From positions 248,001-312,000 of the forward strand of contig NZ_JAKLUA010000006.1 in NCBI RefSeq assembly GCF_022012435.1: a stretch of DNA of 64,000 nucleotides, in the 5' to 3' direction. The notes below the pieces were generated by a model. It did not search any database. It worked only from the letters and a program-made list of their open reading frames with translations, and was not told the origin of the DNA. The translations under genes were made by a program, and so were the position numbers. Positions 1 to 64,000 of this stretch are shown one piece after another. The DNA comes from Bradyrhizobium zhengyangense. GTDB lineage: Bacteria; Pseudomonadota; Alphaproteobacteria; Rhizobiales; Xanthobacteraceae. The stretch's first letter is position 1; every line of letters begins with the position of its first letter.

Positions 1-444
1 CCGAACTGGGACGTGCCGAAGCCGTCGGACATTCCAAAGCCCACCGATCCCAGGCTCGGCATGAACGGCAAATGGACGACGCGGCCCATTGTCGGCCATA
101 TGGGCTCGCTGGGAGCGCGCCGGCTCTGGATGAGCGAGGTGCGCGAGCTGGTTGCTGGCGTGCCGATGACACCATTCGTGCATGTTGCCACGGGCGCTGA
201 TTTCGCGAGCCCCTTTGCCAATGCCGGCGACAAGGGGCTCGGCTACATCAACAGCGACGTCACGATCTATCTGCACCGCCTGCCGGTGACGAACTGGATC
301 GGCTTCGAGGTGGTGAACCACCAGGCGACTGATGGCGTCGCGATCGGCGAATGCTGGCTCTATGACGAGCAAGGCCCGATCGGCACCGCGACGGTCGCTG
401 CACTGGCGCAGCGCAAGCCGATGGCGAAGGTGCCGCCGCCCTAG
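1..444 (+). CDS. Acyl-CoA thioesterase-like protein, 3' part
   Basis: The reading frame is open from the first base and ends with TAG at 442-444, so only the C-terminal 147 residues are present. The visible part resembles the second hotdog half of TesB-like/thioesterase-superfamily proteins, with the segment SDVTIYLHRLP and the closing region GWIGF..EVVN..GVAIGECWLYDEQGPIGTATVAAL typical of enzymes that hydrolyse acyl-CoA to free acid and CoA. No catalytic residue can be assigned because the N-terminal half lies outside the window. The next gene ends at 448 on the other strand, so the two are tail to tail with a 3 bp gap. Family assignment is fair; substrate is unknown. Confidence 0.7.
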   Translation, partial: PNWDVPKPSDIPKPTDPRLGMNGKWTTRPIVGHMGSLGARRLWMSEVRELVAGVPMTPFVHVATGADFASPFANAGDKGLGYINSDVTIYLHRLPVTNWIGFEVVNHQATDGVAIGECWLYDEQGPIGTATVAALAQRKPMAKVPPP

Positions 445-447
445 CCA

Positions 448-915
448 TCATTCCAAATGCCTTTGCATCTCCGGCCGCGCCTTCAGCTCCGCGCCCTGCT
501 TGCCGACGATCTTCGCAATGCGCTCGGGTGCAAACTTCAGATCGACGAAGGCGGGCGCGGTGTTGGCGACCTCGTGATAGCTCACGATCTTGCCGCCCTT
601 CAGCGTCATGATCGCGACGCCCTCGAACATTGCCCGCGCGCCGTTCGCGTCCGGCAGAGTCGATTTGTAGCTGAAAGTGTAGCGCGCATAGAGCGTGGTG
701 CCGTCCGACACGGGGTCGTGCATGTCCCAGCGAAAATCCGTCGCCGTGCGATAGAACCAGTCGTCGATCATCGCCGCGATTTTTTCGCGCCCTGCAAAGG
801 CACCGTAGAACACGTCGTGATAGATGCCGTCTTCGGTGAAGAGGTTAGCGAAGGCATCACCGTTGCGCTGTTCGACGGCGTCGCAGAAGGCGCGCAGCAT
901 GGCGGTGGTGGTCAT
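448..915 (-). CDS. SnoaL-like / NTF2-fold protein
   Basis: The product has 155 residues. Start chosen at ATG 913-915 because a strong ribosome site GGAAGGAG lies just upstream; an in-frame ATG 54 bp further upstream lacks one. The opening MTTTAMLRAFCDAVEQRNGDAF, the following LFTEDGIYHDVFYGAFAGREKI, and the later segment YARYTFSYKST are typical of SnoaL-like polyketide-cyclase/NTF2-fold proteins, small alpha+beta cone folds of about 130-150 residues that bind hydrophobic ligands. Many family members are uncharacterised, and no catalytic set can be assigned here, so the substrate is unknown. It reads in the same direction as the hydrolase gene ending at 988 upstream and could be cotranscribed with it (72 bp gap). 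Confidence 0.65.
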   Translation of the reverse strand: MTTTAMLRAFCDAVEQRNGDAFANLFTEDGIYHDVFYGAFAGREKIAAMIDDWFYRTATDFRWDMHDPVSDGTTLYARYTFSYKSTLPDANGARAMFEGVAIMTLKGGKIVSYHEVANTAPAFVDLKFAPERIAKIVGKQGAELKARPEMQRHLE

Positions 916-987
916 TGGCGATTCTCCTTCCCCATTCTCGGTCATGCCCGGCTTCGCGGGCGATGACACCGAGTGCTGCGCAACACC

Positions 988-1788
988 TCACCCGATCTCC
1001 GCCACCGCGGCAAGAATGCGCGCGATGTCTTGCGGGCGGGACAGGCGGTGATCGCCATCCTGGATCAGGGTCAGCACGACGTCGTCGGCCGGCAGGCGGT
1101 GGGTCAAAGCAAACGCGTGCTGCCACGGCACATCAGGATCCTTCGCCCCCTGCAGGATGCGGACCGGACAGCCGAGATCGATGGCGCTGCCGAGCACGAG
1201 ATGGTTGCGTCCCTCCTCGATCAGCTTGCGCGTGATCGGATAGGGCGTGCCGTCGCCATATTCGGACGGCCTGAGCCAAAAGCCCTTGGTCTCGATTTCC
1301 TGCTTCACCTCGGGCGAGAAATTCTTCCACATCAGTTCCTCGGTGAAGTCGGGCGCCGGTGCGATCAGCACCAGGCCCGCCAGCGAGGCCTTGCCGGAAC
1401 GCTTCTTGATCTCGCGCGCGAGCAGCAGCGCCATCCAGCCGCCCATGGAAGAGCCGATCAGGATTTGCGGGCCGGTGCAGAAGCGCTCGAACACCGCGAC
1501 GCTGTCCTCGAGCCAACTGCCGATGGTTCCATCGGCGAAATCACCGCTGGATTCGCCATGACCGGAATAGTCGAACCTCACGGCGGCGCGGCCATGCTCG
1601 CCGGCCCAGCCGTCCAGCGCCACCGCCTTGCCGCCCTGCATGTCCGACTTGAAGCCGCCGAGCCAGACGACGCCGGGCCCTTGACCAGCCCCTTGGCCGG
1701 CGCGATGGCGAACCGCGATCCGGCGCGCTGAGGGACCCTCGCCAACATCGATGAAGTCGAGCACGGCATCGGGAATTGCTGGGGTCAT
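988..1788 (-). CDS. Alpha/beta hydrolase
   Basis: The product has 266 residues with the canonical alpha/beta-hydrolase layout: strand and oxyanion region VVWLGGFKSDM near residues 40-50, FDYSGHGES at 72-80, nucleophile elbow GSSMGG with Ser114, probable acid Asp in GAKDPDVP, and catalytic His in QDGDHRLS near the C terminus. No signal peptide is seen, so it is cytoplasmic. The arrangement resembles ABHD10/acyl-protein thioesterase-like esterases; substrate unknown. The ATG at 1788 has only a weak upstream purine stretch. The SnoaL-like gene follows in the same direction. The 251 bp to infC on the other side must hold divergent promoters; I could not define one confidently, though GTCCCTTTGGGAC at 1860-1872 is a small dyad. 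Confidence 0.8.
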   Translation of the reverse strand: MTPAIPDAVLDFIDVGEGPSARRIAVRHRAGQGAGQGPGVVWLGGFKSDMQGGKAVALDGWAGEHGRAAVRFDYSGHGESSGDFADGTIGSWLEDSVAVFERFCTGPQILIGSSMGGWMALLLAREIKKRSGKASLAGLVLIAPAPDFTEELMWKNFSPEVKQEIETKGFWLRPSEYGDGTPYPITRKLIEEGRNHLVLGSAIDLGCPVRILQGAKDPDVPWQHAFALTHRLPADDVVLTLIQDGDHRLSRPQDIARILAAVAEIG

Positions 1789-2039
1789 GGAACGTTTACT
1801 CTTGTTGTGAGGTTTGAGGTCCTGAGGCGCATTCCGCGAGGCAACCCTATCTTGGTATTGTCCCTTTGGGACGCTTGCGGAACAGGGGCAAGGTGTCTAT
1901 GTCGTGCACCGTGCCGATGGGCGTGACCAAAATGCCTCGCATTTGAGGGTTTTTCGCTCTCACACGGGCGACTTGCTTGCCGGCAAACGCATCTTCCTGC
2001 AAAATAGGCGCTTCCTTTCACAGCTTTGGAGAACCACCC

Positions 2040-2579
2040 ATTCGCCGTCCCAATAGAGCCCCAGCCCCTGCCGCCAAAGACGGGCCGCGCATCAATGATG
2101 ATATTCGCAATGCGCAGATCCAGCTGATCGATCAGACCGGTGACAACAAAGGCACCGTCGAGACGATGCTTGCCATCAAGATGGCCCAGGAAGCCGGCAT
2201 GGATCTGGTCGAGATCTCGCCAAATGTCAGCCCTCCCGTCTGCAAGATCATGGACTACGGGAAGTATAAGTATTCCGCCCAGAAGAAAGCCGCCGAAGCC
2301 CGCAAACGTCAGAAGACCGTCGAGATCAAGGAGATCAAGCTCCGCCCGATGATCGACGATCACGATTACGACGTGAAGATGCGCGCGATGCTGCGGTTCT
2401 TCGAAGAGGGCGACAAGGTCAAGATCACCCTGCGTTATCGCGGCCGCGAAATGGCGCACCAGGAGATCGGCACCAAGCTGCTGGACAAGATCAAGACCGA
2501 CGTCGCCGAGCTCGCCAAGGTCGAGCAGGACGCCCGGTTCGAAGGCCGTCAGGTTGTCATGGTGCTGGCGCCTCGCTGA
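2040..2579 (+). CDS. infC: Translation initiation factor IF-3 (ATT start)
   Basis: IF-3 binds the 30S subunit, keeps it apart from 50S and checks initiator tRNA-start codon pairing. The protein has N-domain residues [16 protein letters not shown], linker [11 protein letters not shown], and C-domain [39 protein letters not shown]. The homology begins at Ile (ATT 2040-2042), preceded by GGAG at 2028-2031 with 8 nt spacing. Starting there gives 179 residues, the usual length; the only upstream alternative (ATA/other codons further 5') would add unrelated residues. An AUU start is the known device by which IF-3 represses its own synthesis in E. coli. A strong terminator follows at 2606-2640, so infC may be a separate unit from rpmI-rplT. 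Confidence 0.95.
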
Positions 2580-2605
2580 CGCCGGCGCGCAAGAGCCGAA
2601 ATTTC

Positions 2606-2640
2606 AACGGCCCGTCCGGATCTCCGGCGGGCCGTTTTTT
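2606..2640 (+). terminator. Rho-independent terminator of infC
   Basis: Fourteen-base-pair GC-rich stem with one bulged T: left arm from 2606 (AACGGCCCGTCCGGA), two-base loop TC, right arm TCCGGCGGGCCGTT, followed by six T at 2635-2640. It lies 27 bp after the infC stop and touches the stop codon of the converging small secreted-protein gene. Confidence 0.9.
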
Positions 2641-3038
2641 CAGGTTCGCGAAGCCTGCCATGTGCCGCTGCACTGGTCGCCGGAAATGACACCCTTCCAC
2701 GAGCCAGCCCCGGCTGCGCCGCCGAGCCGGCCGCCGCCGCTGGCGTGGGAGGCGCCGACCGACACCTGGACCGCGACGGCGCCGCCGCGATTGACAGTGC
2801 CGGAGACCCGGCCGCCGCCGGCCGACGACACCCGATTGCCTGTGACGGTGAAGGGGACGCTGTAGCCCGAGCTGCAGGCGCCCCGGGTGGTGGCGAAGGT
2901 GACATTCCAGACGCCGTCATAGCCACCGATGCGGGCATCGGCAGCCGACGGAACGGCGGCCGTGGCAAAAGTGGCGAAGAGCACAAGACTGCGCGGACGA
3001 GTGACAACAGACAAAATCGACTGGGAAAAATAGGCCAT
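2640..3038 (-). CDS. Small exported Gly/Ser-rich protein
   Basis: The product has 132 residues. Start chosen at ATG 3038, with GGAGCAGG upstream; a longer frame to 3128 adds a non-signal-like leader. The N terminus has a basic stretch then VLFATFATAAVPSAADA, a likely signal peptide cleaved after ADA near residue 36. The mature part begins IGGYDGVWNVTFATTRGAC and contains two more cysteines and a Gly/Ser/Val-rich beta-type region ending GDQCSGTW. I do not recognise a named family; small secreted proteins with a GxWxV..T..G.C pattern are common in Bradyrhizobium. It converges on infC and shares its terminator region. Function unknown. Confidence 0.65.
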   Translation of the reverse strand: MAYFSQSILSVVTRPRSLVLFATFATAAVPSAADARIGGYDGVWNVTFATTRGACSSGYSVPFTVTGNRVSSAGGGRVSGTVNRGGAVAVQVSVGASHASGGGRLGGAAGAGSWKGVISGDQCSGTWQASRT

Positions 3039-3263
3039 TTTGGTCCTGCTCCGGGCGATGCGGCTAGGAAATGAGAGTATCAATCCCGAATAGTCGGCGG
3101 CCAGGCTGCAACGGTTCATCGTTGCCAATTCGCCCGTTCTCTGTCATAAGCCCGGCCTTCATCGCCCGGCTGATTTAGGGCTGCCGTGGCGGTGTTTCGT
3201 GCGGGTTTCGCGCTTTGTCGCAAAAACCTGAGCACACTCAACGCTCTAACGAGCATTTTTGAC

Positions 3264-3298
3264 GGCCAAGCCGCCTTCGCGGGCGGATTTCCTTGGCC
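3264..3298 (+). promoter_or_regulatory. Leader hairpin before rpmI
   Basis: GGCCAAG (3264-3270) pairs with CTTGGCC (3292-3298) and inner CCGCC (3271-3275) with GGCGG (3282-3286), leaving an asymmetric bulge. It ends four bases before the rpmI ribosome site AGGAG (3302-3306). In other bacteria L20 or related leaders control this operon; such a role here is inference. Confidence 0.45.
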
Positions 3299-3312
3299 AT
3301 TAGGAGAGCCAA

Positions 3313-3513
3313 ATGCCCAAGCTGAAGACCAAATCGGGCGCTAAAAAGCGCTTCAAGGTGACTGCCACCGGCAAAGTGATGTTCGCCCACCGCGGCAAGC
3401 GTCACGGCATGATCAAGCGGACGAAGAAGCAGATCCGTCAGCTTCGCGGCACCAGCGTGCTGTTCAAGACCGACGGCGATAACGTCAAGAAGTACTTCTT
3501 GCCGAACGCCTGA
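3313..3513 (+). CDS. rpmI: 50S ribosomal protein L35
   Basis: The 66-residue very basic protein starts [22 protein letters not shown] and ends with the family-typical [14 protein letters not shown]35 is a small component of the large ribosomal subunit. The ATG at 3313 follows AGGAG at 3302-3306 with 6 nt spacing, an excellent site. It is followed after 90 bp by rplT, the conserved partner in nearly all bacteria. A stem-loop in the leader (3264-3298) may regulate the pair. Confidence 0.97.
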
Positions 3514-3603
3514 TCGCGTCCAAGGACGTCGAAGATCATTGCCATCTCCGCCGCGTCGTTCGCGGCGATCCGAAAACAAAGTCATCTCTGAAGGATTTTT
3601 GTC

Positions 3604-3963
3604 ATGTCTCGCGTCAAACGCGGTGTGACCGCCCACGCCAAGCACAAGAAAGTCTACAAGGCCGCCAAGGGCTTCTATGGCCGCCGCAAGAACACCATCC
3701 GCGCCGCCAAGCCGGCCGTGGAGAAGGCCCAGCAGTACGCCTTCCGTGACCGCAAGCGCAAGAAGCGCACCTTCCGCGCGCTCTGGATCCAGCGCATCAA
3801 TGCTGCGGTTCGTCCGTTCGGTCTGACCTACAGCCGATTTATCGACGGTATGGCCAAGTCCGGGATCACCGTGGACCGCAAGGTACTGTCGGATCTCGCG
3901 ATCAGCGAGCCCGCGGCGTTCCAGGCGATCGCCGAGAAGGCCAAGGCTGCGCTCGCGGCCTGA
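3604..3963 (+). CDS. rplT: 50S ribosomal protein L20
   Basis: The product has 119 residues with the long basic N-terminal extension ([28 protein letters not shown]) and globular C-domain [24 protein letters not shown] typical of L20, an early 50S assembly protein that binds 23S rRNA. AAGGA at 3591-3595 precedes ATG 3604. The rpmI-rplT gap contains a 7 bp hairpin CGCCGCG/CGCGGCG (3549-3567) without a T run, possibly a processing or attenuation element. L20 represses its own operon in E. coli and Bacillus; whether it does so here is not visible. Confidence 0.97.
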
Positions 3964-3974
3964 TAAGGCCTGCG

Positions 3975-4388
3975 CTAGCGGGTCTTCTGGCCCGCAGCCT
4001 TCAGCGCGCGCTCAGAGTAACGCTGGGCGACCTCCGCCCGGCAGAATGCCGTGAACGAGAGATACATGGTGCCGGACTTGTTCCGGTACTTGATGTCGCA
4101 CGCGTGCATCTCGCGCTTGTAGGCCTGTGTCTGCGCGGCACTGAGGCCGGGCTTGAAGTCCGCCTCACACTTCTTTTCGACGGCAGCGCCGAGTTGGACG
4201 TCGCCGCTCGCGGTCAGCTCGCAATCCTTGAAGACCTTCATCGCGCTTTCGCAGCCCTTCTGGCTGCCGATGGTGTCGACGACCTCGTCCAGCGTCATGG
4301 ATGTGTCCATGCAGACCATGGCGCGCGCAGGCGTGGCGGCGACCGACAGAACGACGGCCAAGACGGCCAAAGAGCATTTCGAAAGCAT
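3975..4388 (-). CDS. Small exported cysteine-containing protein
   Basis: The product has 137 residues. Start chosen at ATG 4386-4388 with GAGGAG upstream; a longer frame to 4442 adds a polar leader ahead of the signal peptide. Residues 1-23 (MLSKCSLAVLAVVLSVAATPARA) are a clear Sec signal. The mature chain has about five cysteines (in MVCMD, KGCES, KDCEL, KKCEAD, HACDIKY, AFCRAE), suggesting disulfides in the periplasm. I do not recognise the family. It converges on rplT (11 bp between stops) and its promoter region faces pheS, so it interrupts the usual infC-rpmI-rplT-pheST order. Function unknown. Confidence 0.65.
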   Translation of the reverse strand: MLSKCSLAVLAVVLSVAATPARAMVCMDTSMTLDEVVDTIGSQKGCESAMKVFKDCELTASGDVQLGAAVEKKCEADFKPGLSAAQTQAYKREMHACDIKYRNKSGTMYLSFTAFCRAEVAQRYSERALKAAGQKTR

Positions 4389-4539
4389 CGCAAGGGTCTC
4401 CTCGTATCCTGTCTTGGTGCCGGGTCCCCGCGCGAGGTTCAACCCAGCCGCTCAGAGCACGAAATGACCGGCTTTTTGCTTGACGTTACGCCCTTCGGGC
4501 GGCGACAACCCAGCCGAATTTGGCAGCAAGGATTTGACT

Positions 4540-5622
4540 GTGTCCGACCTCGCAACGCTTGAAACATCCATCCTCGACCAGATCGCCGCCGCCGGCGATG
4601 AAGCCGCGCTCGAAGCGGTGCGCGTCGCAGCCCTCGGCAAGAAGGGCTCGATTTCGGCGCTGCTGGCCACGCTCGGCAAGATGTCGCCCGACGAGCGCAA
4701 GACGCAAGGCGCGGCGATCAACCAGGCCAAGGACAAGGTCACCGAGGCGCTCGCCGCACGGCGCGACGTGCTGAAGTCCGCGGCGCTCGATGCGCGGCTC
4801 GCATCCGAGACCGTCGACGTCACGCAGCCGCTGCGCGATGCTCAGGCTGAGGCCGGCCGCATCCATCCGCTCAGCCAGGTCTGGGACGAGCTGACCACGA
4901 TCTTCGCCGACATGGGTTTCTCGGTCGCCGAAGGTCCAGACATCGAGACCGATGACTACAACTTCACCAAGCTGAATTTCCCGGAAGGCCATCCGGCGCG
5001 CGAGATGCACGACACGTTCTTCTTCCATCCGAAGGAGGACGGCTCACGCATGCTGCTTAGAACCCACACCTCGCCGGTGCAGGTGCGCACGATGCTGAGC
5101 CAGAAGCCGCCGATCCGCGTGATCTGCCCGGGCCGCACGTATCGCATCGATTCGGATGCGACCCACACGCCGCAATTCCACCAGGTCGAAGGCCTCGTCA
5201 TCGACAAGCATTCGCATCTCGGCCACCTCAAATGGATCCTGCACGAGTTCTGCAAGGCGTTCTTCGAGGTCGACCACATCAACATGCGCTTTCGTCCCTC
5301 GTTCTTCCCGTTCACCGAGCCGTCGCTGGAAGTCGACATCCAGTGCCGCCGCGACAAGGGCGAGATCCGCTTCGGCGAGGGCGAGGACTGGCTCGAGATT
5401 CTCGGCTGCGGCATGGTGCATCCGAACGTGCTGCGCGCCTGCGGCATCGATCCCGACGAGTACCAGGGCTTTGCCTGGGGCATGGGCATCGACCGCATCG
5501 CCATGCTGAAATACGGCATCGCCGATCTCCGCCAGCTGTTCGACAGCGACGTCCGCTGGCTGAGCCATTACGGCTTCAAGCCGCTCGAAGTGCCGACACT
5601 CGCGGGAGGGCTGAGCTCGTGA
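4540..5622 (+). CDS. pheS: Phenylalanyl-tRNA synthetase alpha subunit
   Basis: Catalytic subunit of the alpha2-beta2 enzyme that charges tRNA-Phe. The GTG at 4540 is preceded by AAGGA (4528-4532, 7 nt spacing) and gives 360 residues, the normal length; a longer frame from 4480 is not needed. An N-terminal coiled-coil arm (residues about 1-90) is followed by class II motif 2 ([10 protein letters not shown], near residue 215), the phenylalanine pocket ([13 protein letters not shown]) and motif 3 ([18 protein letters not shown]). It overlaps pheT by 4 bp (GTGA), showing translational coupling. A small dyad CGCCCTTCGGGCG at 4489-4501 precedes it; I see no clear attenuator leader peptide. Confidence 0.97.
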
Positions 5623-8027
5623 AATTCACCCTCTCCTGGCTGAAGGATCATCTCGACACCGACGAGTCGCTGGATAAGCTCGCCGACAAGCTCACCATGA
5701 TCGGGCTCGAGGTCGAGAACATCGAGGACAAGGCGAAGGCGCTCAAGCCGTTCACCATCGCGAAGGTGATCTCGGCCGAGCAGCATCCCAATGCCGATCG
5801 CCTACGCGTCTGCATGGTCGACACCGGGGACGGTGGCGCGCCGGTGCAGGTGGTGTGCGGTGCGCCGAATGCGCGCGCCGGGCTTGTCAGCGTGTTCTCA
5901 CCGCCCGGCACCTACATTCCCGGCAAGGACATCACGCTTGGTGTCGGCACGATCCGCGGCGTCGAGAGTCGCGGCATGCTGTGCTCGGCGGCCGAGCTGC
6001 AGATCTCCAACGATCATGACGGCATCATGGAGCTGCCGGCCGACGCGCCTGTCGGCGCTGGTTACGCCGAATGGGCCGCGCTCGGCGATCCCGTGATCGA
6101 GATCAACCTGACGCCGAATCGGCAGGACTGCACCGGCGTGCACGGCATCGCGCGGGATCTCGCGGCTGCCGATATGGGCAAATTCAAGGACCCCGGCATA
6201 AAGCCGATCAAGGGCGAATTCCCTTGTCCCGTGAAGGTCACGGTCGAGGACGCCAATCTATGCCCGGGTTTTGCGCTCCGTCTCGTGCGCGGCGTGAAGA
6301 ACGGGCCGTCGCCGGAATGGCTGCAGAAGCGGCTGACCGCGATCGGTCTGCGCCCGATCAATGCGCTGGTCGACATCACCAACTTCATGACCTACGACCG
6401 CGCGCGCCCGCTGCACGTGTTCGACGCCAAGAAAGTGAAGGGCAACCTCGTCGTGCGGCACGCCCGCGACGGCGAAACGCTGCTCGCGCTCGACGGCCGC
6501 ACCTACAATCTCGATCCCTCGATCTGCGTGATCGCGGACGAGCACGGCGTCGAATCGCTCGCCGGCATCATGGGCGGCGAGGCCTCGGGCTGCGACGAGA
6601 CCACCACTGACGTGCTGATCGAGTCGGCGCTCTGGAACGAGATCAATATCGCTCAGACCGGCCGCAAGCTCGGGATCAACTCCGATGCGCGCTACCGTTT
6701 CGAGCGCGGTGTCGATCCGGCCTTCATGGTGCCCGGGCTCGAGCTTGCCACCAAGCTGGTGATGGAGATGTGCGGCGGCACGCCGTCGGAGAACGTCGTG
6801 GTCGGCAAGACCTTCGGCGATGACCGCATCATCGATTTCCCTGTCACCGAGGTGAAGCGGCTCTCCGGCATCGAGGTGCCGATGCCGGAGATGAAGCGCA
6901 TCCTGACCCATCTCGGCTTCATGATGGCGGGGCCCGGCCCGGTCGTGAAGGTCGCGGTGCCCTCATGGCGCTCCGACGTGCATGGCAAGGCCGATATTGT
7001 CGAGGAAGTCGTCCGCATCTACGGCGTCGACAAGGTGCCCATGACGCCGTTCGAGCGCGGTGAGGACGCGCGCAAATCGGTGCTGACGCCGCTGCAGCTG
7101 CGCACCCGCCGCGCCCGGCGCGCACTGGCGAGCCGCGGCATGACCGAGGCGGTGACGTGGTCGTTCATCACGAAGACTGCGGCACAATTGTTCGGCGGCG
7201 GCCAGCGCGAGCTGGAAGTGGCGAACCCGATCGCCGCTGACCTCTCCGACATGCGGCCGAGCCTGCTGCCGGGTCTGGTCGCGGCCGCACAAGCCAATGC
7301 CGACCGCGGCTATGGCGACGTCGTGCTGTTCGAGGTCGGGCAATTGTTCAGGGGCGATCGCCCGCAGGATCAGTTCATGGCGGCGAGCGGCGTGCGCCGC
7401 GGCCTTGCGTCATCGGAAGGGCTGGGACGGCACTGGTCGGGCTCGGCGCAGGCTGACGTGTTCGACGCCAAGGCCGATGCGCTCGCCGTGCTGGCTGCGG
7501 CCGGCGCGCCGATGCAGGCACTGCAGATCGTCGCCGGCGGTCCCGCCTGGCTGCATCCGGGCCGCTCCGGCACGATCCAGATCGGGCCGCAGAACGTGCT
7601 CGGATATTTCGGCGAGATGCATCCGCGTGCGCTGGAAGCGCTCGGCGCCGACGGCCCGCTCGTGGTGTTCGAGGTGATCCTCGACCGCATCCCGGAAGCC
7701 AAGAAGAAACCGACCCGCGCCAAGCCGCTGATCGAGCTCTCGGCATTCCAGCCCGTGTCGCGCGACTTCGCTTTCATCGTCGACCGCACCGTCAAGGCTG
7801 GCGACATCGTCCGCACCGCGCAAGGCGTCGACAAGAAGCTGATCACCGGCGTGAACGTCTTCGACGTCTACGAGGGCAAGGGCATGGACGACGGCAAGAA
7901 GTCCGTTGGCATCGCGGTGACCATCCAGCCGCGCGAGAAGACGCTGACCGATCAGGAGATCGAAGCCGTTGCCGCGAAGATCGTGGCGGAGGTCACGAAG
8001 AAGACCGGCGGTACGTTGAGGGCGTGA
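5619..8027 (+). CDS. pheT: Phenylalanyl-tRNA synthetase beta subunit
   Basis: The GTG at 5619 overlaps the pheS stop and is preceded by GGGAGGG at 5604-5609. This gives 802 residues, the usual length; the open frame extends upstream through pheS only as a shadow. Order of domains: N-terminal B1, tRNA-binding/OB (EMAP-like) about residues 40-150 ([26 protein letters not shown]), B3/B4 editing region ([21 protein letters not shown] then [24 protein letters not shown]), B5 DNA-binding fold, B6/B7 catalytic-like core ([11 protein letters not shown]), and the C-terminal anticodon-binding FDX-ACB domain ([20 protein letters not shown]). Forms the heterotetramer with PheS. Confidence 0.97.
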
Positions 8028-8046
8028 CGCCCTGGAATGACAGGGC

Positions 8047-8817
8047 ATGAGTATCACCGACTTCCTCCCGAAGGACGTCAGTCTCACCATCGCGATGGCG
8101 CTTTGCGCCGTCGCTTTCGTTTCGGGCACCGCGCGCGGCTTCTCGGGTTTCGGCTCGGCGCTGATCTTCATGCCGCTCGCGAGCAGCATCGCAGCCCCGC
8201 GGCTTGTGGCGGCACTTCTTCTCGTCATCGACTTCGTTGCCGCCGCGCCGCTGCTGCCTGACGCCTGGCGGAAGGCGGATCGCAAGGCGACCGCCGTGAT
8301 CGTGCTCGGCGCGCTGGTCGGCGTACCCATCGGCACCTATTTCCTCAGCGTGCTCGAGCCCGTCACCACGCGCTGGATCATCTCCTGCTTCGTCACCGCG
8401 CTGCTGCTTCTGTTGCTGTCGGGCTGGCGCTACCGCGGCAAGGACCACGCCTGGCTCTCGGTCGGCATCGGCGGTCTCTCCGGCTTCTGTAGCGGCCTGG
8501 CGCAGACCGGCGGCCCGCCGATCGTCGGCTACTGGCTCGGCCGGCCCATTCCCTCGATCGTGGCACGCGCCAACATCCTGCTGTTCTTCGGCGCCTCGGA
8601 TTTCTTCTCGATGGTCAGCTATGCCACATCAGGCCTGATCTCGCGCGAATCGCTCGTGCTTTCGCTGATCGTCGGCCCGGTCTATGCCATCGGCGTCGCT
8701 TTCGGCGCCTCGCTGTTCGGCCGCGCGAGTGAGATTGTGTTTCGCAGAATCTGCTACGCCTTGATCGCGATCGCGGTAATCACGGGGCTGCCGGTGCTGG
8801 ACAAGGTGTTGCGCTAA
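8047..8817 (+). CDS. TauE/SafE-family membrane permease
   Basis: The product has 256 residues with about eight hydrophobic segments. The pattern GTARGFSGFGSALIFMPLAS at the start and the repeat GLSGFCSGLAQTGGPPIVGYWLG in the middle are the hallmark of the TauE/SafE (DUF81) family, proteins proposed to export sulfite or sulfonated/organic anions. It starts 20 bp after pheT, so it may be cotranscribed by read-through, but function suggests no link. It converges on the amine oxidase gene with only 4 bp between stops. Substrate cannot be told from sequence. Confidence 0.85.
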   Translation: MSITDFLPKDVSLTIAMALCAVAFVSGTARGFSGFGSALIFMPLASSIAAPRLVAALLLVIDFVAAAPLLPDAWRKADRKATAVIVLGALVGVPIGTYFLSVLEPVTTRWIISCFVTALLLLLLSGWRYRGKDHAWLSVGIGGLSGFCSGLAQTGGPPIVGYWLGRPIPSIVARANILLFFGASDFFSMVSYATSGLISRESLVLSLIVGPVYAIGVAFGASLFGRASEIVFRRICYALIAIAVITGLPVLDKVLR

Positions 8818-8821
8818 TCGC

Positions 8822-10210
8822 CTACCGCCGCGGCGCGCGCCGCCGCTTCGTCGATTGCGTCGGCACATCGGCCGGCTCGTCCTTCAGCGCGCCGATCTTG
8901 CGGAGCGCGGCGTCCGCGGCGCGCTCGCCGCTGTCCCAGGCGCCGTCGACGGTGCCCCACAACGTCTCATGCGTGGCTTCGCCGGCGAGGAACACATTGC
9001 CGATCGGCTCGGTCAAGATCTTTCGCGAGAGCTGGCCGCCGGGCGAGGCCGCCGACATCGCGCCCATGACGTAGGGCGAAGCGTTCCAACGCGTCGCGAC
9101 GGTCTTCTGCACGGCGGCCGCCGCTTCGCTGCCGAACAGTTTTGAGATCCATTCCTTCGCAAACGCCGTCATCGCGCTCTCGCCCTGCGCCGAGAGATCG
9201 CGGCCGAACGAGCCGCCGACGTCGATCGAGCACAGCGAAGAGCCGCCGATATTGGCATACATCAGTGCGGTGCGCGTGGAGTTGCTTTGCTCGATCAGGA
9301 TGTCGTCGCGCGACAGCCCGAGCGGATTGCCCGGCAATTGCACCACGATGTGATCGTAGCTGCCGAGCGTGAGCTTGGACGCCGCATCCAGCGTGCGCTT
9401 GGGGATATCAGGCGCGAACTTGAACGCACCCGACATGAGCACGTTGGTCGAAACCGTGACGATGGCGGCGCGCGCGGCGATCTTGCCGGCTTGCGTCTCC
9501 ACGCTGACATCGCGATTGCTCCAGACGATCCGGCTGGCCGGCGTCGAAAGCACTGTGGGCACCTGCTCACCGAGCTTGGCGATCAGGGTGCCCAGGCCCT
9601 GACGACAGGCGATCGGGGCGTTGCGGTCCTGCGCGCGCGCCTTGTCGATCGCCGACAGCTCCTTCAAATCCTTGCCGGCAAAGCCCGCGCCGAGCAAGAA
9701 CTCCGCCGCGCCTGCCCAGTCGCCGAGATCCTTCGGCAGTACCGACGCACAGGACGTATCGAGCTTGCCGCGCGCGGCCTCGTCGATGGCCCTGTTGGCG
9801 CGCACCAGCGCCGCCAGAAACTCCTCGGTCTCGCCCGCGCGCGCATTGCGGCGGCCGATGCGCATCTTCTGGCCCGACGGCGCGGGAGAAACATCGAGCC
9901 CGGCGCTGCGCGCGAGCCGAATCATCGGATTGGTGTCGGGATTGTGCATCCAGCGCGCGCCGCGATCGAACGGCACGTCGAAGGTGGCGCTGTCCGTGAT
10001 GCAGCGCCCACCGACCTGCGACGCCGCTTCCACCACCACGACTTTGCGATTGGCGGCCATGATGCGCCGCGCTGCAGCGATGCCGGCCGCACCCGCGCCG
10101 ATCACGACAATGTCAGCCTCACGTGGCAAGGGCGCGGCCGTTGCGCGCAGGACCGGCGCTGCGGCAAAGGCCACCGACGCCGATAGGAAGCTGCGGCGCG
10201 TGATTGTCAT
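8822..10210 (-). CDS. Tat-exported flavin monoamine oxidase
   Basis: The product has 462 residues. Start chosen at ATG 10210 because it directly gives a Tat signal: MTITRRSFLSASVAFAAAP with twin Arg-Arg-Ser-Phe-Leu, then a hydrophobic stretch ending in A-A-P/A-T-A-A. A longer frame to 10300 adds a non-signal leader. After it comes the FAD dinucleotide-binding motif DIVVIGAGAAGIAAARRI, the RGARWMHNPDTNP loop, and the C-terminal FAD pocket GNVFLAGEATHETLWGTVDGAWDSGERAA, the pattern of the flavin amine oxidase family (monoamine oxidase, LAO, polyamine oxidase). These oxidise primary amines or amino acids with O2. Tat export means folding with FAD in the cytoplasm then periplasmic action. Substrate unknown. 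Confidence 0.85.
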   Translation of the reverse strand: MTITRRSFLSASVAFAAAPVLRATAAPLPREADIVVIGAGAAGIAAARRIMAANRKVVVVEAASQVGGRCITDSATFDVPFDRGARWMHNPDTNPMIRLARSAGLDVSPAPSGQKMRIGRRNARAGETEEFLAALVRANRAIDEAARGKLDTSCASVLPKDLGDWAGAAEFLLGAGFAGKDLKELSAIDKARAQDRNAPIACRQGLGTLIAKLGEQVPTVLSTPASRIVWSNRDVSVETQAGKIAARAAIVTVSTNVLMSGAFKFAPDIPKRTLDAASKLTLGSYDHIVVQLPGNPLGLSRDDILIEQSNSTRTALMYANIGGSSLCSIDVGGSFGRDLSAQGESAMTAFAKEWISKLFGSEAAAAVQKTVATRWNASPYVMGAMSAASPGGQLSRKILTEPIGNVFLAGEATHETLWGTVDGAWDSGERAADAALRKIGALKDEPADVPTQSTKRRRAPRR

Positions 10211-10399
10211 GTCATGGTTTCCGGAGACTTGCGACGAACGGGAACAGCCCGCGAACCTTGCCGCATCTGATGTTGCGCAGCAACCATCATGGTGAATCAA
10301 TCGTGCTTGACCTCACAGAGCCATGAACCGAATTGCAACAGGTTTCGACCATGATACAGATGTAAAGAAAAAGACGGCCAGAAAGGCCCGGGGGAGTTC

Positions 10400-11359
10400 A
10401 TGGGGACGGTCCTAGATTCAGTCGGAAAGGTGATAGCCGCGTACCTCTCGAAAGAGGTGCCCGGCTATGAGCCGTTCACGCCCAGCGACCCTGAGCATCT
10501 GCGCGGCGTGATCCAGCCCGGCGACGTCATGCTGGTCGAGGGCAACAATCGCATCTCCGGCATCATCAAATATCTGACGCAGTCGACCTGGTCGCACGCC
10601 GCGCTCTATGTCGGCCCGGTCGAAGGTGCGGTCGAGCCCGACGGCGAACCGCATGTGCTGATCGAGGCCAATATCGGTGAGGGCGTCACCTCGGCGCCGC
10701 TGTCGAAATATTTCCCCTATCATACCCGCCTCTGCCGTCCCGTCGGGCTGTCCTACGAGGACCGCAACACGGTCTGCCGCTATGCGATCAACCGCATCGG
10801 CTTCGGCTACGACACCAAGAACATCCTGGACCTGATGCGTTTCCTGTTCCCGCTGCCGGTGCCACAGCGCTGGCGACGGCGCATGATCGCGCTCGGCTCG
10901 GGCGATCCGACCAAGATCATCTGCTCGGCGCTGATCGCGCAGGCTTTCGACGCCGTGCGCTATCCGATCCTGCCGAAGATCACCAAGGCCGGCAGCCGCG
11001 CCGCCCGCCGCGAGATCCTGCACATCCGCGATTCCTCGCTCTACATGCCCCGCGACTTCGACATCTCGCCCTATTTCGAAGTGGTCAAACCCACCATCGT
11101 GCACGGCTTCGACTACACAGCCCTGCACTGGGCCGACAAGCAAAAGCCGCTCGAGGAGGTAGCGGGCTCATTCGGTGTGTTTCCAGAAGCGCTCCGTGCG
11201 CCGCCGCTCGTTCCTGAAGCGGTTGACGAAGAAGCGCAGGTTGAAGTTTCGACTGAGCAAGTGAGCGCCGATCCAGTCCCCGCGCGGTTTCCGCTGCTAC
11301 AGAGGATCGCTGCGTATCGGCCTAGACGCCGTGGTCGCACGAGAGAGCGGGCGGCATAA
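10400..11359 (+). CDS. YiiX/YebB-like permuted papain-fold cysteine hydrolase
   Basis: The product has 319 residues; ATG 10400 follows GGGGGAG. Segment QPGDVMLVEGN (about 40-50) begins the domain, His appears in TQSTWSHAALYVG near residue 70, and the catalytic Cys is in KIICSALIAQAFD near residue 177. This His-before-Cys order is the circularly permuted NlpC/P60 arrangement found in YiiX/YebB-like (DUF830) proteins, usually amidases or peptidases acting on lipid or peptide amides. The C-terminal 60 residues are Pro/Glu-rich then basic (PRRRGRTRERAA), probably disordered. No signal peptide. Divergent from the amine oxidase across 189 bp. Confidence 0.8.
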   Translation: MGTVLDSVGKVIAAYLSKEVPGYEPFTPSDPEHLRGVIQPGDVMLVEGNNRISGIIKYLTQSTWSHAALYVGPVEGAVEPDGEPHVLIEANIGEGVTSAPLSKYFPYHTRLCRPVGLSYEDRNTVCRYAINRIGFGYDTKNILDLMRFLFPLPVPQRWRRRMIALGSGDPTKIICSALIAQAFDAVRYPILPKITKAGSRAARREILHIRDSSLYMPRDFDISPYFEVVKPTIVHGFDYTALHWADKQKPLEEVAGSFGVFPEALRAPPLVPEAVDEEAQVEVSTEQVSADPVPARFPLLQRIAAYRPRRRGRTRERAA

Positions 11360-11398
11360 TCCGTTGTCGTCCCGTCACCACCGTCGAGACAGCCTCCC

Positions 11399-11674
11399 CT
11401 ACCGCTCCGCCCGCCCGATCACCGCCATCAGCTCCGCGATCTTCTCGCGCTGATCCGCCTTGTCGCCGCTCGCAATCGCGTGCTCGACGCAATGCGCGAC
11501 GTGATCCTTCAAGACCTCTTCCTCGACCCGGCGCAGCGCGGCGCGCACCGCCGAGATCTGCGTGACGATGTCGATGCAGTAGCGGTCTTCCTCTACCATT
11601 TTCGAGAGGCCGCGAACCTGGCCTTCGATCCGGCCGAGGCGTTTTCCAACAGATGCCTTGATGTCCTTGCGCAT
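11399..11674 (-). CDS. csoR: CsoR-family copper-sensing repressor
   Basis: The 91-residue all-helical protein of the DUF156 family. The Cu(I)-ligand set Cys33 (RYC), His58 (KDHV) and Cys62 (HCVEHA) is the C-H-C signature of copper-responsive CsoR; RcnR-type nickel sensors differ by having His in place of that pattern at the N terminus. Apo-CsoR binds an operator and copper releases it. It is divergent from the P-type ATPase copA, and a palindrome at 11683-11701 lies between the two starts, 9 bp from its own start. This predicts joint control of both genes by copper and autoregulation. Ribosome site is weak (TAGG). Confidence 0.85.
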
Positions 11675-11682
11675 GGGGCCTA

Positions 11683-11701
11683 TATACCCCTACCGGGTAT
11701 A
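11683..11701. promoter_or_regulatory. Predicted CsoR operator
   Basis: TATACCC and its complement GGGTATA flank a five-base centre (CTACC), a 19 bp dyad in the 50 bp between divergent csoR and copA. CsoR operators are GC-tract palindromes of the type TACCC...GGGTA, which this matches. It sits where both promoters must overlap, so binding would repress both genes. Match to the known pattern is inference from recall. Confidence 0.75.
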
Positions 11702-11724
11702 GGTTTCAACGCCGGAGTGCAGGA

Positions 11725-14181
11725 ATGAGCGACGCGGATCACAGGCATCATCACGACCGGAACACACAATCCGGCTGCGGCTGTTCCGCAAAGGCGACCG
11801 GGCCTGCTCCCCAGCCCGCGGCTTCGTCCTGCTGCGGCGGGCACGGCGATCACGCCGACCATGCCCATCATCATGATCACGGCGGCGCTTCCGCCAAGGT
11901 CCTCGATCCCGTCTGTGGCATGAGCGTCGATCCCGCGACCTCCAAGCACCGCTTCGAGCACAACGGCGAGACCTTCCATTTCTGCTCGGCCGGCTGTCGC
12001 ACCAAATTCGCTGCCGATCCCGCAAAATATCTTGCGAAGGAGAAAGCGCCCGAGACGGAGATGCCTGAAGGGACCATCTACACCTGCCCGATGCATCCGG
12101 AGATTCGCCAGGTCGGACCGGGCAGCTGCCCGATCTGCGGCATGGCGCTGGAGCCGGAGGTCGCGAGTCTGGAGACCGGACCCAATCCTGAGCTGGCCGA
12201 CATGACGCGGCGCTTCTGGATCGGCGGCGCGCTCGCGCTGCCGCCCGTGGTGCTGGAGATGGGCGGCCATCTCGCCGGTCCGCACAACTGGATCGACCCG
12301 ACGATATCGAACTGGATCCAGCTCGTCTTCGCCACCCCCGTTGTGGTTTGGGCCGGCTGGCCGTTCTTCGTCCGCGGCTGGCAGTCGCTGCTCACGCGCA
12401 ATCTCAACATGTTCACGCTGATCGCGATGGGCACCGGCGTTGCTTATGTCTACAGCCTGCTCGGCACCATCGCGCCGCAGATTTTCCCCGACACCTTCCG
12501 CGGCCATGGGGGCGCCGTCGCTGTCTATTTCGAAGCAGCCGCCGTCATCACCGTCCTTGTGCTGCTCGGCCAGGTGCTGGAGCTGCGCGCCCGCGACGCG
12601 ACATCTGGCGCGATCAAGGCGCTGCTGCAGCTCGCACCCAGGACCGCGCGGCGCGTCGATGCTGACGGCAGCGAGCATGAGGTCGAGATCGACACGCTGC
12701 ATGCCGGCGATCGCCTGCGTGTTCGTCCCGGCGAGAAAGTGCCGGTCGACGGCATCATCCTGGAAGGACGCTCGTCGCTCGATGAATCCCTCGTAACAGG
12801 CGAATCCATGCCCGTCACCAAGGAGGTCGACGCCAAGGTCATCGCCGGCACGCTCAATCAATCGGGCAGCTTCATCATGCGCGCCGACAAGGTCGGCCGC
12901 GAAACGCTGCTGTCGCAGATCGTGCAGATGGTCGCGGATGCGCAGCGCTCGCGCGCGCCGATCCAGCGCTTGGCCGACCAAGTCGCCGGCTGGTTCGTGC
13001 CGACGGTGATCGCCGTCGCCATCGCTGCCTTCGTGGCGTGGGCCTGGTTCGGGCCGGAGCCGCGACTGGCCTTTGGTCTCGTTGCTGCCGTGAGCGTGCT
13101 GATCATCGCCTGCCCCTGCGCGCTGGGCCTCGCGACCCCGATGTCGATCATGGTCGGCGTCGGCCGCGGCGCGCAGGCCGGCGTCCTGATCAAGAACGCC
13201 GAGGCGCTGGAGCGGATGGAGAAGATCGACACGCTGGTAGTCGACAAGACGGGCACGCTGACCGAGGGGAAGCCCAAGGTGGTGGCGATCGTGCCGGCAT
13301 CAGGTCTTGCCGAGAATGACATCCTTCGACTTGCGGCGAGCGTCGAACGCGCCAGCGAGCATCCGCTCGCCGACGCCATCATGCGCGCGGCGAAGGAGAA
13401 GCAGCTCGCGCTCGGTCAGGTCGAAGAGTTCGATTCGCCGACGGGCAAGGGTGCGACGGGCAAGATCGATGGCAAGAGCATCGTGCTCGGCAACGCAAAG
13501 TACCTGACCTCGATCGGCATCGACACCAAGGCGCTCGACAGTGAAGCCGAACGCCTGCGCGGTGACGGCGCCACCGTCATCAACATGGCTGTCGACGGCA
13601 AGCTTGCCGGCCTGTTCGCGATCGCGGATCCCGTCAAGGCTTCGACCCCTGACGCGCTGAAGGCGCTCGCCGACGAAGGCATCAAGGTGATCATGCTGAC
13701 CGGCGACAACCGCACCACGGCGGAAGCGGTCGCACGGCGGCTCGGCATTGCCGATGTCGAGGCCGAAGTGCTGCCGGACCAGAAGAGCGCGGTGGTGGCC
13801 AGGCTGCGAAAGGCCGGACGCAGCGTCGCCATGGCCGGCGACGGCGTCAACGATGCGCCGGCGCTGGCCGCCGCCGAAGTCGGCATCGCCATGGGCACTG
13901 GCACAGATGTGGCGATGGAAAGCGCCGGCGTCACGCTGCTCAAGGGCGACCTCACCGGCATCGTGCGGGCGCGAAAACTGTCGCAGGCGACGATGAGCAA
14001 TATCAGGCAAAACCTGTTCTTCGCCTTCATCTACAACGCCGCCGGCATCCCGATTGCCGCCGGCATTCTCTATCCCACCTTCGGCGTGCTGCTCTCGCCG
14101 ATCATCGCGGCGGCTGCGATGGCGCTGTCCTCGGTCAGCGTGGTCGGGAATGCGCTGCGGCTGCGCGCGACGCGGCTGTGA
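11725..14181 (+). CDS. copA: Cu(I)-translocating P-type ATPase with His-rich YHS N terminus
   Basis: The 818-residue inner-membrane pump exports Cu(I). N terminus: His/Cys-rich tract (residues 1-55, with [13 protein letters not shown] and HHHDHGG), a YHS domain ([20 protein letters not shown], about 58-100), then a heavy-metal-binding segment ([22 protein letters not shown], about 115-140). No classical GMTCxxC HMA domain is visible. The core has CPC (Cys463, Cys465) in the ion path, phosphorylation Asp507 in [13 protein letters not shown], and [10 protein letters not shown]. The last membrane segments carry YNAAG and [11 protein letters not shown], matching the Cu(I) subgroup. GGAG at 11714-11717 serves ATG 11725. 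Likely CsoR-controlled. Confidence 0.9.
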
Positions 14182-14190
14182 TAGTGACTG

Positions 14191-14339
14191 CTCTCCCTCT
14201 CCCGTTCTTGCGGGGAGAGGGCCGGGGTGAGGGGCTATCTCCACGGTTTCACTGCGAGTGAGACTCGCGGAGAGTCCCCCTCACCCGGAATTCAAGCTAC
14301 GCTCGAATTCCGACCTCTCCCCGCAAGCGGGGCGAGGTA
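14191..14339. repeat. Intergenic palindromic repeat family C, copy 1
   Basis: Imperfect palindrome starting CTCTCCCTCTCCCG and ending CTCTCCCCGCAAGCGGGGC..GAGGT, with an inner EcoRI-like dyad GGAATTC...GAATTCC (14287-14312). The core resembles copy 2 at 59765-59879. It fills the 180 bp between copA and nikR. Confidence 0.7.
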
Positions 14340-14361
14340 AGAAGCCCGCGGAGAGGATCTG

Positions 14362-14811
14362 ATGCAGCGGATTACGATCACGATCGAGGACGATCTTTTG
14401 GCGGAGATCGATGCCGCGGCCGAGGCGCGCGGCTACCAGAACCGCAGCGAGATCATCCGCGACCTCGCTCGCGCCGGGCTTCAGCAATCAAGCGAGGACA
14501 CCGCGCAGGGCGGCCCCTGCGTCGCTGGCCTCGTCTATGTCTACGATCACGCCGCGCGCGACCTCTCGAAGCGCCTGGTGCAGGAATTCCACGGCCATCA
14601 CGATCTCGCGCTCGCAACCCTGCATGTCCATCTCGACGACTCCAATTGCATGGAGATGACGGCGCTGAGGGGCGATGCGACAGAAGTCAGGCATTTCGCC
14701 GATCACATCATCGCAGAGCGTGGCGTACGCTATGGCCGCGTGGTGATGATTCCGACGGGGGACGGGAAGCCGAAGGTGCGGAAGCACGGGCATGGCCATC
14801 GGCATGAGTGA
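14362..14811 (+). CDS. nikR: Nickel-responsive regulator NikR
   Basis: The 149-residue regulator has an N-terminal ribbon-helix-helix DNA-binding domain (ITITIEDDLLAEIDAAAEARGYQNRSEIIRDLAR) and a C-terminal ACT-like nickel domain. Ligands His77, His88, His90 and Cys96 match E. coli H76/H87/H89/C95 in spacing. The tail RKHGHGHRHE adds five histidines and may bind more metal. NikR-Ni represses nickel uptake. No nik or other nickel genes are in this window; it follows copA 180 bp downstream with a repeat between, so shared control with copper export is possible but not shown. It converges on the HMG-CoA-lyase gene, separated by a family A repeat. Confidence 0.93.
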   Translation: MQRITITIEDDLLAEIDAAAEARGYQNRSEIIRDLARAGLQQSSEDTAQGGPCVAGLVYVYDHAARDLSKRLVQEFHGHHDLALATLHVHLDDSNCMEMTALRGDATEVRHFADHIIAERGVRYGRVVMIPTGDGKPKVRKHGHGHRHE

Positions 14812-14860
14812 GTTTGCCGCGAAGACGGTTGGGTGAGACGTATCTCACAACTCGTCCGGA

Positions 14861-14956
14861 ATCGTAGGGTGGGCAAAGGCGTACTTGCGCCGTGCCCACG
14901 ATCTCTCAATGATGGATAGAAGACGTGGGCACGCTTCGCTTTGCCCACCCTACGAT
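14861..14956. repeat. Intergenic palindromic repeat family A, copy 1
   Basis: Perfect 18 bp terminal inverted repeats: ATCGTAGGGTGGGCAAAG at 14861-14878 and its complement at 14939-14956, with an inner GTGCCCACG/CGTGGGCAC pair. Ninety-six bp long, between convergent nikR and the lyase gene. Copies 2 and 3 lie at 27256 and 41406. Confidence 0.9.
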
Positions 14957-14978
14957 ACGCCACCGTCGAGAAAGAACC

Positions 14979-15923
14979 TCACGCCGCCTTCGCTCTCCCA
15001 CCGGGCAAACCTGCCCGCGCCAAGCCTCCGTAAAGCTGTTCGTCCGGCATTTCCTCGCGCAGGATCTTACGAACGGCGATCAGCCGGTCGAGATCGATCC
15101 CGGTCGCAAATCCCTTGCTCTCGCACAGGAACACCAGGTCCTCGAACACGACGTTCCCGGTCGCGCCGGGCGCGAAGGGGCAGCCGCCGAGGCCACCGAG
15201 CGAGCCGTCGAGGATGCGGACGCCTTCGTCCAGCGCGGCGGCAGCGTTGGCGATGCCCATGCCACGGGTGTCGTGGAGATGGATGCAGATCGGCTTTGAA
15301 CCTGCGAGCCTCACAGCGGCGCGCGACAGCTCACCGACCTGCTTCGGCCCGGCGTAGCCGACGGTGTCGGCGATCGCGACGAAATCGACGCCGGCCTCCA
15401 GGCATTTGTCGACCAGGCGCAGCACCTCCTTCGGATCGACCGCGCCGGTGATCGAGCAGCCCAGCGCCATCGAGATCGCTGCGTTCACCAGCGGCTTGTG
15501 GGCACTGGCATCGCGCAACTCGCAGAGCCGCTTGATGTTGGCGATCGCGGAGTCGCGCGACCGATGCGCATTGGCCTGGCTGTGCTCCTCGGTCGCCGAC
15601 ACTACCGAAGCGATCTCGCCAACGCCTGAAGCCAGCGCCTCGTTGACCCCGCGCTCGTTGAGCGCAAGCGCAATGCCGTGGGCCCCGCGCAGGCTCGCCA
15701 CCGTTCCGATCACATCGCGGACATCGACGAATTGCGGAAAGGTCTTTGCCGGCAGGAACGAGCCGACCTCGAAATGCCTGACGCCGGCGGCATATTCCTC
15801 GCGCACCCAGCGCTGCTTGGCGTCGGTCGACGGAAACTTTTTCACGAGCTGGAGCCCGTCGCGCAGACCGACCTCGCGCAAGCTCACACGATCCGCGGGA
15901 TAAATCGTCTCAATCCGGCTCAT
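14979..15923 (-). CDS. HMG-CoA lyase-like enzyme
   Basis: The product has 314 residues; the ATG at 15921-15923 overlaps the CoA-transferase stop by 4 bp (ATGA), so the two are translationally coupled. Conserved elements: GLRDGLQ near residue 18 (catalytic Arg and metal Asp), HLHDTRG with metal His residues near 205, and the signature GGLGGCPFAPGATGN containing the active-site Cys near 238. These define the DRE-TIM HMGL family, which cleaves 3-hydroxy-3-methylglutaryl-CoA to acetyl-CoA and acetoacetate; some members cleave related hydroxyacyl-CoAs such as citramalyl-CoA. With the neighbouring CoA-transferase it likely degrades a branched or hydroxylated dicarboxylate. Exact substrate is inference. 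Confidence 0.85.
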   Translation of the reverse strand: MSRIETIYPADRVSLREVGLRDGLQLVKKFPSTDAKQRWVREEYAAGVRHFEVGSFLPAKTFPQFVDVRDVIGTVASLRGAHGIALALNERGVNEALASGVGEIASVVSATEEHSQANAHRSRDSAIANIKRLCELRDASAHKPLVNAAISMALGCSITGAVDPKEVLRLVDKCLEAGVDFVAIADTVGYAGPKQVGELSRAAVRLAGSKPICIHLHDTRGMGIANAAAALDEGVRILDGSLGGLGGCPFAPGATGNVVFEDLVFLCESKGFATGIDLDRLIAVRKILREEMPDEQLYGGLARAGLPGGRAKAA

Positions 15924-17095
15924 GCGCGCCTCCCAGCGGCTTTTGACGTGACGTCGTTGTCGTCGATCTCGGCACGCACGGCGGGGGTGTCGGCGCCGAG
16001 CGGCGCGACCTTCAGGCCCTCGCCAAAATAACTGCCGTTCCATTCGAGGGGCAGTGTCGGCACATGGAACGGCTTGCCGTCGGCGGTGATGTTGGTGACG
16101 AGCCCGCCGGGCCGCAGCACGTGCGGGTCGGTGAGCAGATCCTCGGGCCGGTTGATCGGCGAGAAACAGATGTTGAGGGCGTCGAGCTTTTGCGACAGCT
16201 CCGCCACGTCCTGCTGCCGGATGATCTCGGCCACGCGCGGAAGGATCCGTGGCCGCGCCAGGATGCGATCGGTGGTGGTGCGCAAGCTCGGGTCATCGAG
16301 AAACTCGCTCAGGCCGAACTCGCGGCAGAACGCCTGCCAATGGCCCTCGGTGACGACGCCGATGAAAATGCGGCCGTCACCGGCGGCATCGAAAATGTCG
16401 TAGATCGGCCAGGCATGCTCGCGCTCCGGCATCGAGCGCGGCTTGTTGCCGGTCATCTCGTATTCGACCATGTGCTGGGCGACCAGGAACAGGCAGTTCT
16501 CGAACAGGCCGATGCGGATGTCTGCGCCATCGCGCTTTCCCCCGCGCTTCTGATAGAGCGCGGCCAGGATCGCGATCACGCCGAACATGCCGCCCATGAT
16601 GTCGTTGGCGGAGGAGCCGACGCGCTGCGGCTTCTCCTTCGTGCCGGTCATGGCGGCGAGACCCGACATCATCTGCACGACCTCGTCGAGCGCGGGACGA
16701 TGCTCATAAGGGCCGGACAGGAAGCCCTTGTGGCCGGCGACGATCAGATGCGGATGCCGGCGGCGCAACTCTTCGGCGCCAAGCCCCTGCTTCTCGAGCA
16801 AGCCATCGCGAAAATTCTCCAGGAACACATCGGCCGTCGCGAGCAGCCGGTGCATGGTGTCGCGGTCCTTAGCCTTCTCGAAGTCGAGGACGACGCTGCG
16901 TTTGCCGCGGTTGAACAGCGGGAAGAACGCCGTGCCCATCCCGCCGAGGGAGCGGGTCTTGTCACCGGCCGGCGGCTCGACCTTGATGACCTCGGCCCCC
17001 AACTGCGCGAGGATCATGCCGCAGGTCGGGCCCATCACCATGTGGGTCATCTCGACAACCCGCACGCCTTCGAGCGGCAATCCGGTTTCGGCCAT
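15920..17095 (-). CDS. CaiB/BaiF family CoA-transferase
   Basis: The 391-residue class III CoA-transferase. Start MAETGLPLEGVRVVEMTHMVMGPTCGMILAQLGAEVIKVE is the family opening; CoA-binding residues follow in GDKTRSLGGMG and FFPLFNRGKRSVVLDF, and the putative catalytic Asp lies in RPALDEVVQMMSGL near residue 145-150. These enzymes move CoA between acids through an aspartyl-CoA anhydride. It is the first gene of a two-gene unit with the lyase (4 bp overlap) and is divergent from the LysR regulator, so it is probably the regulator's target. Substrate could be HMG or a similar acid. Confidence 0.9.
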   Translation of the reverse strand: MAETGLPLEGVRVVEMTHMVMGPTCGMILAQLGAEVIKVEPPAGDKTRSLGGMGTAFFPLFNRGKRSVVLDFEKAKDRDTMHRLLATADVFLENFRDGLLEKQGLGAEELRRRHPHLIVAGHKGFLSGPYEHRPALDEVVQMMSGLAAMTGTKEKPQRVGSSANDIMGGMFGVIAILAALYQKRGGKRDGADIRIGLFENCLFLVAQHMVEYEMTGNKPRSMPEREHAWPIYDIFDAAGDGRIFIGVVTEGHWQAFCREFGLSEFLDDPSLRTTTDRILARPRILPRVAEIIRQQDVAELSQKLDALNICFSPINRPEDLLTDPHVLRPGGLVTNITADGKPFHVPTLPLEWNGSYFGEGLKVAPLGADTPAVRAEIDDNDVTSKAAGRRA

Positions 17096-17199
17096 GCGGC
17101 ACTCCTGTTCGTTGGTCTAAGAGACTAAGTCTTCACAAGCCTTCTTAAAAATATAATCTGTCGAAGAATGCCTTCGCAGTTCTAGAACGCTGGACCCCC

Positions 17200-18132
17200 A
17201 TGGATTCGCGCCAGCTCCGCTACTTCATCGCCGTCTACGAGCAGCGGAACCTGTCGCGCGCGGCGGACCAGGTGAATGTCGCGCAATCCGCGCTCAGCCA
17301 TCATATCTCGAATCTGGAGGCCGAGTTCGCAACGCCTTTGTTCGAGCGCAAGTCGCGCGGCATGGACCCGACCGCGGCCGGCGAGCGGCTCTACGAGCAT
17401 GCCCGCATCATCCTGCGCGCGATGGCGGAAGCCGAGACCGAGGTGCGCGAGGGCGCGCGCGTCATCGCCGGCGAGATCTCCATCGGCATGGCCAATTCCG
17501 GCGTCAAGGCGATCGGCGTCGAGCTGATGCGCACGGTGCTGACCAAATATCCCAAGCTGAAGCTATCGCTCACCGAGAGCCTGTCGGGCGCGACGCTGAT
17601 GCATCTGATGATCTCCAACGTCGATCTGGCGCTGGTCTACAATCCGCCCTCGGAGAAGGAGTTGATCACGGAGGCCGTGCTGGAAGAGGAGATGTTCCTG
17701 GTCGGCATTCCCAAGCTGGTCGGCAAGACCAAAACTCCGATCCGCTTCGAGGAGCTGAGCCGGCTGCCGCTGATCCTGTTGCGCTACGGCCTCGGCCTGT
17801 CCTCGCGCGCGCTGCTTGACGATCCCGTTCTGCTCAAGCGGTTGGAGGGCGGCGCCATCCTGCACGCCAACTCGATCACCGGCATGACCGGCGCGCTGGT
17901 GGAGGGGCTCGGCTGCACCATCGCGACAAAGCTGTTCGCGCGGGAGGAGCTCGCCGCAGGGCGCCTGGTCGCGCGCCGGGTGATCGACCCGAAACTGACC
18001 CGCACGCTCTATCTCTGCCGCCTGCGCAACCGCCCGATGACCTACGCGATGGAGGAGATGCGGCGGCTGATGCTGGCGCTGATCGCGGAACAGGTGCGCA
18101 GCGGCGGCTGGCAGGCGGAGCTGGTGGGGTAG
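17200..18132 (+). CDS. LysR-family transcriptional regulator
   Basis: The 310-residue regulator has an N-terminal winged HTH (residues 1-60: MDSRQLRYFIAVYEQRNLSRAADQVNVAQSALSHHISNLEAEF) followed by a periplasmic-binding-protein-like effector domain (from about 90). It is divergent from the CoA-transferase/lyase pair and precedes the MFS transporter, the classic layout for a LysR activator controlling an adjacent catabolic unit in response to its substrate or intermediate. The 104 bp intergenic region is AT-rich around 17143-17175 and includes TTCTT...AAGAA half-dyads, a plausible binding site, not certain. Confidence 0.92.
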   Translation: MDSRQLRYFIAVYEQRNLSRAADQVNVAQSALSHHISNLEAEFATPLFERKSRGMDPTAAGERLYEHARIILRAMAEAETEVREGARVIAGEISIGMANSGVKAIGVELMRTVLTKYPKLKLSLTESLSGATLMHLMISNVDLALVYNPPSEKELITEAVLEEEMFLVGIPKLVGKTKTPIRFEELSRLPLILLRYGLGLSSRALLDDPVLLKRLEGGAILHANSITGMTGALVEGLGCTIATKLFAREELAAGRLVARRVIDPKLTRTLYLCRLRNRPMTYAMEEMRRLMLALIAEQVRSGGWQAELVG

Positions 18133-18314
18133 CTACCTCCGCGACGGTAGTGCGCTCCCTCGCCTTCGAAAATCTCGAACGCTCCCATCGATATGTTCTT
18201 CTGGATTTCCACTCCTGACCCGCCAACATGGCGCGGTCCGGCAGAGCTTACCGAAAAACCTCAGAGATGAGCCGCCGGGAACCGCGCGCATCGCGCGCGC
18301 CACGGGAGGACGTC

Positions 18315-19730
18315 ATGAGCGTTGTCGGCATCGACACAGGCTTCGAGCTCGGCGCAGCATCTTCAGGACCGGACGAGATCTCGCGGCGGCTCGAGGCGAT
18401 GCCGGCGACGGGCCATGTCTGGAAGCTCGTCATCCTGCTCTCGCTCGGCGGCTGTTTCGAAATCTACGATCTGTTCCTCACCGGCTACATCGCCCCGGGC
18501 CTGGCCCGCAGCGGATTGCTGAGCACGACGACTCAAGCCTTCTTCGGCTTCTCCGGCATCGGCGCCTTCGTCGCCGCAACCTTTGCCGGCCTGTTCGTCG
18601 GCACCTTCTTCCTCGGTTTCCTCGCCGACCGTTTCGGCCGCCGCGCGATCTTCACCTATGCGCTGCTTGGCTATAGCGCGGCGTCGGTGATCATGGCCTG
18701 CCAGACCTCCTCGAGCGGCCTGTTGCTCTGGCGCTTCCTTGCCGGCATCGGCATCGGCGTCGAGGTCATCACCATCGACGCCTATATCACCGAATTGGTG
18801 CCGAGCCGGATGCGCGGACGCGCCTTCGCGGTGAACCAGGCGATCATGTTCATCGCCGTGCCCGTTGTCGCCTTCCTCGCCTGGTGGCTGGTGCCGCTCG
18901 CGCCCTATGGCGTCGATGGCTGGCGTTGGGTGGTGCTGATTGGTGCTGCCGCCAGCATGATCGTCTGGGTGCTGCGCTTGTTCCTGCCCGAGAGCCCGCT
19001 TTGGCTGGCGCGCCACGGCCGCACCGAAGAGGCGCTCCGGATTCTTGCAACGCTCGAAGCCAGAGGCGGCGGCACGGCGCCAGGCCCTTCAGCTTCGCTC
19101 GCCCGACCGGCCTCGCAGACGGCCGTGCACGTCGCCTTCGCCGATTTGTTCCGGCCGCCCTATCTCTCGCTCGTGGTCCTGTTCATGGTGTTCAACCTCT
19201 GCCAGGCCTTCGGCTTCTACGGCTTTGCCAATTGGGTGCCGACACTGCTGGTGGAGAAGGGCATCACCGTCACCAAGAGCCTGCAATATTCCTTCATCGT
19301 CGCCTTCGCCTATCCGATCGCGCCGCTGCTCGCCGCAAGCTTCGCCGACAAATTCGAACGCCGCTGGATCATCGCCGGCGCCTGCGTCGCCATTATCGTG
19401 TTCGGCATGGCGTTCGCGCAACTGACCCTGCCGGCACTGCTGATCGTCTGCGGCGTGCTGCTGACGGCCTGCAACACAACGATGTCCTACGCCTATCACG
19501 CCTACCAGACCGAGGTGTTCCCGACCCAGATCCGGGCGCGGGCGTCCGGCCTCGTCTATTCCATGAGCCGCCTCTCCGCGACCTTCTCGGGCTTCATCGT
19601 CGCCTACATGCTGAAGGAGGCCGGCGTCATCGGCGTGTTCGGCCTGATCACTGTGGCGATGCTGATCGTGGTGATCGCGATGGCGCTGTTCGGCCCTGAT
19701 GTCCGCGGCAAGGCGCTGGACACGGTGTAG
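18315..19730 (+). CDS. MFS transporter (organic-acid type)
   Basis: The product has 471 residues. Start chosen at ATG 18315 with GGGAGGA four bases upstream; an upstream start at 18228 adds an Arg-rich leader. Twelve membrane segments; the motif after TM2 (GFLADRFGRRAIFTYALLGY) and GIGIGVEVITIDAYITELVPSRMRGRAFA place it in the sugar-porter/aromatic-acid:H+ symporter branch of MFS. It is 182 bp downstream of the LysR gene in the same direction and may import the substrate of the CoA-transferase/lyase pair. Substrate is inference from context. Confidence 0.87.
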   Translation: MSVVGIDTGFELGAASSGPDEISRRLEAMPATGHVWKLVILLSLGGCFEIYDLFLTGYIAPGLARSGLLSTTTQAFFGFSGIGAFVAATFAGLFVGTFFLGFLADRFGRRAIFTYALLGYSAASVIMACQTSSSGLLLWRFLAGIGIGVEVITIDAYITELVPSRMRGRAFAVNQAIMFIAVPVVAFLAWWLVPLAPYGVDGWRWVVLIGAAASMIVWVLRLFLPESPLWLARHGRTEEALRILATLEARGGGTAPGPSASLARPASQTAVHVAFADLFRPPYLSLVVLFMVFNLCQAFGFYGFANWVPTLLVEKGITVTKSLQYSFIVAFAYPIAPLLAASFADKFERRWIIAGACVAIIVFGMAFAQLTLPALLIVCGVLLTACNTTMSYAYHAYQTEVFPTQIRARASGLVYSMSRLSATFSGFIVAYMLKEAGVIGVFGLITVAMLIVVIAMALFGPDVRGKALDTV

Positions 19731-19732
19731 GC

Positions 19733-19755
19733 CCGGCTGCGCCGATAGCCGGTTT
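19733..19755 (+). terminator. Possible weak terminator after MFS gene
   Basis: CCGGCT (19733-19738) pairs with AGCCGG (19747-19752), followed by TTTG. The stem is only 6 bp and the T run three, so activity is doubtful. Confidence 0.35.
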
Positions 19756-20009
19756 GTGACCGAAAGAGAGATTGTCGTCATTCAACTATAGGTGTAATCT
19801 CACCTGAGAATTACTTCGGATACTGAACTATTATTTTAGAACGACTCTGTTTTGGCAGGTGATTGCTCTGCGCGTCTCACATCGGCCCCGAATCGGTCAA
19901 TAGCCCAGACCATTCTGTGATCAAGTTTTCGATCTAAGATTGCAACCGTCGGCCTGTTTGGCCGACCAATGAAAGACGTTTGTCAAAATCAATTGGCGGA
20001 GACGAACAC
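19756..20009. other. AT-rich intergenic leader with two dyads
   Basis: This 254 bp stretch is visibly richer in A and T than its surroundings. It contains a near-palindrome GTAATCTCA..TGAGAATTAC (19794-19814) and a 7 bp stem-loop GTCGGCC-TGTTT-GGCCGAC (19948-19966) just upstream of the ribosome site GGCGGAG of the nucleosidase gene. Both could be operators or leader structures. No gene was found here. Confidence 0.6.
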
Positions 20010-21179
20010 ATGCCGGCTGACCGCAAATGGGTTGAGAGAAATCTCGGGTTCGATCCGATCACCACACCGCCGCCGCGCGAGACCTTCACAGTCAAGCGCA
20101 TCGCGGATGCCGCCGTGAAGAAGACCGCGAAGGTCGCCCCCGAAGACTTCCAGCGCGAGATCATCGATTTCGACTCCGAAGGCCCCGAAGGCCGCGAGTT
20201 CATGGCCTTTTCGACTTCGACGGGGCTGTCGCGCTTCACCGACATTCCCTGGCCCAGGGGGCTTGCGCCGCAGACGGGGCCGAAGCCGGGCAATGGCAAG
20301 GGGCCGCTGCCGCGCGCCGACGTGCTGGTCGTGACCTGGACCGTCGACGAAGGTCACGCAACCAGCCGCGTGCTGACGCCGGGCAAGGATTCGCACAACG
20401 ACTACGTGCCCTACACGCACAATTACGCGGCTATCTCGAAGAAGATGCGCAACGGCTGCCCTGCCAAGGAGCTGAAGCGGCTGGGCGCCTTCTGGACCAC
20501 GACGATCGGCAAGAAGAAGGTCGTGGTGTTCAAATCCGACTCGCACATGTCGCAGGACGGCCCGCAGCTGCCGAACATCGACGTCTGGCGCCAGATCATC
20601 ACCGAGGTGCAGCCGACGCTCGTGATCACCACGGGCACGGCCGGCGGCATCGGCAAACAGGTCGAGGTCGGCGACGTCATCGTCAGCCCAATCGTGCGTT
20701 TCGACTGCCTCTCGAAGTTCAAGAAGCAGCCGTTTGCGCAGGCGCACTACTCCAGCAAGCCGGCCAAGACGTCGAAATTTGCGAGCGCCAAGACGCTGTT
20801 CAAGGCCAATGCAGGGCAATTGCCGAAGGACAATGCGCGGCCGCCGAAGATCTTCGTGGTCAAGCCGAGCGAGCTGTCATCGTCCGTGGTGACCACCGAT
20901 TTCTTCGGCTTCGACACCTCGGACAATCACTTCAAGCTCCAGGGCCTCGGCGACGTCTCCGAGATGGGCGATGCCGTCCTCGGCCTCGTCGCGCAGGAGA
21001 TGGGCGACAAGGCGCCGCGCTGGCTCGCGATCCGCAACGTCTCCGACCCGCAGATCAAGGCCGAGGGCACGCTGAAGCAGCAGGAGCAGGTCGCCGCCCA
21101 GATCTACAAAGGGTTCGGCCGCTGGAGCACGGTCTGTAGCGCCATCGCCTGCTGGGCGAGTATCGTGGCGGAGCCATAG
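20010..21179 (+). CDS. Phosphorylase/nucleosidase-superfamily protein
   Basis: The product has 389 residues. Start chosen at ATG 20010 behind GGAG (19997-20000); a TTG 30 bp upstream is in frame but weaker. About 100 N-terminal residues have no clear match. The core resembles PNP/UDP phosphorylase and MTA/SAH-nucleosidase folds: VLVVTWTVDEGHA, then QPTLVITTGTAGGIGKQVEVGDVIVSP, and near the end SEMGDAVLGLV followed by WLAIRNVSDPQ, where the Asp matches the catalytic acid of nucleosidases. The Met-Glu ribose pair is Met-Gly here. It stands alone, not near purine salvage genes. Possible roles: nucleoside or nucleotide cleavage, or a defence/toxin effector of the kind found in STAND systems. Substrate unknown. 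Confidence 0.75.
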   Translation: MPADRKWVERNLGFDPITTPPPRETFTVKRIADAAVKKTAKVAPEDFQREIIDFDSEGPEGREFMAFSTSTGLSRFTDIPWPRGLAPQTGPKPGNGKGPLPRADVLVVTWTVDEGHATSRVLTPGKDSHNDYVPYTHNYAAISKKMRNGCPAKELKRLGAFWTTTIGKKKVVVFKSDSHMSQDGPQLPNIDVWRQIITEVQPTLVITTGTAGGIGKQVEVGDVIVSPIVRFDCLSKFKKQPFAQAHYSSKPAKTSKFASAKTLFKANAGQLPKDNARPPKIFVVKPSELSSSVVTTDFFGFDTSDNHFKLQGLGDVSEMGDAVLGLVAQEMGDKAPRWLAIRNVSDPQIKAEGTLKQQEQVAAQIYKGFGRWSTVCSAIACWASIVAEP

Positions 21180-21180
21180 G

Positions 21181-21275
21181 GTATGATCCGGACCCGCAGG
21201 GCCGCGTTAGCGCAAAGTGTGACGCGGTTTTCCCTCGCGACAGACGCGGAACGCGTCTGCGCGGAGATCATGCCC
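21181..21275. repeat. Palindromic repeat family D, copy 3, with inserted hairpin
   Basis: Flanked by ATGATCCGGA (21183-21192) and GATCATGC (21266-21273), in reverse orientation to copy 1. It contains AAAGTGTGACGCGGTTTTCC (21214-21233), which matches the complement of copy 1 except for one base, plus an extra perfect hairpin CAGACGCG-GAA-CGCGTCTG (21241-21259) absent from copy 1. It lies between the nucleosidase and EI24 genes. Confidence 0.75.
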
Positions 21276-21369
21276 AAAATATAAAGCCGCGGAAGCTGGC
21301 AGGTCAGCCTCCCTTGCCGAAGTGGCCGGGGGTGTCTACCTCTCGCTGAGTGTTTCGTGAGAGGTTCCC

Positions 21370-22110
21370 ATGCTGGATGCCGCCGTCAAGGCGCTGTCGC
21401 AAATGATGTCGCCGCCGATGCGTTCGATCCTGTGGCGGTCGATCGGGCTCGCGCTGGTGCTGATCGTGGTGCTTGCGATCGGGTTGCAGCGGCTGCTGAC
21501 CTGGTTTGCGACCTATGGCGAGGTCTGGCTCGAGGGGCTGCTTGGGCCGAGCTGGCACTCGTCACTGGAGGTGCTGGCTTGGATCATCTCGATTGCGGCC
21601 GGTTTCGGCGTCGTGTTCGGCAGCGTGTTCCTGATGCCCGCGATCACCTCGCTGGTGGCAAGCTTCTTCGTCGATGACGTCGCCGACATCGTCGAGCGTG
21701 AATATTATCCGGCCGAGCGGCCGGGCACGGCATTGCCGTTCAAGCAGGCGATCCTCGAAGGCATCAAGACCGCGCTGCTCACCATCCTGGTCTATCTCGC
21801 CGCTTTACCGCTGGTGTTTCTGGCCGGCGCCGGTTTCCTGGTCTTCTTCCTCGCTGCCGCCTGGCTATTGGGCCGCGAATATTTCGAGCTCGCTGCGATG
21901 CGCTTCCGCTCGCCGGAGGATGCGAAAGCGATGCGGCGCGATAATGCCGCGACGATCTTCACCGCCGGCCTCTTCATCGCCGCCTTCGTCTCGATTCCGG
22001 TCGTGAACCTGGCGACGCCTATTTTCGGCATGGCCTTCATGGTGCACATGCACAAGCGCCTGTCAGGCCCGCGGCCCGAGCTGATCGAGCCGGCGCGGCA
22101 GATGCGGTGA
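21370..22110 (+). CDS. EI24/CysZ-like membrane protein
   Basis: The product has 246 residues with several hydrophobic segments (about 24-44, 65-90, 135-170, 195-225) and the sequence ILVYLAALPLVFLAGAGFLVFFLAAAWLLGREYFELAAMRF, typical of the EI24 (etoposide-induced 2.4) family, which includes CysZ, a sulfate uptake protein that supplies cysteine synthesis in E. coli. ATG 21370 follows GAGAGG. No cys genes adjoin, so a sulfate role is possible but not shown. It converges on the EmrB-like gene (6 bp gap). Confidence 0.75.
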   Translation: MLDAAVKALSQMMSPPMRSILWRSIGLALVLIVVLAIGLQRLLTWFATYGEVWLEGLLGPSWHSSLEVLAWIISIAAGFGVVFGSVFLMPAITSLVASFFVDDVADIVEREYYPAERPGTALPFKQAILEGIKTALLTILVYLAALPLVFLAGAGFLVFFLAAAWLLGREYFELAAMRFRSPEDAKAMRRDNAATIFTAGLFIAAFVSIPVVNLATPIFGMAFMVHMHKRLSGPRPELIEPARQMR

Positions 22111-22116
22111 GCCCGA

Positions 22117-23745
22117 TCAGCTCACCTGCACGCCGCATTTGCGCAGCACCCTCTTGGCGAAACCGAACGGCGCCGGCGTAAACGGACCCGGCGGGGCTCG
22201 GGTGATCAATGCGATGAAGCCGAGCCCGGCCACTGCCAGCCAGAAGCACAGCCAGAAACCATCGATATAGGCGAGCACATTGGCTTCGCGCGCGACGAAG
22301 CTTGCTAGCGTACCGACCGCGCGCGCCTGCGCTGAGCCGGCGCCGTGGGCGGCAAAGTGATCGGCGAGCTGCTTCAGCGCGCGCACCACATTGACGTCGC
22401 CGACTTCCAGGTTCTGGCCGATATAGAAGGAATGCACCTGCTCGCGGACGCGCAGCCAGGTTCCCATCAGCGCCACGCCGATCTCGGCGCCGCCGAGCCG
22501 CATGATCTGGATATAGGCTGCAAAGGCCGTGGCACGGCTGGGGTCGGAATTCGACAACAACGTGATGATGAGCGGCAGCAGCGTCAGCGACTGCGCGACC
22601 GCTTGAAGCAGAACGATGCCGATGAAATCCTCGCGCGCCCAATCGTGGGTGAGCTGAGTCCCCCAGAGATTGGCCGCAGCAAAGCAGGTAAATCCAACGA
22701 CCACCACCGTCCGCGTGTCGAAATGCCGGAGCAGCCAGATCGAGATCGGCACCAGTACGGACATCGGCAACGCGCCAAAGGTGAGCAGCAGCCAGCCGCT
22801 CTGCTCCGGCCTGAGCTGACCGACGGCGCCGAGGAAATTCGGTACCAGCGACGCGTTGGATAGGCTGGTCAGCGTGTAGAGCAGGATCAGGATCAACGCC
22901 AAGCCTACATTGCGCGAGAACAGCACGTTCACATGCGCCCAGGGCTGCGCGACCCACGACTCGTTGACAAGGAAGGCCACGAACAGCACGCCGCCTCCGA
23001 CCAGCAGCGCCATCACCGTGCCGGAGCCGAGCCAATCCAGGCGATTGCCCTGATCGAGCCCGGCATAGATCATTCCGACGGAGGCTCCTAGCAGCAACAT
23101 GCCACCCCAATCGGCCGCCCGCAGCAGCGCGCGATTGACCGGCTCGCTCGGTGTTCCCAGATAGACCATCAGGCCCATCAGCGGCGCGATCACGACGCCC
23201 TGCCAATACAGCCATTGCCAGCCGAGATGCTCGACATAGAAGCCGACCAATGAGGACGATGAGTCCAATGCAAATCCGACGCGGATCGAATAGAGCGCAA
23301 TCGCCGGCAGCCACCAGCGGATCGGCAGATTGCGGAACACGATCATCAGCGTCGCCGGCACGAAGGTGCCGAGCAAGAGGCCATGCACGACGCTGAGCGC
23401 GATCAGCGTCGGATAATCGCGCACGAAAGGAATGGTCAGCGAGACGAGCGCGTAGACGAGACTGGGAATGCCGAGCACGCGGCGCAAGCCGAACACGGTG
23501 GCAAGCCACGCCACCGCCGGGGCGATGAAGATCTGCGAGCCGATGCCGGCGGTGGAAAGCCACGCACCTTCGTCGAACGAGAGCCCGAACGCGCCGCGCA
23601 GGTCTGGCAGGCCGACGGTGGTCAGCCGGCTGTCGAAATTGGCGAGGAACGAGCCGAGCAGCACGGCCGCGACGGCAAACAAAGGCTGTCGCGCGACACC
23701 GCCGCGCGAGATCGGTCCGCGGCCGGCATCGTCATTTGCCGCCAT
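22117..23745 (-). CDS. DHA2/EmrB-like MFS multidrug exporter
   Basis: The product has 542 residues from ATG 23745 (GAAGG upstream); ATG at 23751 is an alternative. It overlaps the end of the HlyD gene by 14 bp, so coupled translation. About 14 membrane segments in the DHA2 style; opening FAVAAVLLGSFLANFDSRLTTVGLPDLRGAFGLS and SLVYALVSLTIPF, with Arg-rich loop RRVLGIPS and ADWGGMLLLGASVGMIYAGLDQGNRLDW mid-protein. With the HlyD protein it forms a pump through the inner membrane that passes drugs or toxic compounds to the outer membrane channel. No TolC partner or regulator in the window. Confidence 0.87.
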   Translation of the reverse strand: MAANDDAGRGPISRGGVARQPLFAVAAVLLGSFLANFDSRLTTVGLPDLRGAFGLSFDEGAWLSTAGIGSQIFIAPAVAWLATVFGLRRVLGIPSLVYALVSLTIPFVRDYPTLIALSVVHGLLLGTFVPATLMIVFRNLPIRWWLPAIALYSIRVGFALDSSSSLVGFYVEHLGWQWLYWQGVVIAPLMGLMVYLGTPSEPVNRALLRAADWGGMLLLGASVGMIYAGLDQGNRLDWLGSGTVMALLVGGGVLFVAFLVNESWVAQPWAHVNVLFSRNVGLALILILLYTLTSLSNASLVPNFLGAVGQLRPEQSGWLLLTFGALPMSVLVPISIWLLRHFDTRTVVVVGFTCFAAANLWGTQLTHDWAREDFIGIVLLQAVAQSLTLLPLIITLLSNSDPSRATAFAAYIQIMRLGGAEIGVALMGTWLRVREQVHSFYIGQNLEVGDVNVVRALKQLADHFAAHGAGSAQARAVGTLASFVAREANVLAYIDGFWLCFWLAVAGLGFIALITRAPPGPFTPAPFGFAKRVLRKCGVQVS

Positions 23746-24856
23746 TCGCATCCTTCGTGTCGATTCTGGTGACAACCGACATCCCCGGCACAAGGCGCGT
23801 CAGCAGCGGCTGATTGTCGTCGAACTGGATGCGGACGGGAATGCGCTGTACCACCTTGGTGAAATTGCCGGTGGCATTGTCAGGCGGCAGCAGCGCGACC
23901 TGCGCGCCCGTCGCGGGCGCGATGCGCTCGACCTTGCCGCGCAGCTTTTCGCGCGGAAAACTGTCGACGGTGATCTCGACCGGCTGCCCGGGCTGGACAT
24001 GCGTCAGCTGGGTCTCCTTGTAATTTGCGATCACATAGACCTTCGGCAGCGGTACGACGTTGATGAGGTTGGTTCCGATATTGACGTAATCGCCCGGCTG
24101 CACCTGGCGCTCGCCGACCACGCCGTCGAACGGCGCCGTGATCCTGGTGTAGCCGAGCTTGAGCCTGGCGCTTGCCAGTGTCGCCTTGGTGGCATCGAGA
24201 TCGGCAGCGCGCTGCTTCTTGGTGCCTTGCAGGACCTCGAGCTGGTGCTGCTGGGCGGCGATCACGGCGCGGCTGGCGCGCACATCGGCCTGCGCCTTGG
24301 CAAGCCCCGCAACCGCCTGCTCGAGCCGCTGCCGCGTGCCGGATTCGGTCTGCGACAGCGATTGCTGGCGCTCCTGCTCCTGCTTGGCCTCGACCTCCAG
24401 GGCTTCCGCCGACAGGCGCGCGGCCTCGGCCTGCGCGATGGTCGCATATTGCAACTCGATCTGGTTGGCGAGATTGTCGAGCACGGCCTGCGCAGCGGCC
24501 ACCGCGGCCTCGGATTGCGCGACCTGGGCCTCATAATCGGCGGGATCGATCTGGATCAGGAGATCGCCTGATTTGACGCGCTGGAAATCATCCACGGCGA
24601 CGGTCAGCACCTCGCCGGAGACGCGGCTGGAGAGACGGGTCAGGTCGGCGCGGACATAGGCGTCATTGGTGGTCTGGATCACTTCATTGCCAACCCATTC
24701 GTCGAAGCGCAGCGTCGCCAGCGCGACAAAGGCGAGCGCGACGATCACGGCAAACAGCGGGATTGCGAGCCGGCTCCAGAGCGAAGTTGCAGGCCGCTGC
24801 GTTGGCTTGGATGCGACAGGCGGTGTCGGCGACGAAACTTGTTCCTGTTGACTCAC
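23732..24856 (-). CDS. HlyD/EmrA-family membrane fusion protein
   Basis: The 374-residue periplasmic adaptor of the pump. The GTG start at 24854-24856 has GAGG five bases upstream. One N-terminal membrane anchor (residues about 28-48), biotinyl-lipoyl-like segment LSSRVSGEVLTVAVDDFQRVKSGDLLIQIDPADYEAQVAQ, a long coiled coil rich in Gln/Ala (about 100-210), then the beta-barrel region TRITAPFDGVVGERQVQPGDYVNIG. Upstream, promoter lies in the 124 bp that also hold a family B repeat. Partner is the EmrB-like protein encoded immediately downstream. Confidence 0.9.
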   Translation of the reverse strand: MSQQEQVSSPTPPVASKPTQRPATSLWSRLAIPLFAVIVALAFVALATLRFDEWVGNEVIQTTNDAYVRADLTRLSSRVSGEVLTVAVDDFQRVKSGDLLIQIDPADYEAQVAQSEAAVAAAQAVLDNLANQIELQYATIAQAEAARLSAEALEVEAKQEQERQQSLSQTESGTRQRLEQAVAGLAKAQADVRASRAVIAAQQHQLEVLQGTKKQRAADLDATKATLASARLKLGYTRITAPFDGVVGERQVQPGDYVNIGTNLINVVPLPKVYVIANYKETQLTHVQPGQPVEITVDSFPREKLRGKVERIAPATGAQVALLPPDNATGNFTKVVQRIPVRIQFDDNQPLLTRLVPGMSVVTRIDTKDANGGK

Positions 24857-24889
24857 GATAACCTCAAAGCCGGCTTCGCTCTTACGATC

Positions 24890-24969
24890 GTCATTTCGGG
24901 GCGATGCGCAGCATCGAACCCGGAATCTCGAGATCCCGGGTTCGCCTCTTCGAGGCGCCCCGGGATGAC
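24890..24969. repeat. Intergenic palindromic repeat family B, copy 1
   Basis: Ends GTCATTTCGGGGCG and CGCCCCGGGATGAC are near-perfect complements; inner dyad GGAATCTCGAGATCC. It lies between the nth stop and the hlyD start on the minus strand. Copy 2 at 28890. Confidence 0.8.
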
Positions 24970-24980
24970 TTGGCTGTCGC

Positions 24981-25730
24981 TCACACCGTCTTCTCCGGCC
25001 ACCGGCAGAGATCGTTGATCAGGCATACCTCGCAGCGCGGCTTGCGCGCGAGGCAGGTATAGCGGCCGTGCAGGATCAGCCAATGATGGGCATGTAGCAT
25101 GAACTCGGCCGGGATCACCTTTTCGAGCCCGAGCTCGACCTCGAGCGGCGTCTTGCCCGGCGCGAGGGCGGTGCGGTTGCCGACGCGGAAGACATGCGTG
25201 TCGACCGCCATGGTGTGCTCGCCGAAGGCCATGTTGAGCACGACATTGGCGGTCTTGCGTCCCGCGCCCGGCAGCGACTCGATCTCGGCACGCGTGCGCG
25301 GCACCTCGCCGCCGAAATCGCTGAGCACTTTGGCCGACAGCGCGATCACGTTCTTGGCCTTGGTGCGGTAGAGGCCGATGGTCTTGATGTAGTCACGCAG
25401 ACGCTCTTCGCCGAGGTCGAGCATTTTTTGCGGCGTATCGGCGACCTCGAACAAGGCGCGCGTCGCCTTGTTGACGCCGGCGTCCGTCGCCTGTGCCGAC
25501 AGCACCACGGCCACCAGCAGCGTGAACGGGTTGACGTGCTCGAGCTCGCCTTTCGGCTCGGGATTGGCCGCGCGGAATCGGCTGAAGACCTCGCGAACCT
25601 CTGCCGGCGCCCAGGGTTTTGTAGCCTTGAGCGACCTCTTCGCAGGCTTGGGCCTCGCGCCGGCTGCCTTTGCCTTTTTCTTCGGCACCGCCGCTTTGCG
25701 CAGGGCCGGCTTGCGGGTGATTTTCGCCAT
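24981..25730 (-). CDS. nth: Endonuclease III
   Basis: The product has 249 residues from ATG 25730, including a basic Lys/Ala-rich N-terminal extension of about 40 residues not found in E. coli Nth. It has the helix-hairpin-helix LPGAGRKTANVVLNMAFG with catalytic Lys, catalytic Asp in AVDTHVFRVGNRT, and the 4Fe-4S cluster C-x6-C-x2-C-x5-C in CLARKPRCEVCLINDLC. It removes oxidised pyrimidines and nicks the abasic site in base excision repair. It is divergent from the DUF2244 gene with only 22 bp between starts, so their promoters overlap into each other's coding region. Confidence 0.95.
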   Translation of the reverse strand: MAKITRKPALRKAAVPKKKAKAAGARPKPAKRSLKATKPWAPAEVREVFSRFRAANPEPKGELEHVNPFTLLVAVVLSAQATDAGVNKATRALFEVADTPQKMLDLGEERLRDYIKTIGLYRTKAKNVIALSAKVLSDFGGEVPRTRAEIESLPGAGRKTANVVLNMAFGEHTMAVDTHVFRVGNRTALAPGKTPLEVELGLEKVIPAEFMLHAHHWLILHGRYTCLARKPRCEVCLINDLCRWPEKTV

Positions 25731-25752
25731 GATCGGGATATACTGAGGGACG

Positions 25753-26286
25753 ATGAGCACAGGCAACGAAATTGAGCGGGCAGAATCTGAAGGTCATGCC
25801 GAGCAGCAGATCTTCTCGGCGCTGCTGACGCCGCACCGCTCGCTGAACCGCACCGGCTTCCTCGCCGTGATGCTGTTCCTGAGCGTCGTCAGCTTCGTCA
25901 CCGGAATTGTCTTCCTGATGAAGGGCGCATGGCCGGTGCTCGGCTTTTTCGGCCTCGACGTGCTCGTGGTGTGGTGGGCGTTCAAGGTCAATTTCCGCAC
26001 GGGGCGGGCCCGCGAGGAAATCACGGTCACGACATCTGAACTGCGCGTGCGGCGCGTCAGCCATCACGGGCAGGTCGCCGAATGGACCTTCAATCCGCTC
26101 TGGGTCCGCCTCGACATGGAGGTCGACGAGGATTTTGGCATCGAGCATCTCTACCTGATCTCGCGCGGCCACCAGATCCGGATCGCGCGTTTTTTGGGAC
26201 CGGATGAAAAGGCAAGCTTTTACAAAGGGTTGATTGAAGCCTTAAACGCCGCCAAGCGGGGCCCGACCTACAATCCGGTGACCTGA
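25753..26286 (+). CDS. DUF2244 membrane protein
   Basis: The product has 177 residues; two membrane segments (about 37-57 and 64-82) follow the DUF2244 opening ALLTPHRSLNRTGFLAVMLFLSVVSFVTGIVFLMKGAWPVLGFFGLDVLVVWWAFKVNF. A cytoplasmic C-terminal beta-rich part contains LRVRRVSHHGQVAEWTFNPLWVRL. DUF2244 proteins are widespread in Rhizobiales and often lie by cytochrome or endonuclease III genes; no function is assigned. Starts 22 bp from divergent nth. Confidence 0.85.
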   Translation: MSTGNEIERAESEGHAEQQIFSALLTPHRSLNRTGFLAVMLFLSVVSFVTGIVFLMKGAWPVLGFFGLDVLVVWWAFKVNFRTGRAREEITVTTSELRVRRVSHHGQVAEWTFNPLWVRLDMEVDEDFGIEHLYLISRGHQIRIARFLGPDEKASFYKGLIEALNAAKRGPTYNPVT

Positions 26287-26341
26287 CGCGCGGTCGGAAA
26301 TCGGGTGGTTTCGACGCCTCCCCGCGCCTACATTTCCGGTC

Positions 26342-27238
26342 ATGATGACACTCGCCATACATGACCAGCGCCTGGCCAAGCCGGGCCCCCAGAACGCCGC
26401 GCTGCGCGACTACGATTCCGTGCGCCGGGCCATCGCGTTCATCTCGGAGAACTGGCGCGCGCAGCCGACCATCGAGGCGATGGCCGATGCGGCCGGCGTC
26501 ACACCGGATGAGCTGCACCATCTGTTCCGCCGCTGGGCCTCGATCACGCCGAAGGCCTTCATGCAGGCGCTGACTCTCGACCACGCCAAGGGGTTGTTGC
26601 GGGACTCCGCAAGCATCCTCGATGCGGCGCTCGACTCAGGACTTTCAGGGCCGGGCCGTCTGCACGATCTCTTCGTCACCCACGAAGCGATGTCGCCGGG
26701 CGAATGGAAGAACGGCGGCGCGGGGCTGACCTTGCGCTATGGCTTCCATCCGTCTCCCTTTGGGACGGCGATCGTAATCGCGACCGAGCGTGGCCTGTCG
26801 GGTCTCGCCTTCGCCGATCACGGCGAGGAGAAGGCCGCGCTCGCCGACATGACGCGGCGCTGGGCCAACGCGACCTATGTGGAGGATCACGAAGGCACTG
26901 CGCCGCTCGCAGCACGCATCTTCGACACGAAACTGTGGCGGCCGGATCAGCCGCTGCGCGTGGTGATGATCGGCACCGATTTCGAGGTGCGGGTCTGGGA
27001 GACGCTGCTGAAGATCCCGATGGGCCGCGCGGTGTCCTATTCGGACATCGCCTGCAACATCAACAGCCCGAAGGCCTCGCGCGCCGTCGGCGCTGCCGTC
27101 GGCAAGAACCCGGTGTCCTTCGTCGTGCCCTGCCACCGCGCGCTCGGCAAGAGCGGCACGCTGACGGGCTATCATTGGGGTATCACCCGCAAGCAGGCGA
27201 TGCTGGGCTGGGAAGCCGGGCAGCTGGGGATGCAATAG
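26342..27238 (+). CDS. Ada-like activator/methyltransferase lacking the zinc domain
   Basis: The 298-residue fusion. Residues about 25-120: AraC-type HTH (WRAQPTIEAMADAAGVTPDELHHLFRRWASITPKAFMQ). Residues about 130-295: O6-methylguanine-DNA methyltransferase with helix-turn-helix SYSDIACNINSPKASRAVGAAVGKNP and acceptor Cys264 in VPCHRALGKSG, flanked by the Arg finger. It lacks the N-terminal Ada zinc-cysteine domain that in E. coli senses methylphosphotriesters, so how it would sense damage is unclear; such shortened Ada forms are common in alphaproteobacteria. It is a DNA-repair protein, possibly with adaptive-response regulation. Family A repeat follows. Confidence 0.87.
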   Translation: MMTLAIHDQRLAKPGPQNAALRDYDSVRRAIAFISENWRAQPTIEAMADAAGVTPDELHHLFRRWASITPKAFMQALTLDHAKGLLRDSASILDAALDSGLSGPGRLHDLFVTHEAMSPGEWKNGGAGLTLRYGFHPSPFGTAIVIATERGLSGLAFADHGEEKAALADMTRRWANATYVEDHEGTAPLAARIFDTKLWRPDQPLRVVMIGTDFEVRVWETLLKIPMGRAVSYSDIACNINSPKASRAVGAAVGKNPVSFVVPCHRALGKSGTLTGYHWGITRKQAMLGWEAGQLGMQ

Positions 27239-27255
27239 GAGCTACGAACGCCACT

Positions 27256-27349
27256 ATCGTAGGGTGGGCAAAGGCGCAACGCGCCGTGCCCACGATCTCT
27301 CTGAAATGGCGACAGGCGGTGGGCACGCTTCGCTTTGCGCACCCTACGA
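27256..27349. repeat. Intergenic palindromic repeat family A, copy 2
   Basis: Left arm ATCGTAGGGTGGGCAAAG (27256-27273) is identical to copy 1; right arm CTTTGCGCACCCTACGA differs by one base. It lies between convergent ada-like and gpmA genes. Confidence 0.9.
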
Positions 27350-27357
27350 GACCTTCG

Positions 27358-27981
27358 TCAACCCGCCAGATCCAGCTTCGACGCGACCGTCGAATCCGCG
27401 TTGAGCCGGTAGATGATCGGCACGCCGGTCGCGAGCTCGCGCTTCAAAATGCCTTCGGGCGACAGCTTCTCCAGCACCATGATCAAGGCACGCAGCGAAT
27501 TGCCGTGGGCCGCAACCAGCGTGCGCTTCCCGTTGAGCACGCCGGGCAGGATTTCCTGCACGTAATAGGGCAGTGCACGCGCCAGCGTGTCCTTGAGGCT
27601 TTCGCCGCCGGGCGGCGGCACGTCGTAGGAGCGGCGCCAGACATGCACCTGCTCCTCGCCCCACTTCTTGCGGGCGTCGTCCTTGTTGAGCCCGGAGAGG
27701 TCGCCATAGTCGCGCTCGTTCAGCGCGAGATCCTTTGACGTGGGCAAACCGGTCTGGCCGAGCTCGGTGAGAATGAGATCGAGCGTGTGCTGTGCGCGCG
27801 TCAGCACTGAGGTGAAGGCGACGTCGAACACCAGGCCCTGGGCCTTCAACTTGCGGCCGGCCTCCTTGGCTTCCGCGACACCCTGCTCGGTGAGATCGGG
27901 ATCCTTCCAGCCCGTGAACAGGTTCTTCAGATTCCATTCGCTCTGGCCGTGGCGCACGAGCACGAGAAGACGTTCGCTCAT
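27358..27981 (-). CDS. gpmA: 2,3-bisphosphoglycerate-dependent phosphoglycerate mutase
   Basis: The 207-residue enzyme of glycolysis and gluconeogenesis interconverts 3- and 2-phosphoglycerate. Active-site motif [10 protein letters not shown] (phosphorylated His near residue 11), [37 protein letters not shown], and second His in [13 protein letters not shown]. Shorter than the 230-250-residue E. coli form, as in other alphaproteobacteria. It follows dapB by 23 bp on the minus strand and may be cotranscribed with it. Confidence 0.95.
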
Positions 27982-28004
27982 TGAGTGCTTTCCGTTTGGT
28001 TCTT

Positions 28005-28820
28005 CTAGATGTCTGCGAGGCCGAGCACGTCGGCCATGGAGTAATGCCCCGGCTTCTTGCCATGCGCCCAGAGCGCCGCCTTCAGCGCGCCGTGCGCGAA
28101 CAGCATGCGGTCTTCGGCGAGATGCGACAATGTCAGACGCTCGAACGGGCCGAGAAAGGTGACGCTGTGCTCGCCGGCGACGGTGCCGCCGCGCAAGGAC
28201 GCAAAGCCGATCGCGCCCGGCTTGCGCGCGCCGGTGATGCCGTCGCGGCCACGTTCCGCGTTCTCCTCGAGCGAAATGCCGCGACCGGCGGCTGCGGCCT
28301 GGCCCAGCATCAGCGCGGTGCCGGAGGGCGCATCGACCTTCATGCGGTGATGGGTCTCGACGATCTCGATGTCAAAACTTTCGTCGAGCGCCTTGGCGAC
28401 GCGCTTGACCACGGCGGCGAGCAAATTGACGCCCAGGCTCATATTGCCCGACTGCACCACGACCGCGCGATTGGTGACGCTCTTGATCACGGCGTTGTCG
28501 GACGCCGACAGCCCGGTGGTGCCGATGACATGGACCAGCCCACGCTCAGCCGCGATCGCGACATTGGCGATGGTCGCGGCCGGCACGGTGAAATCCAGAA
28601 TGCCATCGGCATCTTTCGACATCGCCCAGAGGTCGGCGGACAACTTGATACCGTTGGCCGGGAGCCCTGCGAGCACGCCGGCATCCTTGCCTAAGAGCTC
28701 CGAGCCCGGCGCCTCCAGCGCGCCAGCCAATACCGCGCCTTTGCTGTCGGCAATCGCCCGCGTCAGGGCGCGGCCCATCCGGCCGCCGGCTCCCGCAACA
28801 ATCAAGCGCATGTCTGACAT
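28005..28820 (-). CDS. dapB: 4-hydroxy-tetrahydrodipicolinate reductase
   Basis: The 271-residue reductase of lysine and diaminopimelate synthesis uses NAD(P)H to convert the aspartate-semialdehyde/pyruvate adduct to tetrahydrodipicolinate. N-terminal Rossmann motif [12 protein letters not shown] (about residues 8-20), then GTTGLS, and substrate-binding/catalytic [19 protein letters not shown] with conserved His-His and Lys. GAGAGG upstream of ATG 28820; MRLIVAG at 28811 is an alternative. The gpmA gene follows. Confidence 0.95.
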
Positions 28821-28889
28821 GGTGTGATCCTCTCAGGCGCCGTTGTAGCGGCGGGATGCAGTTCCGGCAACCGAGGGGGATCAAAGGCC

Positions 28890-28987
28890 GTCATTCCGGG
28901 GCGCCCGAAGGCGAACTCTGGTGCGCAATTGCGCACCTGAGAATCTCGAGATTCCGGGCTCGATGCTGCGCATCGCCCCTGAATGAC
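28890..28987. repeat. Intergenic palindromic repeat family B, copy 2
   Basis: Ends GTCATTCCGGGGC and GCCCCTGAATGAC; inner palindromes TGCGCAATTGCGCA and GAATCTCGAGATTCC. It lies between dapB and the DUF1330 gene. Shares ends and CTCGAG core with copy 1 at 24890. Confidence 0.8.
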
Positions 28988-28995
28988 AGAGCGTC

Positions 28996-29307
28996 TCAAC
29001 CGTCCGCCGGCTGCGGACCGTCATAGCCCTCGATGATGATGAGGTCGGCAATCGAGTGCGGCTGGCGCACCTTGATGTTGGCCTGGTATTCCGGCGAATT
29101 GTAACAGGCGATCGCGGTTTGATAATCAGGGAATTCGATCACGACGTTGCGGGTACGGCTGGCGCCTTCGACTGTTGTGAACTTGCCGCCGCGGATGACG
29201 AAACGGCCACCCCACTTCTTGAAGATCGGACCGTTGGCGACGGCATAGGGCTTGTAGCCCTCGTCATTGTTCACGTCGACGCGTCCGATCCAGTAGCCTT
29301 TTGCCAT
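28996..29307 (-). CDS. DUF1330 domain protein
   Basis: The 103-residue protein starts at ATG 29307 behind AAGGAGAAGAACA, a strong site; a longer frame to 29445 lies in pyrF. The sequence MAKGYWIGRVDVNNDEGYKPYA and FPDYQTAIACYNSPEYQA are typical of DUF1330, a small ferredoxin-like dimeric alpha+beta barrel fold of unknown function, common in Rhizobiales. It lies 28 bp downstream of pyrF and is probably cotranscribed with it. Confidence 0.85.
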   Translation of the reverse strand: MAKGYWIGRVDVNNDEGYKPYAVANGPIFKKWGGRFVIRGGKFTTVEGASRTRNVVIEFPDYQTAIACYNSPEYQANIKVRQPHSIADLIIIEGYDGPQPADG

Positions 29308-29335
29308 TGTTCTTCTCCTTTTTTGATTTGTTTGA

Positions 29336-30046
29336 TCAGCCGAGTGCCTGCGCGATCTCGGCCTGGATCGCTTCAGCGATCGCCTTGGGATCGGAGGCTT
29401 CCACCACCGGCCGCCCGACGACGAGATAATCGGCGCCCGCGGCAATTGCGCGGCCGGGCGTCATGATGCGCTTCTGATCGCCTGACGCCGCTCCCGCCGG
29501 ACGGATGCCTGGTGTGACGAGGTTCGTCTGCTGGCCGACGATCTTGCGCAAGGCGCCGGCCTCCTCGGGCGAGGACACGAGACCGTCGATGCCGAGCGCC
29601 TGCGCCTGCCGTGCGCGCGCCTCGACCAGCTCGGAGACACCGAGCCGGAAGCCTGCCGCATGCAGATCGTCGTCATTGTAGGAGGTCAGTACCGTCACCG
29701 CGAGAAGCTTCAGCTTCGAAGAGCCGCGACCCTCGACGGCGCCCTTCATCGTCTGCGGATAGGCATGTACGGTGAGGAAGGTCGCGCCCAGCCTGGTGAT
29801 GCTCTCGACGCCTTGTGAGACCGTGTTGCCGATGTCGTGCAGCTTGAGATCGAGAAAGACCTTCTTGCCGCTGTCAGCAAGCTTGGTAACCAGCGGCAGG
29901 CCGCCGGCATAAGCAAGGCGATAGCCGATCTTGTAGAATGTGACGCTGTTGCCGAGCCTGGTGACCATCGCCTCCGCGGCATCGACGCTGGGCAAATCGA
30001 GCGCAACGATCAGGCGGTCTTTCGGGGCAATTTCGGCTGGCCTCAT
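29336..30046 (-). CDS. pyrF: Orotidine 5'-phosphate decarboxylase
   Basis: The 236-residue TIM barrel makes UMP in the last step of de novo pyrimidine synthesis. [13 protein letters not shown] starts the barrel, the catalytic Lys-Asp network is in [13 protein letters not shown], and the phosphate loop in [21 protein letters not shown] lies five bases before ATG 30046, six bp after the FMN reductase gene stop, so it belongs to the same unit. DUF1330 gene follows 28 bp downstream. Confidence 0.95.
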
Positions 30047-30052
30047 GTCACC

Positions 30053-30631
30053 TCACATCATGCGTTGGGAAATGTCGATCAACTGCCGCACCATCTGCTT
30101 CAGCCCGTCGCTATCGGCCTGGCTCTTGAGCCTGTCCATATCGTCATAGGCCTGGTCGGCAAAGGCGAGCGTGAACTGGCTGGCGATCACATTGGCGTGG
30201 CACGACGTCAAAATCAGCCGCAATGCCTGCAGCGCGCGGGCGGCGCCAAGGCGGCTCTGCGAAGCACCGGCGAGCGCGAAGGCGCGGTTGCGGAAGACGT
30301 CTCCGCGTGCCTCGTGCGGATCCTGCACGCGGCTGACCCAGTCGATCGCGTTCTTCAGCAGCGGTGGCACGGAGGCGTTGTATTCGGGCGAGACGAACAG
30401 CACGCCGTGATGCGCGCCGATCATGCGCTTGAGGTTGATGGCGTGCTTGGGCACGCCTGACTTGGCCTGGAGATCGCCGTCGTAGATCGGCAGCGGAAAA
30501 TCGGCGAGCGAGATGCGGGTGATTTCGACGCCGGCCTGCGCGAATTCATAAGCGGCGACCGCCGCCAGCTTCACATTGTGCGAGCCGGTGCGCAGCGAGC
30601 CGGGAATGACCAGGATCTTCGGGGCTGACAT
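30053..30631 (-). CDS. NADPH-dependent FMN reductase-family protein
   Basis: The 192-residue flavodoxin-fold oxidoreductase: opening KILVIPGSLRTGSHN (phosphate loop), NLKRMIGAHHGVLFVSPEYNASVPPLLKNAIDWVSR with the family motif PEYN, and FALAGASQSRLGAARA. Members include chromate, azo and quinone reductases. It likely uses FMN and NAD(P)H; the physiological substrate is unknown. The gene precedes pyrF with only 6 bp between. It follows pmtA by 57 bp. Confidence 0.88.
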   Translation of the reverse strand: MSAPKILVIPGSLRTGSHNVKLAAVAAYEFAQAGVEITRISLADFPLPIYDGDLQAKSGVPKHAINLKRMIGAHHGVLFVSPEYNASVPPLLKNAIDWVSRVQDPHEARGDVFRNRAFALAGASQSRLGAARALQALRLILTSCHANVIASQFTLAFADQAYDDMDRLKSQADSDGLKQMVRQLIDISQRMM

Positions 30632-30688
30632 CCTCTTCCATACGTTCGGCGAAACGAGCCCGCCGCGTAAAGGAAGACGCCAGCGGAA

Positions 30689-31288
30689 TTAGTACTTGCG
30701 ATACACCCAGACGCGGGCCGGCGGAAGGTTCATCCAGATCCGTTCCGAAGCCTCTGTGGACACGCCGGGCAGCGATTTCGGGATCGGCGGCACTACCGCA
30801 TAGGTGAACTGAACGAAGGGGGCGCCGGGCGCGAGCGCCGTGAAGGCATCGCGAATCAGCCGCAGGCGCGTCAGCATCGGTTTTGTGACCAGCGGCAGGC
30901 CGGAGACCACCGCGCTGGCCGGCGCGCTCAGCACATTCCAGAGCGTGTCGCGCAGGCGATAGGCATCGCCCTGCACCACCTTGGCCTGCGGATAGCGGTC
31001 GCGCAAAAGCGCGCAGAAGCCGGGATTGTATTCGACGAGGACGAGGCGCTTTTGATCGACGCCGCGCTCGACCAGCGCCGAGGTGATGGCGCCCGTGCCG
31101 GGTCCGAGCTCGACCACCGGGGCATCCGAATTGACGTCGACGTAATGCGCCATGGTCCGCGCGAGCAGCTTGCCCGACGGCATCACCGCGCCCATGTGGA
31201 GGGGCTTTTCGATCCACGATCTGAGGAAGCGCACCTCGTCATCGAGACGGGGCTTCTTCAACGCACGCGCGGACGACGGCAATGGCAT
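30689..31288 (-). CDS. pmtA: Phospholipid N-methyltransferase, PmtA type
   Basis: The 199-residue SAM-dependent enzyme. SAM motif VVELGPGTGAITSAL near residue 58, second strand motif LVLVEYNP near 82, then VVQGDAYRLRD, VVSGLPLV near 130 and the C-terminal PPARVWVYRKY. It methylates phosphatidylethanolamine to phosphatidylcholine in three steps at the membrane. In Bradyrhizobium japonicum such an enzyme is known from the dnaKJ region and matters for symbiosis; here too it lies just after dnaJ (93 bp). No signal peptide or TM helix. Confidence 0.82.
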   Translation of the reverse strand: MPLPSSARALKKPRLDDEVRFLRSWIEKPLHMGAVMPSGKLLARTMAHYVDVNSDAPVVELGPGTGAITSALVERGVDQKRLVLVEYNPGFCALLRDRYPQAKVVQGDAYRLRDTLWNVLSAPASAVVSGLPLVTKPMLTRLRLIRDAFTALAPGAPFVQFTYAVVPPIPKSLPGVSTEASERIWMNLPPARVWVYRKY

Positions 31289-31381
31289 GTCTGGACCGGA
31301 CGGGACGAGACCGCGCGAGCGCGGCGTGTCAGAAAATGGTCATAAAGACGTATAGGCCGAAGTCGATACGGTCAAGCCGCG

Positions 31382-32515
31382 TCAGTTCGCCCGATTACCG
31401 AAGAAATCCTTGACCTTGGCGAAGAAGCCCTCGGATTCCGGCTGGGTGTTGCCGGAGGAGAGTTTTTCGAACTCGGCCAGCAATTCCTGCTGCTTCTTGG
31501 TGAGATTCTGCGGGGTCTCGACCACGACCTGGACATACATGTCACCCATCTGGCGCGAGCGCAGCACCGGCATACCCTTTGATGCGATGCGGAATCGGCG
31601 GGCGGACTGGGTTCCGGCGGGCACCTTCACCTTGGCCTTGCCCTTGTCGATGGTGGGCACCTCGAATTCGCCGCCGAGCGCGGCCGTGACCATCGAGATC
31701 GGCACGCGGCAATGCAGATCGGCGCCGTCGCGCTGGAAGAACTGGTGCTGGGCCAGCGACAGGAAGATGTAGAGGTCGCCGGGCGGACCGCCGCGGACGC
31801 CGGCCTCGCCCTCGCCGGCGAGCCGGATCCGGGTGCCGTCCTCGACGCCCTGTGGAATGTTGACCGACAGCGTTCGCTCGCGCGTGACGCGGCCCTGTCC
31901 CGAGCAGGACGGGCAGGCATCCTCGATCATCTGGCCGCGGCCCTGACAGCCGGGGCAGGTGCGCTCGAGGGTGAAGAAGCCCTGCGACTGCCGCACGCGG
32001 CCGGCGCCGCCGCAGGTCGAGCAGGTCTTCGGCTTGGTGCCGGCCTTGGCGCCGATACCCGAGCAGGCCTCGCAGGTGACCGAGACCGGAATCTCGATCT
32101 GCGCGGTCTTGCCGCCAAAGGCTTCCTCGAGGGTGATTTCCATGTTGTAGCGCAGATCGGCGCCGCGCTCGCGGCCGCCGCGGCCGCGCTGCCCGGCCAT
32201 GCCGAACAGATCTTCGAAAATGTCGGAGAAGGAGGATGCGAAGCCCGCGCCGAAACCGGCGCCGCCGCCGGGACCGCCCTGCTCGAACGCAGCATGGCCG
32301 AAACGGTCATAGGCCGCGCGCTTATCCTTGTCCTTCAGGACTTCGTAGGCCTCGTTGATTTCCTTGAACTTGACCTCGCTGGTCTCATCCCCGGGATTGC
32401 GGTCGGGATGGAATTTCATCGCCAGCTTGCGAAACGACGATTTCAGCTTGCCCTCGTCGGCCGTGCGTTCGACTTCGAGGGTTTCGTAGTAGCAGCGCTT
32501 GGTGGACGTGGACAT
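31382..32515 (-). CDS. dnaJ: Chaperone DnaJ
   Basis: The 377-residue Hsp40: J domain (residues about 8-75) with HPD in [11 protein letters not shown], Gly/Phe-rich stretch, and four zinc-binding CxxCxGxG repeats ([32 protein letters not shown]), then client-binding C domains. Stimulates DnaK ATPase and presents substrates. Start at ATG 32515; a longer frame to 32581 is unsupported. It follows dnaK after 261 bp that contain a hairpin terminator at 32701-32730, so its expression relative to dnaK may be partly attenuated. Confidence 0.97.
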
Positions 32516-32700
32516 GTCTGACTCAGGTCTATCCGATCGCGATTCAAGTCGGAGCGAAACAACGTCGCCACACGACGACATAGGCAGCCTTCCGCATCAC
32601 TGCAGCGGGCTGCATGGCAGCGTTGAGCATAACGGCTGGGAATTGATTGATCGTAACGGGACTGACTCCAAAAGAGTTGCCGCCCGTCGAGCCCGACACG

Positions 32701-32730
32701 AAAGCCTCCCCCATGAAGGGGGAGGCCTTG
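32701..32730 (-). terminator. Hairpin between dnaK and dnaJ
   Basis: Twelve-base stem GCCTCCCCC/GGGGGAGGC with loop (32704-32728), read on the minus strand followed by TTT. It may end most dnaK transcripts or stabilise the 3' end, lowering dnaJ output. Confidence 0.7.
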
Positions 32731-32776
32731 AGAGCGTGTGGGGTCCAAGCCGTCCGCATCATGACCCTCTTGGGGC

Positions 32777-34678
<1,902 letters not shown>

Positions 34679-34782
34679 GGTCCTGATATCCTTCTTTTTG
34701 CGGCAGGTTGGCTGGGCCCAGAAGGCACCCGAACCGAAACCCCCTAAGATCAAACATTCGCGATATTGCGATGGTTGAGGCT

Positions 34783-34811
34783 CATATAGGAGGGGGGGAG
34801 GGGCCCGCAAG
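34783..34811 (-). promoter_or_regulatory. Sigma-32 (RpoH) promoter of dnaK
   Basis: On the minus strand CTTG (34811-34808), 17 bp spacer, then CCTATATGAG (34790-34781). This fits the alphaproteobacterial RpoH consensus CTTG-N17/18-CYTATNTNNG at every fixed position. It lies about 100 bp before the dnaK start. The spacer is C-rich. Heat-shock control is well known for dnaKJ in this group. Confidence 0.9.
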
Positions 34812-35075
34812 GACCGAACGCAACTTTGGGCCGTGAAAACATTGGGTTTTGGAAGATCGTATCCGGGCTCAACCGCACTTGCGGGTGAGGAAATATTAAC
34901 AGGTTCGGCGATCGAGCGGCCGCCCGCCGCGATCCGCGGCCCGGCCCTGTTACCGCCGCGCCAAACCCGCTAAAAGGCGGCCGGCCGGACGGTCTCGCCA
35001 TGGGGCTGCTTCGCGCGACAAAGCGCCCGAGGGCCGACCATCGTACGGCCTCAATGTGAACCAATCAGAGTGCCC
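34812..35075. other. Intergenic region between dnaK promoter and exported-protein gene
   Basis: No gene seen. An imperfect inverted repeat with arms CTCAACCGCA (34868-34877) and TGCGGGTGAG (34880-34889) lies 57 bp upstream of the dnaK promoter, a possible operator. The rest is GC-rich and holds the promoter of the next gene, which I cannot locate. Confidence 0.5.
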
Positions 35076-36014
35076 ATGAAGCTGATCCGCCCCCTCGCCG
35101 CACTCGTCCTCCTCGTCGCTTCGGCGCTTCCGGCGCTTGCCGCCGACGCCGTTTACCCGCCGGGACTGCGCCTCGGCATGGTGCCTCTGGTCGGCCTCAG
35201 CAAGGCCAAGACCTTCCCGGGCTTCGAGAACGAGGACGGCAGCGTCAAGGTGCTGATCACCGAGCTGCCGCCGGCGGCCTATAACGAGGTCGTCAGTGCG
35301 TTCAACGCCAATCCGGCCGGCACCAACGGCGTCAAGCCGGACAAGATCGAGACGTCGGCAGGCCTTGCGTATTTTACCACCGAAGGCGCCAAGGTTGGCG
35401 ACACGCTGGTGAAGCGCTATTCGATGATCGTGCCGGGCACCGGCTTCTCCGGCTATGTCGCGGTGCAAATTCCCGAGAACGCTGCGAAGATCTACACAGA
35501 CGAAGCGGTGCGGCAGATGTTTGCGACCGCCACTATCCGCAAGGAGGTGTCGGTCGACGAGCAGATCGGGCTGCTGCCGTTCAAGATCACCGATCTCGCC
35601 GGCTTCAAGGACGTCCGTACGCTGGTGCCGGGCTCGAGCATCATCCTGGCCGACGGCAGCGAGAGCTCGGGCTATGAATCCAAGCCATTCATCATCCTCG
35701 GCCTGATCGGCGCCACCCCGCAAGCCGCCGACGACCGCGCCCGCTTCGCCCAGGAGGCGGCCCTTCAGATTCCGGGTTTGCGCGAAACCAAAATCACCAT
35801 GTCGGAGCCGATCCGCATCAACAGCCAGCCCGGCTTCGAGACCCGGATCGACGGCGTCAGCGGCAAGGACAAGACCCCGGTCACGGTGGTGCAGTGGATC
35901 CGCTTCGGCGGCGGCACCTCGCTGCGCATCATCGCCAGCGCCCCGCGCGACCAGTGGTCCGATGCCTTCACCCGTTTCCGCGCCGTGCGCGACGGCATCC
36001 AGCCGAAGGGTTAG
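35076..36014 (+). CDS. Conserved exported protein
   Basis: The product has 312 residues from ATG 35076 (a GTG at 35070 is also in frame). Residues 1-23 (MKLIRPLAALVLLVASALPALA) are a Sec signal. The mature protein begins DAVYPPGLRLGMVPLVGLSKAKTFPGFEN and has no cysteine or membrane segment. It resembles conserved hypothetical periplasmic proteins of Rhizobiales; I do not recognise the family name. It is divergent from dnaK and precedes the exported nicotinamidase by 130 bp in the same direction. Function unknown. Confidence 0.8.
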   Translation: MKLIRPLAALVLLVASALPALAADAVYPPGLRLGMVPLVGLSKAKTFPGFENEDGSVKVLITELPPAAYNEVVSAFNANPAGTNGVKPDKIETSAGLAYFTTEGAKVGDTLVKRYSMIVPGTGFSGYVAVQIPENAAKIYTDEAVRQMFATATIRKEVSVDEQIGLLPFKITDLAGFKDVRTLVPGSSIILADGSESSGYESKPFIILGLIGATPQAADDRARFAQEAALQIPGLRETKITMSEPIRINSQPGFETRIDGVSGKDKTPVTVVQWIRFGGGTSLRIIASAPRDQWSDAFTRFRAVRDGIQPKG

Positions 36015-36144
36015 AGGCCCTGGGGCTGGCAGCCCAAGCGTTCACCAGAGCCGGCTGCATTTTCGGGCTTTCGTTCGTACACGAACGGAACTAGGCTTCC
36101 CTCCATTGGATCAGCTTGAGATCATCCTGGAGGGGAGGCGGACG

Positions 36145-36867
36145 ATGCTTAATCGACGACAGATCTTGGCCGCGATGGGAACGACGGCGCTTGCGAGCCT
36201 CGCTCCATCGGCACTGTTCGCAGCAGCTGCGATCAAGCCGGACGACAGCTCCGCGCTGCTCGTGATCGACGTGCAGAATTGCTTCCTGCCCGGCGGCAGC
36301 CTCGCGGTGAAGGAAGGCGAGCAGGTCGTGCCCGTCATCAACAAGATGGCGAAAGCGTTCTCGAACGTGGTGATGACGCAGGACTGGCACACGCCCGGCC
36401 ACGTCTCGTTCGCATCAGTGCATTCGGGCAAGAAGCCGTTCGAGACCATCGACCTGCCCTATGGCAAGCAGGTGCTGTGGCCCGACCATTGCGTGCAGGG
36501 CACCGACGGCGCCTCGCTGTCGAAGGATCTCTCGATCCCGCAGGCCGAGCTCATCATCCGCAAGGGTTTTCACAAGGACGTCGACAGCTATTCGGCCTTC
36601 CTCGAAGCCGACGGCAAGACGACGACTGGCCTTGCTGCGTATCTGAAGTCGCGCAAGATCAAGCGCGTCTTCGTTGCGGGTCTCGCGACGGATTTCTGTG
36701 TCGCCTGGACCGCGCTCGATGCGCGCAAGGCAGGCTTTGAAGTCTATGTCGTGGAAGACGCCTGCCGCGGCATCGATACGCAGGGCTCGCTGGCAAAGGC
36801 CTGGGCCGACATGGCCAAGGCCGGCGTGAAGCGGATTCAGTCTGCGGATATCGCGGTCAGCGCGTAA
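36145..36867 (+). CDS. pncA: Tat-exported nicotinamidase/pyrazinamidase
   Basis: The product has 240 residues. ATG 36145 follows GGGGAGG. The N terminus MLNRRQILAAMGTTALASLAPSALFAAAA is a twin-arginine signal, so the enzyme is likely exported, unlike typical cytoplasmic PncA. The cysteine-hydrolase core is complete: catalytic Asp42 (VIDVQNCF), Lys140 (IIRKGF), Cys185 (TDFCV) and metal ligands Asp80, His82 and His86 (TQDWHTPGH). It converts nicotinamide to nicotinic acid and ammonia; in the periplasm it would feed NAD salvage from outside. Secondary activity on related amides is possible. Confidence 0.87.
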   Translation: MLNRRQILAAMGTTALASLAPSALFAAAAIKPDDSSALLVIDVQNCFLPGGSLAVKEGEQVVPVINKMAKAFSNVVMTQDWHTPGHVSFASVHSGKKPFETIDLPYGKQVLWPDHCVQGTDGASLSKDLSIPQAELIIRKGFHKDVDSYSAFLEADGKTTTGLAAYLKSRKIKRVFVAGLATDFCVAWTALDARKAGFEVYVVEDACRGIDTQGSLAKAWADMAKAGVKRIQSADIAVSA

Positions 36868-36921
36868 GGCGCACACGCCGGACCTTGAGGAGACGCGCGC
36901 AAGCGCGCTCCTCAAAATCGC

Positions 36922-37527
36922 TCAGTTCGATTCGTTGCTGTTCGCCGCAGGCGCAGCCTTCGCGCCGCCCTTGGCGACGCCGACCAGCGCCGGGCGCAGC
37001 ACGCGCTCGCCGATGGTGTAGCCGGCCTGCATGACCTGCACGACGGTGCCCGCGGGCACCGATGCGTCGGGCACTTCGTACATCGCCTGCTGGAAGTTCG
37101 GATCGAACTTCTGGCCCAAGGGATCGAACTTCTTCACGCCGTGCTTTTCCAGCGCACTGAGCAGCGATCGCTCGGTGAGTTCGACGCCTTCGATCAGCGC
37201 GGTCAGGCCGGGATCGGCGGTGGCACGCGCTTCAGCCGGAACGGCGTCGAGCGCGCGCTGGAGGTTGTCGGCGATGTCGAGCACGTCGCGGGCAAAGCCG
37301 GTGACACCGTAGAGCTTGGAATCGGCGACTTCCTTGGCGGTACGCTTGCGCAAATTCTCCATCTCGGCGAGCGTCCGCAGCATGCGGTCGCGCGCCTCGG
37401 CGGCTTCCTTCTGCAACAGCTCGACCGAACCCGGCTCGGGATCGTCGGGCATGATGTAGGGCTTCGACACCACGGGCTCGCCGGTCGGCGCGGCCGTGTC
37501 TTCGGGTTGCCGGGTTGGATCGGTCAT
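36922..37527 (-). CDS. grpE: Nucleotide exchange factor GrpE
   Basis: The 201-residue co-chaperone of DnaK, releasing ADP. Start chosen at ATG 37527; a frame to 37599 adds an unrelated leader. Acidic N-terminal tail, coiled coil [29 protein letters not shown] (about 55-90), then [15 protein letters not shown] and the beta-domain signature [47 protein letters not shown]. It follows hrcA by 109 bp on the minus strand, the usual alphaproteobacterial hrcA-grpE pair; dnaKJ is a separate unit 2 kb away. Confidence 0.95.
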
Positions 37528-37636
37528 CGGCTGCTTCTCGAACTCGCTCAGGGGGAGGTTTTCTGGCCCGGATATCGTGCTTCGGGCGCCGAAAATCAAG
37601 CGCCCGTGATCGGCTCAAATACCGGTCAGCCCCCTA

Positions 37637-38725
37637 CTAGCCTCCCAGCAGGCGACTGACGATGCGGGCGGCGTAGTCCACAGTCGGGATCACGCGGGCA
37701 TAATTCAGCCGCGTCGGCCCGATCACGCCCAAAACGCCGACGATGCGGCCGGCGGCATCCCGATAGGGCGAGATGATGGTGGAGGAGCCCGATAGCGAAA
37801 ACAGCTTGTTCTCGCTGCCGATGAAGATCCTGACACCTTCAGCGGTTTCGGCGCGCCCGAGCAGGTCGATCACGCCACGCTTGGTCTCGAGATCGTCGAA
37901 CAGCAGCCTGACACGCTCGAGATCCTCCAGCGCATGCAGATCTTCCAGCAGATTGGCGTGGCCGCGGACGATGAGCTGGCGGTCCTCATTCTCGCCGCCC
38001 GACCAGCTCGCGATGCCGGCCGAAATGACCTTTTGCGTCAGCTGATCGAGCTCGGCGCGGGCCTCGCCAAGCGCGGTTTCGAGCTCCAGCCGCGCCTCTG
38101 CCAGCGTCCGGCCGCGGATCCGGGCGTTGAGGAAATTGCCGGCCTCCGTGAGCGCAGAGGATGGAACTCCGGGCGGCAGGGTCAACACGCGGTTTTCGAC
38201 CTGACCATCCTCGCCGACCAGGATCACCAACGCCTTTTCGGGTTCCAGCCTAACGAATTCGATGTGTTTCAGCCGCGCATTTGATTTTGGCGTCAGCACG
38301 ACGGCGGCGGCGCGCGTGAGACCGGACAGCCGCGTCAGCGCTTCCGACAGCGCCGCCTCGACGGATTGGGCGTGGCCGACGGTCGCGAGCTGGCTCTGGA
38401 TCGACTGCCGCTCGGCCTCGTTGAGGTCGCCGACCTGCATCAGGGCGTCGACAAAGAAGCGCAGGCCGAGTTCCGTCGGCAACCTTCCGGCCGAGGTGTG
38501 CGGCGCATAGATCAGGCCGAGCTGTTCCAGATCGGCCATGACATTGCGGACCGAGGCCGGCGACAGCGGCATCGCGATCAGGCGCGAGATGTTGCGCGAG
38601 CCGACCGGCTCACCGGTCGCGAGATAGCTTTCGACAATTTGTCGAAAGATGTCGCGGGAACGCTCGTTGAGCTGGGCGAGGCCTGCGCGCGGCGCGATCA
38701 GATGGATCGGATCGTGATGGGCCAC
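37637..38725 (-). CDS. hrcA: Heat-shock repressor HrcA
   Basis: The 362-residue repressor binds CIRCE operators of groE-type genes and needs GroEL. Start chosen at GTG 38725 because AGAGGAG lies 9 bases upstream and this gives the normal opening [46 protein letters not shown]; a TTG at 38734 abuts the ribosome site and is unlikely. Winged HTH in residues about 20-85, then the dimer and inserted domains ending [34 protein letters not shown] found no CIRCE near it, so it does not seem to control itself or grpE here. Confidence 0.93.
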
Positions 38726-38893
38726 AGACGGCAACTCCTCTCAGATGCTTGTAATTTGGCCATCCAGGACGGTTCTGACAAGCGCGGCGTTTGCGGGGTC
38801 GATATCAGGGGGTGAAAAAGCCTTGCTGCCCACCCTGACCCCACCTACAAGCACCGCGAACAGCCCTACCCCATGAGTTCTGGAGGATTTCCC

Positions 38894-39607
38894 ATGCGGC
38901 CAAGCCGCCGTGCGCCCGACGAATTGCGCCCCGTGACGCTGGAGCGCGGCGTGGTCAAATATGCGGAAGGCTCCTGCCTCGTGAAATTCGGCGACACCCA
39001 TGTGCTGGTCACCGCCACGCTGGAAGATCGCCTGCCGCCATGGCTGAAGGGCCAGGGCCGCGGCTGGGTCACCGCCGAGTATGGCATGCTGCCGCGCGCG
39101 ACCTCCGAACGCACCCGCCGCGAAGCCGCCGCCGGCAAGCAGAGCGGCCGCACCGTCGAGATCCAGCGCCTGATCGGCCGCTCGTTGCGCACCATCGTCG
39201 ACCTCGAAGCGCTCGGCGAACGCCAGATCACGGTCGATTGCGACGTGCTCCAGGCCGACGGCGGCACCCGCACGGCGTCGATCACCGGCGCCTGGGTCGC
39301 GCTGGCCGACTGCATCGCTTGGATGAAGGCGCGCAACATGGTCAAGGCCAACGTGATGCGCGACAACGTCGCCGCGATCTCCTGCGGCATCTACAACGGC
39401 ACGCCGGTGCTCGATCTCGACTACGCCGAGGATTCGGAAGCCGAGACCGACGCCAATTTCGTCATGACCGGCGATGGCCGCATCGTCGAGGTGCAGGGCA
39501 CCGCAGAACGCGAGCCGTTCACGCAGGACGAGTTCCTGAAGCTGATCGCGCTGGCGCAGAAGGGCATCGCGCGTCTGGTGGACTTGCAGAAACTGGCTGT
39601 CGCGTAG
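38894..39607 (+). CDS. rph: Ribonuclease PH
   Basis: The 237-residue phosphorolytic exoribonuclease trims tRNA 3' ends. Start at ATG 38894 behind GGAGG. Motifs: [116 protein letters not shown] and [12 protein letters not shown], all diagnostic. It is divergent from hrcA (168 bp) and followed after 11 bp by rdgB, and that by hemW, likely one unit. Confidence 0.97.
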
Positions 39608-39618
39608 TCAATAGACCC

Positions 39619-40254
39619 ATGCACCGCCGAATCACCGGAAAGCTCGTCATCGCGACCCACAATCCCGGCAAGCTCGCCGAGATGAAGGAGCTGCTCGCGC
39701 CTCACGGCATCGAGGTGGTGTCGGCCGGTGAACTCGGCCTGGGCGAGCCCGACGAGACCGGCAACGACTTCCGCAGCAATGCCGCGATCAAGGCGATCGC
39801 GGCGGCGCAGGCGACCGGGCTGCCGTCCTTCGCCGACGATTCCGGCATCGTGGTCGACGCGCTCGACGGCGCGCCTGGCATCTACAGCGCGCGCTGGGCC
39901 GGTCCAAACAAAGACTTCGCCGCCGCGATGGCGCAGATCGAGCGTCTGTTGCAGGAGCGCGGTGCCATCAAGCCGGACAAGCGCAAAGCCCATTTCGTCT
40001 CCGCGCTCTGCGTCGCCTGGCCGGACAATCATCTCGAAGAGGTCGAGGCGCGCGTCGACGGCACGCTGGTATGGCCGCCGCGCGGCACTGCCGGCTTCGG
40101 TTACGATCCGATGTTCCTGCCCGACGGTCACATCAGAACCTTCGGCGAGATGGAAAGCATCGAGAAGCACGGCCTGCCGCCACTCGGCCTCGGCCTGTCG
40201 CACCGCGCCCGTGCCTTCGTGAAACTGGCGGAGATCTGCCTTGAGCCGCGCTAA
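39619..40254 (+). CDS. rdgB: RdgB/HAM1 non-canonical purine NTP pyrophosphatase
   Basis: The 211-residue enzyme hydrolyses dITP, XTP and related damaged nucleotides to monophosphates, keeping them out of [17 protein letters not shown] (about 13-26), [25 protein letters not shown] (about 70-95) with metal Asp residues, and [42 protein letters not shown] 39619 has little ribosome site but homology starts nearby. It overlaps the next gene hemW by 14 bp. Confidence 0.95.
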
Positions 40255-41398
40255 CAAGGATGCCTTCGGCGTCTACGTGCACTGGCCGTTCTGCCTGTCG
40301 AAGTGCCCCTATTGCGACTTCAACAGCCATGTCCGCCACGCCGCGATCGACGAGGCGCGCTTTGCTTCGGCCTTCGCCCGCGAGATCGCGACGACCGCCG
40401 CGCGCGCACCCGGACGCGAGGTCACCTCGATCTTCCTTGGCGGCGGCACGCCGTCGCTGATGCAGCCTTCAACCGTCGGTGCCGTGCTCGATGCCATCGG
40501 CAAGCACTGGACCGTCGCCAAGGACGTCGAAGTGACGCTGGAAGCGAACCCGACCAGTGTCGAAGCTACGCGCTTTGCCGGCTATCGCTCAGCCGGCGTC
40601 AACCGCGTCTCGCTCGGCGTGCAGGCGCTCGACGATGCCTCGCTGAAAGCGCTGGGCCGCATGCACAGCGCGCGAGAGGCGCTCGATGCCGTCGCGATCG
40701 CGCGCCGCTCGTTCGACCGTTACTCGTTCGATTTGATCTATGCCCGGCCCGACCAGACACCGGCGATGTGGGCGGACGAACTGCGCCTCGCGATCGATGA
40801 AGCCGCCGAACATCTGTCGCTCTACCAATTGACGATCGAGGAAGGCACGCCGTTCTTCGGCCTGCACCAGGCCGGCAAGCTGAAGACGCCGGATGAAGCC
40901 GTGGCGCGCGCGCTCTACGACGTCACGCAGGAAACCTGCGACAAGCTCGGGCTGCCCGCCTACGAGATTTCCAACCACGCACGGCGCGGCGCCGAGTGCC
41001 GACACAATCTGGTGTACTGGCGCGGCGAGGAATATGCCGGCATCGGTCCCGGCGCCCATGGCCGCCTCGACATCGACGGTATCAGGCACGCCACCGCCAC
41101 CGAGAAGCGCCCGGAAGCCTGGCTGATGCGCGTCGAGACCAACGGCGACGGAATCGTCACCGACGATCTCCTCAACAGCGAAGAGCGCGCCGACGAATTC
41201 CTGCTGATGGGATTGCGCTTGGCCGAGGGTATCGATCCCGAGCGCTACAAGGCGCTCGCCGGCCGCCCGCTCGACCCCAAACGTATCGCGCTGCTGCGTG
41301 AAGAGGGCGCGATCACGGTCGATGCGACGGGCCGCCTGCGCGTGACCAGCAGCGGATTCCCGGTGCTCGATGCGGTGGTCGCCGATCTCGCGGCGTAG
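40241..41398 (+). CDS. hemW: Radical SAM heme chaperone HemW
   Basis: The 385-residue protein inserts heme into respiratory enzymes and resembles oxygen-independent coproporphyrinogen oxidase but lacks that activity. The TTG at 40241 is supported by GGAG at 40230-40233 with 7 nt spacing and gives the normal start [17 protein letters not shown]. Radical SAM cluster CLSKCPYC (Cys18, Cys22, Cys25), then [40 protein letters not shown], and C-terminal HemN-like domain with [35 protein letters not shown]. It overlaps rdgB by 14 bp. Convergent with the LppC-like gene, family A repeat between. Confidence 0.92.
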
Positions 41399-41405
41399 CG
41401 AGATC

Positions 41406-41499
41406 TCGTAGGGTGGGGCAAAGGCGCACTTGCGCCGTGCCCACGATCTCTCTCGATCACGGAAACTGCGTGGGCACGCTACGCTTTGCCCGCCCCACG
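41406..41499. repeat. Intergenic palindromic repeat family A, copy 3
   Basis: Starts TCGTAGGGTGGGGCAAAG with one extra G compared to copy 1 and ends CTTTGCCCGCCCCACG. It lies between convergent hemW and the LppC-like gene. Slightly diverged from copies 1 and 2. Confidence 0.87.
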
Positions 41500-41515
41500 G
41501 CACCGTCGTCCTGAG

Positions 41516-42739
41516 CTACGCCCCAAAACTCTTCGGCGAGCCCGCGACCGCGACACCGCCACCTGTCGTCACCTTCATCACCGCAAGTCCGCGCTCATTG
41601 GTGCCGTCGGCGCGGAAGCGGAACAGGCCGTCGATGCCGGCAAAGCCTGAGGGGTTGGTGAGCACATCGGACGAGAAGCGCGTGGTGCCTTGCGTGCGCG
41701 CGAGCGCAGCAACGAGCGCGACCGCGTCATAAGCGAGCGTCGCGGTGCGGATCGGATCGGCGCCGTATTTGGTGCGATAGCGGCCGGAGAACGCGCGAAA
41801 ACCCGCCGGATCGGGCGCGGCGTAGAGGCCGCCTTGCAAGTTTGGGCTGGCATAGACACGCGGACTGTCCCACAGGCCGGTGCCGAGCAGCTGGATGTTG
41901 CGCAAATTGGCGCCGGCCGCGGTCATCGCATCGGCGACCGCAACGACGGAATCGCCGTCATCGGCAATGAACAGCGCATCCGCACTGCCGAGCTGCTGCG
42001 CCACCGATCGCGCCGGCGTCGCACGATCGGCGCCGTATTTCTCGAACGCGACGACGCGGCCGCCACGCCGCGGCACGGCTGCCTTCACCGCGGCTTCGAC
42101 GACATTGCCATAGGCATTATCAGGCACCAGCACGGCGACGGAGCGTTTGCCGATGCTGGCTGAGTATTCGATGATGCGATTGACGTCGGACTCCGGCAGG
42201 AAGCTCAGCAGATAGACGCCGCGGCCGGCAATGCTCGAATCGGTCGAGAACGCGATCACCGAAATGCCGCGCGTGCGCGCGACCTGCGCCACCGCCGGCA
42301 CCGACTGCGCGAACAGCGGCCCCAGAATGATCTCGGCGCCTTCATCCACCGCCTGCTGCGCGCCGGCTTGCGCGCCCTGCGGGCTGCCATTGTCGTCCTT
42401 GATCAGGAGCTGGATGTTCGGGTTCTGGAACTCGGCCAGCGCCATCTCGGCGGCATTGCGCATGGATTGCGCGGCAAGCCCGGCATTGCCGGCGGCCGAG
42501 AGCGGCAGAATCACGGCAACCTTCACGCCGCCGGTGCCGGCGGTGGTCGCCTGCTGCGGCGGACCAGCCGGCTGGGCCGGCGGCGGCGAGGAGCTGGAGA
42601 ACTGGCTGAGGCTCTGCTGCACACCGGCGCAGGCGGACAGCAGGGGCGTGCCGAGCAGCAGGCCAAGCGCACTCCGCCGGGTCGCCCCTGACATCAGGCG
42701 CCCCTTGACGGGAGACTTCAGATCACGCGGGCCCACCAT
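41516..42739 (-). CDS. LppC/penicillin-binding-protein-activator-like lipoprotein
   Basis: The product has 407 residues from ATG 42739; ATG 42694 with AAGGGG upstream is an equally good start giving a tighter signal peptide MSGATRRSALGLLLGTPLLSAC. Lipobox LLSAC predicts outer or inner membrane anchoring. A Pro/Gln/Ser-rich linker precedes a periplasmic binding-protein fold (VKVAVILPLSAAGNAGLAAQSMRNAAEMAL, GAEIILGPLFAQSVPAVAQVARTRGISVIAFSTDSSIAG). Resembles LpoA/LppC-type activators of PBP1A or ABC-type branched amino acid binding proteins. A direct role in cell-wall synthesis is inference. It is divergent from rsmI. Confidence 0.75.
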   Translation of the reverse strand: MVGPRDLKSPVKGRLMSGATRRSALGLLLGTPLLSACAGVQQSLSQFSSSSPPPAQPAGPPQQATTAGTGGVKVAVILPLSAAGNAGLAAQSMRNAAEMALAEFQNPNIQLLIKDDNGSPQGAQAGAQQAVDEGAEIILGPLFAQSVPAVAQVARTRGISVIAFSTDSSIAGRGVYLLSFLPESDVNRIIEYSASIGKRSVAVLVPDNAYGNVVEAAVKAAVPRRGGRVVAFEKYGADRATPARSVAQQLGSADALFIADDGDSVVAVADAMTAAGANLRNIQLLGTGLWDSPRVYASPNLQGGLYAAPDPAGFRAFSGRYRTKYGADPIRTATLAYDAVALVAALARTQGTTRFSSDVLTNPSGFAGIDGLFRFRADGTNERGLAVMKVTTGGGVAVAGSPKSFGA

Positions 42740-42964
42740 CTCAGCTTCTCTTCTGACCGGCCGCATCTGCGCCAGTCACAACATTCTTTCCGCGACACAA
42801 GCCGCGGATTCAGGCATATTGTCGGCAAATAGTTAACCAAAACAAAAGGATAATGACCGCTTAACGCGACCGTCGTCCTGTCCTGGCTTGCTGTCCGCCG
42901 TCCGTCACGAAAGCATCAAGGCGCCGTTTCCGCCGTGAATATGGCGCTGACGCTCCACTCCCTC

Positions 42965-42995
42965 TGGAATGTGATGCCGGATGGATCACATTCCA
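42965..42995. repeat. Perfect 11 bp inverted repeat
   Basis: Arms TGGAATGTGAT (42965-42975) and ATCACATTCCA (42985-42995) around a nine-base loop GCCGGATGG. As RNA it would form a stable hairpin 97 bp before rsmI; as DNA it could be an operator. Confidence 0.75.
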
Positions 42996-43027
42996 GTCCT
43001 TCCTCGCCCCGCTTCAATATCCTGGCC

Positions 43028-43077
43028 AGGCATGATCTTTTTCGAGGGGCCGGTTCCCAGCCCCTGACATCATGCCT
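43028..43077. repeat. Palindromic repeat family D, copy 2
   Basis: Outer arms AGGCATGAT (43028-43036) and ATCATGCCT (43069-43077); inner stem AGGGGC (43045-43050) with GCCCCT (43060-43065). It aligns with copy 1 at 57768 with compensatory changes in the inner stem. Fifteen bp before the rsmI start. Confidence 0.75.
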
Positions 43078-43091
43078 AAGTTCATCTCATT

Positions 43092-44042
43092 ATGCGCGCA
43101 AAGCCGGCCCCGATAAATACGACTGAAGCCACGGACGCCGCCTCGCGCGGGTTCTCCATCGATGCCCACCGGCTCGTGGCGCCGAAACTCGCGGCCGGCC
43201 TCTATCTGGTCGCGACCCCCATCGGCAATCTCGGTGACATCACGCTGCGCGCCCTGCAGACGCTGGCCGCCGTCGAAATCATCGCCTGCGAGGACACAAG
43301 GATCACGCGGCGCCTGACCGAGCGCTACGACATCGCGGCGCAGCTCAAGCCGTATCACGAGCACAATGCGGAGGCCGCGCGGCCCAAAATCCTGGAGGCG
43401 CTCGCGGCCGGCGGCTCGGTCGCGCTGGTGTCGGACGCCGGCACCCCGCTGATTTCCGATCCTGGCTACAAGCTGGTGCGCGAGGTCTGCGCCGCGGGCC
43501 ATGCGGTCTATGCCCTGCCCGGCCCGTCCTCGGTGCTGGCGGCGCTGTCCGTCGCCGCGCTGCCGACCGATCGCTTCTTCTTCGAAGGTTTTCTGCCGTC
43601 CAAGTCCGCCGCGCGAAAATCGCGCCTGGCCGAGCTCGCCCGCATCGATGCGACGCTGGTGATGTTCGAATCCGGCAATCGTGTGCAGGATACGCTCGCC
43701 GAGCTCGCCGAGATCATGGGCACGCGCGAGGCCGCGATCTGCCGCGAGCTGACCAAACTGCACGAGGAGATTTCACGCGCGACGCTGAGCGAGCTCGCGC
43801 GCGAGGCGGACACGCTGGAGACGCGCGGCGAATTCGTGCTGGTGATCGCTCCGCCCGCCGCCGATGCCGATGTGCTGACAGCGGATGCGCTGGACGATCT
43901 CCTGCGCACGCAGCTTTCCACGCACAGCGTCAAGGACGCGGTCGCGCATGCCGTCGCACTCTCGGGCCGGCCGCGCCGCGAGGTCTATGCCCGCGCACTC
44001 GAACTCGCCAAAGATTTGCGGGGCGGCGATGGCGAAAACTAA
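43092..44042 (+). CDS. rsmI: 16S rRNA (cytidine-1402-2'-O)-methyltransferase
   Basis: The 316-residue SAM enzyme of the tetrapyrrole methylase fold modifies C1402 in the 16S decoding centre together with RsmH. Motifs: [19 protein letters not shown] (about 36-54), [31 protein letters not shown], and [42 protein letters not shown]. Start at ATG 43092 has a weak ribosome site; the first 30 residues are not conserved. It overlaps the yraN gene by 14 bp. Confidence 0.95.
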
Positions 44043-44430
44043 AGCGCCGGCCGAACCGAAGATCGCCTCGCCCGAGCGCGTCGCCGCGTTTCGCACCGGC
44101 ATCTCCGCCGAGAGCCGCGCCGCTGCCTATCTGATGGCGAAAGGCTACCGCATCCTCGCCAAACGCTACCGCACGGCGCATGGCGAGATCGACCTCGTTG
44201 CGCGCCGCCGCAACCTGATCGCCTTCGTCGAGGTCAAGGCGCGCGCCAGCCTCGACGAGGCCGCCTATGCGGTGACGCCGCGCCAGCAGCAACGCATCAT
44301 CGATGCCGCGCAGGGCTGGCTGATAGCGCATCCCGAGCATGCGGAATTCGAATTGCGATTCGACGCCGTGCTGATTGCGCCGCGCTCACTTCCACGCCAT
44401 GTGTTGGCGGCATTCGACGCCTCGACCTGA
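44029..44430 (+). CDS. YraN/UPF0102 family protein
   Basis: The 133-residue protein starts at ATG 44029, inside the end of rsmI (GGGGCGGCG upstream). The core [66 protein letters not shown] fits YraN, a predicted endonuclease-like fold with PD-(D/E)xK residues (E-I-D-L...EVKAR). Function is unproven; it is often next to rsmI in bacteria. gshB follows 10 bp downstream. Confidence 0.9.
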
Positions 44431-44440
44431 AAGGCAGACC

Positions 44441-45385
44441 ATGAAACTGAACATCGCCGTCCAGATGGACCCCATCGCCCGCATCAACATCAAGGGCGAC
44501 TCCACCTTTGCGCTGCTTCTGGAGGCGCAGAAGCGCGGCCACGGCCTGTCCTATTACACCCCCGACAAGCTCTCGATGGTCGGCGAGGAGATCGTGGCGC
44601 CGGTCCAGCTGCTGACGGTGCGCGACGAGCCCGGTGATCACTTCACCCTCGGCGAGCCAAGGCGCGAGGCACTGAACGGCTTTGACGTGGTGCTGCTGCG
44701 CCAGGACCCGCCGTTCGATCTCGCCTACATCACCTCGACGCATCTGCTCGAGCGCATCCATCCGAAGACGCTGGTCGTCAACGATCCCGCCTCGGTGCGC
44801 AACGCGCCGGAAAAACTGTTCGTGATGAACTTTCCGCAGCTGATGCCGCCGACCCTGATCTCGCGCGATCTCGACGAGATCAACGCGTTCCGCGACAAGC
44901 ATGGGGCCGTGGTGATGAAGCCGCTGCACGGCCATGGCGGCGCCGCGGTATTCCGCGTGATGCCGCAGGACATGAATTTCGGCTCGCTCTACGACATGTT
45001 CTCGGTGACGTTCAAAGAGGCCTGGGTGATCCAGCAGTTCATCCCCGAGGTGAAGCACGGCGACAAGCGCATCATCCTGGTCGATGGCGAGTTCGCCGGC
45101 GCCGTGAACCGCGTGCCTGCGGCCGACGACCTCCGCTCCAACATGGTGCGCGGCGGCGCGGCCAAGGAGACCGAGCTGACGCCGCGCGAGCGCGAGATTT
45201 GCGCCACCGTTGGACCTGCGCTGCGCGAACGCGGCCTGCTCTTCGTTGGGATCGACGTCATCAACGGCAACCTCACCGAGATCAACGTCACCTCGCCCAC
45301 CGGCATCCGCGCCATTGCACGACTTGGCGGGCCTGACGTCGCGGCCAAGATCTGGGACGTGATCGAGCGGAAGCGGGCGAAGTAG
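44441..45385 (+). CDS. gshB: Glutathione synthetase
   Basis: The 314-residue ATP-grasp enzyme adds glycine to gamma-glutamylcysteine. [33 protein letters not shown] is the substrate-binding opening, [21 protein letters not shown] the middle, [16 protein letters not shown] the ATP loop and [31 protein letters not shown]-type C-terminal pocket. Start at ATG 44441 after AAGGCAGACC. Transcribed with rsmI and yraN. An 8 bp stem (45397-45418) lies just after the stop. Confidence 0.96.
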
Positions 45386-45782
45386 GGGTTGCGTCACGCG
45401 CTCTGCCAAGAGAGCGCGCGATCTCTCCCAATGTCCCGGCGCACCGCGCGCAATTGCGCGCTAGGCCGGGACGACACTGATGATGTGGTGCGCTGCGTCT
45501 TATCTCACTACCAAGATCAGGCGCCTCCCGGCCACCCCTCCACTAACCACCCGTTCACCATGACGCCCCGCGTTATCATCCGGACGCGGGAGCGCACCCG
45601 CGTGTTTCTACGGGGCCAACGGCCGAGCGACTAACGCGGCATTCACCATCTGCCCAAAACTCGCTTCGTCACTGCCCATCACACTCGGCCTCGCAACACC
45701 CCTTATACTTTTACTCCCTACTCATCGATGCGGGGGAACCCGCCACGTGCGGTTCGAGTGCCCCGCGTAAGAGTAGAAGCGT
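45386..45782. other. Structured intergenic region before the tad genes
   Basis: No gene in 397 bp. It carries a hairpin CGCGCTCT/AGAGCGCG (45397-45418) after gshB, a larger palindrome with GTCCCGGC/GCCGGGAC ends and GCGCGCAATTGCGCGC centre (45433-45472) related to family B, a stem ACGCGGG/CCCGCGT followed by GTTTCT (45584-45609, possible terminator), and a TATACT box at 45704-45709 that may be the -10 of the cpa promoter. Confidence 0.55.
45584..45609 (+). terminator. Possible terminator upstream of cpaB
   Basis: Stem ACGCGGG (45584-45590) and CCCGCGT (45597-45603) with six-base loop, followed by GTTTCT. The short T run makes it a weak candidate. Confidence 0.4.
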
Positions 45783-46601
45783 ATGAACACCGCACGCATT
45801 GTCGTTCTCGTCATTGCGCTCGGCGCCGGCGGCGTCGCTGCGTATCTCGCCAGCGGTTACGACAACAAGCCCGCACCCGTCGCCCAGGTGGTCGAGAAGC
45901 TGCCGACGGTCGAGGTGCTCGTCGCCAAATCCGACATCCAGCTCGGCCAGGCCGTGAAGGCCGAGGATCTGCTATGGCAGACCTGGCCGCAAGCGACCGC
46001 CAGCAGCGCCTTCATTCGCCGCGACAGCCGGCCCGACGCACAGACCCAGATCGCCGGCTCGATCGCGCGCGTGCCGTTGATGCAGGGCGAGCCGATCCGC
46101 GAGCAGAAGCTCGTCAAGGCCGACGGCTCCGGCTTCATGGCCGCGATCCTGCCGTCCGGCATGCGGGCCGTTTCCACCGAAATCTCGGCCGAGACCGGCG
46201 CCGGCGGCTTCATCCTGCCGAACGACCGCGTCGACATCGTCCTGACGCGTCGCCTGAAGAATCCCGATGGCCCCAACGGCCAGACCGGCGGCAATGACCT
46301 GATCCTGTCGGAAGTCGTCCTGACCAACATCCGCGTGCTCGCGATTGATCAGGCGCCGAAGGAAAAGGACGGCCAGAACGCCGTGCTCGGCAAGACCGTC
46401 ACGCTCGAGCTCCGGCCCGACCAGGTCGCGACGCTCTCGGCCTCGCGCCAGGGTGGCACGCTGACACTCGCACTGCGCAGCATTGCCGATGCCAGCGCCT
46501 CCGACGGTGGACCGGAAGAGCAGGCACTCAAGCAGCGCCAGACCGGCGTGAACGTGATTCGCTACGGCGTACAGGCGCGACAGCTGACGTCACAGAAGTG
46601 A
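45783..46601 (+). CDS. cpaB: Flp pilus assembly protein CpaB
   Basis: The 272-residue periplasmic protein of the Tad/Flp pilus: one N-terminal membrane anchor (residues 4-24: ARIVVLVIALGAGGVAAYLASGY) and a SAF domain (VEVLVAKSDIQLGQAVKAEDLLWQTWPQ), then LPSGMRAVSTEISAETGAGGFILPNDRVDIVLTRR. It works with secretin CpaC in the periplasm/outer membrane channel. First gene of the cpaBCDE run; cpaC starts 7 bp downstream. Confidence 0.92.
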   Translation: MNTARIVVLVIALGAGGVAAYLASGYDNKPAPVAQVVEKLPTVEVLVAKSDIQLGQAVKAEDLLWQTWPQATASSAFIRRDSRPDAQTQIAGSIARVPLMQGEPIREQKLVKADGSGFMAAILPSGMRAVSTEISAETGAGGFILPNDRVDIVLTRRLKNPDGPNGQTGGNDLILSEVVLTNIRVLAIDQAPKEKDGQNAVLGKTVTLELRPDQVATLSASRQGGTLTLALRSIADASASDGGPEEQALKQRQTGVNVIRYGVQARQLTSQK

Positions 46602-46608
46602 TGGGGAC

Positions 46609-48129
46609 ATGATGAACTACGGGGATGATCGGACGGGCGTGCGCATTCGGGGGAAGCGCGCAAGCTCGTTCTGGGCAGGGGCCATGTTGCTGCTGGGGCT
46701 GGTCGCAGCTCCCGATCTCGTCCGCGCTGCGGATGCACCGGTCGGAGACCAGGCGCCGATGCAGGCGCCGGACCTCGGCGTGGCGCCTGTTGCAACCATT
46801 GCGCCGGCCAGGATGCGCTCGCTGTCGCTTGGCGTCGGCAAGTCGGTCGTGATCGACCTGCCGCGCGAGGTGAAGGACGTGCTGGTGGCCGATCCCAAGA
46901 TCGCCAATGCGGTGATCCGCTCGTCGCAGCGCGCCTATATCATCGGCGCCCAGGTCGGCCAGACCAACGTGGTGTTCTTCACCGCCGACGGCCAGCAGGT
47001 CGCCTCCTACGACATCGCGGTGAAGCGCGATCTCAACGGCATGCGCACGGCGCTGCGCCAGTCCCTGCCCGGCGTGCAGATCGAAGGCATCGGCGACAGC
47101 GTGATGCTGACCGGCTCGGTGTCGAGCCCGGTCGAGGCCCAGCAGGCCGGCGACGTCGCCGCCAAGCTCGTCGGAGGCCCCGACAAGGTGGTCAACAACA
47201 TCATCGTGCGCGGCCGTGACCAGGTGATGCTGAAAGTCGTGGTCGGCGAAGTTCGCCGCGACATCGTCAAGCAATTGGGCGTCGACCTCAGCGCCAGCCT
47301 CAATGCCGGCACCGCGGTCGTGAACTTCAACAATTCGAACCCGTTCTCGGTCTCCGGCGGCCCGCTGGTCAGCAGCAACGGGCTCGGCGTCACCGGCCTC
47401 GCCAAGGGCGTTGCCACCGTCAACGCCACCATGCGCGCGATGGAAACCGCGGGTGTGATGCGCACGCTGGCCGAGCCGAGCCTGACCGCCATCTCGGGTG
47501 AATCCGCGACCTTCGTCGCCGGCGGCGAATTCCCGATCCCCGGGGGCTATGCCTGCGATCCGGTCACCCATGTCTGTACCACCCAGGTCACCTACAAGAA
47601 GTTCGGCATCTCCCTGAACTTCACCCCGGTCGTGCTGAGCGAAGGACGCATCAGCCTGCGCGTGATGACCGAGGTCTCGGAGCTGTCGAATACGAACTCG
47701 ATCACATTGACCCAGGCGGTGTCCGCGACCTCCAACAACTCGATCACCATCCCCTCGCTCCAAACCCGCCGCGCCGAGACCACGCTGGAAATCCCGTCGG
47801 GCGGCTCGATGGCGATGGCCGGCCTGATCCAGCAGCAGACAAAGCAGGCGATCAACGGCCTGCCCGGCCTCGACCAGGTGCCGATCCTCGGCGCGCTGTT
47901 CCGCAGCCAGGACTTCGTCAACAACGAGACCGAGCTGATGGTCATCGTGACGCCCTATGTGGTGCGCGCGGTCGCCCAGAAGGAATTGTCGCGGCCCGAC
48001 GACGGTTTTGCGCCCTCCTCGGATGCGCAATCGGCGCTGCTCGGGCGCATGAACCGGCTCTACGGCATCGCGCGCCGCGTCGATCCGATCGACGGCGACA
48101 GGGGCGATTTCGGCTTCATCATCGACTGA
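46609..48129 (+). CDS. cpaC: Tad pilus secretin CpaC
   Basis: The 506-residue outer-membrane channel. Signal peptide (about 20-40), N-terminal BON/short domain (SLGVGKSVVIDLPREVKDVLVADPKIANAVIRSSQRAYIIGAQVGQTNVVFF), then the secretin core (RTLAEPSLTAISGESATFVAGGEFPIP, and C-terminal IPSLQTRRAETTLEIPSGGSMAMAGLIQQQTKQAINGLPGLDQVPILGALFRSQDFVNNETELMVIVTPYVV). Typical RcpA/CpaC. ATG 46609 with GGGGAC upstream; 46612 is alternative. Confidence 0.94.
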   Translation: MMNYGDDRTGVRIRGKRASSFWAGAMLLLGLVAAPDLVRAADAPVGDQAPMQAPDLGVAPVATIAPARMRSLSLGVGKSVVIDLPREVKDVLVADPKIANAVIRSSQRAYIIGAQVGQTNVVFFTADGQQVASYDIAVKRDLNGMRTALRQSLPGVQIEGIGDSVMLTGSVSSPVEAQQAGDVAAKLVGGPDKVVNNIIVRGRDQVMLKVVVGEVRRDIVKQLGVDLSASLNAGTAVVNFNNSNPFSVSGGPLVSSNGLGVTGLAKGVATVNATMRAMETAGVMRTLAEPSLTAISGESATFVAGGEFPIPGGYACDPVTHVCTTQVTYKKFGISLNFTPVVLSEGRISLRVMTEVSELSNTNSITLTQAVSATSNNSITIPSLQTRRAETTLEIPSGGSMAMAGLIQQQTKQAINGLPGLDQVPILGALFRSQDFVNNETELMVIVTPYVVRAVAQKELSRPDDGFAPSSDAQSALLGRMNRLYGIARRVDPIDGDRGDFGFIID

Positions 48130-48181
48130 CACCAACGGTTTTGGGGACCGGGGCGAGAAACGGGCAAGAGGGGACCAGGCG

Positions 48182-48916
48182 ATGACGAGGACAGCAGATC
48201 GACGTCGCAATTTGCGCATCGCGCTCGCGCTGACGGGGCTCTCCGTCATGCTCGGGGCCTGCAACACCACAGGCGACGTCGTCACCACCCAGACGGTGCC
48301 GACCGACTACCGCATGCGTCATCCGATCGCGGTGCAGGAAGGCAAGCGCTCGATCGTGATCTTCGTCGGCAAGTCGCGCGGTGGTCTGTCGGCCGCGCAG
48401 CACGCCGACGTGATGGGGATTGCCCAGGACTGGGTCCGCGAAGGTACCGGCTCGGTCGTCGTCGACGTGCCGATCGACACTGCAAATTCGCGCGCGGCCG
48501 CTGCGACCTATCACGAGATCCGCGGCGTTCTGGGCAGCGGCGGCGTGCCGTCGCGCGCCATCGTGCAGCATCCCTATCGCCCCGAGGATCCCGGCCTGCT
48601 GCCGACCATCCGCCTGAGCTATTCCAAGATCACTGCGGTCGCCGGCCCCTGCGGGCTGTGGCCCGAAGATGTGGGGCCGTCGATCCTCGATCCCGGCTAC
48701 AACGAGAACCGGCCCTACTTCAATCTCGGCTGTGCCAGCCAGCGCAACCTCGCGGCCATGATCGACAACCCCGCCGATCTCGAGCAGCCGCGCGCGGAGA
48801 CGCCGGTCTATACGGCACGGCGCGACATCGCTTTCGACCGCTACCGCAAGGGCAATCCAACCGCGACCACCTATCCCGAGGCTGACAAGGCCAAACTCAG
48901 CGAAATAGGCAAATGA
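48182..48916 (+). CDS. cpaD: CpaD family pilus lipoprotein
   Basis: The 244-residue lipoprotein with lipobox LGAC after a signal (residues about 9-24), then YRMRHPIAVQEGKRSIVIFVGKSRGGLSAAQHADVMGIAQDWVREGTGSVVVDVP, a peptidoglycan/OmpA-like beta-alpha fold. CpaD helps place the secretin in the outer membrane. Its stop overlaps the cpaE start by 4 bp (ATGA), so the two are translationally coupled. Confidence 0.9.
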   Translation: MTRTADRRRNLRIALALTGLSVMLGACNTTGDVVTTQTVPTDYRMRHPIAVQEGKRSIVIFVGKSRGGLSAAQHADVMGIAQDWVREGTGSVVVDVPIDTANSRAAAATYHEIRGVLGSGGVPSRAIVQHPYRPEDPGLLPTIRLSYSKITAVAGPCGLWPEDVGPSILDPGYNENRPYFNLGCASQRNLAAMIDNPADLEQPRAETPVYTARRDIAFDRYRKGNPTATTYPEADKAKLSEIGK

Positions 48917-50202
48917 CGGGCATCGACGACGAAGAAGCGGGCGATCCGCAGCACCCCGACGAACACATTGCGCCGGTTCCCCGCATCTCGGTGCAGGCCT
49001 TTTGCGAGACCGAGAGGACGCTCGCCGCGGTGACCGCGGCCGGCCAGGATCGCCGTCTCGCCAAGGCGCATCTCACCGCCAAGAGCGGCGGACTTGCCGC
49101 GGCCATCGAAGTCTATGACACGATGCCGACGCCGAACGTCATCGTGCTCGAATCCGACGGCACGCGCGATATCCTCGAAGGTCTCGACGACCTCGCCGGC
49201 GTCTGCGATCCCGGCACGCGCGTGGTCGTGATCGGCAATCCCGGCGATACCGCGCCCTATCGTGAGCTGGTGCGGCGCGGCGTCAACGACTACGTGGTCG
49301 GCCCGGTCGAGACCATCGACGTGGTGCGCTCGATCTGCAGCCTGTTCTCGGCCTCGGAAGCCATCATCACCGGCCGCATCATCGCGGTGGTCGGCGCCAA
49401 GGGCGGCGTCGGCGCGTCCACGGTCGCGCACAACGTGGCCTGGACCATCGCGCGCGACCTCGCGCTCGATTCCGTCGTGATCGATCTCGACCTCGCCTTC
49501 GGCACCGCCGGCCTCGACTACAACCAGGATCCGGCGCAGGGCATCGCCAATGCGGTGCTGTCCCAGGACCGGCCGGACACGGCGCTGATGGAGCGCCTGC
49601 TCGCCAAATGCACCGAGCACCTCAGCCTGCTTGCGGCACCCGCGACGCTGGATCGCGTCTATGATTTCGGCGCGGAAGCGTTCGATGCGATCTTCGACAC
49701 GCTGCGCATGACCACGCCCTGCATCGTGCTCGACGTGCCGCATCAATGGTCGGCCTGGACCAAGCGCGCGCTGGTCAACGCCGACGACATCGTCATCGTG
49801 GCCGAGCCTGATCTCGCCAATCTGCGCAACACCAAGAACATGCTGACGGTGCTGAAAACGGCGCGGCCGAACGACCGGCCGCCGCTCTACTGCATCAACC
49901 AGGTCGGCATGCACAAGCGGGCCGAGATCGAGGTCAAGGCGTTCGCCAAGACCATGGAAAGCCAGCCGCTCGCGGTGATTCCGTTCGACTCGAAACTGTT
50001 CTCGACCGCGGCCAACAACGGCCAGATGATCGCGGAGGTCTCCAAGAGCCACCGCACCACCGAGCTGTTCCAGAACATGGCCAACCGGCTCGCCGGGCGC
50101 GGCGAGGTGAAGAAACCGAAGCGCTCGCTGCTCGGACCGCTGCTGAAGAGGCTGAAGGGCAAGACGGGGCGCGGATCCGCGCCGCATCGCAAGGCGTCGT
50201 AA
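48913..50202 (+). CDS. cpaE: CpaE-type ATPase (pseudoreceiver plus MinD/ParA)
   Basis: The 429-residue protein. N-terminal pseudo-receiver (residues about 30-145) without phosphorylation Asp set, then a deviant Walker A ATPase VVGAKGGVGASTVAHNVAW (about 158-176) and conserved VVIDLDLAFGTAGLDYNQDPAQGIANAV. CpaE localises the Tad machinery at the pole. No cpaF, TadB/TadC or pilin gene follows; instead the next gene is on the other strand. Confidence 0.93.
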   Translation: MTGIDDEEAGDPQHPDEHIAPVPRISVQAFCETERTLAAVTAAGQDRRLAKAHLTAKSGGLAAAIEVYDTMPTPNVIVLESDGTRDILEGLDDLAGVCDPGTRVVVIGNPGDTAPYRELVRRGVNDYVVGPVETIDVVRSICSLFSASEAIITGRIIAVVGAKGGVGASTVAHNVAWTIARDLALDSVVIDLDLAFGTAGLDYNQDPAQGIANAVLSQDRPDTALMERLLAKCTEHLSLLAAPATLDRVYDFGAEAFDAIFDTLRMTTPCIVLDVPHQWSAWTKRALVNADDIVIVAEPDLANLRNTKNMLTVLKTARPNDRPPLYCINQVGMHKRAEIEVKAFAKTMESQPLAVIPFDSKLFSTAANNGQMIAEVSKSHRTTELFQNMANRLAGRGEVKKPKRSLLGPLLKRLKGKTGRGSAPHRKAS

Positions 50203-50223
50203 ACACCCGGCAACGGCGGTGGA

Positions 50224-51000
50224 TTACTTCTCCGCCCGCTGCTGCTGCTTCTTCGCCAGCAGCTGCCGCAGCGCCGTGATCTTGGCCGCGGCCTGGTCGG
50301 GAGGCAAATCTGCCTTCACGAGGATTTCAGCCTCGGTCTCGCGGCCCTGCAATCCCAGCACCAGCGCGAGATTGGCACGGATCCGCGCATTGCTCTGATT
50401 GCGTTGATAGGCGCGGCCGAGCACCTGTTCGGCCTTCGGCAGGTTGTTCTGCAGCATGTATGACAGGCCGAGATTGGACAGCACCGTCGGCTCCTCGGGC
50501 ACGATCTTCAGCGCCGTAGCGTAATATTGCTGCGCTTCCTCGTTGCGGCCGAGCTGGTCGAGCGCCGCGCCCTGCGCCGACAGGATGCGCCAATCGGGAT
50601 CCTCGGGCGTATGCGCGCGGCCCAGCACGTCAAAAGCCTGCTGGAAATTTCCATTGTCGGCGAGCGCACGGCCGTAACCGGCGAGCAGCGCCTTGTTGCT
50701 GGGATGGGCGAGCACGGCCTGCTCGAACACGGCGACCGCCTGGGCGTGCTGGCCGCCGTCACGCAGCGCCTTGCCATATTCGAGGACGATATTGGGATCG
50801 TTCGGCTTGGCACGATAGCGCTCGCGCAAGGCGCCCATATCCGGCTTGCCATCGGCCGCGGCGACAGGCTCGGACCGGCCGCCGAGCGCGCCGGTCACGT
50901 CGTCCAGGCTCGTGGTCTGGCAGCCGCCGAGGGCAAGCACCGCGAGCGCGGGAAGCAGGAATCTCGCCGGGGACGAGGCAAGGGACGAACGCTTGGACAT
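50224..51000 (-). CDS. TPR lipoprotein, TadD-like
   Basis: The 258-residue protein with lipobox ALGGC (Cys27) and four to five TPR units from about residue 60 to 240 (for example NIVLEYGKALRDGGQHAQAVAVFEQAVL). TadD is the pilotin-like TPR lipoprotein of Flp pili. It converges on cpaE (21 bp between stops), supporting a Tad-related role, though it is on the opposite strand. The end KKQQQRAEK is Lys/Gln-rich. Confidence 0.8.
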   Translation of the reverse strand: MSKRSSLASSPARFLLPALAVLALGGCQTTSLDDVTGALGGRSEPVAAADGKPDMGALRERYRAKPNDPNIVLEYGKALRDGGQHAQAVAVFEQAVLAHPSNKALLAGYGRALADNGNFQQAFDVLGRAHTPEDPDWRILSAQGAALDQLGRNEEAQQYYATALKIVPEEPTVLSNLGLSYMLQNNLPKAEQVLGRAYQRNQSNARIRANLALVLGLQGRETEAEILVKADLPPDQAAAKITALRQLLAKKQQQRAEK

Positions 51001-51083
51001 ACTCTGATCACCGCCGGCGGACTGATCAGAGATGCTTTGCCGATTAACGCTAAAGTCCGGTTAAGGACGCGTCCTTATGTGAC

Positions 51084-51329
51084 CTAGTCGGTAAATTCCG
51101 CACCGAATTCGCAGCCGATGCGCCAGCGCAGGCGGCATTGGCGGGAGTAATCCGGCGCGAAGATGATGGTGAACTGCGGCGGCACTTCCAGGAATTCCGC
51201 CACCACTTTCACGCCCCCGTCCGAGATATCGGTGATCGTGCAGTCCCGCGGCAGCGAGCCCGCGCCAAGATGAATCTTGGCCAGCCGGCTGCACACCCGT
51301 CGTTCGCTTCTGCGGCGATTTGCAAGCAT
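51084..51329 (-). CDS. PilZ domain protein (c-di-GMP binding)
   Basis: The 81-residue protein is one PilZ domain: RRRSERRV (the R-x3-R motif) at residues 4-11 and DISDGGVKV (D-x-S-x-x-G) near 34-42, both c-di-GMP contacts. It is a stand-alone c-di-GMP receptor. Its location next to the tad genes suggests control of pili or motility, which is inference. The small size is normal for single-domain PilZ proteins. Confidence 0.85.
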   Translation of the reverse strand: MLANRRRSERRVCSRLAKIHLGAGSLPRDCTITDISDGGVKVVAEFLEVPPQFTIIFAPDYSRQCRLRWRIGCEFGAEFTD

Positions 51330-51558
51330 TTGAATTGTTCACCCGTTAGATCACGGCCCATCCCGCACCTCTAGGAGTAGCGGACATTCGTTGGGATGTG
51401 CTGAGGAGAGCCGTTCGCATTCGAGGCGTAGTCGAAGCTTAGTGTCCTGGTCCCGTTTACCTGATGTTAGGAACCGCCGGGGCCCTCATCCATGTTCCCG
51501 TATTGTTCTTGTCAAATCAGTCCCGCTCTGCTACCCCTAATTGTGCAAGGGGGGCAGC

Positions 51559-53097
51559 ATGGTCCAGCGGGTTTCGACAGTCGCCTTTGAGGGAATCGAG
51601 GCCCGCGCGGTCGATGTGCAGGTGCAGGTCGCGCCGGGTCTGCCGGCCTTTGCCATCGTCGGCCTGCCGGACAAGGCGGTGTCGGAGGCGCGCGAGCGCG
51701 TCCGATCGGCGCTGATCGCTTCGGGGCTGGCGCTGCCGGCGCGTCGGATCACCGTCAATCTCGCACCCGCCGACGTCCCGAAGGAAGGCAGCCATTACGA
51801 CCTGCCGATCGCGCTCGGACTGATGGCGGCGATCGGTGCGATTCCGCCGGATGCGCTGACCGGCTTTACCGTGCTCGGTGAGCTCGGCCTCGACGGCTCG
51901 ATCGCACCAGTCGCCGGCGTATTGCCCGCCGCGATCGGCGCCAACACGCGCGAGGAAGGCTTGATCTGCCCCGCCGCCTGCGGCTCTGAGGCAGCTTGGG
52001 CGAGCCCCGACATCGAGATCGTCGCCGCGCACTCGCTGATTCAGATCGCCAACCATTTCAAGGGCTCGCAGGTGCTGTCGCGGCCCGTGCCGAAAGTGCA
52101 TGAAGCCGCAAGCTCGCTGCTCGATTTGCGCGACATCAAGGGCCAGGAAAGCGCCAAGCGCGCGCTGGAGATCGCAGCCGCGGGCGGACATCACCTCTTG
52201 ATGATCGGCGCGCCCGGTGCCGGCAAATCAATGCTGGCCGCGCGCCTGCCCTCGATCCTGCCGCCGCTGTCGCCCGGCGAACTGCTCGAGGTCTCGATGA
52301 TCGCCTCCGTCGCCGGCGAGATCGAGGGCGGCGCGCTGACATCGCGGCGGCCGTTCCGCTCGCCGCATCATTCCGCCAGCATGGCCGCACTCACCGGCGG
52401 CGGCGCGCGCGCAAAGCCCGGCGAGATCTCGCTGGCGCATCAGGGCGTGCTGTTCCTCGACGAGCTGCCCGAGTTCGATCCGCGCGTGCTGGATTCGCTG
52501 CGCCAGCCCTTGGAGAATGGCGAGGTGTCGGTGTCGCGCGCCAATCACCGCGTCACCTACCCTGCCCGCTTCATGCTGGTCGCCGCGATGAATCCCTGCC
52601 GCTGCGGCAATGCGTTCGAGCCCGGCTATGCCTGCAAGCGCGGCCGCATCGACCGCTGCACCGGCGATTATCAGGCGCGCATTTCCGGCCCGCTGATGGA
52701 TCGCATCGACCTGCGCATCGAAGTCCCTGCTGTCACCGCAGCCGATCTGATCCTGCCGCCAGCGACCGAAGGCTCCGCTGAGGTCGCCGCGCGCGTGGCG
52801 GCGGCGCGCGATATCCAGCTCGCGCGTTACGCGGAGGCGGGCCTGCCGCAGGTCCGCACCAATGCCGAAGCGCCGGCCGCGGTACTTGAGGACATCGCCA
52901 AGCCCGACGCGCAGGGGCAGAAACTGCTGCGCGATGCTGCCGAGACCATGCGGCTGTCGGCGCGCGGCTATCACCGGGTGCTGCGGGTGGCACGCACGCT
53001 CGCCGACCTCGATGGCGCGGACAGGATCGGCCGGCTGCATCTCGCCGAAGCGCTGTCGTACCGCGCACTCGCGGAGGATGTGCGCCAGCTCGCCTGA
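51559..53097 (+). CDS. comM: YifB/ComM-family AAA+ ATPase
   Basis: The 512-residue protein. Start at ATG 51559 behind AAGGGGGGCAGC. N-terminal LonC-like ChlI domain (GIEARAVDVQVQVAPGLPAFAIVGLPDKAVSEARERVRSAL), AAA+ domain with Walker A GAPGAGKSMLAARLPSILPPL (about 220-240), RSPHHSASMAALTGGG, FLDELPEF and the Mg-chelatase-like C domain (RGYHRVLRVARTLADLD). ComM helps branch migration in natural transformation in other bacteria; Bradyrhizobium use is unknown. A -35/-10-like TTGTCA at 51509 with 17 bp spacing is weak. Confidence 0.9.
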   Translation: MVQRVSTVAFEGIEARAVDVQVQVAPGLPAFAIVGLPDKAVSEARERVRSALIASGLALPARRITVNLAPADVPKEGSHYDLPIALGLMAAIGAIPPDALTGFTVLGELGLDGSIAPVAGVLPAAIGANTREEGLICPAACGSEAAWASPDIEIVAAHSLIQIANHFKGSQVLSRPVPKVHEAASSLLDLRDIKGQESAKRALEIAAAGGHHLLMIGAPGAGKSMLAARLPSILPPLSPGELLEVSMIASVAGEIEGGALTSRRPFRSPHHSASMAALTGGGARAKPGEISLAHQGVLFLDELPEFDPRVLDSLRQPLENGEVSVSRANHRVTYPARFMLVAAMNPCRCGNAFEPGYACKRGRIDRCTGDYQARISGPLMDRIDLRIEVPAVTAADLILPPATEGSAEVAARVAAARDIQLARYAEAGLPQVRTNAEAPAAVLEDIAKPDAQGQKLLRDAAETMRLSARGYHRVLRVARTLADLDGADRIGRLHLAEALSYRALAEDVRQLA

Positions 53098-53193
53098 TCA
53101 TCCCGCGCATCAACCCGGTGGTAACGAGTTTCCTTTACGCTCTGCAAACCATAAGGCCCATCAGTTCCATCAGGGCCTGGCGAGTAGCGTGTC

Positions 53194-53664
53194 ATGTTGC
53201 GTTTCAAGATCCTGGCCTCAGTGGTTCCCCTGTTGGCGGCTGCGGTGTTCGCCCGCAGCGAGATCGGATCGGTCTCGCAACCCTGCATCGCCCTCGGCGA
53301 CACCTCGGTCGAGCTGACCTCCCTGTTCTGGACCGCCGGCGTCCATGTCGCCTTCACCGACGATCTGTCGCGCGCCACGGTCCGGGTTCAGATCACCGAT
53401 GACCCAGATACTGCGGACTTCGCGGTCGTGGACGATGGTCTCGGTTCTGAGCCCGATTCCTGCCAGGCCAATCCAGCGAACCGCCTCATCACCATCGCAG
53501 CGCAACCTGTCGATGGTGGCCCGGTGATCTATCTTTCCACTGACGGCCCGGCCGATTACCGCATCTTTGTCCGCTCGAAGACGTTCTCGCCGCGCGAGGC
53601 CGCAGCCCTGATCGTCGGTGCTCATGGCGACCACAAGCGGCCCCTCCAGGCCGCCTCGCTCTGA
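53194..53664 (+). CDS. Small exported protein of unknown function
   Basis: The 156-residue product has a signal peptide (MLRFKILASVVPLLAAAVFA, residues 1-20) and two cysteines (PCIAL, DSCQAN) in a mostly beta sequence with VHVAFTDDLSRATVRVQITDDPDTADFAVVDDG. I do not recognise the family. It starts 97 bp after comM and ends 119 bp before the hybrid kinase gene, in the same direction, so it may be a ligand or partner of the sensor; that is speculation. Weak ribosome site upstream of ATG 53194. Confidence 0.6.
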   Translation: MLRFKILASVVPLLAAAVFARSEIGSVSQPCIALGDTSVELTSLFWTAGVHVAFTDDLSRATVRVQITDDPDTADFAVVDDGLGSEPDSCQANPANRLITIAAQPVDGGPVIYLSTDGPADYRIFVRSKTFSPREAAALIVGAHGDHKRPLQAASL

Positions 53665-53782
53665 CGCATTAATACCTCGTCAACCCTGTTTCGAGGCCAC
53701 CTCGAAGCCTCAAGCTGTTCGCAAGGTCGGCAGGACATCGTCGCGCACGGCGGTGGCAGGTTTCGGGTGAGAGTCGGGGTCG

Positions 53783-56014
<2,232 letters not shown>

Positions 56015-56134
56015 CCCGCGCTCTCTCCCCGTGGTGACGGGCGCGCCTTGCCCGGCCGACAATCTGCAATTGAAATCGAACCTGCTGTGCGTCATCATCC
56101 TGCGGGGGCTCGGTTTCCGTAGAGGATATCGCGC

Positions 56135-56767
56135 ATGAATGTGCTTTGCCGCCTCTTCGTCATTGTCCTTCTCGCCGCTAGCGCCCAGGCTGCCGTCGCA
56201 GCGGATACGACGGAGCTCATCGCCTCGCTAAAGCAGGGCGGCTACGTTCTGGTGTTTCGGCACACCGCGACCGACGACAGCCAGAAGGACGTCTATCCCT
56301 TCAAGTTCGACGACATGAGTGCCCAGCGCCAGCTGAGTGAAAAGGGCAGGGATATGGCGCGTCAGATCGGGGTGGCAATCCGGGAACGCGCGATTCCGAT
56401 CGGGAATGTCTACACAAGCCGCCTGAACCGCGCGATCGAAGCCGGCAAGCTGATCACCGGCAAGGAAGGCCAGGCAGTCGACGCATTGACGGACAGCAGC
56501 AACGCCAGCGCATCGGGAATGGCAAACCCCAGTGCCGCGAACACAAAGGCTGGAGCGGCCGTGCGCCAGCTCGTCGATCAATCGCCGGCACCAGGCACGA
56601 ACACCGTCCTCGTCACGCACAAGACGAACCTTGCCGATGCCTTCGGCAAGGACGCCGGAGACGTTCAGGAAGGCGAAGCCTTTGTCTACAAGGCCAGCGG
56701 CTCCGGCCCCGCGACTTTCGTGGCCCGCATCAAAGCCGCGGATTGGACGGCGAAGGCCGGCCAATGA
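56135..56767 (+). CDS. Exported histidine phosphatase-family protein
   Basis: The 210-residue protein with a Sec signal (NVLCRLFVIVLLAASAQAAVA, residues 2-22). The phosphohistidine motif is LVFRHT (near 40-45, RHG-like with Thr in place of Gly), then QLSEKGRDMARQIGVAIRERAIP, TSRLNRAIEAG and TVLVTHKTNLADAFG, matching branch 2 of the phosphatase superfamily. Likely periplasmic; substrate unknown. Divergence RHT is uncommon but seen in many such Rhizobiales proteins. It converges on coaA (12 bp gap). Confidence 0.82.
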   Translation: MNVLCRLFVIVLLAASAQAAVAADTTELIASLKQGGYVLVFRHTATDDSQKDVYPFKFDDMSAQRQLSEKGRDMARQIGVAIRERAIPIGNVYTSRLNRAIEAGKLITGKEGQAVDALTDSSNASASGMANPSAANTKAGAAVRQLVDQSPAPGTNTVLVTHKTNLADAFGKDAGDVQEGEAFVYKASGSGPATFVARIKAADWTAKAGQ

Positions 56768-56779
56768 TGGGCGGCGAAG

Positions 56780-57736
56780 CTACAGCCTTCTGAGCGCCAC
56801 GCTCTCCACCGCGTGATCCGCGGCCTTCTTCAGGATCAGCGTCGCCCGCGGGCGCGTCGGCAAGATGTTGTCCTCGAGATTGGCGAGGTTGGTCCGCTCC
56901 CAGATCGCGGTGGCGGTGGCGATCGCCTCCTCGTCCGACAACAGCGCATAGCGGTTGAAGTAGGACTTTGGATTGGTGAACGCGGTGTCGCGCAGTGCCA
57001 GGAAGCGCTTGATGTACCAGTGCCGCAGCGCCTCTTCGTCGGCGTCGATATAGACCGAGAAGTCGAAGAAGTCGGAGACGACGGGCACCGCCTTGCCGTC
57101 ACGCGGCAGCTTGCCGGTCTGCAAGACATTGACGCCCTCGACGATCAAAATGTCGGGCTGGTCGATCTCGGCCCATTCATTCGGCACGATATCGTAGGTC
57201 AGATGCGAATAAACCGGCGAGCGCACGTGCCGGCGGCCCGACTTGATGTCGGACAGAAAGTTGAGCAGCAGCTGCAGGTCGTAGCTCTCCGGAAAACCCT
57301 TCTTCTGCAAAATGCCTTGCTGCTCGAGCAGCGCCTTCGGGTAGAGGAATCCGTCGGTGGTGATCAGATCGACTTTCGGACGCGGCGACCAGCGCGCCAG
57401 CAGCGCCTGCAGCACGCGGGCTGTGGTCGACTTCCCGACCGCGACGGAACCGGCAACGCCGATGATGTAGGGCACCTTGCGGTCGCGGATATTGAGGAAC
57501 TGCCGCTCGGCGTAATACAGGCGCTGCATCGCATCGACATAGATCGAGAGCAGGCGCGACAGCGGCAGATAGATGTCCTCGACTTCCTTGAGATCGAGAC
57601 GGTCGTGCAGCGAACGCAGCCGGTCGAACTCGCCCGGCTCCAGCGTCATCGGCGTATCGTCGCGCAACCGCGCCCATTCTTCGCGCGTATAGACGCGGTA
57701 CGGATTATATAGCTGCTCGGGTGCGCGGATATCCAT
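56780..57736 (-). CDS. coaA: Pantothenate kinase type I
   Basis: The 318-residue kinase catalyses the first step of CoA synthesis. Walker [22 protein letters not shown] near residue 95-110, ITTDGFLYP (substrate Asp), [20 protein letters not shown], and conserved [24 protein letters not shown]. Feedback inhibition by CoA is known for this class. It lies at the end of the his cluster, 80 bp after hisE with a family D repeat between, so cotranscription is possible. Confidence 0.96.
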
Positions 57737-57767
57737 GACGCGACCTTTCCGTTGGGACTCTTTAGTT

Positions 57768-57816
57768 GAGCATGATCTTTTCGGAAAACCGCTTCACACT
57801 TTTCCGGATCATGCTC
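57768..57816. repeat. Palindromic repeat family D, copy 1
   Basis: GAGCATGATC (57768-57777) and GATCATGCTC (57807-57816) outer arms; inner stem CGGAAAA/TTTTCCG (57782-57806). It directly abuts the hisE stop codon and lies before coaA. Confidence 0.85.
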
Positions 57817-58137
57817 CTAACCCTTACGCGACGCTTTCTCTTCCAACCCAGACATGTTCGTACGCTTGTCGAGGGCGGCTTCCACCTCTTCCAACTTTAC
57901 GCCGCGCGCCTTGAGCAGCACAAGGAAGTGATAGAGCAGGTCGGCACTCTCGGCGATCAGATGCGCGCGATCGTTTTCGACTGCTGCGATTACGGTTTCG
58001 ACTGCTTCCTCACCGAACTTCTTGGCGCAATGTTCGGCACCCTTGTCGAGAAGCTTGCGGGTATAGGAGGCCTCTCCACCGGAGGCCGCGCGGGCGTCGA
58101 TGGTCTCGGCGAGGTCATGGATCGTGAAACGCGGCAT
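57817..58137 (-). CDS. hisE: Phosphoribosyl-ATP pyrophosphatase
   Basis: The 106-residue enzyme converts PR-ATP to PR-AMP in histidine synthesis. Opening FTIHDLAETIDARA and metal-binding core SYTRKLLDKGAEHCAKKFGEEAVETVIAAVENDRAHLIAESADLLYHFLVLL. It is a stand-alone HisE, not a HisIE fusion; hisI must lie elsewhere. 78 bp after hisF, a gap that includes a small dyad ACAGGCC/GGCCTGT (58167-58190). Confidence 0.96.
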   Translation of the reverse strand: MPRFTIHDLAETIDARAASGGEASYTRKLLDKGAEHCAKKFGEEAVETVIAAVENDRAHLIAESADLLYHFLVLLKARGVKLEEVEAALDKRTNMSGLEEKASRKG

Positions 58138-58215
58138 CGGAATTACTCAGAAACATATCCGGCCAGACAGGCCTTTTCCCACCGGCCTGTGTAGCATTTT
58201 TACGAACGGGAGTCG

Positions 58216-58989
58216 TCAGGCATCCATGCGCATGGGCAAGCCCCGCCGCGTCATGTGCTCCTTGGCTTCACGGATGGTGAATTCCCCGAAATGGAAGATG
58301 GAGGCGGCCAGCACGGCCGTGGCGTGCCCGTCGCGAATACCCTCGACGAGGTGATCGAGATTGCCGACGCCGCCCGAGGCGATCACGGGAACGGGAACGC
58401 TGTCGGCAATCGCCCGGGTCAGCGGGATGTCAAAACCCTGCCTGGTGCCGTCGCGATCCATCGAGGTGAGCAGGATCTCACCAGCGCCGAGCGAAACCAC
58501 TTCCTGGGCGTATTCGACGGCGTCGATGCCGGTCGAGTTGCGGCCGCCATGGGTAAAGATCTCCCAGCGGTCGCCGCCCGGGCGCTTGACCCGCTTGGCG
58601 TCGATCGCGACCACAACGCACTGCTCGCCGAATTTTTCGGCGGCTTCCTTGACGAACTCGCGCCGCGACACCGCGGCACTGTTGATCGAGACCTTGTCCG
58701 CGCCGGCGCGCAGCAGCGTCTTGATGTCGTTGACCTCACGCACACCGCCGCCGACGGTGACAGGCATGAAGCAGGCTTCCGCCGTGCGCCGGACGACATC
58801 CAGCATGATGCCGCGATTCTCATGGGTCGCGGTGATGTCGAGGAAGGTCAGCTCGTCGGCGCCGGCGGCGTCGTAGGCAATCGCGGCCTCGACGGGATCG
58901 CCGGCATCGCGCAGATCGACGAAATTGACGCCCTTGACGACGCGGCCGTCCTTGACGTCGAGACAGGGAATCACGCGCACCTTGAACAT
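58216..58989 (-). CDS. hisF: Imidazole glycerol phosphate synthase subunit HisF
   Basis: The 257-residue cyclase of the HisF-HisH complex: [15 protein letters not shown] (catalytic Asp near residue 11), [62 protein letters not shown] and [18 protein letters not shown]. Uses ammonia from HisH to form imidazole glycerol phosphate and AICAR. It is three bp from hisA. Confidence 0.97.
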
Positions 58990-58992
58990 GTG

Positions 58993-59730
58993 TCAGCTCC
59001 TGGGCGCGTTGCGGATCAAGGCGAGGGCGGCGGCGGGATCGAGCCGGCCGTCATAGAGCGCGCGGCCGGCGATCGCGCCGGCGAGCTTTTTCGCACGCGG
59101 CGTCAGCATCGCCTTGACGTCCTCGATCGAGGCGAGACCGCCCGAGGCGATCACGGGAATCGAGATCGCATCCGCCAACGCGATGGTCGCGTCCAGGTTC
59201 AGGCCTTTGAGCAGGCCGTCGCGCGCGATGTCGGTGAAGATGATGGCGGCGACGCCGGCATCCTCGAACCGCTGCGCGATTTCCAGCACCGTCACCTGCG
59301 AAGTCTCGGCCCAGCCTTCGACCGCGACCTTGCCGTCGCGGGCGTCGAGCCCAACGGCGACGCGGCCGGGGAATTTCTTCGCGGCCGCCTTCACCAGCTC
59401 CGGATCGCGCACCGCAGCGGTGCCGATGATGACGCGGGTAATGCCTTTTTCCAGCCAGGCTTCGACGGTTTTGAGATCACGAATGCCGCCGCCGAGCTGC
59501 ACCGGGATCTTGATCGTCTTCAGCATCGCTTCGACGGCCTGCGCATTGACAGGCTTGCCGGCAAAGGCGCCGTCGAGATCGACGACGTGGAGATATTCAA
59601 AACCCTGCGCAACGAAGCTCTGCGCCTGGGCGGCGGGATCGAGATTGAAGACAGTGGCGCGCGCCATGTCGCCTTGCTCGAGGCGCACGCACTGGCCGTT
59701 CTTGAGGTCGATGGCAGGAAAGAGGATCAT
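58993..59730 (-). CDS. hisA: Phosphoribosylformimino isomerase HisA
   Basis: The 245-residue TIM barrel: [19 protein letters not shown] (Asp near 8), [93 protein letters not shown]. Isomerises ProFAR to PRFAR, the substrate of HisF-HisH. hisF follows after 3 bp. The family C repeat separates it from hisH upstream. Confidence 0.97.
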
Positions 59731-59764
59731 GATTGAGCCAGGATTTTTCCACGCACGCGGTGCG

Positions 59765-59879
59765 CTCCCTCCCCCCTTGTGGGGGAGGGTTGGGGAGAGG
59801 GGTAAGCCACGGGCACCGCCGTTGGGGCTACCCCCCTCCCGAACGCTGCGCGTTCGACCTCCCCCACAAGGGGGGAGGT
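59765..59879. repeat. Intergenic palindromic repeat family C, copy 2
   Basis: CTCCCTCCCCCCTTGTGGGGGAGGG at one end and CCTCCCCCACAAGGGGGGAGGT at the other are inverted copies. It occupies most of the 172 bp between hisH and hisA inside the his operon. Confidence 0.85.
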
Positions 59880-59902
59880 AAAAAGAGAGAGCGAAGCGCC
59901 CA

Positions 59903-60553
59903 TCACGGTTTCCATCGCAAAAAGTTCGAGATCAGGGCCAGCCCAAAACGCTGGCTCTTCTCGGGGTGAAACTGCGTGCCGATGGCGGTGTCCCTGCCGA
60001 CGATTGCGGTGACGGGCCCGCCGTAATCGGCGCGCGCGAGGACATCAGCTTCATTGGCCGCGTTGAGGTGGTAGGAGTGCACGAAATAAGCGTGCTCGCC
60101 CTTGGGGCCGAGCGGCAGCTTGTTCAGCACCGGGTGCTCCTGCAGCAGCTCGAGCGTATTCCAGCCCATGTGGGGGATCTTCAGGCTCTCGTCACGCGGC
60201 TTGATCTTCTCGACGTCGCCGCCGATCCAGTTCAGGCCCTCGGTGATGACATGCTCCTTGCCGCGGCTCGCCATCAGCTGCATGCCGACGCAGATGCCGA
60301 AGAACGGCCGCGCCTTGACGCGCACCGCTTCCGTGATCGCCTCGACCATGCCGTTGACCGCATCGAGCCCGCGCCGGCAATCGGCGAAGGCGCCGACACC
60401 CGGCAGCACCAGGCGATCGGCTTCATAGGCCTGATCGGGATCGCTGGTGACGAAGACCTTCTGACCGTTCTCCAGGCTGCGCGCGGCGCGCTCAAAGGCC
60501 TTGGCGGCGGAATGCAGATTCCCGGAACCGTAATCGATGATGGCGACGCTCAT
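59903..60553 (-). CDS. hisH: Imidazole glycerol phosphate synthase subunit HisH
   Basis: The 216-residue class I glutamine amidotransferase: [22 protein letters not shown], oxyanion PGVGAF, nucleophile Cys in [12 protein letters not shown], and HFHPEKSQ with the His-Glu pair (written [12 protein letters not shown]). Supplies ammonia to HisF. ATG 60553 overlaps the DUF2628 stop by 4 bp. The frame can be extended to 60676 but that is inside DUF2628. Confidence 0.96.
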
Positions 60554-61080
60554 CTTGACCCTCCCGGTTCTGGAAACAATCCAATGATGCCGCCGGCCGG
60601 AATCGGCGGCGGGTTCGAAAATGGCTGACCCGGCACGTTGCGGGTCGGCGGCGGGCCGCCGCGATCGACGGCCCATTGATCGTTGACGATGCCGCGCTGT
60701 GACTTGCTCCAGCGCTCGAAGAAGCGGCGCTCCGCGGTGTCCTCGTCATCGGCGACGACGACGTCGAGCTGCCGCCACTTGCCGCGCGACAGCGTCCAGC
60801 GACGCAGGCTGGAGGCCTCAATGCCCATCAGCAGCGCGACGATGCAGTTGGCGAGGAAGATCGAGCGGCGACCGACACCGAGGCTGTGCAGCCCCCCATC
60901 GAACGCGGCGAGGAAGACGATCCAGCCGATCAGCGCCAGCCACAGCCTGTTCCAGGCCAGCCAGAACGGACCAAGGATCATCGCCCAGAAATGGAAGCCG
61001 TCGCGCACGAACACGAACTTGTCGGTCGCGCGCAGATCGGCGCCGCCGGGGAAGGGAGCATGAACTGTGTAGACAGGCAT
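60550..61080 (-). CDS. DUF2628 domain membrane protein
   Basis: The 176-residue protein has [58 protein letters not shown], the DUF2628 signature with two or three membrane segments (about 30-60 and 70-90), and a long polar C-terminal tail with [15 protein letters not shown]. It is translationally coupled to hisH (4 bp overlap) within the his cluster, a common alphaproteobacterial arrangement. Function unknown; no histidine role is evident. Confidence 0.85.
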
Positions 61081-61148
61081 TTTCGATGCCCCGCTCTCGA
61101 GAATGAAGTCGATGCCGCCGGCGGCGCTTGGCCACCGAGACGGAGAGG

Positions 61149-61742
61149 TCAGCCGCCAAGCGAGCCCTTGGTGGAGGGGATTTCGCCCGCCGCCTTGGGA
61201 TCGATCGCAACCGCGGTGCGCAGCGCCCGCGCCAGGCCCTTGAAGCAGGACTCGGCGATATGGTGGCTGTTATCGCCATATAGGGTCTCAACGTGGAGAG
61301 TCACGCCGGCGTTGATGGCGAAGGCCTGGAACCACTCGCGCACCAGCTCGGTGTCAAACTCACCGATCTTGTGGCGGGGAAATTCGGCCTTGAACACCAG
61401 GAACGGGCGGCCCGAGATGTCGATGACCACGCGCGTCAGCGTCTCGTCCATGGGCATGTGCACGCCGGCATAGCGGGTGATGCCCGCCATGTTGCCGAGC
61501 GCCTGCTTGACCGCCTGGCCAAGCGCGATGCCGGTGTCTTCGGTGGTATGGTGATAATCAATGTGCAGGTCACCCACCGCCTTGACCGTGAGGTCGATGC
61601 GGGAATGGCGGGCGAGGAGATCGAGCATATGGTCGAAAAAGCCGATGCCGGTCGCGATATTGGCCACGCCGGTGCCATCGAGGTTCACGGAGACCTCGAT
61701 GTCGGTTTCCTTGGTCTTGCGCTTGATCGTCGCGGTGCGCAT
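61149..61742 (-). CDS. hisB: Imidazoleglycerol-phosphate dehydratase
   Basis: The 197-residue dehydratase with [34 protein letters not shown] (metal His residues), [40 protein letters not shown] and [26 protein letters not shown]. Single-domain HisB without phosphatase. First gene of the his cluster, divergent from hslV over 186 bp. Confidence 0.97.
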
Positions 61743-61928
61743 TGAGAGCTTTCGCTATGGTTCGGTCCGAAAACGCCTGTCTCTTAACAGCCAAATGACG
61801 CCTTCGCTACTGCGGGAACGGCTGGCCGGGCCTCTACTTCTGCCTATGGTGAGCGAAATTCGGCCCGGAACGGCCCGTTGTGCCGTTAGCTCCGACCGCC
61901 TAAATCAGGCGGGACAATGAGGGTTACG

Positions 61929-62489
61929 ATGCAGGATTCCCAGAACAGCTCGCCGGTCTGGCACGGCACCACGATTTTGACGGTCCGCAAGGGCGGCAAG
62001 GTGGTGATCGGCGGTGACGGCCAGGTCTCGATCGGCCAGACCGTGATCAAGTCCAATGCCAAAAAGGTCCGGAAACTCGGCAAGGGCGACGTGATTGGTG
62101 GCTTTGCCGGTGCCACTGCGGATGCTTTTACCCTGTTTGAGCGGCTGGAGAGCAAGCTCGAGCAATATCCGGGGCAATTGACCCGGGCCGCGGTGGAGCT
62201 TGCCAAGGACTGGCGCACCGACCGTTACCTCCGCCGGCTGGAGGCCATGATGATCGTGGCCGACAAGGACGTCTCCCTGGTCCTGACAGGCACCGGCGAC
62301 GTGCTCGAGCCCGAGTCGGGCGTGATGGCGATCGGCTCCGGCGGCAATTACGCGCTGGCCGCGGCCCGCGCCCTTGTTGACACCGACAAGGACGCCGAGA
62401 CCATCGTCCGCCGCTCCCTCGACATCGCCGCCGACATCTGCGTCTACACCAACCGCAACATCACCATTGAAGCGCTGACGGCCGGCTAA
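61929..62489 (+). CDS. hslV: ATP-dependent protease peptidase subunit HslV
   Basis: The 186-residue peptidase. Start chosen at ATG 61929 (GAGGG upstream); ATG 61917 is in frame and would add MRVT. A 13-residue propeptide precedes Thr14 in [13 protein letters not shown], where cleavage exposes the catalytic Thr. Further motifs: [44 protein letters not shown], and [14 protein letters not shown]. Forms the double hexamer with HslU. DUF2585 gene follows by 3 bp. Confidence 0.95.
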
Positions 62490-62492
62490 GGG

Positions 62493-63113
62493 ATGAGTTC
62501 GGCTCACAGCGCCAGCCCGCCCCGAACCGCAATACCACCGCTCGCCTTCCTCGGCATCGCGCTGCTGCTGCTGGCGTTGCAGGCCTCGATCCTGTTCGCG
62601 ATGGGGCGGGTGCCGATCTGCACCTGCGGCTACGTCAAGCTGTGGCACGGCGTGGTGAACAGCTCGGAGAACTCCCAGCACATCGCCGACTGGTACAGTT
62701 TCTCGCACGTGCTGCACGGCTTCCTGTTCTACGGATTGACGTGGCTGTTGTTCGCGCGCCTGCCGTTCCTGTCTCTCTCCTGGCCGGCACGGCTGATCAT
62801 CGCGATGCTGATCGAGGGCGCCTGGGAGATCGTCGAGAACTCGCCTTTCATCATCGAGCGCTACCGCGCCGGCACGATCTCGCTGGATTATTACGGCGAC
62901 AGCATCGTCAATTCGGTCTCGGACACGCTGTTCATGGTGCTGGGGTTCCTCACCGCGCGCGTGCTGCCTGTAAGCGCAACCGTCGCGCTCGGTCTCGCCT
63001 TCGAGATCATGCTGGCGCTGCACATTCGCGACAATCTGACGCTGAATATCCTGATGCTGATCCATCCGATCGAGGCCGTGAAGCAGTGGCAATCCGGTCC
63101 GCCGATCATCTGA
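62493..63113 (+). CDS. DUF2585/UPF0314 membrane protein
   Basis: The 206-residue protein with about four to five membrane helices. The stretch [45 protein letters not shown] is the DUF2585 hallmark, followed by [21 protein letters not shown]. Function unknown. It starts 3 bp after hslV and precedes hslU by 52 bp, so it is embedded in the protease operon, typical of Rhizobiales. Confidence 0.9.
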
Positions 63114-63165
63114 TGACCTAAAAAGCGGCTTGTCCCCGCCGGTTTCCAATCCTAGCTAAGGTGCC

Positions 63166-64000
63166 ATGACAGACTTCTCTCCCCGCGAAATCGTATCCGA
63201 ACTCGACCGTTTCATCGTCGGCCAGGGTGACGCCAAGCGCGCCGTCTCGATCGCGCTGCGCAACCGCTGGCGCCGGCAGCAGCTCACGGGCTCGCTGCGC
63301 GAAGAGGTGCTGCCCAAGAACATCCTGATGATCGGACCCACCGGCGTCGGCAAAACGGAAATCGCGCGGCGATTGGCAAAACTAGCCAACGCGCCGTTCC
63401 TGAAGGTGGAAGCCACGAAATTCACCGAGGTCGGCTATGTCGGCCGCGACGTCGAGCAGATCGTGCGCGACCTCGTCGAGGTCGCGATCGCCCAGGTGCG
63501 CGAACGCAAGCGCAAGGACGTGCAGGCGCGGGCCCAACTCGCTGCCGAGGAGCGCGTGCTCGATGCGCTGGTCGGCGCCAATGCGAGCTCGGCAACGCGC
63601 GAATCCTTCCGCAAGAAGCTGCGCGCCGGCGAACTGAACGACAAGGAAATCGAGATCGAGACCCAGTCCTCAGGCTCCGGCATGCCGATGTTCGAGATTC
63701 CGGGCATGCCGGGCGCACAGATGGGCGCCATCTCGATCGGCGACATCTTCGGCAAGCTGGGCGGCCGCAGCAAGACGCGGCGGCTGACTGTCGAGGGCTC
63801 GCACGAGATCCTCGTCAACGAGGAATCGGACAAGCTGCTGGACACCGATCAGCTGACGTTGGAGGCGATCAGCGCGGTCGAGAACAATGGCATCGTCTTC
63901 CTCGACGAGATCGACAAGATCTGCGCCCGCGAAGGCCGCGCCGCCGGCGACGTCTCGCGCGAGGGCGTGCAGCGCGACCTGTTGCCGCTGATCGAGGGCA
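63166..64000 (+). CDS. hslU: ATP-dependent protease ATPase subunit HslU, 5' part
   Basis: The reading frame is open from ATG 63166 to the window end, so 278 residues of an expected about 435 are present. [37 protein letters not shown], Walker [20 protein letters not shown] (about 58-76), sensor-pore loop GYVGRDVEQ, inserted I-domain (about 110-230), Walker [12 protein letters not shown] near 245. Hexameric unfoldase for HslV. Confidence 0.96.

Follow-up and report, generated by a model that had tools for sequence, protein, structure and literature searches.

An ATT start codon in infC, held throughout Bradyrhizobium and its near relatives, and a likely feedback by IF-3

Which codon begins infC in Bradyrhizobium zhengyangense, and would that codon let translation initiation factor IF-3 limit its own synthesis? 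We addressed both questions for the infC locus (Table 1) in the window, by which we mean the whole 64,000-nt stretch of DNA that was analysed. The product is identified as IF-3 by a profile match to TIGR00168 (237.5 bits against a cut-off of 60), and there is a single match in the whole 8.8 Mb genome. The 5' end of the gene reads ...CTTTGGAGAACCACCC ATT CGC CGT CCC..., and the frame is open from there to the stop codon at 2577-2579. An earlier note had proposed this ATT as the start, placed by a GGAG 8 nt upstream, with no ATG, GTG or TTG in a position to give a protein of 179 residues. Position and spacing proved exact. The only in-frame canonical codon upstream is TTG 1977, which would yield 200 residues, and the first one downstream is ATG 2166, at codon 43 and within the conserved N-domain; neither is usable for a product of the normal length. 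The Shine-Dalgarno match in the window is limited to GGAG, a point that we counted against the assignment.

Table 1. Features of the infC locus, in window coordinates
Feature	Positions	Strand	Basis
Putative -35 hexamer TTGCCG	1977..1982	+	Element in 82/91 near relatives; contains the only upstream in-frame canonical start
Putative -10 hexamer CAAAAT	2000..2005	+	Comparison of relatives; weak match to TATAAT
Shine-Dalgarno GGAG, 8 nt 5' of ATT	2028..2031	+	Sequence
infC CDS, 179 aa + stop, translation initiation factor IF-3	2040..2579	+	TIGR00168 match
infC ATT start codon	2040..2042	+	ATT in 148/148 start regions and 83/83 close full-length relatives
Terminator-like hairpin and T run 3' of infC	2606..2640	+	Fold

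In searches with tblastn, IF-3 was matched in 143 of 146 genomes of the genus, all 143 aligning from residue 1 without internal stops, and in 189 of 198 genomes of the family. The DNA of the start codon was read in the retrieved loci rather than in every tblastn match. These 255 loci gave 243 distinct start regions once identical ones had been merged, 148 in a genus/family set and 95 others; L214, whose start is missing, was omitted. Some named loci were assigned to the genus/family set by similarity rather than taxonomy, and one that is counted there, L223 (Labrys), may come from a sister family. Starts were called by a Shine-Dalgarno rule devised for this analysis, and on that basis the start is ATT in every one of the 148 distinct genus/family-set regions. 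The Shine-Dalgarno site in 107 of them is a 4-nt match at a spacing of 8 nt, and the other 41 have matches of 4-6 nt at 7-9 nt. The earlier note had called for infC 5' ends to be compared across Bradyrhizobium; the comparison, which also took in near relatives, thus bore out its proposal.

The 83 close full-length relatives allowed the first codon to be set beside the other isoleucine codons of the same gene. Codon 1 is ATT in all 83, whereas their 1050 internal isoleucine codons comprise 918 ATC (87%), 130 ATT and 2 ATA. Nine alignment columns are isoleucine in every relative, and of these column 1 alone never departs from ATT: ATT predominates at column 59 (60 of 83), column 22 is split, and ATC is the main or sole codon at the others. 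Invariant codons as such are not unusual, since a single codon is used throughout in 12 of 130 conserved columns. We counted this, and the preponderance of ATT at column 59, against the argument; codon 1 is noteworthy because it is held on the rarer isoleucine codon and not because it is invariant.

Gene finders restricted to ATG, GTG and TTG would be drawn to TTG 1977, the sole such codon upstream in frame, and translation from it would give IF-3 a 21-residue extension. We regard this as very improbable. No GGAG-type site precedes TTG 1977 in the window, the peptide between it and ATT varies among relatives and is read in different frames, and 47 of the 148 genus/family-set regions have no ATG, GTG or TTG at all between the upstream stop and ATT. 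Among the 82 near relatives with the element listed in Table 1, only 26 have the TTG in the reading frame of infC, and in 81 a spacer of 17 nt separates it from a -10-like box, so that the spacer is kept and the frame to infC is not. We therefore rejected TTG 1977 as a start codon, reading it instead as part of a -35-like box whose frame to infC is not conserved.

The TTG-N17-CAAAAT arrangement is promoter-like, a putative element recognised by comparison of relatives. Its -10-like box is CAAAAT in 55 of the 82, CAAACT in 12, CACACT in 7 and another variant in 8. The search pattern permitted spacers of 16-19 only and did not permit CAAGAT; of the nine relatives without a pattern match, eight have the same layout with CAAGAT and L067 lacks the element. 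A generic promoter scan of 1780-3400 for TTGACA/TATAAT-like sites found nothing. The RpoD-like consensus of B. japonicum is given as TTG-N(16-18)-TATA, with a usual leader of 20-40 nt (PMC4842269); the infC leader would be about 28 nt.

Other placements of the start were weighed in the same regions. A canonical codon does lie 10-18 codons before the GPR motif in 29 of the 148 genus/family-set regions and 11 of the 95 others, and under a looser start rule GAGG or AGGAG precedes an in-frame TTG in 5 of the 148 and GGAG precedes a GTG in 1; we counted both results against ATT. A stop codon stands immediately 5' of the called ATA, ATC or ATT (hereafter AUH) in 14 of the 243 regions and within three codons of it in 23. 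Downstream, the alternative in the rows inspected is typically an ATG four codons 3' of the AUH, which puts it some 20 nt away from the Shine-Dalgarno site, a distance too great for it to be favoured; at this place the window reads AAT instead of ATG. A shortened IF-3 from ATG 2166 has to recommend it that this is the first in-frame ATG past ATT, but it would drop residues 18-42, a segment that can be aligned to the N-domains of solved IF-3 structures and falls inside the matches of relatives. This loss of conserved N-domain residues led us to reject it, and we give it the least credence of all the readings considered. With the codon fixed, some relatives devoid of any other start, and TTG 1977 falling in a -35-like box, ATT is strongly supported; because of this comparison of relatives we regard ATT 2040 as nearly certain to be the start of infC, and ribosomes presumably use it.

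AUH starts extend well beyond the genus/family set. The 95 other distinct regions are nearly all alphaproteobacterial (they come from 64 of 210 matched genomes of the class, all 64 taken from among the best-scoring, plus named loci), and they include L255 (Thauera) and L256 (Oryzomicrobium), which we take to be betaproteobacterial. AUH was called in 90 of them, ATA and ATC being commonest (64 ATA, 21 ATC and 5 ATT), and 68 of these 90 have no ATG, GTG or TTG from the upstream stop to the called start. The five remaining regions have canonical-looking starts, TTG in L224, L225 and L231 and ATG in L153 and L175; in L224 and L225 the TTG stands two codons 5' of an ATA. All five are possible losses of the AUH start, which suggests that the arrangement is not indispensable and can be lost.

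From this one short gene we made a quick tree of 117 IF-3 proteins, leaving out the start region (four short and two identical rows were dropped from 123). It implies at least 19 start-codon changes, or 2 if AUH is set against ATG/TTG. These counts are rough, and the changes from AUH to a canonical codon may number three or more, because the tree lacks L173-L176 and with them L175, where one of the two ATG starts was called. Since ATA is a single transition from ATG, the rarity of ATG is as expected under selection against a start to which IF-3 is insensitive, and such selection would fit it.

What might such a start codon do? E. coli infC reportedly has an AUU start and is autorepressed by IF-3 (work attributed to Butler 1987 and Sacerdot 1996). 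We think it very probable that infC is translated here from AUU 2040, placed by GGAG, with autorepression of the E. coli type. GGAG would position the ribosome on AUU 2040; IF-3 would destabilise initiation complexes at codons other than AUG, GUG and UUG and, for that reason, would repress infC itself. A surplus of IF-3 would thus repress the infC mRNA, and a shortage would relieve the repression. An E. coli-like loop is the best explanation, and a likely one, because the mechanism is known elsewhere and the IF-3 residues presumed to matter are conserved, Arg147 excepted. In an alignment over residues 16-179, this IF-3 and the IF-3 chain of 8jsg have 89 of 164 aligned residues in common. Of the residues in that chain which we take to be important for start-codon fidelity, the equivalents of Tyr70, Tyr75, Arg99, Arg112, Arg116 and Arg168 are conserved and Arg147 is replaced by Lys, a substitution that we counted against the reading. 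The feedback is also a plausible fit to the pattern of start-codon changes on the tree.

A structured leader that hides the infC start was ruled out: the RNA around it (2008-2100) folds no better than its shuffles (z +1.07), and positions 1-6000 contain no known Rfam leader family, the single sub-threshold match being sR10 (E 0.67). Because the start region is unstructured, the target of repression would be the codon itself and not a structure in the leader.

ATT might instead be kept merely as a weak codon that limits IF-3 output, with no IF-3 feedback in this lineage. We find this improbable given that the gene concerned encodes IF-3 itself, in a form that conserves the presumed fidelity residues except Arg147. 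A weak start would, by itself, also disfavour AUG, and the low output of such codons is on record in S. aureus, where AUU/AUA sites of other genes in minimal medium are described as yielding about 10% of the expression seen with AUG, and one such site up to 30% in rich medium (PMC13009471). Discrimination by IF-3 against these codons, on the other hand, is described as established in both E. coli and Streptomyces (PMC5472188). As for measured IF-3 feedback in an alphaproteobacterium, we recognised none in the open-licence literature among the matches listed.

The feedback reading draws on a known system with which the locus agrees in part. An AUU start, a Shine-Dalgarno site and an IF-3 product are common to infC of E. 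coli and Bradyrhizobium. In E. coli the gene lies in the operon thrS-infC-rpmI-rplT, whereas here it is apparently monocistronic. The hairpin downstream of infC occupies 2606-2636 and its T run 2635-2640, and the segment 2580-2648 folds at -35.2 kcal/mol (z -3.81). A generic terminator scan of 1780-3400 returned five sites (1.8 expected), the infC hairpin not among them. The start of rpmI, at 3313, is 733 nt past the infC stop and is followed by rplT; in the 70 of 91 relatives in which rpmI was found, the infC-rpmI gap measures 321-1881 nt (median 738). On the other side, a divergent alpha/beta hydrolase gene occupies 988-1788 on the minus strand. Because of the hairpin, the 733-nt distance to rpmI and the divergent upstream gene, infC is probably a transcription unit of its own; hairpin and gap alike lead to the prediction that it does not share one with rpmI-rplT.

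Between infC and rpmI lies a 162-aa ORF (2640-3128, minus strand) with a hydrophobic stretch, for which neither Pfam at E 0.001 nor NCBIfam at E 0.01 gave a match.

About 110 nt 5' of ATT is a conserved block, 1920-1956, with a perfect inverted repeat, AAATGC-CTC-GCATTT, at 1930-1944. This is the only such site in the 8.8 Mb genome. With up to four changes allowed, 87 of 147 genus/family-set regions contain the repeat, and its arms and spacer are exact in 53 of these 87. As a pattern with any spacer it is present in 49 of the 60 genus genomes, in some cases away from infC; a reversed control pattern gave no occurrence in the genus genomes. The terminator scan includes 1935-1948. We regard the repeat as a putative operator, or else a hairpin, close to the infC promoter. 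The block was also considered as a coding peptide and rejected: there are about eight similar residues before a stop, but the upstream frame and start codons are not shared.

The same 15-mer is found away from infC in some Bradyrhizobium genomes (L317-L324, near position 2501), the loci being L317, L319, L321, L322 and L324, also L318 and L320, and L323. One type of site coincides with the end of a polysaccharide-export gene, or lies near it, in a neighbourhood that includes methionine sulfoxide reductase and TctC-type genes (L319 alone was tested for domains); another is the end of an SMP-30-like frame adjoining a Lactamase_B gene (domains tested in L320 only); and once, in L323, the 15-mer lies within a long frame. 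The distant copies may mark a small regulon, or they may be repeats of one hairpin.

A broader proposal joins these strands: selection throughout the Alphaproteobacteria against AUG, GUG and UUG on infC, with the AUH codon chosen lineage by lineage because the strength of the IF-3 loop depends on it (Bradyrhizobium and its near relatives being fixed on AUU, most others having AUA), and in Bradyrhizobium a loop acting on a free-standing infC, perhaps with a second control at the upstream palindrome. We put it forward as speculation that is rather unlikely to hold in full.

Non-AUG starts of infC have a long record, and a 2020 preprint by Gvozdjak and Samanta on non-AUG genes (arXiv 2008.10758) may have described their taxonomic distribution already. 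In the published accounts, ATT starts are backed by peptides in Xanthomonas (PMC5559785) and Yersinia (PMC3091656) and stated for B. subtilis (PMC1805508), and PMC5472188 sets out the E. coli autorepression mechanism. Streptomyces infC, with ATC (PMC5472188), and S. aureus infC, with AUA and experimentally mapped ribosome density (PMC13009471), have the AUH start in common with Bradyrhizobium and differ in the codon. A close likeness is Xanthomonas euvesicatoria, a GC-rich proteobacterium with an ATT start and no alternative start codon (PMC5559785); it belongs to a different class, and its start is backed by peptides, whereas the one described here is assigned from sequence. Among the matches listed in the open-licence literature, none was recognised, by title or the start of the abstract, as describing infC with a non-AUG start for any alphaproteobacterium.

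Together, these results make Bradyrhizobium infC a solid new case of a long-known phenomenon rather than a surprise. They document a non-AUG infC start at the DNA level in the genus and its near relatives, and ATA or ATC starts in most of the other loci sampled from the Alphaproteobacteria. The survey adds the extent of AUH infC starts in this class, and the assignment puts right a start that would be misplaced by gene finders confined to ATG, GTG and TTG. If the feedback is true, a self-limiting factor of translation fidelity would have been retained even without the E. coli operon, and the natural AUU, AUA and AUC variants would offer a ready test of how the codon sets the level of IF-3.
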